Source of the DNA: Candidatus Iainarchaeum sp.
Lineage (GTDB): Archaea > Iainarchaeota > Iainarchaeia > Iainarchaeales > Iainarchaeaceae
DNA length: 34,016 bases
Reading direction: 5' to 3'
Assembly: GCA_016202305.1 (NCBI GenBank)
Contig: JACQPB010000033.1
Coordinates: 1-34,016, forward strand
In this document: positions 1 through 34,016 of the stretch, piece by piece
Numbering within the stretch: the first letter of the stretch is position 1
How the letters are laid out: every line of letters begins with the position of its first letter
Translations under genes and position numbers: made by a program
Notes under the pieces: generated by a model
Database searches by the model: none
What the model saw: the letters and a program-made list of their open reading frames with translations, nothing else
What the model was told of the DNA's origin: nothing

Positions 1-1
1 A

Positions 2-301
2 GATGATACTTTACATCATATACACAATGATTTGCCGCTTCCACCATGCAAACTTATTCCAGCAAAAAGCACAAGAACATTTCATTCAGGCGGTCCCCGC
101 CGCAGAGACGGCGGGGTATTCGAGATTCCAATAAATGAAAGCGTTATAATCGAGGCGAACGGGTTCAGGAAAGAGAACAAGCGCCTGAAAATGCCCTACA
201 TCGACTGCCTCGGCTATGCGATTGCCAGGTCCAGGGGGATAAAGTTCCTCACCGGAGACAACGCATTCAAGGGCCTCGAAAACGTCGAATTCGTGAAGTG
301 A
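2..301 (+). pseudogene. PIN-domain (VapC-like) protein fragment, 5' part replaced or lost
   Basis: The last ~60 residues read like the C-terminal half of a PIN-domain ribonuclease toxin: a helix containing MPYIDCLGYAIARSRG with the conserved acidic residue, then FLTGDNAF and the closing LENVEFVK. The frame is open to the left edge, but upstream of about position 117 the residues (TRTFHSGGPRRRDGG) look nothing like a PIN N-terminus and are encoded across an 8-bp perfect hairpin. PIN toxins are usually 120-150 aa, so about half the domain is missing or unrelated here. I see no antitoxin gene. The frame ends in a TGA that overlaps a possible GTG of the next gene. It is most likely a decayed toxin, but a gene entering from the left with an odd linker cannot be excluded. 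Confidence 0.5.
95..116. repeat. 8-bp perfect inverted repeat (hairpin) inside the PIN fragment
   Basis: CCCCGCCG at 95-102 and CGGCGGGG at 109-116 form a perfect GC-only stem around the loop CAGAGA. It sits exactly where PIN-like sequence begins, which suggests a junction left by an element such as an IS200/IS605-type end. That link is inference; no transposase or second end is visible. Confidence 0.45.
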
Positions 302-366
302 CCAACCCAAAACGCCGGAAGCGCGCAGAACCAACAAATAAAAACAACAAAAACCCTATATTTGCG

Positions 367-1503
367 ATGCCGGAAATAAGAGAACTCTGCGACAGGATAG
401 AGGCAAAGATAGCGCAGATAAGGGAAAAGGCCAGCGCAAGGAAATGGGCAGGCTACTCCCGCCACGGCTTCGTTGCCAACCTCGAGGCCATAATACCTGA
501 AATGCAGGAACTCCACTCGCTGTTCCAGATATCGCGCAACGAGATAGAGAAGAGGCTCGAGCCAACGAGGCCTGAGCTTGGAGAGCACCTCAAGGAGCTC
601 AACATGCTGATAACGGTGCTGAAAAGGAACCGCGAAATGGAGGAAGCGAGGATAGGCAAGATGCGCGAGCAGGGAATAAATGCGCTCGCGGAAAGCGTCA
701 CGGTGCCGGACCTGTACAGCGACCTGGAGCAGAAAGTGCTCTCCACCCTGCTCAAAAGCATGTACATGGCGGAAAGGATGCGGGTATTCGACAGGAGAAG
801 GCAGAACCCGGCGCAGTCAAAGGGCGCGCAGCGCACCATATTCGAGCTGCTTGAAAAGAAAGAGAGGGAGATTGATGACCTGCGCCAGAAATACGAGGAA
901 ACGAGGAACAAGACTTTCCTCGGCCTGCTGGAGAAAGAGAATTCCATACAGGTGGAGAACGAGCTGAACCAGCTAGGCAGGAGCCTAGAGGGAAGGACGG
1001 CAATCACGAAAAAAATGTTCGAGTCGACGAAAGAGGCATTCGAGAGTCTCCAGAGGCAGATGCAGGAGATAGAGGAGCGCGTCTCCTCCATAGACGACAC
1101 TGAATCCCAGATAACCGGCAAGACATTCGAGCTGATAACGATGCTGAAGAAAGAGCGCGACTACGCGAAGAAAATACTGATAGAAATAGAGCATGACACG
1201 ATACAGCTCAGGAACAATTACTCCAAGGAGCTGCTCGCCCTGCAGGAGGAAAAGGCCTCACTGCGCGCATCGCTGGAGGAAAAGTACGGCAAGGAAGCGC
1301 AGGAGCTCAAGCGTGAGCTGTGGCACAGGAACGAGAACCTCAAGCACCTGCACGAATCCCTGTCCGCGCGGGAAAAGAAGCTCTCCGAGCTGGAGGAAGA
1401 GAACCACAGGCTCAGGCTGGTGAACAAGACGCTGGCAAAGCACGAGAAAGTTAAGAAGGCGTTCAAGGGCAACCGGAGAAAAAATGGTGGCGACAGGCCC
1501 TGA
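367..1503 (+). CDS. Long coiled-coil protein of unknown function
   Basis: A 378-residue, very charged protein, almost entirely heptad-like helix (runs such as EIDDLRQKYEETRNK and LKHLHESLSAREKKLSELEE). It has no Walker motif, signal peptide or membrane segment and a basic C-terminus (KVKKAFKGNRRKNGG). I chose the ATG at 367 because an AAATAAAA box lies ~25-30 nt upstream, as for a leaderless transcript. A GTG at 298 would add 23 lysine/asparagine-rich residues and overlap the preceding stop. It resembles the coiled-coil arm of SMC-type or cytoskeletal proteins, but without head domains that is only a shape resemblance. The next gene on the same strand, after two stem-loops, encodes a membrane-anchored protein; a functional link is unproven. 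Confidence 0.75.
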   Translation: MPEIRELCDRIEAKIAQIREKASARKWAGYSRHGFVANLEAIIPEMQELHSLFQISRNEIEKRLEPTRPELGEHLKELNMLITVLKRNREMEEARIGKMREQGINALAESVTVPDLYSDLEQKVLSTLLKSMYMAERMRVFDRRRQNPAQSKGAQRTIFELLEKKEREIDDLRQKYEETRNKTFLGLLEKENSIQVENELNQLGRSLEGRTAITKKMFESTKEAFESLQRQMQEIEERVSSIDDTESQITGKTFELITMLKKERDYAKKILIEIEHDTIQLRNNYSKELLALQEEKASLRASLEEKYGKEAQELKRELWHRNENLKHLHESLSAREKKLSELEEENHRLRLVNKTLAKHEKVKKAFKGNRRKNGGDRP

Positions 1504-1508
1504 AAAAC

Positions 1509-1559
1509 AACCGTTTCGGCGGTTGGGAGCGACGGCTATCTCGGCTTGGGCCGAGATAG
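1509..1559 (+). terminator. Tandem stem-loops after the coiled-coil gene
   Basis: Stem 1 pairs AACCG (1509-1513) with CGGTT (1520-1524). Stem 2 pairs CTATCTCGGC (1536-1545) with GCCGAGATAG (1550-1559), a perfect 10-bp stem closed by a TTGG loop. They begin six bases after the stop codon. A terminator or 3'-end protective structure is the simple reading, but no long T-run follows at once. The rest of this ~210-bp gap holds only a TATA box for the next gene. Confidence 0.4.
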
Positions 1560-1717
1560 GCCATATAATGAAGGATTACTATGAAAAACCGGCGATTTGC
1601 TGAAGCCCGCGAAGAATACAAAAAAACCGGAAGACTATGCTCCTTGAATACCCCGGATAAGCTGTTTTTTCACTCCACTCGAAAACATTTAATATACGTT
1701 GCGGCTTATTGCTTGGC

Positions 1718-3229
1718 ATGTACGACAGGTATGACTCCCCTCACCCGGAAGAAGAGGACGATTCAGGCGCTTACGAGGAAAGCGCCATGGACAGGGCCTC
1801 TGAAATAGGGAGCTCGGCAACGGACTTCCTCAAGGAAAACTGGAAGAAGCTGCTCGCACTCCTCATCCTCGCCGGCGCAGCCTACGCGGCATACGACTAC
1901 TTCGTCGGCAGCGTGAAAGCGGTTTCATTCGAAGTCATGGACACGGAGGGCGGCGCCATCAGCGGCACTGTGAGGATATCGGCGCCTTCCGGCCAGGAGA
2001 TAAATACGGTGAACAGCGGGGAGGAGCTTAAGCTGAAGGCGGGCGAATACGACATTGACGTCCAGGCCAAAGGATACAAGACAGTCACGGGCAAAAGCAT
2101 AAAAGTCGCGGACGACGGCAGTGTGAGCATCACGCTTGAGGCCGACAAGGACCTCGAGATTGGCGGAGAGTTCCCGCAAAGCTTCGCCACGGGTGAAGAG
2201 AAGGCAATGCAGATAATCGTCACCAACAAAGGCCGGGCCACCGAAGCCGAACTGCTGCTCGAAGGCGACGCCAAGGAATCCCTGGAACTCGGATACCCTA
2301 AACCGCTCGACCTCGCGCCCGGAGAAAACATGGTTCAGGCTACCCTCAAGGCAAAGGACAGCCCGCCGGAAAAGTCGATAGGGAAAGACAGGACAGGGAC
2401 AATAAGGATAGCCGGCCTCGGCGGCTCGCGCGCAAAAATAACCGGCAAGTTCACGCTCGTGAAATTCGACCGGAAAAAAATCAGCGTCACGTTCAACGGC
2501 TCCGAAAGCAGGGCTGAAATGAACACCATAAAAGCCGGGGCGAGCCCCGATGACAACAGGAAAACGATAAGGGTGAGGAACGACAATGAAATAGAGGTAA
2601 ACGACATACAGGCGAGCATCAACATCACTTCCACGGAGTTCAGCAGGAAAGAGGACGTCGTGAAATGGTTCGAATTCGTGCCATCAAACATTTTCAATGC
2701 GCAGGCAAGGAGCGAGGCCTCCATTACCGTGCTGCCCCACATACCCGCAGGAATAGCGTTCCCTGCCGGAAAGGAAACAGAAACAATAGCCGGAATAGTT
2801 GAGGTGAAGTCCGCCCTCTTCAGCAGGACATTCCAGCTCAGCATGGAGTTGGCGAAGCTCAAGTCCGGAATAGAAGTATCGGGGCTTGCGGATACGCTAA
2901 CAGCGGCCAAGGACAAGGACGCGTACAGGGTGCAGACAGGCATCCTGCAGATAAGGAACAGGGGCGAAGTGCTGCTGACGCAGGTGACGCCGAGGGCGGC
3001 ATGCGACTCTAAAGGCACGGTGTGGCTGAAGCTCGTAGACACGGGCTATGGAACGGATGGATTCACGATGGAGAAAAACTCCGATGCACAGCAGATACCT
3101 TACACCATAAGCGTGCCCCCCGAAACGCCCGCGCAGACGATAACCCACTGCAGCCTCGGAGTCCTGTACAAGGCAAACGGCATACAGCAGGCCCCCTACA
3201 CCAAGACAATCACCATAATAACGTCCTGA
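1718..3229 (+). CDS. Membrane-anchored surface protein with beta-sandwich domains
   Basis: 503 residues. An acidic N-terminal segment of ~45 residues (HPEEEDD) precedes one transmembrane helix (LLALLILAGAAYAAYDYFV, ~45-65), and the remaining ~435 residues are beta-rich. Residues ~70-145 look like a carboxypeptidase-regulatory/PEGA-type fold (GTVRISAPSG, GEYDIDVQAKGYKTVTG); later parts resemble CARDB-like adhesion modules (IIVTNKGRATEAELLLEG). The likely topology is N-in, C-out. The start is the ATG at 1718, preceded by TTAATATA at 1689-1696, fitting a leaderless mRNA; a TTG nine bases upstream is the alternative. Function unknown; probably a cell-surface or envelope-associated protein. Confidence 0.75.
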   Translation: MYDRYDSPHPEEEDDSGAYEESAMDRASEIGSSATDFLKENWKKLLALLILAGAAYAAYDYFVGSVKAVSFEVMDTEGGAISGTVRISAPSGQEINTVNSGEELKLKAGEYDIDVQAKGYKTVTGKSIKVADDGSVSITLEADKDLEIGGEFPQSFATGEEKAMQIIVTNKGRATEAELLLEGDAKESLELGYPKPLDLAPGENMVQATLKAKDSPPEKSIGKDRTGTIRIAGLGGSRAKITGKFTLVKFDRKKISVTFNGSESRAEMNTIKAGASPDDNRKTIRVRNDNEIEVNDIQASINITSTEFSRKEDVVKWFEFVPSNIFNAQARSEASITVLPHIPAGIAFPAGKETETIAGIVEVKSALFSRTFQLSMELAKLKSGIEVSGLADTLTAAKDKDAYRVQTGILQIRNRGEVLLTQVTPRAACDSKGTVWLKLVDTGYGTDGFTMEKNSDAQQIPYTISVPPETPAQTITHCSLGVLYKANGIQQAPYTKTITIITS

Positions 3230-3268
3230 GCCAAAATGGCCCCCACAGACAAACTATGCGGCCTATGT

Positions 3269-3324
3269 GGCCAATGACCAGTGGAGCGCAAGTAGCAGGA
3301 TATTCAGCCATTAATGGATTGGCC
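3269..3324. repeat. Inverted repeat in the gap before proC
   Basis: GGCCAAT (3269-3275) pairs with ATTGGCC (3318-3324), and a 10-nt palindrome CCATTAATGG (3308-3317) lies inside it. It follows the stop of the surface-protein gene by 40 bases, so it may be a 3'-end structure. The rest of this 279-bp gap holds an A/T-rich box (TATTTTTAAG, ~3367-3376) and a T-run at 3433-3438 that could bound a short transcript ahead of proC. Confidence 0.35.
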
Positions 3325-3508
3325 AAAAATAAAATGCCGGCAGCAAGTCAAAATCCCAGACGCCGTATTTTTAAGACTTTCCGAAATCTATTGTTGCATG
3401 AGAAGGGATTCACTTCCGGACCCGAATACCTCTTTTTTCTAGAAACATCAGTTTAACAGAAAATCTGCCACTTATCCGTTTCCATTCATCACATGCGGAG
3501 GAGCTTGC

Positions 3509-4300
3509 ATGAACGTCGGATTCATAGGGTGTGGGAGGATGGGCGGCGCTCTCATAAAATCCCTCGTCTCCAGGGGCTTTTCCCCGAAAAGCATAGCATG
3601 CCACGACATTGACCGCGCGAACCTCGAAAAGGCCGCCAGCCTCGGCGCAATCCCCGTGAAATCCGCGGTGGAAGTGGTGAGGGCCAGCAACATTGTCTTC
3701 ATCTGCGTGAAACCGAAGGACATGGAAAAAACACTCTCGGAAATCAGCACATTGGTCAAGGAGCAGGTGATAGTGTCCATCGCTGCCGGGAAAAAAATCG
3801 GGTTCCTCAAGAAGCGCCTAGGGGAAAGGAAGATAGTGAGGCTCATGCCCAACATAGCGGCCCTCGCGGGCGAATCCATGAACGTGTTCTGCGCGGAAAA
3901 CCTCGAAACAGGGGAAAAAGAGGAAGTGTCAATACTGCTCGGCCTGTGCGGGCCGACAATCGAGATGGACGAAAGGCACTTCGATTCCGTGACGGCCATA
4001 AGCGGAAGCGGCCCGGCGTTCGTCGCGCTGTTCGCGGAAGCGCTCGCGCAGGCAGGGGAAAAGGCAGGCCTCGAGAAAGGCAATGCCATGGAACTCGCAA
4101 AACAGACAATCCTGGGCACGGCAAAACTGCTGAAAGGCATGGAAATGGAGCCAATGGAAGTTGTGGCAATGGTCTCCTCCCCTGGAGGAACCACGGTGGA
4201 AGGAATCAAAGCGCTTGAGCAGCACGGCTTCCGGCAAGCAATAACGGCCGCGGTCGAGGCCGCGAGGAAAAGGTCCGAGGAGATGGGCAAAAATGGCTAA
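3509..4300 (+). CDS. proC: Pyrroline-5-carboxylate reductase
   Basis: Catalyses the last step of proline synthesis, NAD(P)H-dependent reduction of 1-pyrroline-5-carboxylate to proline. The 263 residues match the family's usual length. The N-terminus has the Rossmann dinucleotide loop GFIGCGRMGG (4-13), followed by ICVKPKDM (~65-72), RLMPNIAA (111-118), ISGSGPAF (164-171) and the signature VSSPGGTTVEGI (222-233). The ATG is preceded by a strong Shine-Dalgarno GGAGGAG (3497-3503), unlike the leaderless genes nearby, so the transcript must start further upstream. It is the first gene of a proC-proB-proA operon and overlaps proB by 8 nt. Confidence 0.95.
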   Translation: MNVGFIGCGRMGGALIKSLVSRGFSPKSIACHDIDRANLEKAASLGAIPVKSAVEVVRASNIVFICVKPKDMEKTLSEISTLVKEQVIVSIAAGKKIGFLKKRLGERKIVRLMPNIAALAGESMNVFCAENLETGEKEEVSILLGLCGPTIEMDERHFDSVTAISGSGPAFVALFAEALAQAGEKAGLEKGNAMELAKQTILGTAKLLKGMEMEPMEVVAMVSSPGGTTVEGIKALEQHGFRQAITAAVEAARKRSEEMGKNG

Positions 4301-5072
4301 AAAACCATTCAGGAGAATCGTGGTGAAGATAGGCACCAGCTCCCTCATGAAGGACAACTCTGTGAACAGGCAGGCCATGACATCCCTCGCGCGCGAGCTC
4401 TCAGAGCTGCGCTCGGAAGGGAGGGAAATCATACTCGTCACTAGCGGGGCGATAGGCTTCGGGATGGAAAAAATGGGGAGAGGCTTCCCGGAAGACCCGG
4501 TCATGCGGCAGGCCATGGCAGCGATAGGCCAGAGCAGACTCATGCACGAGTACGAAAACGCTTTCAGGAAGCACGGGCAGGTGATTGCACAGGTGCTGCC
4601 GATACACCAGAACTTCCTCGACAGGAAACTTTTCATGCCGCTCAAGGAAACGGTGGAAAAACTGATTCAGCTCGGCGCGATACCCATAATAAACGAAAAC
4701 GACGCGGTTTCAGTGGAGGAAATCACGGGCAAGGCATTCTCCGACAACGACGCGCTGGCGGCCCTCGTGGCCACAGGCTTCAGTGCAGACCTACTCGTGA
4801 TGCTCACGGACGTGGACGGAATATACACGGACAACCCTAAAACCTGCGGCAACACGAAAAAAATCGACGGAATCGGGCAGTTGCTGTCAGAGCCCATAAA
4901 CATCGGGAAAAAATCGGAACACGGCAGAGGAGGAATGGCGTCAAAGATATCTGCGGTGAAAAAGGCCGTGGCAGCAGGATGCAGCACTGCCGTGTGTGTA
5001 ACAAGGGAAGGCGCAGTGCTCGACGCGGCAAAAGGGAAATGCACAGGCTCGTTCTTCGGGGTGGAAAATTGA
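4293..5072 (+). CDS. proB: Glutamate 5-kinase, short form without PUA domain
   Basis: Phosphorylates L-glutamate to gamma-glutamyl phosphate, the first step of proline synthesis. This is an amino-acid-kinase fold of 259 residues: phosphate-binding VVKIGTSSL (10-18), VTSGAIGFG (49-57), INENDAV (133-139), FSDNDALAA (149-157), TDVDGIYT (172-179) and the lysine-bearing GRGGMASKI (211-219). The C-terminal PUA domain of the ~367-residue Escherichia coli enzyme is absent. The start codon lies inside the end of proC with GAGGAGA just upstream, so translation is probably coupled. Confidence 0.94.
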   Translation: MAKKPFRRIVVKIGTSSLMKDNSVNRQAMTSLARELSELRSEGREIILVTSGAIGFGMEKMGRGFPEDPVMRQAMAAIGQSRLMHEYENAFRKHGQVIAQVLPIHQNFLDRKLFMPLKETVEKLIQLGAIPIINENDAVSVEEITGKAFSDNDALAALVATGFSADLLVMLTDVDGIYTDNPKTCGNTKKIDGIGQLLSEPINIGKKSEHGRGGMASKISAVKKAVAAGCSTAVCVTREGAVLDAAKGKCTGSFFGVEN

Positions 5073-6385
5073 GCGAGGACGCGCACAGGAAGGCGGCCCT
5101 CGCAAAAGAAGCGTCTTACCGCATGGCATTGGCGGCCGCACGGCAGACGTCCGGGGCGCTCGCTGCAATCGCTCGCGGCCTGCACAGGAAGAAGAGGCTG
5201 CTTATGCGGGAAAACCGCAGGGACATGGAAAACGCGGCGCGCAGCGGAGCCGCACATGCATCGCTCGGTCGCCTAGAGCTCTCGGATGAAAAATTCTCGG
5301 AAATAATACATGAAGTGCGGGCGGTGAAAGCCCAGAAGGGCGCTGCTGGCACAATAACCTCAAGGACCATACTCGACAGCGGCCTCGAGCTTGAAAAGGT
5401 GGCTGTCCCGCTCGGAGTCGTGCTCGCGGTGTTCGAATCCCGCCCTGACGCGCTCGTGCAGATAAGCGCTCTTGCAATAAAAACCGGGAACGCGGCCATC
5501 CTCAAAGGGGGAAAAGAGGCAAGGAACACCAATCTGGCACTTGCGCGAATAATCAGGGCAGCGCTCATGGAATCCGGGCTGCCGAAGGATGCGATACAGC
5601 TCATCGAATCCAGGGAAACGCTCCAAAATCTCCTGAAAATGGACAGCCACATTGACATGGTCATACCGCGCGGCGGCAGCAGCCTTGTGAAGTACATACA
5701 GGAAAACTCCAGGATACCGGTGCTCGCGCACGCAAGCGGGGTGTGCCATGAATACGTCGACGCGCACGCCGACATCGGAAAGGCCGTGAAGGTATGCGTT
5801 GACGCAAAGTGCAACTACCCCGCGGCATGCAACTCAATGGAAACGCTGCTGGCGCACAGAAAAATCGCGGGAAAATTCCTCCCGCTTTACGCAAAAACGC
5901 TCGGAGGAAAAGTTGAGCTGCGCGCTGACAGGGAGGCGCTTAAAATACTGCGTGCGTACGGATTCGAGGCAAGAAAGGCACGCGAATCCGACTGGGGAAC
6001 TGAATACAATGCGCCAGTCCTCGCAGTCAAAACAGTCGGCAGCACCGAGGAAGCAATAAGGCACATCAACGCATTCGGCTCAAGGCACACGGACGGCATA
6101 ATCACGGAAAAAAAGAGCGAGGCGGAAAAGTTCCTGCAGGGCGTCGACTCCGCAGGCGTCTACTGGAATGCCTCAACGCGCTTCGCGGACGGCTACAGGT
6201 ACGGCAAGGGCGCAGAGGTCGGCATATCGACAGGAAAAATACATGCCCGCGGCCCGAGCGGGGAGGAAGCGCTCCTCACATACAAATACATCCTGAAGGG
6301 CGATGGCCATGCAGTGGCGGATTATATGGGAAAGAACGCAAGGAAGTTCCTGCACAGGAAAGTGAGGGTTTCGCGGAACGGGTGA
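5069..6385 (+). CDS. proA: Glutamate-5-semialdehyde dehydrogenase (gamma-glutamyl phosphate reductase)
   Basis: Reduces gamma-glutamyl phosphate to glutamate semialdehyde with NADPH, between ProB and ProC. It is an aldehyde-dehydrogenase-fold protein of 438 residues. Diagnostic stretches are PLGVVLAVFESRPDAL, SALAIKTGNAAILKGGKEA, DMVIPRGGSSLV, the catalytic-cysteine region AKCNYPAACNSMETLLAH and the C-terminal VYWNASTRFADGYRYGKGAE. The family usually has RP...CNA at the active site; here it is YPAACNS, with the cysteine kept. I place the start at TTG 5069, which overlaps the proB stop codon (TTGA) with GGGGTGG just upstream. ATG 5039 is an alternative that would add ten residues. Confidence 0.94.
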   Translation: MSEDAHRKAALAKEASYRMALAAARQTSGALAAIARGLHRKKRLLMRENRRDMENAARSGAAHASLGRLELSDEKFSEIIHEVRAVKAQKGAAGTITSRTILDSGLELEKVAVPLGVVLAVFESRPDALVQISALAIKTGNAAILKGGKEARNTNLALARIIRAALMESGLPKDAIQLIESRETLQNLLKMDSHIDMVIPRGGSSLVKYIQENSRIPVLAHASGVCHEYVDAHADIGKAVKVCVDAKCNYPAACNSMETLLAHRKIAGKFLPLYAKTLGGKVELRADREALKILRAYGFEARKARESDWGTEYNAPVLAVKTVGSTEEAIRHINAFGSRHTDGIITEKKSEAEKFLQGVDSAGVYWNASTRFADGYRYGKGAEVGISTGKIHARGPSGEEALLTYKYILKGDGHAVADYMGKNARKFLHRKVRVSRNG

Positions 6386-6424
6386 AACGCGGATTGGCCA
6401 TCTGCGCAAACCAGTAAGCGGCCC

Positions 6425-6586
6425 CTAGAGCCTGGCAATTGCATATTCAAAGAAGATTACTGTAAACCAGACAATCAGGCCAAAATCGCTCAGCAGACCC
6501 GGAAAAAGAACGACTCCGCCCATATTGGAAACAGCTATCAGGCAGTAGGTGACCCCCGCGATTATAAAAGGCGTGGAAAGGGCCAC
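6425..6586 (-). CDS. Tiny two-helix membrane protein
   Basis: Read on the minus strand from a GTG at 6586, this gives 53 residues ending at TAG (6425-6427). There are two hydrophobic helices: STPFIIAGVTYCLIAVS near the N-terminus and LIVWFTVIFFEYAIARL at the C-terminus, joined by a glycine-rich turn. The start lies nine bases after the stop codon of the upstream 118-residue membrane protein, and the GAGGT that overlaps that stop could serve as its ribosome binding site, so the two look translationally coupled. I recognise no family. A gene this short needs conservation to be certain, but spacing and hydrophobicity both support it. Confidence 0.55.
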   Translation of the reverse strand: MALSTPFIIAGVTYCLIAVSNMGGVVLFPGLLSDFGLIVWFTVIFFEYAIARL

Positions 6587-6595
6587 AATCTTACC

Positions 6596-6952
6596 TCAGA
6601 AAAACAGGCTTGCGGCTATTATTGCGGCCCAGCCCTGCACGAGAACTATCGGGAGAAAGTGCCTTTTCAGCGCAGGAGTGGATTCCACGAATGACACCAC
6701 GGCAATCCTGCTCAGGTAAAACAACAACAGCCCTGACCCTGTCAGAAAAACGGCCCCTGAAACTGAGCTAAAATCCGCGAGAAGCAGCGCATACGGCATT
6801 ATCAGCACCATCCCGAGGAGCAGCCTCTTCCCTTCCATTATGAAATAGACGAATGCCGCAAGCATGAAAAACCAGAGAAGATTGCCCAGAAAGAGCGAAA
6901 AAAGCCGCCCGAAATCCAGTGCAAGCAAATAAGCAAGAATTTCGAAGAACAT
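6596..6952 (-). CDS. Small polytopic membrane protein, unknown
   Basis: 118 residues, mostly hydrophobic, with about four transmembrane segments (e.g. LLWFFMLAAFVYFIM, GMVLIMPYALLLADF, VFLTGSGLLLFYLS) and few charged residues outside the loops. The ATG at 6952 has TTATATTTCG ~25 nt upstream on the minus strand, giving a leaderless mRNA. It is the first gene of a two-gene membrane unit transcribed away from the HTH_10 regulator at 7040. No family recognised. Confidence 0.7.
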   Translation of the reverse strand: MFFEILAYLLALDFGRLFSLFLGNLLWFFMLAAFVYFIMEGKRLLLGMVLIMPYALLLADFSSVSGAVFLTGSGLLLFYLSRIAVVSFVESTPALKRHFLPIVLVQGWAAIIAASLFF

Positions 6953-6971
6953 GATAATATTGCATTGCGCG

Positions 6972-7010
6972 AAATATAACGGGATTTTACCTTAATATTA
7001 AGGTTTTTAA
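6972..7010. promoter_or_regulatory. Divergent promoter with 14-nt palindrome
   Basis: CCTTAATATTAAGG (6990-7003) is a perfect palindrome. It lies between a minus-strand TATA box (reverse of AAATATAAC, 6972-6980) serving the membrane-protein pair and a plus-strand box TTTTTAA (7004-7010) serving the HTH_10 gene. A dimeric regulator bound here could control both directions; the adjacent HTH_10 protein is the obvious candidate. Confidence 0.5.
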
Positions 7011-7039
7011 CCCCGTAATGCCATTATAGGGCCGATAGC

Positions 7040-7699
7040 ATGTTTTTGGCAAAACTCAAGCTCTACCACAATGATTGCCCCATAGTTAACCGCTGCGTGA
7101 AATTCCGCACTGACGTGGTTTCATACCCGGGGCACCACTACACAAACGGCGGCAAGGAATACGTGACGACTTTCTGCAAGTTCAGGGATGCGGAGGAGGA
7201 AACCCGCAAAAAATACCTGAAAGACCTGAAGGCTGACCCGCAATGCACGCGCCTCGATGTCTGGGGCACGAATTTCCTATACGAATACGACCTTGGAAAA
7301 GAAGGGGAGCATGTCATGCTCTACTACAAATACTCAATGACATTTGTCGAACCAACACTGAATTCGCAGGACGGACATGAATACTGGAGCGTTGCCGCAA
7401 CCGACAAGGAAACAATCCACGATTTCTTCTCGCAGCTCAAGGCCCACATGGACACTGCAAAAATCGTTTATGTCAGGGAGGAAAACGACGTCGACTTTGC
7501 ATTCCCCCTAGTAACGCAGAAGCTGTCGAAAACCCAGAAGAAGGTGCTAAAGCTCGCGCTTGAGAAAGGATACTACAACTTCCCCCGAAAATGCGACCTC
7601 AAGGACATCGCAAGGGCAAGCGGCACGAGCATTGCAACGGCGCAGGAGCACCTGCGCCGCGCGGAAGCGAAAATACTGAACCAGAGATTGGTGATTTGA
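7040..7699 (+). CDS. HTH_10-type transcriptional regulator
   Basis: 219 residues. The last ~55 (SKTQKKVLKLALEKGYYNFP ... DLKDIARASGTSIATAQEHL) match the helix-turn-helix of the bacterio-opsin-activator (HTH_10) family: an amphipathic LKLALEKGYY helix, a PR-x-C turn, then a recognition helix ending in HLRRAEAKI. The ~160-residue N-terminal domain (FRTDVVSYPGHHYTNGGKEY, several cysteines and histidines) resembles no sensor I know by name. The gene is divergent from two small membrane proteins across a 14-nt palindrome, which suggests local control. The ATG at 7040 is ~33 nt from a TTTTTAA box. Confidence 0.8.
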   Translation: MFLAKLKLYHNDCPIVNRCVKFRTDVVSYPGHHYTNGGKEYVTTFCKFRDAEEETRKKYLKDLKADPQCTRLDVWGTNFLYEYDLGKEGEHVMLYYKYSMTFVEPTLNSQDGHEYWSVAATDKETIHDFFSQLKAHMDTAKIVYVREENDVDFAFPLVTQKLSKTQKKVLKLALEKGYYNFPRKCDLKDIARASGTSIATAQEHLRRAEAKILNQRLVI

Positions 7700-7747
7700 C
7701 AGGAAAGTGCGGCTAACCTGAAGAACACGCCACAAGCTTCGATTAAC

Positions 7748-7790
7748 CAAAGATATATTATTATATAACTTTGATTGATTATAATATAAA
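7748..7790 (+). promoter_or_regulatory. Promoter and near-palindromic operator of the AbiE-type pair
   Basis: A 26-nt imperfect palindrome (7748-7773) begins CAAAG and ends CTTTG with an A/T core; 22 of 26 positions are symmetric. It is followed by the TATA-like TTATAATATAAAG (~7779-7791), just before the ATG at 7800. AbiE antitoxins are known to repress their own promoter by binding inverted repeats, so this is a plausible autoregulatory site. Confidence 0.5.
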
Positions 7791-7799
7791 GGCAACACA

Positions 7800-8441
7800 A
7801 TGAGAATCCCCCTAAAGAACCAGCTCCGAGGCCAACAGGCCGCGCTCGCCCAGCTCCAGGATGAGGCACTGGACATTTTCTACTCTGTGGAGCCTGAAGC
7901 CGTGCTCCACGGGGGCACGGCAATATGGAGGTGCTATCAGGGCAAGAGGTTCTCGGAAGACCTTGACTTTTACGCCAGCGCTAACAAAGGCCTCAGGACT
8001 GCACTTGAAGGGGAGGCGGCAAAGCGCGGCCTCTCCGTTTCCAAGTTCAGGAAAACGCAGAACAGCGTTTATGCAAGGATTTCTGATGGCCGGACAGATG
8101 TGTCAGTGGAGGTTTCCCCCCTAAGAAAAAAAAACAGGGTTCTGGCGGCATTCGAAAAGGCGGATGGTTCGCACACTGACATTTACACACTTTCACCTGA
8201 AGACCTCATTGTTGAAAAGGCAAACGCATTTGCGGGAAGAAGGCTCATAAGGGACATCTATGATGTGTACTTCCTATCAGGAATAGCCAACCCCAGCGTG
8301 GTGAAAATGAAACTCCGCACAGCCATTGAAAAGCTGCCGCAGCCAGTGGACGAAAAAAACCTCAGGACGCTGATTTACGCTGGCGTCGTGCCATCATTCA
8401 ATGAGATGGTTCAAGCCCTCGAATGGAGGTTGAGGCCATGA
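7800..8441 (+). CDS. AbiEii-type nucleotidyltransferase toxin
   Basis: 213 residues of the AbiEii/AbiGii nucleotidyltransferase family (toxin of type IV-like toxin-antitoxin systems, linked to phage abortive infection). The active-site region is clear: VLHGGTAIWRCYQGKRFSED followed by LDFY, i.e. the GG-x12-DxD-type core. The family's C-terminal LSPEDLIVEKANAFAGRRLI and RDIYDVYFL stretches are also present. These toxins transfer nucleotides onto RNA, with tRNA targets shown for some relatives; the substrate here is unknown. It is followed by an AbiEi-like partner with a 4-nt ATGA overlap. In most described systems the antitoxin gene comes first; here the order is reversed. Confidence 0.85.
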   Translation: MRIPLKNQLRGQQAALAQLQDEALDIFYSVEPEAVLHGGTAIWRCYQGKRFSEDLDFYASANKGLRTALEGEAAKRGLSVSKFRKTQNSVYARISDGRTDVSVEVSPLRKKNRVLAAFEKADGSHTDIYTLSPEDLIVEKANAFAGRRLIRDIYDVYFLSGIANPSVVKMKLRTAIEKLPQPVDEKNLRTLIYAGVVPSFNEMVQALEWRLRP

Positions 8442-9040
8442 AGTATAATATAAAGGAATTCAGGGAGAGATTCGCTGGAAGGGGACACTTCACGGTCCAG
8501 GATGCGAAAAAATTCCTCAAGGAAAAGGGAGCAGGGGAAGGATACAGCAAACTCCTTCTCCACAACCTTGCACGGAGAGGGGAAATATTCAGGATAACCA
8601 AGGGAGCATACACTTTCACGAAGGGGACTTCGGCACTCAGCAGTGTTTTTTCCCCGTCATACCATGGCCTGCAGGAGGCACTCACCATACATAGAATATG
8701 GGGGCAGGGAACAAACCAAGTAATCATCACGCCGCGCAAGGTCAGGAGCGGGGAAAGGGAAATCATAGGCAGGAAGGTGATTGTCAGGAGAATCGGCAGG
8801 AAAATGTTCTTCGGCCACGAAATTGTGAATTATGGCGGAGAATGGTTAAGCGTCTCCGACCCGGAAAAAACCCTACTTGACTTCCTCTATTTCAGGGAGC
8901 CTCTTGACAGGGAAACGCAAAAAAAACTCCTGAAAATGACTGATGCCAAAACGCTTCGCAAGTACCTGAAACTCGCGCCGAAAACCACTAGGCAAATGGC
9001 ACTGAAGGCCTTTCGGAACTTAGGGCTCGTTCGGAAATAA
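8438..9040 (+). CDS. AbiEi-type antitoxin / transcriptional regulator
   Basis: 200 residues. The N-terminal ~65 form a winged-helix domain (FTVQDAKKFLKEKGAGEGY, LLLHNLARRGEIFRITKGAY), as in AbiEi antitoxins that both neutralise the toxin and repress the operon. The rest carries the family's GYHGLQEAL-like segment (YHGLQEALTIHRIW) and VSDPEKTLLDFLYF. I chose the ATG at 8438 because it overlaps the toxin stop (ATGA) and has GGAGGT 7-8 nt upstream; an in-frame ATG at 8423 lies before that site. A stem-loop follows the stop. Confidence 0.82.
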   Translation: MKYNIKEFRERFAGRGHFTVQDAKKFLKEKGAGEGYSKLLLHNLARRGEIFRITKGAYTFTKGTSALSSVFSPSYHGLQEALTIHRIWGQGTNQVIITPRKVRSGEREIIGRKVIVRRIGRKMFFGHEIVNYGGEWLSVSDPEKTLLDFLYFREPLDRETQKKLLKMTDAKTLRKYLKLAPKTTRQMALKAFRNLGLVRK

Positions 9041-9065
9041 CATTCACAGACTTTGGAACGGCATT

Positions 9066-9088
9066 GCTGGAAATCGCAGGATTCCAGC
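9066..9088 (+). terminator. Stem-loop after the AbiE pair
   Basis: GCTGGAA (9066-9072) and TTCCAGC (9082-9088) form a 7-bp perfect stem with a 9-nt loop, 25 bases after the antitoxin stop codon. T-rich sequence (ATTTATTTTT, ~9123-9132) lies further downstream, before the convergent tRNA-Thr gene. Confidence 0.4.
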
Positions 9089-9156
9089 CAGAACCTGCCA
9101 ATTAGCCTACCAAAATTAAAAGATTTATTTTTGCACGGGCCCTTAGTGAAAATGTA

Positions 9157-9231
9157 AGCCACAGGTGGGATTTGAACCCACGACCTGCCGATTACGAATC
9201 GGCGGCAAAAACCAGGCTATGCTTCTGTGGC
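9157..9231 (-). tRNA. tRNA-Thr (anticodon CGU)
   Basis: A full cloverleaf folds on the minus strand: acceptor GCCACAG/CTGTGGC with discriminator U, a short D-arm, anticodon stem GCCGA/TCGGC with loop TTCGTAA (anticodon CGU, reads ACG), variable loop AGGTC, and T-arm GTGGG-TTCAAAT-CCCAC. The 3' CCA is not encoded and there is no intron. One oddity is that position 8, almost always U, reads A. The upstream flank on the minus strand has an A/T-rich box ~25-30 nt away. Confidence 0.93.
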
Positions 9232-9366
9232 AATAATTGCCTTTTTTGGAATTTACAACATTGGTGACCTCATTACTGGCGCGGATTTTCCTTTTAGGGC
9301 TTGACCTGAATTAATTTGCCGAAATTTGGAATGATTGCTAAGGGGGCAATTAAAGGTTTCCGGCAG

Positions 9367-9416
9367 CTTATTTATAGGTGAGCCCTTACGCCTATGAAAT
9401 ATGGCTTAACAGCCAT
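9367..9416 (+). promoter_or_regulatory. Promoter and leader hairpin before glyS
   Basis: A TATA-like CTTATTTATAGG (9367-9378) is followed by a 6-bp hairpin ATGGCT-TAAC-AGCCAT (9401-9416). If transcription starts ~25 nt after the box, the hairpin sits at the very 5' end of a ~45-nt leader. The rest of the 214-bp gap from the tRNA gene shows nothing further. Confidence 0.35.
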
Positions 9417-9445
9417 TTTAATTCTTTGCCTACTAGATTCTTTCC

Positions 9446-10939
9446 ATGGCTCAAAAACCCGAATTTGCTGACAGGCTGACCGCCTATTTGAAGGAAAAAG
9501 GCTTCGTTTACGGCCCCGAACCGGAGATTTACGGCGGCATTTCTGGCTTTTACTCCTATGGGCCGCTTGGAAAGAGGCTCAAGAACAACATCGAGGCCGT
9601 GATAAGGAAGCATTTCAACACGCAGGGCTTTTACGAGATGGAGTACCCGCTCGTGACGCCGGCGGTCGTCTGGAAGGCATCGGGGCACCTCGACGGGTTC
9701 AACGACCCCGTGATACTCACCGAAGACGGGAAGGAATCATACCGCGCGGACAAGCTGATAGAGGAAATGGCTGGCATCCAGGCAGACCACATGAAGGACG
9801 AGGAGCTTCTGCGCACTATAAAGGAGAAGAGCATAAAGGCGCCCACTGGAAAGAAGCTCGCGCAGAAAATCGAGAGGCACAGCCTCATGATGAAAACCAC
9901 CATCGGCCTCAACACGGAAGCCTACAACAGGCCCGAAACGGCCACGACGACTTATCTGCCGTTCAGGAACTACCTTGAGTTCTTCCGCGACAAGCTCCCT
10001 TTCGGCGTTTTCCAGATTGGCAAGGCATTCAGGAACGAGATAAGCCCGAGGCAACACCTCGTCCGCTGCCGCGAATTCACGCAGGCGGAAAGCCAGACGT
10101 TCCTGTTCCCGGAGATGAAGCGCGGGTGGGAAAAGTTCGCCGAAGTGAAGAATGACAGGCTCCCATTCTGGACAGAGGAGATGCAAAAGAACGGCAAGGA
10201 GCCGCAGGAGGAAAGCCTTGCGCGCGCAATGGAGAGCAATATCCTGAAGAACAAGGCCTATGCATGGCACCTGAACCTGGCGTACAAGATGTTCCTGGGG
10301 TTCGGGATACCGAAGGAAAAGATAAGGCTCAGGCAGCACCACAGCGACGAAAAGGCATTCTACTCGGACGACACATGGGACATCGAAGTGAACCTCAAAA
10401 GCTTCGGATGGCTCGAAGTTTGCGGCATAAGCGACCGCACCAACTACGACCTGCAGCAGCACGCCAAGTTCAGCGGCCAGAAACTCGCGGCAAGGACGGC
10501 AGAAGGCAAGGAAGAGGTACCGCACGTCATCGAGATTGCATTCGGGGTTGACAGGCCCTTCTTCGCGCTACTCGACCTCGTGTATGACGAGAGGCAGGAG
10601 GACGAGCAGAGAACGCTCTTGAGGATTCCGGCACGGCTGGCGCCGGTGCAAGCAGGGGTGTTCCCGCTAGTGAAAAAGGACGGCCTCGCGGAAAAGGCCA
10701 TGCAAATACACAAGGAGTTGCAGAAGAAACTACTGTGCGTGTACGACGAGGGCGGAAGCATAGGGAGAAGGTACAGCAGACAGGACGCCGTTGGCACGCC
10801 GTACTGCATCACGATTGATTATGACACCATGAAGGACGGCACGGTGACTCTGCGCGAGCGCGACACAATGAAGCAGGAGCGCGTGAAGGCTGCAGACTTG
10901 GAAAAAATCCTGGGGGCGAAGGCTGATGGAAACGATTGA
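9446..10939 (+). CDS. glyS: Glycyl-tRNA synthetase, archaeal/eukaryotic dimeric type
   Basis: Charges tRNA-Gly with glycine. It is a class II synthetase of 497 residues. The N-terminus YGGISGFYSYGPLGKRLKNN is diagnostic of the alpha2 type; motif 2 is IGKAFRNEISPRQHLVRCRE (~191-210) and motif 3 is IEIAFGVDRPFFALL (~362-376). The C-terminal anticodon-binding domain runs from about RIPARLAPVQAGVFPL (~393) to the end. It is somewhat shorter than typical archaeal enzymes (~560-590), mainly in the middle insertion. In motif 2 the usual ARGLLR-type stretch reads PRQHLVR. Its stop overlaps the start of nop5 by 14 nt, making an operon. Confidence 0.94.
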   Translation: MAQKPEFADRLTAYLKEKGFVYGPEPEIYGGISGFYSYGPLGKRLKNNIEAVIRKHFNTQGFYEMEYPLVTPAVVWKASGHLDGFNDPVILTEDGKESYRADKLIEEMAGIQADHMKDEELLRTIKEKSIKAPTGKKLAQKIERHSLMMKTTIGLNTEAYNRPETATTTYLPFRNYLEFFRDKLPFGVFQIGKAFRNEISPRQHLVRCREFTQAESQTFLFPEMKRGWEKFAEVKNDRLPFWTEEMQKNGKEPQEESLARAMESNILKNKAYAWHLNLAYKMFLGFGIPKEKIRLRQHHSDEKAFYSDDTWDIEVNLKSFGWLEVCGISDRTNYDLQQHAKFSGQKLAARTAEGKEEVPHVIEIAFGVDRPFFALLDLVYDERQEDEQRTLLRIPARLAPVQAGVFPLVKKDGLAEKAMQIHKELQKKLLCVYDEGGSIGRRYSRQDAVGTPYCITIDYDTMKDGTVTLRERDTMKQERVKAADLEKILGAKADGND

Positions 10940-12287
10940 AGAACTTCGCAAAAAGCTCATATCCTCCGCGAGGAGGAACGTGCAGGAAAAATACTCCGAA
11001 AAGGACGTGCACATAATCAAGGCAGTGAACATACTCGAAGACCTCGACCCGATAGCGAACCTGCTGATAGAGCAGCTGCGCGAATGGCACGCAGTGCACT
11101 TCCCTGAACTAAATGACCTCGTACATGACAACGACACATATGCAAAGCTCGTGGCCGAAATAGGCAACAGGGCAGGATTCACGGGCGGAAAAGCGGTCAT
11201 GGAGATAGTGAAGGACGAGGCGCTCGCGGAAAAGATTGCAGGAGCCGTGAAAGGCTCGATGGGTGCGCAGGCCTCGGAAAAAGACATAGCGGAAATCAAG
11301 GCCCTGGCCCTCAACTGCACAAACCTCCGGCAGGAGCGCGAATACCTCGCGAAGTACATAGAGCAGGAAATGAATAGGGAAATGCCGAACTTCACGCAAA
11401 TTGCAGGCGCGATAATAGGCGCGAAAATACTCGCAAAAGCCGGCGGGAAGAAAAAGCTCGCATTCATGCCAGCATCCACCATACAGCTAATAGGCGCGGA
11501 GAAGGCGCTTTTCATGCACTTTCGGAACAACGTGCCGGGGCCCAAGTACGGCTACCTCTTCCAGCACCCTCTCGTGAAGGCCGCACGCGACGACCACAAG
11601 GGAAGGATAGCCAGAAGCATAGCTGCAAAGCTCGCGATAGCGGCACGCGTGGACTATTTCCGCGGCGATAGCAAAACAGCCGAAATAGGGCACGGCCTCG
11701 AAGAGAGGGCGCAGGCACTCGAAAAGCTCAAGGCAGGGCCCCGGAAAAAGGCAGCGCAGGCCACTGCACCTGTCACGGCAGCGCAGCCGCCACAAGCAAG
11801 ACCGGCGAGGGAGGAATACAGGCGCGAAAGGCCGGAAAGGGGAGAGTGGCGCCCAAGGAGGGAGGAAAGGACGCCACGCGCGCAATTCCATACGCGCAGG
11901 TATGATGAGAGGCCGCAGCGCAGGGAAAGGGAAGATGATGCGCACAGGGGATTTGGCAACAGGGGAAGAAGCGAAAGCGCTGGCAAAAGCCATTATGCTG
12001 GAAGCGGATACAAGCCACACAGGCCAGCGGCAGGGAGCTGGAAAGGGCGTGGAGAAAGGCACGCAGGCTTCGGGCCAAGAAGGGACGAGGGCCGCACGGA
12101 AGGGCGTTACAAGGTCAGCGCATACAAGCCGCACAGACCAGGAGGCGGCAAGTGGAACAGCCGCGGCGAAAGCCACGGAGGCAGGGGACGTCCAGGTGGC
12201 AGGAACAGCTTCGGCGCAAGGGGCGGCAAGCCCGGCGGGAAAAAGCCGAGAAGGTACTCCGAGCATGAAATAAGGCCGTTCGAATGA
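10926..12287 (+). CDS. nop5: Nop5 (NOP56/58) box C/D RNP protein with Arg/Gly-rich tail
   Basis: Scaffold of the archaeal box C/D 2'-O-methylation complex; it bridges L7Ae-RNA and fibrillarin, encoded next door. 453 residues: an N-terminal fibrillarin-binding region and coiled coil, then a Nop domain with the hallmark PASTIQLIGAEKALFMHF (~182-199) and YLFQHPLVKAA (~210-220), ending near residue 250. The remaining ~185 residues are low-complexity, rich in Arg, Gly and Pro, with two copies of a ~23-residue unit (YKPHRP...G.W..RGE.H.G at ~361-383 and ~399-421). Usual archaeal Nop5 ends with a short Lys-rich tail. The tail keeps one reading frame to a normal stop, so it is not an obvious frameshift product. 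Confidence 0.93.
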   Translation: METIEELRKKLISSARRNVQEKYSEKDVHIIKAVNILEDLDPIANLLIEQLREWHAVHFPELNDLVHDNDTYAKLVAEIGNRAGFTGGKAVMEIVKDEALAEKIAGAVKGSMGAQASEKDIAEIKALALNCTNLRQEREYLAKYIEQEMNREMPNFTQIAGAIIGAKILAKAGGKKKLAFMPASTIQLIGAEKALFMHFRNNVPGPKYGYLFQHPLVKAARDDHKGRIARSIAAKLAIAARVDYFRGDSKTAEIGHGLEERAQALEKLKAGPRKKAAQATAPVTAAQPPQARPAREEYRRERPERGEWRPRREERTPRAQFHTRRYDERPQRREREDDAHRGFGNRGRSESAGKSHYAGSGYKPHRPAAGSWKGRGERHAGFGPRRDEGRTEGRYKVSAYKPHRPGGGKWNSRGESHGGRGRPGGRNSFGARGGKPGGKKPRRYSEHEIRPFE

Positions 12288-12359
12288 AGGGCGGAAAACC
12301 GGCGGCAAACGCAAGCCTAATTAACACAAAACCGGATATATTATCCTAGCGGTGCGAGG

Positions 12360-13034
12360 ATGGGTTTCGGGGTAACGCGCATATTCGACGGCGTGTACAG
12401 GATAGGCCAGAACATAGCCACGCAGAACATGGTGGAAGGAACGAGCGTGTACAGCGAACAGCGGATAAGTTTTGAAGGCAAGGAATACAGGATATGGGAC
12501 CCCAACAGGTCCAAAGTCGGGGCAGCCATAAGGAAAGGGATGAAGGAATTCCTGATAGGGGAAGGCTCGAAAGTCCTCTACCTAGGGGCAGCCGAAGGCA
12601 CGACGATATCACACCTCTCCGACATCGTGGGGAAAAGCGGCGTGATTTTCGGCGTCGACATCAGCGCGCGCAGCATGCGCAAATTCATCTACCTCTGCGA
12701 GAAGAGGCCTAACATAGTGCCTATACTCGGAGACGCCTCGCAGCCCATGACATACAAGGAGCACATATCCGGATTCTCCATCGATGCACTTGTCCAGGAC
12801 GTAAGCCAGAAGAACCAGGCGGAGATTTTCCTCAAGAACGCCCGCGCATACCTCAAGCGCGAAGGGCATGGCTACCTTTCTATCAAGGCACGCTCCATAA
12901 GCGCATCCGAAAGCGCGGAGAGCATATTCAGGCAGGAAACCAAAAAAATGGAAAACGAGTTCGAGATACTCGAAACAATCCCGCTGGAGCCTTTTGAGAA
13001 AGAGCATGAGATGGTCGTCGGGAAAAAGAAATGA
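12360..13034 (+). CDS. flpA: Fibrillarin-like rRNA/tRNA 2'-O-methyltransferase
   Basis: The catalytic subunit of the box C/D complex: it methylates ribose 2'-OH at guide-selected sites using S-adenosylmethionine. 224 residues, normal for archaeal fibrillarin. An N-terminal beta domain with IWDPNRSKVGAAI (45-57) is followed by motif I VLYLGAAEGTTISHLSD (72-88), the acidic residue in GVDIS (98-102), GDASQP (124-129) and VQDVSQKNQAEIF (145-157). It is encoded right after nop5, its obligate partner. A TATATT box lies ~20 nt and GAGG about 4 nt before the ATG, so it can also be expressed from its own promoter. Confidence 0.95.
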   Translation: MGFGVTRIFDGVYRIGQNIATQNMVEGTSVYSEQRISFEGKEYRIWDPNRSKVGAAIRKGMKEFLIGEGSKVLYLGAAEGTTISHLSDIVGKSGVIFGVDISARSMRKFIYLCEKRPNIVPILGDASQPMTYKEHISGFSIDALVQDVSQKNQAEIFLKNARAYLKREGHGYLSIKARSISASESAESIFRQETKKMENEFEILETIPLEPFEKEHEMVVGKKK

Positions 13035-13119
13035 GGGACACTAACAGAAAAGCAAAGATGCATGGCGGGAAGGCTTTTCTGACGCCAAATTATTAGGCTT
13101 TTCCGTGCCAATATACTCT

Positions 13120-13953
13120 ATGAGAGTTTCCACCCAGAGCCCCGGCCACATCACCGGCTTTTTCGTGATTTACCCAAACGGCTCTACGGGCGCAGGCATA
13201 AACATAGAAGGCGGCATGAGGACATCGATTGCGGCCGCGCGGAAGGACTCGTTCATGATGAACGGGAAAAAGCGGAAGCTGATAGTGTCGGAAAAGACCG
13301 TCGACCTGTTCAGGCGGAAAACCGGAAAGAAAGGCAAGGTGGCAGTGAAACATTCCACGAAGTTCCCCATAGGGTATGGCCTCGGCATATCCGGGGCGGG
13401 AGCATTGAGCCTCTCAATCGCGCTCAACAAGCTTTTCGGGACGGGCCTTGCAAAAAACGAAATGCTAGAGATAGCAAAGCGCGCAGAAATAGAGTGCGGC
13501 ACAGGACTCGGAGATGTAGTGGCCGAGCAGTTCGCAGGAATAATCGTCGGCAAGAAGCCATATCCATCGAAAAGCGCCCACAGGATAAACACCAGGGAAA
13601 AATACGTCGCTCTCGGATTCTTCAGGCCCATGGCCACGAGGAAAATAATAAGGAGCGCGGCGTGGAAGAGGAAAATAAACCGCACCGGAATGGAATGCAT
13701 GAGAGCAATCCTGAATGGAATGACCGTGAATAACTTCATGCGCCTCTCGCGCAGATTCACGGTTGAAAGCGGACTTGGCACAAGGCAAATACTCATGGTG
13801 ATGGGCAAAGAGCAAAGAGCCAGCATGTCAATGCTCGGCGAAACCGTTTTCATGCCCGCAGCAAGCCCGAAAAAAGCGCGGAAGGAACTGGGGAAATACT
13901 GCAAAAGGACAATGATTGCAAGGATAGCGCGGAAAGGAGCCTGTTTGCTGTGA
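13120..13953 (+). CDS. Pantoate kinase
   Basis: GHMP-fold kinase of archaeal coenzyme A synthesis: ATP + pantoate gives 4-phosphopantoate. 277 residues. The N-terminus SPGHITGFF matches the family (APGHI-GFF), the ATP loop is GLGISGAGALSLSIALN, and the middle has EIECGTGLGDVVAEQFAG. The ATG at 13120 is chosen because family members begin just before this APGHI-like motif and an AAATTATTA box lies ~28 nt upstream; a GTG at 13105 would add five residues. It overlaps the next gene by 4 nt (GTGA), and that gene encodes the next enzyme of the pathway. Confidence 0.92.
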   Translation: MRVSTQSPGHITGFFVIYPNGSTGAGINIEGGMRTSIAAARKDSFMMNGKKRKLIVSEKTVDLFRRKTGKKGKVAVKHSTKFPIGYGLGISGAGALSLSIALNKLFGTGLAKNEMLEIAKRAEIECGTGLGDVVAEQFAGIIVGKKPYPSKSAHRINTREKYVALGFFRPMATRKIIRSAAWKRKINRTGMECMRAILNGMTVNNFMRLSRRFTVESGLGTRQILMVMGKEQRASMSMLGETVFMPAASPKKARKELGKYCKRTMIARIARKGACLL

Positions 13954-14699
13954 AAGTGCCGAAGAGCCATCCACGCAGAAAATCGCTTGAAGAGCACGAG
14001 AGGATTGCGCGATATTTCCGGAACGGAATCGTGGCCCCGGCAGGGATGATGGCGCACGGCAGGGGAGAGGCATTCGACTACCTCATCGGAGAGAGGACGA
14101 CTGAGGAGGCAAAAAGGCAGGCAATGGCAGCGGCCGCGCTCCTTTTAACGGCAAAGAGGCCGGTGATTTGCGTGAACGGCAACACCACCGCGCTTTGCGC
14201 AAAAGAAATCGCGGAATTATCAAGAGCGATTCCGGCCTCGGTAGAAGTTAACCTGTTTTACCGCACGAAAAAAAGGCTCGGGCTGATTGAAGCGGAGTTC
14301 AGGAAGCTAGGAATCAGAGTGCTGGGCACAAAAAAAACGGCGAGAGTCCCGGGGCTCGTGTCCAAGAGGCAGTTCGTCGACCCTGACGGGGTGTTCGCGG
14401 CCGATGCCGCCCTGGTCATGCTCGAGGACGGAGACCGCACGGAGTTTTTGCGGAAAATGGGGAAGAAAGTCATTGCAATAGACCTCAATCCGCTGAGCAG
14501 GACAGCACGAAACGCCGACATTGCAATAGTGGACAACGTGACACGCGCAGTGCCGCTGCTCGCAAAATTTGTGCGCAAACTCAGGAAAAAGAAAAGGAAA
14601 ACCCTCATGAACATCGTGAAAAAATTTGACAACATCAAATCGCTCGAGGAATCCGAGAGCAGGATTAGGGGAGGTGCCGGAAGATGGAAAAGGGGATGA
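13950..14699 (+). CDS. 4-phosphopantoate--beta-alanine ligase (phosphopantothenate synthetase)
   Basis: Second enzyme of the archaeal CoA route: it joins 4-phosphopantoate to beta-alanine with ATP. 249 residues matching the COG1701/DUF137 family: PKSHPRRKSLEEHERIAR at the N-terminus, GIVAPAGMMAHGRGEAFDYL, CVNGNTTALCA, KTARVPGLVSKRQFVDPDGV, ALVMLEDGDRTEFL and IAIDLNPLSRTAR. GTG start overlapping the pantoate kinase stop. Together the two genes replace the bacterial PanC/PanK steps, a distinctly archaeal trait. Confidence 0.93.
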   Translation: MKVPKSHPRRKSLEEHERIARYFRNGIVAPAGMMAHGRGEAFDYLIGERTTEEAKRQAMAAAALLLTAKRPVICVNGNTTALCAKEIAELSRAIPASVEVNLFYRTKKRLGLIEAEFRKLGIRVLGTKKTARVPGLVSKRQFVDPDGVFAADAALVMLEDGDRTEFLRKMGKKVIAIDLNPLSRTARNADIAIVDNVTRAVPLLAKFVRKLRKKKRKTLMNIVKKFDNIKSLEESESRIRGGAGRWKRG

Positions 14700-15247
14700 A
14701 GCGGCAGGCCATGCACATGGCGCTTGGAATCGCATGCGCCGCAGTAATCTACTTCACGCCGAAGGAAGTTTCTATCGCGGCCTTTGCCATAGTGCTCGCC
14801 GCTGGGGCGGCCATATCTGTGACGCACAGGCACCTCAAGCCGCTGCCTTTCATAAAGGACGTGATGATGGACATCGAGCGCGAAGGCGAAAAATGGCTGC
14901 CCGGAATGGCCGCGATGCACTTCATGCTCGCGGTAATCGTCACGGCATCGCTCTTCTACAACCTCGAAAAATCGGTTGCCACCGGAGCGATAATCGTGCT
15001 TGCAGTGGGAGACGGAATATCGACCATTGCCGGAAAAAAATTCGGGAAAACAAGAATAGCCGCGGGAAAGACGCTTGAAGGCACAATCGCGGGAACTGTG
15101 GCCGCGTTCCTCGGGCTCCTGCTGCTTTTCAGCCCCGCTGCAGCCATATCGGGGGCGGCCATGGGGATGCTGGCGGAATACCTCCCGCTGAACGACAACT
15201 ACACGGTGCCGATATTCGCGGGGCTGGCACTTGCTATGGTTGTGTGA
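14684..15247 (+). CDS. Dolichol/phytol kinase-like CTP-transferase membrane protein
   Basis: 187 residues with about six transmembrane segments. The cytidylyl/CTP-dependent kinase signature is GDGISTIAGKKFGKT followed by RIAAGKTLEGTIAG, as in SEC59/VTE5-type polyprenol kinases (COG0170). These act at the membrane and phosphorylate polyprenols such as dolichol, or make CDP-activated lipids. It overlaps the preceding ligase by 16 nt and has GGAGGTG ~8 nt before the ATG, so it belongs to the same operon. The lipid substrate cannot be told from sequence. Confidence 0.82.
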   Translation: MEKGMKRQAMHMALGIACAAVIYFTPKEVSIAAFAIVLAAGAAISVTHRHLKPLPFIKDVMMDIEREGEKWLPGMAAMHFMLAVIVTASLFYNLEKSVATGAIIVLAVGDGISTIAGKKFGKTRIAAGKTLEGTIAGTVAAFLGLLLLFSPAAAISGAAMGMLAEYLPLNDNYTVPIFAGLALAMVV

Positions 15248-15306
15248 AATGCCGGAAACCGGCGTATTTTTAAAAAATAGGGAGAGGAGATTAATTAGTG
15301 TTTAAT

Positions 15307-15423
15307 GGACCGGTAGCTCAGCCAGGATAGTAGCGCTTCCCTCCTACTCATTTTTGAGTAGCAACTCTTTTAGAGCGATGAGGAGATAGGAAGAGGTCCT
15401 GGGTTCAAATCCCAGCCGGTCCG
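15307..15423 (+). tRNA. tRNA-Arg (anticodon CCU) with a 41-nt intron
   Basis: Exon 1 is 15307-15346 and exon 2 is 15388-15423. The acceptor GGACCGG pairs with CCGGTCC and the discriminator is G; the T-arm is CTGGG-TTCAAAT-CCCAG. The anticodon stem CTTCC/GGAAG closes a spliced loop CUCCUAA, giving anticodon CCU. A canonical bulge-helix-bulge is visible: stem CTTCC/GGAAG, central helix CTCC/GGAG, bulges TAC and ATA, then TCAT/ATGA. Cleavage after the second bulge base places the intron at the usual 37/38 position. No 3' CCA is encoded. The 3' exon is overlapped on the other strand by the endonuclease frame. Confidence 0.93.
15347..15387 (+). other. BHB-type tRNA intron
   Basis: A 41-nt intron bounded by the 3-nt bulges TAC (15345-15347) and ATA (15386-15388) around the 4-bp helix CTCC/GGAG. 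Part of it also pairs into an alternative perfect 7-bp hairpin with exon bases, CTACTCA/TGAGTAG (15344-15350/15355-15361), which would compete with the splicing structure. The stop codon of the minus-strand endonuclease gene (15370-15372) lies inside it. Confidence 0.85.
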
Positions 15424-16865
15424 TTTCAATAAACTTACCATTTTTTCGGCCCGAATAACTTTGTTTGGGTGTTTGAACCCTATTTCGTACAAAAATTTCA
15501 GGAGCATCCTCTTCTGGCGAATTCTCAGTTCATTGGTACTATAAACCGAATCGCTAGAAGGCGATTTTGCAAAGCGTTCAAAAATCTTCAGCGTCTCAAT
15601 TTCAAAAAGAACGAGCGAGTCTTTTATTTCTTGTATAAATCCTTTGTCTTTTAAAGTTACGTCAATGAATAATTGTTTTGCCTTTTCCGGGTTTTTTGGC
15701 AGGGTACCATCAGAGTCAAACAATCCCGGCAAATAAGCCCTTAACAACTCTTTTTCGGATTTTATTAATTCTGGGATCATTAGGTTCTTTTTCTCTCCGC
15801 GATTGATTCCAAAAACGTTGTGAACAAATGAGTTCAGCACAAGACTTTTTATCTCCAAGACTGGATGCGAGACAGTTGAAATTTTACTTGCGCACCAAAG
15901 CACATGGCCTTCAATTCCAAATAATTTTTTGGACAGAAAATTTATTTGTTTGATTTGTTCAATATACTCATCCGAAAAACAAATTTGCTTTTTGTCAGCA
16001 GTCAGACATCCGTCACCTTGCAAGTAGCCCAAAAAATAAGAAAGTTCAGTAGTAAGATGTTTCGGAAGACGCACTTTCTTGTGTTTTGCGGTGAATAACA
16101 ACTCACTTTTGCCATAAATTTTGTCTAGAATATTAGGATCAACATGTTTTTGAAAACCCTTGAGAAATTGTAATGACGAGTGAGGCTTTTCCATCAAATT
16201 ACGTTTGTAGTATGATGTCGAAACTCCTATCTGTTCTGCAGCCTCTCCGTAGCTCAAACCCGATTGTGAATGGCTTTCACGCAATAGCCCGGCAACTCCA
16301 CAAACCATCACGTTATCATCGAACAGCGGCAGGTAATTCGGCAATGGTTTGCTAAATGAATTCGCAATGGCAAACGCAGGATATTGAACTCCGGCAGGGT
16401 TTGATTCGGTTATAGGGCAATATTCCATCACTTTGCGCTTCTTGGCAGTTTTTGTCTTGTTATCCGATTCGTTGAATGTGAGTTTGACGATGTTTTTTAT
16501 ACGGGCCGCTTCCAAGTTTTTCAATCGTTTCATCTCCCTTATTTTTGCAAAATGAGCAGCCTTGTCTTGGATTTTACCCGATGCAGCAATCCCGCCTTTC
16601 CCCTGCCCCAATTAAGCGGGAGTTTCTTTACAATGGAACTTTCAAACTGCTTGGCTTCGGGGCAGAGAGAAACAACCTTTTCGAAAGTGGAATTCTTGAG
16701 TAGGTGTTTTCCGTTGCAGTATGACCTGAATGTTGATTTTGGGATTCCAAGTCGAGCTGAGAGCGAACGGCGTGTAAAACCAGGCATTGCTATGAGCCAC
16801 CTGAACAATTCCTCCTGCTTTCCGCCCTGGAACATGAGCCTGCTGTTTTCCACGTCCCCACCCAT
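15370..16865 (-). pseudogene. LAGLIDADG homing endonuclease with N-terminal HTH, frameshifted
   Basis: Two minus-strand frames together make one ~495-residue protein. The first (ATG 16865, TATAAAC ~22 nt upstream) encodes an HTH (FTRRSLSARLGIPKSTFRSY) and reaches LPLNWG. The second takes over near 16605 (QGKGGIAASGKIQDKAAHF) and includes another HTH-like stretch (YGEAAEQIGVSTSYYKR) and two LAGLIDADG motifs, LSYFLGYLQGDGCL and LRAYLPGLFDSDGTL. Joined at a G-run, they give the NWGQGKGG continuity I associate with HTH-LAGLIDADG proteins; one base appears to be missing. The last ~18 residues (TGWDLNPGPLPISSSL) are antisense to the tRNA-Arg 3' exon and intron. The gene is clearly more AT-rich than its neighbours, a sign of transfer. 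It is either a recent pseudogene, a sequencing error or a frameshift-expressed gene. Confidence 0.75.
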
Positions 16866-17018
16866 AAAACCCTCTTGCAGGCGTTTATATGGTTTTTGAC
16901 ACCTCATTGCCGGTGCGGAGGCACAGGGATTCATTTCGAACCCCTCTTCATGCCTTCCAGCAGTTGGGCAAATGTAAAGCCTCCACTGAAAGGGTTTCCT
17001 CTTTGGCTGACTTTTGTT

Positions 17019-17227
17019 TGCCAATGGTAACTCATTTCCTATCACCTCCAAGCGCGGAATAAGAGTTTTTTCCGGAGACGTCTTGCAGCCTTTGGAGGCA
17101 TTAAAACCTTTAGGCGGAGCGCAGCGGAGCCGACCCTCCGCAGAGGGGAAAGGTTTAAGCCGACAAAGGCTGAGTCGCAGGAAAAAACTCGCCGCGCTTG
17201 GACGGACGGAAATGACATTACACGGCA
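17019..17227. ncRNA. Very long imperfect hairpin, candidate structured RNA or palindromic element
   Basis: Nine successive complementary blocks pair in order across 209 nt. From the base they are TGCC/GGCA, GTAA/TTAC, CATTTCC/GGAAATG (17033/17208), CCAAGCGCGG/CCGCGCTTGG (17048/17192), AGTTTTTTCC/GGAAAAAACT (17064/17180), CAGCCTTTG/CAAAGGCTG (17086/17164), GGC/GCC, AAACCTTT/AAAGGTTT (17104/17149) and GCGGAG/CTCCGC (17114/17136), around a 16-nt apical loop. That is about 61 pairs with asymmetric internal loops. It lies in the 624-bp gene-free stretch between the endonuclease and ftsZ. I find none of the conserved cores of SRP RNA, RNase P RNA or 5S rRNA. It could be a new RNA, or a MITE-like element that arrived with the endonuclease. 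The strand is undetermined. Confidence 0.5.
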
Positions 17228-17302
17228 GGAGCCGCAAAATGGCCGGGGCTTGTCTCCGGTTCACGCTCCTGAGCCTGCAAACCCAGGAGCTTGGCCAGCT
17301 CC
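17226..17302. other. Cluster of further stem-loops flanking the long hairpin
   Basis: CAGGAGC (17226-17232) can pair with GCTCCTG (17265-17271), which can instead pair with a second CAGGAGC (17284-17290). GGAGC (17286-17290) also pairs with GCTCC (17298-17302). The alternatives are mutually exclusive. The element may extend the structured region above; the rest of the gap up to the ftsZ promoter shows no gene. Confidence 0.35.
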
Positions 17303-17420
17303 GACATATGCAGAATAGCGGCAAAAACAATGGAGCGCAGGCCGCGACTGGGTGTGGCTTCCAGCCCCGAAAAAAACCTTTTTCCCGCCACCAAAAGAGT
17401 TTATTAAGTAGGTTAACAGC

Positions 17421-17485
17421 ATATATAGCAGGTCCACATTGCTCATTTTGCGTTTATGAGAATAAAGTGGATTTCTTAGGGGTGA
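17421..17485 (+). promoter_or_regulatory. ftsZ promoter and ribosome binding site
   Basis: TATA box ATATATAG at 17421-17428, implying a start near 17450 and a leader of about 40 nt. A strong Shine-Dalgarno AGGGGTGA (17478-17485) ends four bases before the TTG start of ftsZ and decides that unusual start codon. This leadered arrangement differs from most genes in the window. Confidence 0.6.
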
Positions 17486-17489
17486 AAAC

Positions 17490-18566
17490 TTGAAGTCACT
17501 GGTTAGTACAGCAGTTCAGACAGGCGCGGGCCAGCAGGCCGCGTCAAAGGACACCGAGGAGTTCGCAGCACCGAAGATAATGGTAGTAGGGTGCGGGGGC
17601 GCCGGGTGCAACGCAATAAACAGGCTAAGCAAGATGAATATAGAGGGCGCAATGCTGGCCGCAATAAACACGGACAAGCAGCACCTCGCGATGGTCGGGG
17701 ACGACGTCACCAAGGTCCTCATAGGAAAATCGGTGACGAGGGGACTCGGCGCCGGCGGATACCCGGAGATAGGCGCAAAGGCCGCGGAAGTCAGCAAGAA
17801 CGAACTGACCCAGCTGCTTGACGGCGTCGACATGCTTTTCGTTTCCGCAGGAATGGGAGGCGGAACCGGAACAGGCTCTGCACCGATAGTGGCCCAGATA
17901 GCAAAGGAGCAGGGTGCAATAGTGGTTTCCATAGTCACATACCCCTTCTCTCTCGAGAGGGCAAGAATGATAAATGCCGAGTCGGGAATACAGAAGCTCA
18001 GCGAATCGTCCGACACTGTCGTCGTGATTGACAACAACAGGCTCGTTGAGCTCGTGCCGAACCTCCCGATACAGGACGCATTCAAGGTCGCGGACGAAGT
18101 CATAGCCAGGACAGTGCGCGGAATAACAGAAACAATAACACAGCCGTCACTCATCAACCTCGACTTCGCGGACATAAGGAGCGTCATGACAGGCAGGGGC
18201 CTTTCCCTGATAGCGGTCGGGGAAAGCAAGTCAGTGAACAAGGTGCAGGAGGCTGTCGAGGACACGCTCAACAACACCCTGCTCGACGTTGACATAGGCG
18301 GCGCTGCCGGATGCCTCATACACATCACGGGCGGGCCTGAGCTGACGCTCGGGGAGGCAAACGCGATAGGCGAAATGCTCACCGAGAGGATTGACGCGAA
18401 GGCACAGGTTATATGGGGAGCGAGGGTGGACAACACTTTCGAGAACAAAATCGAGATAATAGCGATTTTCACAGGAGTGAACTCGCCATACATCACGGGC
18501 AAGCAGAAGAACCCGCTCGCGCAGAAAACCTCGCGCGACAGGGAACTTGGCCTCAAGTACCTTTAA
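17490..18566 (+). CDS. ftsZ: Cell division GTPase FtsZ
   Basis: A tubulin-fold GTPase that polymerises into the division ring. 358 residues: nucleotide-binding VVGCGGAGCNAINRL (~32-46), INTDKQHLAM, tubulin signature GMGGGTGTGSAP (~121-132), ARMINAESGIQKL, and the T7-region residues NLDFADIRSVMTGRG. LDNNRL/PNLPI-like segments (IDNNRLVELVPNLPI) and GGPELTLGEA look closer to archaeal FtsZ2 than FtsZ1, a judgement from remembered family sequences. The C-terminus ends in a short linker and ELGLKYL, possibly the docking peptide for a membrane anchor such as SepF. TTG start with a strong Shine-Dalgarno. A terminator-like hairpin follows. Confidence 0.95.
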   Translation: MKSLVSTAVQTGAGQQAASKDTEEFAAPKIMVVGCGGAGCNAINRLSKMNIEGAMLAAINTDKQHLAMVGDDVTKVLIGKSVTRGLGAGGYPEIGAKAAEVSKNELTQLLDGVDMLFVSAGMGGGTGTGSAPIVAQIAKEQGAIVVSIVTYPFSLERARMINAESGIQKLSESSDTVVVIDNNRLVELVPNLPIQDAFKVADEVIARTVRGITETITQPSLINLDFADIRSVMTGRGLSLIAVGESKSVNKVQEAVEDTLNNTLLDVDIGGAAGCLIHITGGPELTLGEANAIGEMLTERIDAKAQVIWGARVDNTFENKIEIIAIFTGVNSPYITGKQKNPLAQKTSRDRELGLKYL

Positions 18567-18578
18567 TCAATCAATAAT

Positions 18579-18598
18579 CCGGCGCCGAAAGGCGCCGG
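18579..18598 (+). terminator. GC-rich hairpin with GAAA tetraloop after ftsZ
   Basis: CCGGCGCC and GGCGCCGG form a perfect 8-bp stem closed by the stable GAAA tetraloop, 13 nt after the ftsZ stop. T-containing sequence (TACTTTTCC) follows ~10 nt later. Probable terminator or mRNA 3'-end stabiliser. Confidence 0.6.
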
Positions 18599-18699
18599 AA
18601 ATACTACTTTTCCGGGGCAAAGCGTGAATGGCTCAGTGCCAAGAGCACGGGGAATTCGACCAAAAGATTAAATACATTGAATCACAATACTGTTTTTGC

Positions 18700-19137
18700 A
18701 TGAAGCTCAAAACTCCACTGAGGAAGTCAATAGAGAGAGGCACCGCGACGATGCTTTTGGTAAACGAGCCGAAGCAGAACAAGATATTGATGGAACACGC
18801 CCTCGTACAGGCAATTGGGGGTGGCAACATTCGGACTGCGGAAAAAATATTGGGGCTAATTGAGGTGATGAAGAAAAGGCCGCTGACATGGTATGAGCGG
18901 AGCAAGGCAAGCGTTTTGCTCCACAGCGCCACACTTGACACGGGGAATCTTGAAATATCGCAGGAAAAGGCTCTTGAGCGGCTGAAGGAGATGGTAAATG
19001 CAGGTACAAAAGCCCGAACTTTTAACAAGATAAGGCAATATGCAGTCAGACACCACGGACCTGAAGGGGGCAAAGCCATGGACGAAAGGGCCCGAGCAAT
19101 TTGGAAGAGCCAAATAAAGCAGTGGAAACAAGCCTGA
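18700..19137 (+). CDS. Hypothetical basic helical protein
   Basis: 145 residues, mostly predicted helix, basic, without signal peptide or membrane segment. Phrases such as ALVQAIGGGNIRTAEKILG and GTKARTFNKIRQYAVRHHGP do not match a family I recognise. The ATG at 18700 is chosen because ATTAAATA (~18667-18674) lies ~27 nt upstream, giving a leaderless mRNA; a frame-open ATG at 18628 would put that box inside the gene. It stands alone between ftsZ and a gap with two hairpins. Confidence 0.6.
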   Translation: MKLKTPLRKSIERGTATMLLVNEPKQNKILMEHALVQAIGGGNIRTAEKILGLIEVMKKRPLTWYERSKASVLLHSATLDTGNLEISQEKALERLKEMVNAGTKARTFNKIRQYAVRHHGPEGGKAMDERARAIWKSQIKQWKQA

Positions 19138-19207
19138 AGTTTTCGCGTGCAGTTCGCGGAGCGAGAGATGAAAATTCAACCTTGCGTGGGCGCAAACATG
19201 GTTTATA

Positions 19208-19296
19208 GCAGAGAACATAAATAATTGAACAAATCATTCATCTCTGCATAATAGCAAATTGCCTCAAAATGTTCAAGAATTAAAGCAATTCGCTAT
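19208..19296. other. Two stem-loops in a gene-free gap
   Basis: GCAGAGA (19208-19214) pairs with TCTCTGC (19241-19247). ATAGC plus AATTGC (19251-19262) pairs with GCAATT plus GCTAT (19285-19296), 11 bp with a single 1x1 mismatch. The 234-bp gap (19138-19371) has no gene I can support. A small RNA is possible; a TTTATAG box overlaps the first stem. Confidence 0.3.
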
Positions 19297-19371
19297 AGAT
19301 AGGAAATCCGGTAACATGATATGCCTACCGCCGCATGAACGCAGAGAACCACCGCCAAAGTTGCCCTAATG

Positions 19372-19551
19372 TCAGTTGCTCTGCCGCGAAATTATGAGCA
19401 TTATGCCGACAATCAGGAAAACAAGGCTGAGGTAGTCGCTCCTGAGGTAAGGGTTGATGAAGTCAAGCGGCGCGGGAAGGCTCTTTATCAGCCCGCCGAG
19501 GCCAGCCCCCACGAAAAGCATGCCGAGCGCGAACTTGTCCACGGAAAACAT
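19372..19551 (-). CDS. Small two-helix membrane protein
   Basis: 59 residues from the ATG at 19551: a first hydrophobic segment FALGMLFVGAGLGGLI, a short polar loop with SDYL, and a second segment LVFLIVGIMLIISRQ. On the minus strand TTTATTAAT lies 28-35 nt upstream. A TTG nine bases earlier is an alternative start. No family recognised. The 236-bp gap to the next gene (19561-19796) otherwise contains only the promoters. Confidence 0.55.
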   Translation of the reverse strand: MFSVDKFALGMLFVGAGLGGLIKSLPAPLDFINPYLRSDYLSLVFLIVGIMLIISRQSN

Positions 19552-19796
19552 GGAAATCAATTAATCATCCGCAAACCGATTAATAAACATGCCGACGGCC
19601 GATTTTGCGTTTGCAGCCGGCAATGGCGCAATCCCCCCTGCCACAGAAACATGGCACGGGCCAATGATTTTATGGACATGGCCCTGCCCCACAAAGCCGC
19701 CAAAAAAAGCCCAAAAACATGAGTTCGACATTCGCCAATTCGGCATGCGGGCAATTGACGAAACCTTTTTATTAGAGTTCCAGCTAAAACATATCA

Positions 19797-20498
19797 ATGG
19801 ACCCTCTCTCAACCACAATCGCCGGGGAAATAGCACTCTCGAAGGACCCGGGCTCAAGCATGAAGAAATGGCGAGAAATATTCGGGGTTAGCCAGACAGA
19901 GCTCGCGGAAGCCCTCAAGATTTCATCCTCGACAATTTCAGATTATGAGGGGGGCAGGAGAAAAAGCCCCGGAATAGGAGTCGTCGCAAGGCTCGTGGAA
20001 AGCCTCATGGAAATAGACAAGAACCGCGGAAGCAAGGTCAAAAAACAGCTCGAAAAAAACTTCGCCCCGAAAAACGACATATTCGACATAAGCGAGTTCT
20101 CCAAGGCAGTTGACGGCAAAAAGTTCGCGGAACTCATCGGCGCGGAATGCGTGGCCAACCCAGGCAAGCTCAAGGAAGTGCAGGTGTATGGGTACACCAT
20201 AATAGACTCACTGAAAGTGATACTGGAAGTGCCTGTGCACGAATACATGAAAATGTACGGCAAGACCCCGGAGCGCGCCCTCATATTCCTGCAGGTGGGG
20301 TCAGGGAGGAGCCCCATGATAGCGGTGAAAGTCGGAAGGTTCTCCACGGACATGAGGCCGACAGTGGTGGTGCTCCACGGAATAGACAAGGTTGACCCGA
20401 TAGCGCAGAAAATCGCAGAAGCCGAGAAAATACCCCTGCTGATAACCACCATGACGATAGAGGACATGAAGAAGGCATTCAAGGAATTCGAAATATGA
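19797..20498 (+). CDS. Archaeal XRE-family transcriptional regulator (COG1709-like)
   Basis: 233 residues. The N-terminal HTH is clear: REIFGVSQTELAEALKISSS followed by TISDYEGGRRKSPG (~25-60). A conserved archaeal C-terminal domain follows (FAELIGAECVANPGKLKEVQ, YTIIDSLKVILEVPVHEY, TPERALIFLQVGSGRSPMIA, VVVLHGIDKVDPIAQKIAEA), as in the COG1709 group, whose ligand is unknown. TTTTTATTAG lies ~25 nt before the ATG (leaderless). It is convergent with the NMD3 gene, so its target is not obvious from context. Confidence 0.85.
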   Translation: MDPLSTTIAGEIALSKDPGSSMKKWREIFGVSQTELAEALKISSSTISDYEGGRRKSPGIGVVARLVESLMEIDKNRGSKVKKQLEKNFAPKNDIFDISEFSKAVDGKKFAELIGAECVANPGKLKEVQVYGYTIIDSLKVILEVPVHEYMKMYGKTPERALIFLQVGSGRSPMIAVKVGRFSTDMRPTVVVLHGIDKVDPIAQKIAEAEKIPLLITTMTIEDMKKAFKEFEI

Positions 20499-20628
20499 AG
20501 CCTCTTCCCCCGAAACAATCCCATGGCAATGGACTGTAATATTCCTTCCGCAATATCAGGCCAAAATACCACTCCAACTCAATGGACAATTTTCCCTGCA
20601 CGAATTGCAAAAGCCAAGGCCGAACCCA

Positions 20629-21381
20629 TCAGAACTTCAGGCAATAAGTGTGCCTGTACTTTGTCGTGCCGTTGTCGTTCATGCCTATCATCTTGTTGGA
20701 GTAAATTGGCCTTATGCCGTACTTGCGCCCCATGCGTGTCGCGACCTTCTTCGCGGCCTTCGCCGAGCCTATGAGAAGGTCGAACCCGCCGGGCACGTTT
20801 TTCGTGTCAATGGCCTCGGAGAGCTCGATTTTCCTTTTCTCGGCCTTCAGCAGGGCGAGGACCTCCGCGAGCTTCTGCCTGCCTTCCTCAAGCGTTGGCC
20901 TCTTCGCGAACCTGACCTGCATTATAGCCTCATGGTAATTGGAAGAGAGCTTCATGGAGGCGTCGGAAATGGTTTTCCTGAGGTAGACGCTCAGCTCTGC
21001 ACTGAAAGGTATGGAAACTCCCCCTGCTACTCCCCCATCACCGCCTTCCACGATGGTTGAAAAGCTCACTGCCACCGCTATGCGGTCCTGCACCCGCCTG
21101 ACAGTGATGGCAAGCCCTTCTATCGGAAGCTTCTGCGGCGCCGCGAGGGAAAGAATCCTGCCTGCCACTATCTTAGCGACCTCGCCATCCGAGTCCGGAA
21201 CCCAGTCGCGCCCCGAGCGCAGCCTCCCGCTGCGCCGGTCATAGTCAACTGTAATGGACTTTGGCAACTCTATCAGCGTGCCTTTCTCGAGAAAGCACGG
21301 AACACAAAGCCCTTTTACGAACTCGCCGATTTCCTTCCCGCACTTCACGCAGAAACGACTCGCCGCAAGCAACAAAACCAC
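20629..21381 (-). CDS. NMD3-family ribosome-associated protein
   Basis: Archaeal homologue of eukaryotic Nmd3, which binds the large ribosomal subunit during maturation and export; the archaeal role is not well defined. Near the N-terminus is a zinc-binding pattern FCVKCGKEIGEFVKGLCVPC (two CxxC pairs). Typical middle and C-terminal segments include YHEAIMQVRF and DTKNVPGGFDLLIGS, ending KYRHTYCLKF. The start is uncertain: GTG 21381 lies 4 nt after the stop of the upstream membrane gene, while TTG codons at 21375 and 21372 would begin closer to the zinc motif. It is the third gene of a minus-strand unit with a beta-CASP RNase. Confidence 0.8.
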   Translation of the reverse strand: MVLLLAASRFCVKCGKEIGEFVKGLCVPCFLEKGTLIELPKSITVDYDRRSGRLRSGRDWVPDSDGEVAKIVAGRILSLAAPQKLPIEGLAITVRRVQDRIAVAVSFSTIVEGGDGGVAGGVSIPFSAELSVYLRKTISDASMKLSSNYHEAIMQVRFAKRPTLEEGRQKLAEVLALLKAEKRKIELSEAIDTKNVPGGFDLLIGSAKAAKKVATRMGRKYGIRPIYSNKMIGMNDNGTTKYRHTYCLKF

Positions 21382-21385
21382 CAAA

Positions 21386-22219
21386 TCAAGCCATGGCGCC
21401 TGACGCTTTCGCACCTTTCACGCAGTCAAGGTAGAACACGGGGCTCAGGACATACATGTAAGTCGCTATGTAGGCCGTGAGAAACCTCACTATTATGAAA
21501 GCCGCCCAGAAAACGAGGCTATGCTCCTCGGAAATGAAGTTGAGCGCGAGCGCTATTGCAAAGGAAAGCCCGGAAAGAAAGACGCTTACTGCAAGCGCCT
21601 TTGACACGCCCCGCCAATTGGAAACCGAGAGAGTGAAAGCCCTGCGAAGCGAACCGCCGACAGGCAGGCGCTCTATCGCCGAGACAGGGAACAGCATGTA
21701 GAACATGAAAGCCACGGCAAGCGCAATCAGCAGCCACGGGCCGAACAGGAACAGGATTTCTGGCTCCCCGGCATCAGGCACATAGCCGAATAGCAGAACA
21801 TAAACAAGCGCCCATGCGGACGTGAGGGCGGCAAACACGGCAAGCACGAGCCCTATCGGCACGAAGGATTTCCATAAATCCGATGAAACCGCCCTGAACG
21901 CAGCGCGGAAGTCAAGAGCTTTCCTGTCGCGCAGCTGCACCACGAGGAGAGGCAGCATCAGGTTCACAATGGTGTCAAGGACAAGGGCCGCGAGGTCCAC
22001 AACAAGCACGAAAAGCGCGAGAGCAAGAGCCGCATAATCCGAAGCGGCAATGGGTCGGAAAGCTATGTCCGTCGAGGTAAAGAAATCCACCATGAACTTC
22101 ACGACGAATACAATCGCGAAGCTGTACAGGAATGCCACGACCAGCTTGGGAACGACGAGCAAGGGGTTCTCGAGGAAAATGCGCAGGGAATCCTTCAGAA
22201 CACCAACGAACCCAGCCAT
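21386..22219 (-). CDS. Polytopic membrane protein, unknown
   Basis: 277 residues from the ATG at 22219 with about six long hydrophobic helices (e.g. VVAFLYSFAIVFVVKFMVDF, LALALFVLVVDLAALVLDTI, LIALAVAFMFYMLFPVSAI). It begins with an amphipathic segment (FVGVLKDSLRIFLENP) and has SLRRAFTLSVSNW between helices, a layout seen in archaeal DUF-type membrane proteins; I cannot name it. The frame could extend 30 residues upstream, but those residues are basic and atypical. It lies 46 nt downstream of the RNase gene and 4 nt before NMD3. Confidence 0.75.
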   Translation of the reverse strand: MAGFVGVLKDSLRIFLENPLLVVPKLVVAFLYSFAIVFVVKFMVDFFTSTDIAFRPIAASDYAALALALFVLVVDLAALVLDTIVNLMLPLLVVQLRDRKALDFRAAFRAVSSDLWKSFVPIGLVLAVFAALTSAWALVYVLLFGYVPDAGEPEILFLFGPWLLIALAVAFMFYMLFPVSAIERLPVGGSLRRAFTLSVSNWRGVSKALAVSVFLSGLSFAIALALNFISEEHSLVFWAAFIIVRFLTAYIATYMYVLSPVFYLDCVKGAKASGAMA

Positions 22220-22265
22220 AAGAACTACCCGAGACCGCTGCCGCAACACGGCATGATTCCGAATT

Positions 22266-23531
22266 TCACAACTCGACTGTCCTGCCCAGCTCCGGGACAA
22301 CCGCGTCAAAGCCCTCCGCCCTTATGCCCTCGGCGAACTTCCTCGTCACTTCCGCGTCACCGTGCACACACACGACATGCTGCGGGTTCAGGACATTCAT
22401 AGCCCTGAAAAGCTCCTCGCGGCCGGCATGCGCGCTGAAATCGTACCTCTCGACGCCGGCCTTAACGGCGACATTCAGCCCGTCAAGGTTAATCCTGCCG
22501 GTTTCAAGGAGGACCTTGCCTGGAGTCTCTGCAACCTGATAGCCGGTGAGCATTATCTTGGAGTTCTTGTCATTGTAGACCTCTGGCAAATAAGCGTACA
22601 CGCTGCCGCCCTGCATCATCCCGCTGGTACACACAATCACGGAAGGCTGCTTGAGCGCCTGCTTCCTCATCTTCACGTTCTTCACCCAATTGACCTTGTC
22701 CAGCGCAGAGCGCAGGGCCTTGTGGTCCTTCAGGTAACTCGGGTTCGCAAGGTAAATCCTGGCGACGGACTGCCCCATGCCGTCAAAGTAAACCGGCGCC
22801 TGCACCTTGTACTCGTGCAGCACGTCAATCAGCTCCTGGCTCCTGCCTACTGCAAAGCTCGGGAGAAGGACATGGCCGCCCCTGTCAATCGTGCCCTGCA
22901 CGGATTCCACGAAAGCCTTCTCCGTGTGCTTCCTGTCAGGGTGGTCCCGGTCCCCATAAGTGCTCTCTGTAATCATGACATCGCATTCCTTTATCCTCTC
23001 GAACTGCGCAGGGGCATGCAGCCTCGTCTCCAGATACCTGAAATCGCCCGTATAAACCACGGCGGAATTGCGCATCCTGAGCTCCGTGATAGCGGAGCCG
23101 ACAATGTGGCCGGCATCATGGAAAACAATGGAAGAATGGTCAGTGATGTCCATATGCTTCCTGTAGCCAATCGGGAAAGTGAATTTCTCCGTCTTGGCAA
23201 TCTCGTCCTTCGAAAAGTTGGCGTCCATGCCCTCGAGGCCGGCAATCTTGAGCGTGTCGAACCACAATATTTTGGCGATGTCGAGGGTGGGCGGAGTCAT
23301 GTAAGTGAGGCAATTGGTCTCCTGAAAAAGGTGCGGCAGGTTGCCAGTATGGTCAAGGTGCGCATGCGAAACGACAGAAGCGTCGAGGTTCGTCTTCACG
23401 GGCAGAGGGTACTCCAGACCATGCGGAGTGAGCTTCACGCCATAGTCAAGCAGAATCTTGTCCCCGTCATCCACGAGGAAAGCGCTCCTCCCGACCTCCT
23501 GGGAAGCGCCCTTGAAAGTTATTTTAACCAT
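22266..23531 (-). CDS. Beta-CASP metallo-beta-lactamase ribonuclease (aCPSF2-like)
   Basis: RNA-processing nuclease of the CPSF73/RNase J superfamily. 421 residues: metallo-lactamase motif 2 HAHLDH (56-61), HDAGHIVGSA (138-147), GDFRYLET (162-169), ESTYGDR (189-195), then the beta-CASP region with CTSGMMQGG (301-309), DFSAHAG (364-370) and CVHGD (388-392). N-terminal KH domains, which mark the archaeal termination factor aCPSF1, are absent, so this is the shorter aCPSF2-type enzyme. It heads a minus-strand unit with a membrane protein and NMD3, and is divergent from the acyl-CoA synthetase subunit. Confidence 0.92.
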   Translation of the reverse strand: MVKITFKGASQEVGRSAFLVDDGDKILLDYGVKLTPHGLEYPLPVKTNLDASVVSHAHLDHTGNLPHLFQETNCLTYMTPPTLDIAKILWFDTLKIAGLEGMDANFSKDEIAKTEKFTFPIGYRKHMDITDHSSIVFHDAGHIVGSAITELRMRNSAVVYTGDFRYLETRLHAPAQFERIKECDVMITESTYGDRDHPDRKHTEKAFVESVQGTIDRGGHVLLPSFAVGRSQELIDVLHEYKVQAPVYFDGMGQSVARIYLANPSYLKDHKALRSALDKVNWVKNVKMRKQALKQPSVIVCTSGMMQGGSVYAYLPEVYNDKNSKIMLTGYQVAETPGKVLLETGRINLDGLNVAVKAGVERYDFSAHAGREELFRAMNVLNPQHVVCVHGDAEVTRKFAEGIRAEGFDAVVPELGRTVEL

Positions 23532-23589
23532 CGGAACCGAAGGAATTGGAAGGCAACATGTTTATATAGGTATTTCGCGAAATCCATCC

Positions 23590-24219
23590 GTGAGGACACT
23601 GACACTCGAGGAATCGCTCAAGACAGCGAGGCGCAACGGCATCCGCACCGCAAAATGGCGCGAAGCGAGGAACGAAAAAGAGCTCCGGCTCGCCCTGCAA
23701 GCAACCGGCTTCCCGGCGGTAATCAAAGTGAACTCGGAGAAGGCCTCGCACAAAAGTGATGCAGGAGGGGTAGCGCTCGGCCTTGCCACGATAAAGCAGG
23801 CAATCGCCGCGTTCAGGAGAATGAAGCGCATACCCGGATTCCGCTCGGCAATAGTGCAGGAAACAGCCAAGGGCCATGAAATAATACTCGGCGCGAAGCG
23901 CGACGTGCAGTTCGGCCCCGTGCTCCTCATAGGGATGGGCGGAATTTACGCGGAAGTGCTTGAAGACACAGCCATAGCGCTCTGCCCGGTGTCAAAAGGC
24001 AGGGCTCTCAGGATGCTCAAAAGCCTCAGGGGCGCGAAAATACTCTCAGGGATACGCGGCCAGGAAGGCATCGATTTCGCGGCGGCTGCAGAACAGGCAG
24101 CGAGGCTCTCGCGCATGATGGCAAAACACAGCGAAATAACGGAAGTAGACCTCAACCCGGTGATGGCCTCGCACAAAGGCGCGGTAGCCGTGGACGCGAG
24201 AATAGTGGAAGAGGAATGA
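23590..24219 (+). CDS. acdB: ADP-forming acetyl/acyl-CoA synthetase, beta subunit (ATP-grasp)
   Basis: Acetyl-CoA + ADP + Pi gives acetate + ATP + CoA, the archaeal energy-conserving acetate-forming reaction. 209 residues: ATP-grasp segments FPAVIKVNSEKASHKSDAGG and ETAKGHEIILGAKRDVQFGP, then VLLIGMGGIYAEVLED, LSGIRGQEGIDF and ITEVDLNPVMA. Separate beta subunits are ~220-240 aa, so this is slightly short. The start is GTG 23590 with TTTATATAGG (23560-23569) ~25 nt upstream (leaderless). The ~460-residue alpha subunit that carries the CoA-binding and phosphohistidine domains is not in this window. Acetyl-CoA is the commonest substrate, but aryl and branched acyl-CoAs are used by paralogues. 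Confidence 0.88.
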   Translation: MRTLTLEESLKTARRNGIRTAKWREARNEKELRLALQATGFPAVIKVNSEKASHKSDAGGVALGLATIKQAIAAFRRMKRIPGFRSAIVQETAKGHEIILGAKRDVQFGPVLLIGMGGIYAEVLEDTAIALCPVSKGRALRMLKSLRGAKILSGIRGQEGIDFAAAAEQAARLSRMMAKHSEITEVDLNPVMASHKGAVAVDARIVEEE

Positions 24220-24283
24220 GTGCATAATCGGCAAAATACCGCAGAATAAGTATAAATATTGGTGAAAGCACTATCATTGGTAA

Positions 24284-26179
24284 ATGAAGCTGAGAGAGAC
24301 ATTAGTTGCAACTCTATTGCTGACTGCATTAGTTCTGTCAGGCTGCACCACCATCCTGCAGCATGAGCCCGTGCGCGGGGATAGAATATGCGAACCGCCA
24401 CAAGAAACACCGCAAACCAACCCGGATGACTGCGGCACAGGCAGTGCCAGAACCACACCCCTGCAGGAAACAGGATGCCAAAACGCAGCCTGCGATAATT
24501 CAGCTGGCTCAATAACGGCAACCGTGAAAGACGAGTCTGCCAAAAACCCGATTCCGGGAGCTGAAGTCATCCTTTACAGCGGAACCCTGGATGAGGTGAA
24601 GCGCATGAGCACCGCGCAGGACGGAAAAGCCGTCTTTAACAATGAGCGCATAACCTTCCCTGATGCAATAAAGGAAATAATGAGTTCTTACAACATCAAG
24701 GAGCCAATAATCTACGAACTGCACACACAGGAATATTACGTGAGCGTTGACGCAAAAGGATACGAAACCCGGGTGGAATCAATACGGTTCACGCATGGCA
24801 AGGCCTCTGAGGTTGAAATCCTTCTTGCAAGAAGTGAAAACACTGCGCAGAATCTTGCAAAGGAAAACGGCAAGGCTGGCTGGACAATGGCAATAACGGG
24901 GTATGCGGTAAATAACCGGAGCGATGAACAGACTTTGGAAGATTTGGTGAGGCAAGAAATACCTACAGTATTCGGGGAAAGCAGATTGTATGGCCTCTTC
25001 GACTATGACCTTGATAATCTTGAAGAACTCAAAAAACGCGCAGAGAACGCGCAAAGCGGCCCGAACGGAATAAAAACCGTTGAACTTGACAACGGGATAA
25101 AAATGGCTTATTCAAGAAACGAGCGCGGGACTGACATGTATGCCCTTACAAAACTGGGTTCGGAAGACTCTAAAATCTTTGTTGCGGGGCCGGGCTTTGC
25201 CTCCGTGACAGAGAACAGCGATGGGCAACACTCAACATTGGTGCGCGTGGAAAATATTGACGGGAGCACTATAACCACTGACGATAAAGGGTTCAGGGAA
25301 GACACCCGCATCAACGACGATGGCACTACCACTACGGAAAGAAATCATTACGGGTCAGATACCAGAGAAGTCACCAAGTATGACAATGGCAATATCAAAA
25401 GGACAGTTACGTACCCTGATAAAACGGAACAAGTCTTCCTAAAAAATGAGGACGGGACACTGGAAGTTACATGGTATGATACTGAAGGCAAAGAGGAAGA
25501 AAAGAAATATTATGGCTCGGATATCAAGGTAGGTGGGGACTCACCCATATCCAAGGAAGAGTACGACACTTTGAGGGAACGCCTCAGGAAGGAAAAAGAG
25601 GAAGGAAAACCACAGAATGCCATCAAAGCCACCCCATATTACCACACCAACTTCTTCGCGCTTCCCGGAGGTTCAAAAAGCTGCACTTTCAGTATCTCCA
25701 AGTTGCGCATTGAGCCAACGAGCCAACTTGGGCATGGGCAGACTTTTTATGCCACGGGAAACGTGAAGCGGACTGCTGGCTGCACCGACAACTTCTATGT
25801 GACCATTGGGACTGAAGTCTTCTTGCTTAACGCGCTCGCAACAGACAAATACGGCAGTTTCCGCATCGGGCCCTTCACAGTTGACCTTGGATTGGGGGGA
25901 GGCACAACTTGTGGAAAAGTTGAAGCGCGCGAAGTGCATGGTGTCGGGGTAGCGGTCTACACCGAACCGACGGAAAAACCCGCAAAAGCAGCGTTCGTTT
26001 ACAGCCTTGATGGCTGCTCTGACCCAAGCGTCTGCCCGAATGGAACGGATGAGCAGGGAAATTCCATATCATATTGCAAGCGTTACTTTCATACAGAACC
26101 TTGCAGGTCCACAACAAGGATTAATCTGGACTGCGCAAGGGAAGTCATCTCAGAGTGGAAGGCATTGGCAAATGGCTAG
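24284..26179 (+). CDS. Large predicted lipoprotein with repeat region
   Basis: 631 residues. A signal peptide ends in the lipobox LSGC (Cys 21), so it is probably lipid-anchored on the cell surface. After a cysteine-rich segment a beta-sandwich resembling carboxypeptidase-regulatory domains follows (SITATVKDESAKNPIPGAEV, YYVSVDAKGYETRVESI). Residues ~345-425 hold short tandem Gly/Asp/Tyr units (RNHYGSDTREVTKYDNGNIK) like the YD/antigen-type repeats of surface proteins. The last ~170 residues contain ten or more cysteines (CSDPSVCPNG, CKRYF, PCRS, DCARE), suggesting disulfides. Start ATG 24284 with TATAAATA ~28 nt upstream. Function unknown. Confidence 0.75.
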   Translation: MKLRETLVATLLLTALVLSGCTTILQHEPVRGDRICEPPQETPQTNPDDCGTGSARTTPLQETGCQNAACDNSAGSITATVKDESAKNPIPGAEVILYSGTLDEVKRMSTAQDGKAVFNNERITFPDAIKEIMSSYNIKEPIIYELHTQEYYVSVDAKGYETRVESIRFTHGKASEVEILLARSENTAQNLAKENGKAGWTMAITGYAVNNRSDEQTLEDLVRQEIPTVFGESRLYGLFDYDLDNLEELKKRAENAQSGPNGIKTVELDNGIKMAYSRNERGTDMYALTKLGSEDSKIFVAGPGFASVTENSDGQHSTLVRVENIDGSTITTDDKGFREDTRINDDGTTTTERNHYGSDTREVTKYDNGNIKRTVTYPDKTEQVFLKNEDGTLEVTWYDTEGKEEEKKYYGSDIKVGGDSPISKEEYDTLRERLRKEKEEGKPQNAIKATPYYHTNFFALPGGSKSCTFSISKLRIEPTSQLGHGQTFYATGNVKRTAGCTDNFYVTIGTEVFLLNALATDKYGSFRIGPFTVDLGLGGGTTCGKVEAREVHGVGVAVYTEPTEKPAKAAFVYSLDGCSDPSVCPNGTDEQGNSISYCKRYFHTEPCRSTTRINLDCAREVISEWKALANG

Positions 26180-26217
26180 CCAATTCAACCCAAACTGGTT
26201 TACCGCAAAGGAAAAAA

Positions 26218-26535
26218 CTAGAGGCCCTTCACGTTCAGCAGGCATTCCTCGCAGATGAACTTGTCATTGTAGAAATGCCCATGCTCCGCGTTCCTGTTGC
26301 ACAGGATGCACTCCCGGCCCTTCAATGGCCCCGCATGGTGCAGGCTCCACTCGTAGAGCAAATCCCAGTCGAGCCATGCGGGAAGGACAAGCTCCTTCAG
26401 CACTGTCTTGTCATTCTGCTGTATGCGCCGCAGCTGCATGGGAAGAACGGAGTTCTTCAGGCCGTCAAGGAACTGCACCCTGTCACGCTGGCCCCTGCGC
26501 AGGAACTCCACAAGGCGCTGCTCCCACGATTCCAT
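26218..26535 (-). CDS. Small zinc-ribbon protein
   Basis: 105 residues. The C-terminal third carries a probable zinc knuckle: CILCNRNAEHGHFYNDKFIC followed by EEC, i.e. two CxxC pairs with intervening histidines. The N-terminal part is helical and charged (WEQRLVEFLRRGQRDRVQFL), then LVLPAWLDWDLLYEWSLHH. A reverse-strand TATAAATA-like box (CCATAAATAG) lies ~25 nt before the ATG at 26535. No family recognised; the zinc finger suggests nucleic-acid or protein binding. Confidence 0.7.
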   Translation of the reverse strand: MESWEQRLVEFLRRGQRDRVQFLDGLKNSVLPMQLRRIQQNDKTVLKELVLPAWLDWDLLYEWSLHHAGPLKGRECILCNRNAEHGHFYNDKFICEECLLNVKGL

Positions 26536-26599
26536 GGAATAAAGAACTGCGTTGGGCTATTTATGGGTTTGCGTGTCTAAGCCTGTTGAATAGTTCCGT

Positions 26600-27889
26600 T
26601 TAGCGGCCCGAGATGATTACGCCTGACTTTTCCGGAAAAATGGCCTTCACCTGAAACTCGAGCTCAAAATAAATGTACTCGAATCCAGGCCCATAATCAA
26701 GATTCTTCGGATTGTTTCCTTCTATATAAGGAATCACTCCGGATGTATCAACAGGGTCGGCATGGATTATGTACCCTGACCCATTGAGGAGCTTTTTCGA
26801 CGAAATGTCCTGCCTTACTTTCGGAATCCACGAAAAAGGGGCTGAACTGAGCTTTATCCGCGATGCGAGTTCTTCGGCCGAGGAAATCCCATAAACGGCC
26901 AATGGCCCAGCCTTGTACTTACTGTCGCTGAATTTGTATATTTCTTCACTTACAGAGCCATTTTGATGGTATTCAGTGGCCGCCAAGCCAAATTTCCACC
27001 CGCTTCCATAACCAGGCTTTAGTAGCAAGTCCGCATTGAACTGTTCATCGTTTTCCGGGCCTATTACATTGTCGAAACAAATGTTAACGAAATAGCTGAA
27101 CTCTTGCCCATCACGATTTTTTATCGAAGACAGCTTAGCGGAAGAAAACTGGGCCGCGTTGAAGGATTTGAGGTAAATGTAGGGTATCAACCCGTGCGCA
27201 TCTACCATTATAGCGCTCATATTAGTTGGCAAACCGGGCTGTGATGTTCTGACGGTTATAAGTATGTTGGCCCCGTAAGTTTTGGCCAAATCCATTACCT
27301 TGGTTATATAAGCGAACATTTCAAAATCATTCCCTTCCCTGAGAGTATAATATCCTGAATCCACCTTTTCAGCATAAATGAAACCCGGGTCACTTATCCA
27401 CTCCGGACCGGAAAACATGTACTCCTGGAAAACAACAAGGTCAGGTCTCTTTTCCTTGAGAACCCGTTCTGCAATCTGCACGCCATCCTTGTATGAATGT
27501 CCATCGTTGAAAAAAGTCGCGTCTATGATGGCAACCTTCAGGAGCTTTTTCGCGGGCTTAATGACGCCGGTTAGTTTCTTCACACGACTAGGCACTATTT
27601 CCACTGCTGATGAAAACGAGTATGTGTCATACCAATCCTTTGAAACCGAAACATTGTAATATCCTGCATCAAGTTCCAGCGAGGAAAAGCCGGAAGAATC
27701 GGTTTCGACCACATTAGTTTGAGGAAAACCTATTCTTTCCACAGTAACTAATGCGCGATTCACAGGATTTCCAGCGCCATCGGTGATGTGAATTTCAAGG
27801 GAGCCCGTAATCACGATTGGGCACCCTGACAAAAAAACGGCCGCAATAGAAATGAGCATCAGGAATAATGAGCCGCGCATGAACCACAC
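26600..27889 (-). CDS. Lipoprotein with nitrilase-fold (carbon-nitrogen hydrolase-like) domain
   Basis: 429 residues. A signal peptide ends at the lipobox LSGC (Cys 23), then a beta-sandwich domain (~30-100, AGNPVNRALVTVERIG) of the carboxypeptidase-regulatory type. From ~117 a nitrilase-superfamily domain begins (KVAIIDATFFNDG). All three catalytic positions can be proposed: Glu156 (LVVFQEYMFSG), Lys241 (YIYLKSF) and Cys271 (VNICFDNVIGPE, cf. the family's CYD-x-RFPE). Known relatives hydrolyse nitriles or amides or transfer acyl groups, mostly inside the cell; Lnt is the membrane exception. The start is GTG 27889, ~26 nt from GATATATTAC; ATG 27880 is the alternative. The substrate is unknown. 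Confidence 0.78.
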   Translation of the reverse strand: MWFMRGSLFLMLISIAAVFLSGCPIVITGSLEIHITDGAGNPVNRALVTVERIGFPQTNVVETDSSGFSSLELDAGYYNVSVSKDWYDTYSFSSAVEIVPSRVKKLTGVIKPAKKLLKVAIIDATFFNDGHSYKDGVQIAERVLKEKRPDLVVFQEYMFSGPEWISDPGFIYAEKVDSGYYTLREGNDFEMFAYITKVMDLAKTYGANILITVRTSQPGLPTNMSAIMVDAHGLIPYIYLKSFNAAQFSSAKLSSIKNRDGQEFSYFVNICFDNVIGPENDEQFNADLLLKPGYGSGWKFGLAATEYHQNGSVSEEIYKFSDSKYKAGPLAVYGISSAEELASRIKLSSAPFSWIPKVRQDISSKKLLNGSGYIIHADPVDTSGVIPYIEGNNPKNLDYGPGFEYIYFELEFQVKAIFPEKSGVIISGR

Positions 27890-27930
27890 TAAAAACTAAT
27901 GTAAAAAGTAATATATCTAATTTGTGGCCT

Positions 27931-28287
27931 TCATAGATACACGACCTTTCCCGCGCCCTTAAGCTTCTGGCGCTGCGCATACTTCACGAGATAATGGGCC
28001 GTGCTCTTCGGGATGCCGGTTATTTCCTCTATCTGCCTGAAGGTGCGGTGGTCGCGGTGCAGCTCCGCCACTTCCATCAGCTTCTCCATGTCAAGCTCTA
28101 TCGCCCGGCCGCGCACTGATTCTATGACAACCTCGGCATCAGCCTTGTCGAGAATCAGCCTGGCTTTAGAGCTAAGCCTCGAAAAGCAGCTGCGCGGCAT
28201 GAAGAAGGTAGCGCTCCCGCCAGCCACGAGCCTTTCGAGCTCCGCTGCGCGCGGGGGCCTAGAGAAATGGATTTTGCCGCCTGCCAC
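27931..28287 (-). CDS. Small HTH DNA-binding protein
   Basis: 118 residues. The C-terminal half has a clear helix-turn-helix: HRDHRTFRQIEEITGIPKST followed by AHYLVKYAQRQ. The N-terminal half is basic and mixed (SRPPRAAELERLV, SKARLILDKADAEVVIES), without a named domain. GTG start at 28287 with GTATAAC about 20-25 nt upstream. It is divergent from ribBA, and CGTTA-TACG-TAACG lies over its promoter, so it may regulate itself and the riboflavin gene. It is not the archaeal riboflavin-kinase regulator RbkR: no kinase domain is present. Confidence 0.75.
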   Translation of the reverse strand: MAGGKIHFSRPPRAAELERLVAGGSATFFMPRSCFSRLSSKARLILDKADAEVVIESVRGRAIELDMEKLMEVAELHRDHRTFRQIEEITGIPKSTAHYLVKYAQRQKLKGAGKVVYL

Positions 28288-28303
28288 TATACCAACTCAT
28301 TTT

Positions 28304-28325
28304 CGTTATACGTAACGTTTTTAAG
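28304..28325. promoter_or_regulatory. Divergent promoter/operator between the HTH gene and ribBA
   Basis: The inverted repeat CGTTA (28304-28308) and TAACG (28313-28317) is separated by TACG and overlaps the minus-strand TATA-like GTATAAC. It is followed on the plus strand by TTTTTAAG (28318-28325), about 35 nt before the ribBA ATG. Confidence 0.45.
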
Positions 28326-28357
28326 TAATTGGAAGCACCTGTCTAAAATGTGGTTGC

Positions 28358-29554
28358 ATGGGTTTTAAATTCGATTCAGTGGAGTCCGCTGCAAAGGCCC
28401 TGAGGCGCGGCGAAATGGCCGTGCTCGTGGATGACGAAAGCCGCGAAAACGAGGGCGACCTGGTAGTTGCCGCGGAGAAGGCGACGGAAAAAAGCCTGAA
28501 CTTCATGGCGAGGAACGCACGCGGCCTGATATGCGTGCCGATAAGGAGCGAAAAGGCCGCGCAGCTGGACCTCCCGAAGATGACGAGCCACAAGGACAAG
28601 TTTGACACGCCGTTCACTGTTTCAGTGGACTCGGCGAGGGCAGGCACGGGAATCAGCATAAAGGACAGGCTCCTGACTGTGAAGGCGATACTCTCGGAAA
28701 AGTCGGGGCCGGAATCGCTGCGCAGGCCGGGACATGTTTTCCCTCTGGTGGCGAGGGAAGGCGGAACGCTCCATCGCGCGGGGCACACGGAAGCGGCAGT
28801 TGACCTGCTGCAGGCCGCGGGAATGAAGCCGGTAGGCGTGATATGCGAAATAATGAACGATGACGGCTCGATGGCAAGGCTGCCTGAGCTCAGGAAGTTC
28901 GCAAGGAAGCACCGCATGAGAATCGTTTCAGTGAAGGACATAATAAGGCACAGGATGAGGGAAGGGCTCGCGGTAAAGGCCGTGGCAAGGACAAGGCTGC
29001 CCACGAAATTCGGCACTTTCACCGCTTACGGCTACCTCGACCTGGCGGACGGCAGGGAGTACGTGGCGCTCGTGAAGGGAAAAGTGAAAGGTAAGAAGGC
29101 CGTGCTCGTGCGCGTGCACTCGGCTTGCCTGACAGGCGACGTGTTCCACAGCATGAGGTGCGACTGCAACGAGCAATTGCATCTCGCGCTCGAAAGGATT
29201 GAAAAGGAAGGGCGCGGAGTCCTGCTGTACATACCGCACCACGAAGGGCGCGGGATAGGCCTGCTTAACAAACTGAGGGCATACGAACTCCAGGACAATG
29301 GAAAGGACACTATACAGGCGAACCTCGCGCTCGGATTCGAGATGGACAAGCGCGACTACGGCACGGGAGCGCAAATACTCAGGCACCTCGGCCTCAGGAA
29401 GATAAGGATACTGACGAACAACCCAAAGAAACTGAACGCGCTCGAAGGCTTCGGACTCGAAATAACCGAGCAGGTGCCCATAAGGGCGAAGCCGAACAAG
29501 TACAACAAACGCTACCTCGCCACCAAAAAGAAAAAAATGGGGCACAGGCTGTGA
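28358..29554 (+). CDS. ribBA: Bifunctional DHBP synthase / GTP cyclohydrolase II (RibBA)
   Basis: Makes both precursors of riboflavin: 3,4-dihydroxy-2-butanone 4-phosphate from ribulose 5-phosphate, and the first pyrimidine from GTP. 398 residues, the usual fused length. The DHBP synthase half (1-200) has DDESRENEGDLV (25-36), GTGISIKDRLLT (96-107) and HTEAAVDL (143-150). The cyclohydrolase II half (203-398) has the zinc cysteines in CLTGDVFHSMRCDC (257-270), HHEGRGIGL (294-302; usually QEGRGIG), DKRDYGTGAQIL and LTNNPKK. Archaea normally use a separate RibB and GTP cyclohydrolase III; the fused bacterial type suggests acquisition from bacteria. Confidence 0.95.
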   Translation: MGFKFDSVESAAKALRRGEMAVLVDDESRENEGDLVVAAEKATEKSLNFMARNARGLICVPIRSEKAAQLDLPKMTSHKDKFDTPFTVSVDSARAGTGISIKDRLLTVKAILSEKSGPESLRRPGHVFPLVAREGGTLHRAGHTEAAVDLLQAAGMKPVGVICEIMNDDGSMARLPELRKFARKHRMRIVSVKDIIRHRMREGLAVKAVARTRLPTKFGTFTAYGYLDLADGREYVALVKGKVKGKKAVLVRVHSACLTGDVFHSMRCDCNEQLHLALERIEKEGRGVLLYIPHHEGRGIGLLNKLRAYELQDNGKDTIQANLALGFEMDKRDYGTGAQILRHLGLRKIRILTNNPKKLNALEGFGLEITEQVPIRAKPNKYNKRYLATKKKKMGHRL

Positions 29555-29611
29555 AAGGCAGGAATGCGGAACAAGAAAGATTTTAACCATGTGCAACTAC
29601 ATGATTCAGGT

Positions 29612-30520
29612 GTGAAATTGGAGGCAAGACGGCTCGCGGTTATTGTGCTGGCGTTTGCGGCCCTTGCATGGGCGGTTTCAGGAATTTCCTACAAGTATTT
29701 TGCGGATGCAGGAATCACGTTCATAACCCTATTCGCCGTCACGAGGGTGTTCAAGCTAATCGCAGTGTACGCGTCCCTGCGGGCAGGGAAAGCCGCAAAG
29801 GAACCTATAAAGAACTGGCCGGAAGCGCTGCTGATAATCCTCAACGGCATATTCAGCACGACAACCCCCGTGCTCTTCATACTCGCGCTCAATTACACGA
29901 CACTGTCCAACACTTACTTCCTCCACTATACAATGCCGGCATGGGTCATGATTTTTGCGGTGTCATTCCTCGGGGAAAGGATGAGCGCACGGAAGGCCGC
30001 TGCAATAGCAATAATGGCTGCAGGAGTATTCATGATAGCGAGGCCTGACGCATCGCAAGCGGTGAACATGGGGGCCATGCTCGCAATAGCCTCGGCCATT
30101 TCATACACCGGCGATGTAGTTACGGCCCGCGAACTGAGGGACTACTCTTACCACACAGTAACACTCTACACCAATGTCATACAGGTGATAGCGCTCGTGC
30201 CGCTGATGCTGATACTCGGCCTGCCTTCAGCAGGGACACTTGACATTGCCGCACTCGCAATAATAGGCGCAATGCTCGGGGCGGCGAGCTACGCATACTA
30301 CTTCGCCCTGGAAAAAATAGAGGCCTCCGCGGCGGCGCTCGTGAACCTGCTCGAACTGTTCTTTGCAGCGGCACTGGCATTTTTCCTCCTTGGCGAGGCG
30401 CCACATGCAAGCGATGCCGCAGGATACGCGCTCATACTAAGCGCAATCCTCATAATAGTGCTGAGGAAATCGGACATAGAGAATTTCGAAAGGCTCCTGC
30501 ATTTCCCGAAGAAGCACTGA
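29612..30520 (+). CDS. EamA/DMT-family transporter
   Basis: 302 residues with about ten transmembrane helices in two homologous halves, the EamA (drug/metabolite transporter) layout: the first half ends ...FLGERMSARKAAAIAIMAAG and the second ...FLLGEAPHASDAAGYALIL. The start GTG 29612 is chosen because GATTTTAACC lies ~27 nt upstream; an upstream ATG at 29564 would add 16 polar residues. It lies 57 nt after ribBA on the same strand but with its own box. The substrate is unknown; a link to flavins is possible only from position. Confidence 0.85.
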   Translation: MKLEARRLAVIVLAFAALAWAVSGISYKYFADAGITFITLFAVTRVFKLIAVYASLRAGKAAKEPIKNWPEALLIILNGIFSTTTPVLFILALNYTTLSNTYFLHYTMPAWVMIFAVSFLGERMSARKAAAIAIMAAGVFMIARPDASQAVNMGAMLAIASAISYTGDVVTARELRDYSYHTVTLYTNVIQVIALVPLMLILGLPSAGTLDIAALAIIGAMLGAASYAYYFALEKIEASAAALVNLLELFFAAALAFFLLGEAPHASDAAGYALILSAILIIVLRKSDIENFERLLHFPKKH

Positions 30521-30569
30521 TGCAACGGCACGGGTGGCATTATAAAGCACAAAAATAATATCAGTATAT

Positions 30570-31271
30570 ATGCCAAGACTAATCAAGAGAGTAATGGGCC
30601 TTGGGGAAGGGCCGATACTGAAAAAAAGCGTGGACCTCGCTGTTCGACACCCTGACATAAATTTCATAGCCAATGACTTGCATCGAATCGATGCGCAAGA
30701 CTTCGACCATTACCTCAGACGGATAGAAGTGCGCTACAGGCCCAAAAACCTAACGTTTGCCACGGGAATGCATGCAGCCGAAGCCGTGTCAAAGGAAGCG
30801 CCTAACAGCCTAGACCATGTATATGCGCACTTCCTTCTGAAAAACATGCCACGCGCCGAAAGGGAAGAGCTATACACGGAATTGCAAAGGGCTATGCGGC
30901 CCAGAGCACAGCTAAAGATCGTAGAAAACAAGCACTACGAAAAACCCAGGTTAAGAGAGCTTGCAGCCCACGGATTCGGAGTAACGAGCAGACCTGCAAC
31001 GACAAAAGAAGCCATGAAATTGGGAACCGAAAGCGCAGAGGCACAAGCGAAGCAATGGGCTTACATAAAAGCAACAGAAAACAAAAAACTAATAATGGAT
31101 AAATTGTTTACTCCGTGGTGGGAAAGAGTACGAAAAAAATTGGCCGAAAACGGAGAAACGCCAGAAACTATTGAACTAATACACAAAGAGGCAGAACACA
31201 ATTTTTTATCCCATGACCCGCCCTTTGTAGTCATAACCGCGACAAAAGCAAGGGAAAGGAAAACACAATAA
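30570..31271 (+). CDS. Class I SAM-dependent methyltransferase-like protein
   Basis: 233 residues with a Rossmann-like core: a degenerate glycine loop (VMGLGEGPILKKSV), an acidic end of strand 2 (NFIANDLHRID), strand 4 NLTFATG and DHVYAHFLLKNMPRAEREEL, which resembles methyltransferase motifs IV-V, then RPRAQLKIVE. The usual GxGxG loop reads GLGEG, so SAM binding is plausible. A helical extension (AKQWAYIKATENKKLIMDKL) precedes a final strand FVVITATKA. TATAAA (30541-30546) ~28 nt upstream of the ATG. Substrate unknown. Confidence 0.65.
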   Translation: MPRLIKRVMGLGEGPILKKSVDLAVRHPDINFIANDLHRIDAQDFDHYLRRIEVRYRPKNLTFATGMHAAEAVSKEAPNSLDHVYAHFLLKNMPRAEREELYTELQRAMRPRAQLKIVENKHYEKPRLRELAAHGFGVTSRPATTKEAMKLGTESAEAQAKQWAYIKATENKKLIMDKLFTPWWERVRKKLAENGETPETIELIHKEAEHNFLSHDPPFVVITATKARERKTQ

Positions 31272-31332
31272 GCCAAAGAAACGGAAAAATGACATGCGGA
31301 GCGGTGATTTTGCCATCGTGCGGGGGCGCGGA

Positions 31333-31367
31333 TATGCACCGTACGTGTTTAGCTGGTCGTATGCACC
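31333..31367. mobile_element. Possible IS scar: 8-bp direct repeats around an IS-end-like 19-mer
   Basis: TATGCACC occurs at 31333-31340 and again at 31360-31367. Between them is GTACGTGTTTAGCTGGTCG, whose first 13 bases equal the sequence at 33789-33801 at the end of the partial IS66-type element. IS66 elements make 8-bp target duplications. This fits a deleted insertion, but the right end is not recognisable. Confidence 0.45.
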
Positions 31368-31369
31368 TG

Positions 31370-31392
31370 TTATGTAGATTTTAGCTACATAA
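31370..31392. repeat. 8-bp stem-loop beside the IS scar
   Basis: TTATGTAG (31370-31377) and CTACATAA (31385-31392) form a perfect stem with loop ATTTTAG, within the 226-bp gap before the wHTH gene. That gap also contains the wHTH promoter (TTTTATA, ~31467-31473). Confidence 0.4.
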
Positions 31393-31497
31393 TAGGTTTT
31401 TGTCCGCACGCGCCGCAAAAACACTACAAACCCGCTTTCTGGCATGCCAGAACAAAAGCACACCATTTTATACCAAAAAAGCCATTAAATATGGTTT

Positions 31498-31794
31498 ATG
31501 GTGCTCAATACTGGCAATGCAGGAAGGCGGGGCATTGAAAGGGAAATACTCGCAATAGTCAATGAGCGCTGGCCAACATCCGCGCTGGAAATAGCGAGGC
31601 ACTTCCGCGAGGACACATCATCACGCGGCAAAAGGAAAAAGCACTCCACCAAGTACGCATATTACCTCAAGAAGCTCGTGGCAAAAAGGCTCGTGCTCTC
31701 CAAGAGGTTCGGCCACGCTCTCGTAGTGTGGCCGGTGCAGGCAGAGGCCTACAGGACAATCCACAGGATACTCAAGGAGGCCGGAGATGCTTAA
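31498..31794 (+). CDS. Winged-helix DNA-binding protein
   Basis: 98 residues: an HTH (REILAIVNERWPTSALEIAR, HFRED), then a basic stretch with a conserved-looking second helix (KYAYYLKKLVAKRLVLSKRF) and a wing (GHALVVWPV). This is a typical archaeal wHTH. TTTTATA ~27 nt before the ATG. Its end overlaps the start of the V4R-domain gene by 8 nt, so the two are co-translated and probably act together. Confidence 0.78.
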   Translation: MVLNTGNAGRRGIEREILAIVNERWPTSALEIARHFREDTSSRGKRKKHSTKYAYYLKKLVAKRLVLSKRFGHALVVWPVQAEAYRTIHRILKEAGDA

Positions 31795-32344
31795 CTCTTT
31801 CTACGACAAGTTCATCTTCACGAACGGAATACAATACACGCACAGCAATTTCTACCTCGTGAACATGCCATTCGTGATGCTGCCCGCAGACCTGCTCGCC
31901 GGAATCGCGGCCGCGGAGGACGGAGCGGCAAACCGCCACATGTACAAAGCCATAAAGGAAGCGGTGAGGCAGAACGTGAGGAAGGACTTCCAGATAGATT
32001 TCGGCGTGGAAGGGGAAAAAGGCCTCGAATTCATGCAGGCATACTTCATAGCGTCAGGATGGGGGCAGATGGAATTCAACGACATAAACAGCGAAAAAGG
32101 CCACGCCCTGATAAGCGTCGCAAACTCGCCTGTGGCCGCAAACTGCAAAAACGCGAAGGCGCCAGTTGACACCGTGCTCCGCGGAATCCTCGCGGGCATA
32201 TTCAGCACCCACTTCAGGAAAGACGTGGAATGCGTCGAGGTCAAATGCGCGGCCCTCAACGCCCAGCAATGCGACTTCATAGTGAAGCCGCTCGCGGAAT
32301 TCGACTTCGGAAACCCTAACACAAGGGCGCAACTCGAGGTATGA
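31787..32344 (+). CDS. V4R-domain protein (putative small-molecule sensor)
   Basis: 185 residues. The C-terminal two thirds match the V4R (4-vinyl reductase) fold: GLEFMQAYFIASGWGQMEF, then GILAGIFSTHFRKDVECVEV and KCAALNAQQCDFIVKP with the family's paired cysteines. V4R domains bind hydrophobic ligands and occur in enzymes and sensors, often fused to regulators. The gene overlaps the wHTH gene upstream (ATG inside its last codons), implying a two-protein ligand-responsive regulator. The ligand is unknown. Confidence 0.82.
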   Translation: MLNSFYDKFIFTNGIQYTHSNFYLVNMPFVMLPADLLAGIAAAEDGAANRHMYKAIKEAVRQNVRKDFQIDFGVEGEKGLEFMQAYFIASGWGQMEFNDINSEKGHALISVANSPVAANCKNAKAPVDTVLRGILAGIFSTHFRKDVECVEVKCAALNAQQCDFIVKPLAEFDFGNPNTRAQLEV

Positions 32345-32487
32345 GACAGACGGAAGAAAAACTGACTTATACATAATAGGGCCGGGTTCGGGTAAGCCAT
32401 TACACTATCTCGCAATGGGCTTATTAGCACCGGAACTGTTTTCAGGGGCGACGAAATTCGCTTTCCGGAAAAAGGCCGCGCAAGCCG

Positions 32488-33672
32488 TCAGTATACAAGC
32501 AGCGGCAGGAATTGTTTTTCTTTTAACACTATTTTTTCGGCTGTTTTTACGCGGAGTTTTAGCTGGGCCGCGGTTTTACTTTCGCCGCCTACCTCAACGA
32601 GTATTTTTTCGCTGCCTTTGACCGCCAGGTAGTCCGGGCTTTTCTTTTCGCCCTTTATCGTGTATACCGAGTAGCCCCTTTCTGTGAGCGCGAAAACAGC
32701 CAGCTCCTCCCTTGTTGCACCTAAATCCGGCTTCGTCCCAATTTTTTTTGCCATGGCCTGCCTGAAGATTGGGTGGTGGAACATGAGCTTTGGCTCCTTT
32801 CTTGCGCTTGCGAATGATTTCGAGTATGGCTGCACCATCCTGAGTATCTTCATTTTTCCAAGCAGATCTATCAGCTCATAGGTTTTGTGCTTTTTGAGTT
32901 CAAGCGCCGAGCAGAAGGTGTTTACGCTGAACTCCCCGAGGGATGCCCCCGAGAGCATGTTCACCGCCTTCTCCATGCCGAGGATGTATTGCCGGTCCAT
33001 CTTTGCAAACAGCACCGCATCTTCCCTGATGGATTTTATCAAGCTGTCGTATATGCCATCAAGAGTGGTATCGGCCCCCCAGAAGTAAAGAGGAGATGCC
33101 CCACCAGCCTTGTATTCAGAGTACGCTTTTTCTATTCTAGGATTATGCCTGGCGAATTCCAGCGCTTCGTCGTAGGTACGCCATTTTTCGGTCGGCTTAA
33201 CCTCTTTTCCTGACAAATGCATGTATTCCCTGAGCGAAAGCTGGTTGGCCTCGATAATTTTGAAACGCCTGTCCGGGTTGAATGCCAAAGGTGCGCTTCC
33301 CGAAACTACAAAACTTGCTTGCTTGAATTCATCATAAAGCGATTTCAGGTCGCGCTCCCACTCAGGATATTTGTGCACCTCGTCAATAAGCAAAGTCGAA
33401 TATCCGCTCTCTAAAAGTGCTTTCCCGACATCATAGAGCCTATAGGCCACCACCCTTGCATGGTCCATTGAAAAATAAATCGCACCAACGCTTACAAGCC
33501 CAAGCAACGCGGTTGTTTTGCCGACACCCCTAAAACCCCTTACTACAGTTATCCTCGGCTCCTCGCCGATGACTATTTTCTGCGCAAAAAACCTTTTCCT
33601 GTATTTTTCCACTCCAGCAGAGGCGCGAACAGATATTTCCTTTATCGAATCAATGTCGACATTTTCAGCCAT
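32488..33672 (-). CDS. AAA-family ATPase with DUF4143-type C-terminus
   Basis: 394 residues. Walker A GFRGVGKTTA (46-55), Walker B LLIDEVHKYP (94-103), sensor-like VVSGSAPLAF (~118-127), the helical REYMHLSG segment, and a C-terminal domain with a PD-(D/E)xK-like pattern (SPDYLAVKGSEKILVEVGGE), as in the archaeal AAA_14/DUF4143 group. The cellular role of these ATPases is poorly known. The start ATG 33672 is preferred over a longer frame to 33783, because the TATA-like box and three TCGGAAA half-sites lie between. The ~140 bp after the V4R gene holds nothing else I can support. Confidence 0.82.
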   Translation of the reverse strand: MAENVDIDSIKEISVRASAGVEKYRKRFFAQKIVIGEEPRITVVRGFRGVGKTTALLGLVSVGAIYFSMDHARVVAYRLYDVGKALLESGYSTLLIDEVHKYPEWERDLKSLYDEFKQASFVVSGSAPLAFNPDRRFKIIEANQLSLREYMHLSGKEVKPTEKWRTYDEALEFARHNPRIEKAYSEYKAGGASPLYFWGADTTLDGIYDSLIKSIREDAVLFAKMDRQYILGMEKAVNMLSGASLGEFSVNTFCSALELKKHKTYELIDLLGKMKILRMVQPYSKSFASARKEPKLMFHHPIFRQAMAKKIGTKPDLGATREELAVFALTERGYSVYTIKGEKKSPDYLAVKGSEKILVEVGGESKTAAQLKLRVKTAEKIVLKEKQFLPLLVY

Positions 33673-33701
33673 TCCGATCACCAAAATATAACACGGAACA
33701 C

Positions 33702-33760
33702 TTTTTAAACTTTCCGAAAAATCGGAAAATAATGGCATAAAGTTTCTGTTTTTTCGGAAA
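33702..33760 (-). promoter_or_regulatory. Promoter and three-half-site operator of the ATPase gene
   Basis: On the minus strand a TTTAAAAAG box (33702-33709 region) lies ~33 nt before the ATG. Immediately upstream are three copies of TCGGAAA: inverted at 33711-33717, direct at 33722-33728 and direct at 33754-33760. The first two form a perfect hairpin-type repeat with an AAAA spacer. This pattern looks like a binding site for a multimeric regulator. Confidence 0.5.
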
Positions 33761-33788
33761 TATTGCCTGCCGCGGCCGAACAAATAGT

Positions 33789-33801
33789 GTACGTGTTTAG
33801 C
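33789..33801. repeat. Probable terminal sequence of the partial IS66-type element
   Basis: GTACGTGTTTAGC marks the outer side of the transposase 3' end; the transposase stop codon (33797-33799) lies inside it. The same 13-mer recurs at 31341-31353 next to 8-bp direct repeats. The partner end lies outside the window. Confidence 0.5.
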
Positions 33802-34015
33802 CCCTTAGGGCTTGCTGGAGTTGGGTGTATGGGTTGAGGTTTCTTTGTTCCCATGTGGCTATCAGGCTTGTTAGTACGTCATGGTTGCGGGTCCCTATTT
33901 GGTTGCGGAGGCAGCCATAGATTTTGCGCTGCACTACTGTTTCGCGGATTCCTCGTTCTGCACGATTGTTGGTTGGCTCTATTTCCGGGTGGAGGATGAA
34001 TGTGAACCAGTGGTC
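33797..34015 (-). CDS. IS66-type transposase, C-terminal part (cut by window edge)
   Basis: 72 residues reading in from the right edge of the window. The segment HPEIEPTNNRAERGIRETVV, then QRKIYGCLRNQIGTR, SLIATWEQRNLNPYTQL, matches the catalytic C-terminus of IS66-like DDE transposases; the Asn-Asn...Glu-Arg block contains the last acidic residue. The frame has no start within the window, so it is 3'-partial information only. It ends with TAA inside the presumed terminal repeat. Confidence 0.8.
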   Translation of the reverse strand, partial: DHWFTFILHPEIEPTNNRAERGIRETVVQRKIYGCLRNQIGTRNHDVLTSLIATWEQRNLNPYTQLQQALRG

Positions 34016-34016
34016 G

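Follow-up and report, generated by a model that had tools for sequence, protein, structure and literature searches.

Upstream of ftsZ in Candidatus Iainarchaeum sp. (assembly GCA_016202305.1, contig JACQPB010000033.1) a long imperfect palindrome separates that gene from a gene for a LAGLIDADG endonuclease, and the question is whether such a structure works as RNA, as DNA, or as part of something mobile. The window analysed here is the whole stretch of 34,016 nucleotides. A sequence-only reading had described a 209-nt imperfect hairpin far beyond chance and had offered a new structured RNA, a cis leader upstream of ftsZ, or a MITE-like element travelling with the endonuclease. It overlooked that the element reads functionally on the minus strand, where a small open reading frame (ORF) has both its Shine-Dalgarno sequence and its start codon in the outer arm of the hairpin.

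The hairpin and its cassette

Folding of positions 17019-17227 gave -96.5 kcal/mol for the plus strand (shuffles -61.3 +/- 4.1, z -8.5) and -103.6 kcal/mol for the minus strand (shuffles -62.1 +/- 4.6, z -9.0), in both cases as a single nested rod whose stability was matched by none of 200 shuffles. The claim that the hairpin lies far beyond chance is thus borne out, and its coordinates proved correct, the core shared by the family being 17043-17205. A repeat search recovers two arm blocks, I1 (17063-17079/17174-17190) and I2 (17086-17104/17154-17172). Among the 4227 families of Rfam the window hairpin found no match even at E 1, and none of 20 other copies reached a gathering score, in agreement with the earlier remark that the conserved cores of SRP RNA, RNase P RNA and 5S rRNA are absent. 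The features are as follows.

17019-17227, minus: whole imperfect hairpin, the palindromic region upstream of the endonuclease cassette (folding z -8.5/-9.0)
17043-17205, minus: conserved family core, model positions 1-149 (covariance model, 100.9 bits; 90 aligned copies)
17043-17049, minus: Shine-Dalgarno sequence GGAGGTG, carried by the 3′ arm and base-paired to the 5′ arm (from sequence)
17101-17105, minus: TTTAA box in the 3′ arm, putative internal cassette promoter (invariance; enrichment upstream of tRNA genes)
17154-17158, plus: opposite-strand TTTAA in the 5′ arm, possible divergent promoter (same invariance)
16931-17035, minus: small ORF of 34 aa, MSYHWQTKVSQRGNPFSGGFTFAQLLEGMKRGSK, type A (family of 32, median dN/dS 0.50 outside the hairpin)
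16539-16934, minus: N-terminal HTH-like part of the endonuclease gene, its start overlapping the small ORF stop (ATGA)
15370-16611, minus: LAGLIDADG part of the same gene, with its C-terminal end antisense to the tRNA (Pfam LAGLIDADG_3)
15307-15423, plus: tRNA-Arg(CCT), interrupted by a 41-nt intron and sharing sequence with the C-terminal end of the endonuclease gene (ARAGORN with introns; Rfam RF00005)
17400-17407, plus: likely ftsZ promoter TTTATTAA, outside the hairpin (from sequence)
17490-18566, plus: ftsZ, a neighbour outside the element

The palindromic hairpin makes up the 5′ region of a cassette that continues with a small ORF and then, usually, a LAGLIDADG homing endonuclease. In the RNA orientation (window minus strand) the consensus 5′ side consists of TCACCTCC, GAATTTTTTC, GGAC, the inner arm, CGGCTTAAACCTTT and a variable apical loop, after which the 3′ side reads AAAGGRTTTAATGCCTCC, inner arm, GACGTCC, GAAAAAATTC, GGAGGTGA and then the start codon. 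Both the Shine-Dalgarno sequence and the start codon of the small ORF lie within the 3′ arm; GGAGG is present in 84 of 90 copies and the facing anti-Shine-Dalgarno CCTCC in 66 of 90, the window copy of the latter being degenerate. The TTAAA of the 5′ arm and the TTTAA of the 3′ arm are invariant in essentially all 90 copies and are surrounded by positions that vary with compensation. From TTTAA to the start codon the distance is about 65 nt (59-78 nt in 87/90 copies), and the orientation of the hairpin relative to the small ORF is always the same.

The small ORF occurs in nearly all copies, usually with 32-49 aa, and an ATGA overlap often joins its stop codon to the start codon that follows. 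Two families of it can be told apart, with median dN/dS outside the hairpin of 0.50 (GNPF-type) and 0.43 (W-type); a Pfam scan of two small-ORF examples yielded a match for neither. At five loci (L137, L145, L171, L186, L214) a second small ORF, hydrophobic and resembling a single membrane span, is situated between the first and the endonuclease.

The window endonuclease matches PF14528 (LAGLIDADG_3) at E 3.1e-12, with 47 bits over a cut-off of 22.5, and in the PDB its sequence matches fall on chains that bear the name V-ATPase subunit A, which agrees with an endonuclease insert of the intein type. The gene (15370-16934, minus) has no intact frame, its HTH and LAGLIDADG parts being in different frames, and it is for this reason classed as a member that is probably degraded; the frame change may reflect an inactive copy or a sequencing error. 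Relatives with an intact endonuclease frame exist, for example at L183.

A dispersed family of archaeal cassettes

A covariance model built from 19 copies located 92 hairpins, each distinct place counted once and strand-mirror matches discarded, and these are spread over 35 of 75 genomes from the order (Diapherotrites/Iainarchaeota), with up to 12 copies per genome; among 12 genomes from other families of the class it found none. BLAST revealed two more good copies in the source genome and, at E 1, hits in 43 of 53 relatives, many of which were weak. An exact core pattern searched over 84,980 species hit 28 contigs, mostly labelled Diapherotrites/Iainarchaeum or unnamed archaeon, and matched nothing in viral contigs or plasmids. 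The few hits in bins with bacterial labels (Falkowbacteria, Chloroflexi) look like mislabelled bins, several of these contigs being equal in length to contigs of genomes placed in this archaeal order (G038, G058, G060), and bacterial hosts were rejected on this ground. At four loci (L038, L045, L050, L055) only one hairpin arm was matched, and the long ORF neighbouring L045 resembles an intein end.

Two checks that the sequence-only reading had proposed gave positive answers: the same hairpin does occur elsewhere in the genome (5 copies in the source genome), and it does stand beside other LAGLIDADG genes, as 37 of 78 next long ORFs match LAGLIDADG_3. Of the remaining ORFs, many match HTH domains or models for inteins or endonuclease-bearing proteins; ArdC, DNA methylases and other cargo account for a few. 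Four copies (L222, L211, L202, L218) precede ArdC-like, DNA methylase or MazEF-like genes in place of an endonuclease.

MITE, ERIC and REP palindromes are dispersed, multi-copy, imperfect and intergenic, and MITEs in particular are non-coding, with the terminal inverted repeats of an autonomous transposon and a target-site duplication. The cassette hairpin is likewise a dispersed, multi-copy, imperfect palindrome, but each one heads an operon in the same orientation, and its arms show covariation and not decay. A MITE-like element travelling with the endonuclease was the nearest of the earlier guesses: the dispersal stood, as did the link to the endonuclease operon, before which the hairpin is always in one orientation. 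No transposase recurred among the scanned cassette genes, and neither a tyrosine recombinase nor a Y1 transposase was among the recurrent Pfam/NCBIfam matches of the 78 downstream ORFs. A literature search found no description of this element, the joint mention of Diapherotrites and homing endonucleases concerning CRISPR.

A possible expression switch and the nature of the pairing

A precedent exists in homing endonucleases of the T4 type (I-TevI, I-TevII, I-TevIII, segB and Aeh1 mobE), where a hairpin hides the ribosome binding site and a nested promoter lets the gene's own transcripts escape that hairpin (PMC2988022). The cassette hairpin is similarly predicted to sequester a Shine-Dalgarno sequence. 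It differs from the T4 type in that this sequence belongs to a small ORF coupled to the endonuclease, which the hairpin would control, in its archaeal host, in the nuclease family (LAGLIDADG as opposed to GIY-YIG/HNH), in the use of one conserved hairpin family of about 150-200 nt before unrelated endonucleases, and in an inner pairing that is not RNA-like.

The favoured reading, held with confidence about evenly balanced against doubt, is that the hairpin is the 5′ control region of a mobile cassette at tRNA-Arg(CCT) between cdsA and ftsZ, combining a translational lock, a nested promoter and homing. The hairpin would probably keep the cassette genes off until their own promoter fires. Read-through transcripts with both arms would fold and hide the Shine-Dalgarno sequence, so that translation of the small ORF, and of the endonuclease coupled to it, would fail, whereas transcripts started within the hairpin, from the 3′-arm TTTAA as the cassette's own TATA box, would lack the 5′ arm and leave the Shine-Dalgarno sequence more exposed. 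The endonuclease would then cut tRNA alleles without the cassette, and repair would copy the cassette in.

The predicted unpaired probability of the Shine-Dalgarno sequence in the full leader has a mean of 0.045 and a median of 0.000, and falls below 0.2 in 75 of 87 copies. With a transcript start 27 nt after TTTAA the predicted mean rises to 0.375, with 31 of the same copies below 0.2, and starts 24-30 nt after TTTAA give 0.32-0.45, that is, partly open. Conservation does not extend upstream of the hairpin when copies are compared, so the cassette's own promoter, if carried, must be inside the hairpin. The role of TTTAA as a TATA box is suggested by its enrichment 20-42 nt upstream of tRNA genes (24 of 68 such regions versus 5 of 68). 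Together with the invariance of TTTAA, the predicted hiding of the Shine-Dalgarno sequence and the T4 precedent, this enrichment supports a nested promoter plus translational lock.

Several observations speak against such a switch. A lock on the Shine-Dalgarno sequence needs the base helix only, not 52 covarying pairs; the truncated transcript is predicted to free that sequence only partly; the anti-Shine-Dalgarno is not intact in every copy, the degenerate window copy among them; and the gene behind the hairpin is in some copies of ArdC, methylase or MazEF-like type. The inner helices, moreover, appear not to be maintained as RNA helices, since they lack tolerance for G-U.

This last objection stems from the covariation analysis. 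RNAalifold on a plain MAFFT alignment retained 13 pairs only, because the 3′ arm was misaligned, and that alignment was replaced by a covariance-model alignment of 90 copies. On the latter, compensatory change was seen in 47 of 52 pairs and the covariation score was 0.350 versus 0.047-0.072 in slid controls, counts that lean towards structure because the alignment was fitted to it. RNA helices tolerate G-U but not A-C. The clean pairs of the hairpin contain 28 G-U and 30 A-C among 3050 Watson-Crick pairs, compared with 12 G-U and 0 A-C in the tRNA acceptor stems of the same loci and 240 G-U and 25 A-C in the SRP RNA of the same order (hairpin versus SRP RNA, Fisher 4e-12). Only the seven Shine-Dalgarno helix pairs, taken alone, lean to G-U (22:7), and this helix alone looks RNA-like.

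The lack of G-U preference indicates that the inner pairing is not maintained like an RNA helix. The inner complementarity would instead be kept as DNA, or its arms homogenised by template switching, or it would be needed by both strands. For the proposal of a new structured RNA, the structure proved to be conserved, with massive covariation, and the pairing of an RNA helix did not hold for the inner part; the equal rarity of G-U and A-C weakens the reading as an RNA rod and is why confidence in the favoured reading is moderate. The family is a clean example that strong covariation is not automatically RNA structure.

Folded DNA, either a single-stranded hairpin or a cruciform, could then be the functional form, serving as a recognition or processing signal for mobility, with the RNA hairpin as a by-product. 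Palindromes of this kind are known from attC sites and the hairpins of IS200/IS605, which are imperfect, have conserved bulges and show Watson-Crick complementarity without wobble. The cassette hairpin shares the imperfect palindrome, the conserved asymmetric bulges and the absence of wobble, and both its multi-copy mobile context and its compensatory changes with unbiased mismatches fit such a signal. It departs from attC and IS200/IS605 in that no recombinase or transposase was seen in association with it (genes for recombinases, HUH proteins or tyrosine recombinases are not recurrent in the cassette) and in being fixed at a Shine-Dalgarno sequence. A DNA signal would also not account for an orientation tied to the small ORF, for a Shine-Dalgarno sequence and start codon embedded in one arm, or for the RNA-like bias of the base helix, and folded DNA is considered unlikely, though a serious candidate.

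The likeness of the arms might also be mainly a product of mutation, namely template switching in a quasi-palindrome that encloses a divergent promoter pair, with little function in the pairing itself. Conserved asymmetric bulges and internal loops, present in all copies, should have been erased by such a process, and the bias of the Shine-Dalgarno helix does not fit it either. Its appeal lies in the unbiased mismatch types and in the double Watson-Crick changes, whose frequency roughly equals that of single changes even where copies are 88-93% alike (11 double and 17 single; 3 and 0 above 93%), although counts for close pairs are small. This explanation is judged improbable.

An inverted DNA operator for autorepression, with either the small protein or the endonuclease's HTH part as repressor, would be in keeping with the many endonucleases that have HTH domains, with arm sequences that vary together between cassettes, and with I-TevI, which represses itself by binding its own promoter (PMC2988022). 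It is rendered very unlikely by an apical spacing that varies from about 10 to 50 nt, by complementarity extending over all 52 pairs, and by the same hairpin on cassettes with non-HTH cargo.

tRNA genes and the empty site at ftsZ

The homing step of the favoured reading, cutting of tRNA alleles, bears on the position of the cassettes. The C-terminus of the window endonuclease is antisense to the 3′ half of tRNA-Arg(CCT). A complete tRNA was found in 37 of 90 loci, and the end of the endonuclease ORF lies inside or within 40 nt of a tRNA gene in about 30 of 78, in either orientation; at about 32 tRNAs per Mb, such coincidences are expected at well under 1. Four loci have a tRNA-Pro whose end lies 18-22 nt before the hairpin, and a T-arm motif occurs within 150 nt upstream in 5 of 89 copies versus 0 in a control stretch. 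BLAST detected tRNA similarity to the hairpin flank at one locus only (L199), and a general target-site duplication from the downstream tRNA was rejected for this reason. At three loci (L141, L159, L180) ARAGORN calls an intron-bearing tRNA-SeC(tca) beside the endonuclease, possibly misread introns of another tRNA.

T4 segB is located between tRNA genes (PMC2988022), and SegB cuts inside tRNA genes (PMC13096335). The cassette enzymes resemble SegB as free-standing endonucleases adjoining tRNA genes of many isotypes, and differ in nuclease family, in residing in cellular genomes, in a C-terminus that often runs into the tRNA gene, and in a split-tRNA case in AR10. Here (L072/L139) two tRNA halves, a 5′ one (GGGCCTATGG...) and a 3′ one (...TAGGCCCA) with matching acceptor strands, flank the cassette together with a complete tRNA-Val that bears an intron, so that a tRNA gene appears to have been split and replaced. 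The tRNA-Arg(CCT) that has a 41-nt intron in the window is intronless in six family members, and the intron may protect the tRNA from cutting.

A tentative extension, rather doubtful as a joint claim, is that the palindrome is the folded-DNA signal of undescribed tRNA-gene-invading elements, each with the hairpin, the small ORF, an exchangeable cargo such as the endonuclease and a linked tRNA, which would propagate among Iainarchaeota by cleaving tRNA genes and providing a tRNA in their place. Under the favoured switch, the hairpin would be the first described regulatory palindrome common to many unrelated archaeal homing endonucleases, as far as the literature found shows. It would tie together a lock on the Shine-Dalgarno sequence, a conserved small peptide and a docking site in tRNA genes, and would offer a testable case of how selfish nucleases stay silent in very small archaeal genomes.

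The empty site is seen in two relatives (G005, G002), in which cdsA, an intronless tRNA-Arg(CCT) and ftsZ are adjacent and the hairpin is absent. A role as cis leader or riboswitch of ftsZ, suggested by location only (about 260 nt upstream), is refuted by these empty sites, and the opposite orientation of the hairpin, its other copies without ftsZ and the promoter-like TTTATTAA between hairpin and gene leave it next to no credence. Similar TTTATTAA/TATTAATAA sequences stand upstream of ftsZ at L276 and L277. In G004 (L279), where no hairpin match was found at E 1, a similar LAGLIDADG endonuclease lies on the other side of tRNA-Arg(CCT), ending about 4 nt before the tRNA. In the window, a perfect 12-nt inverted repeat, GCAAAATGAGCA / TGCTCATTTTGC, is found at 16547-16558 and 17440-17451, about 880 nt apart, with the hairpin between its two halves.
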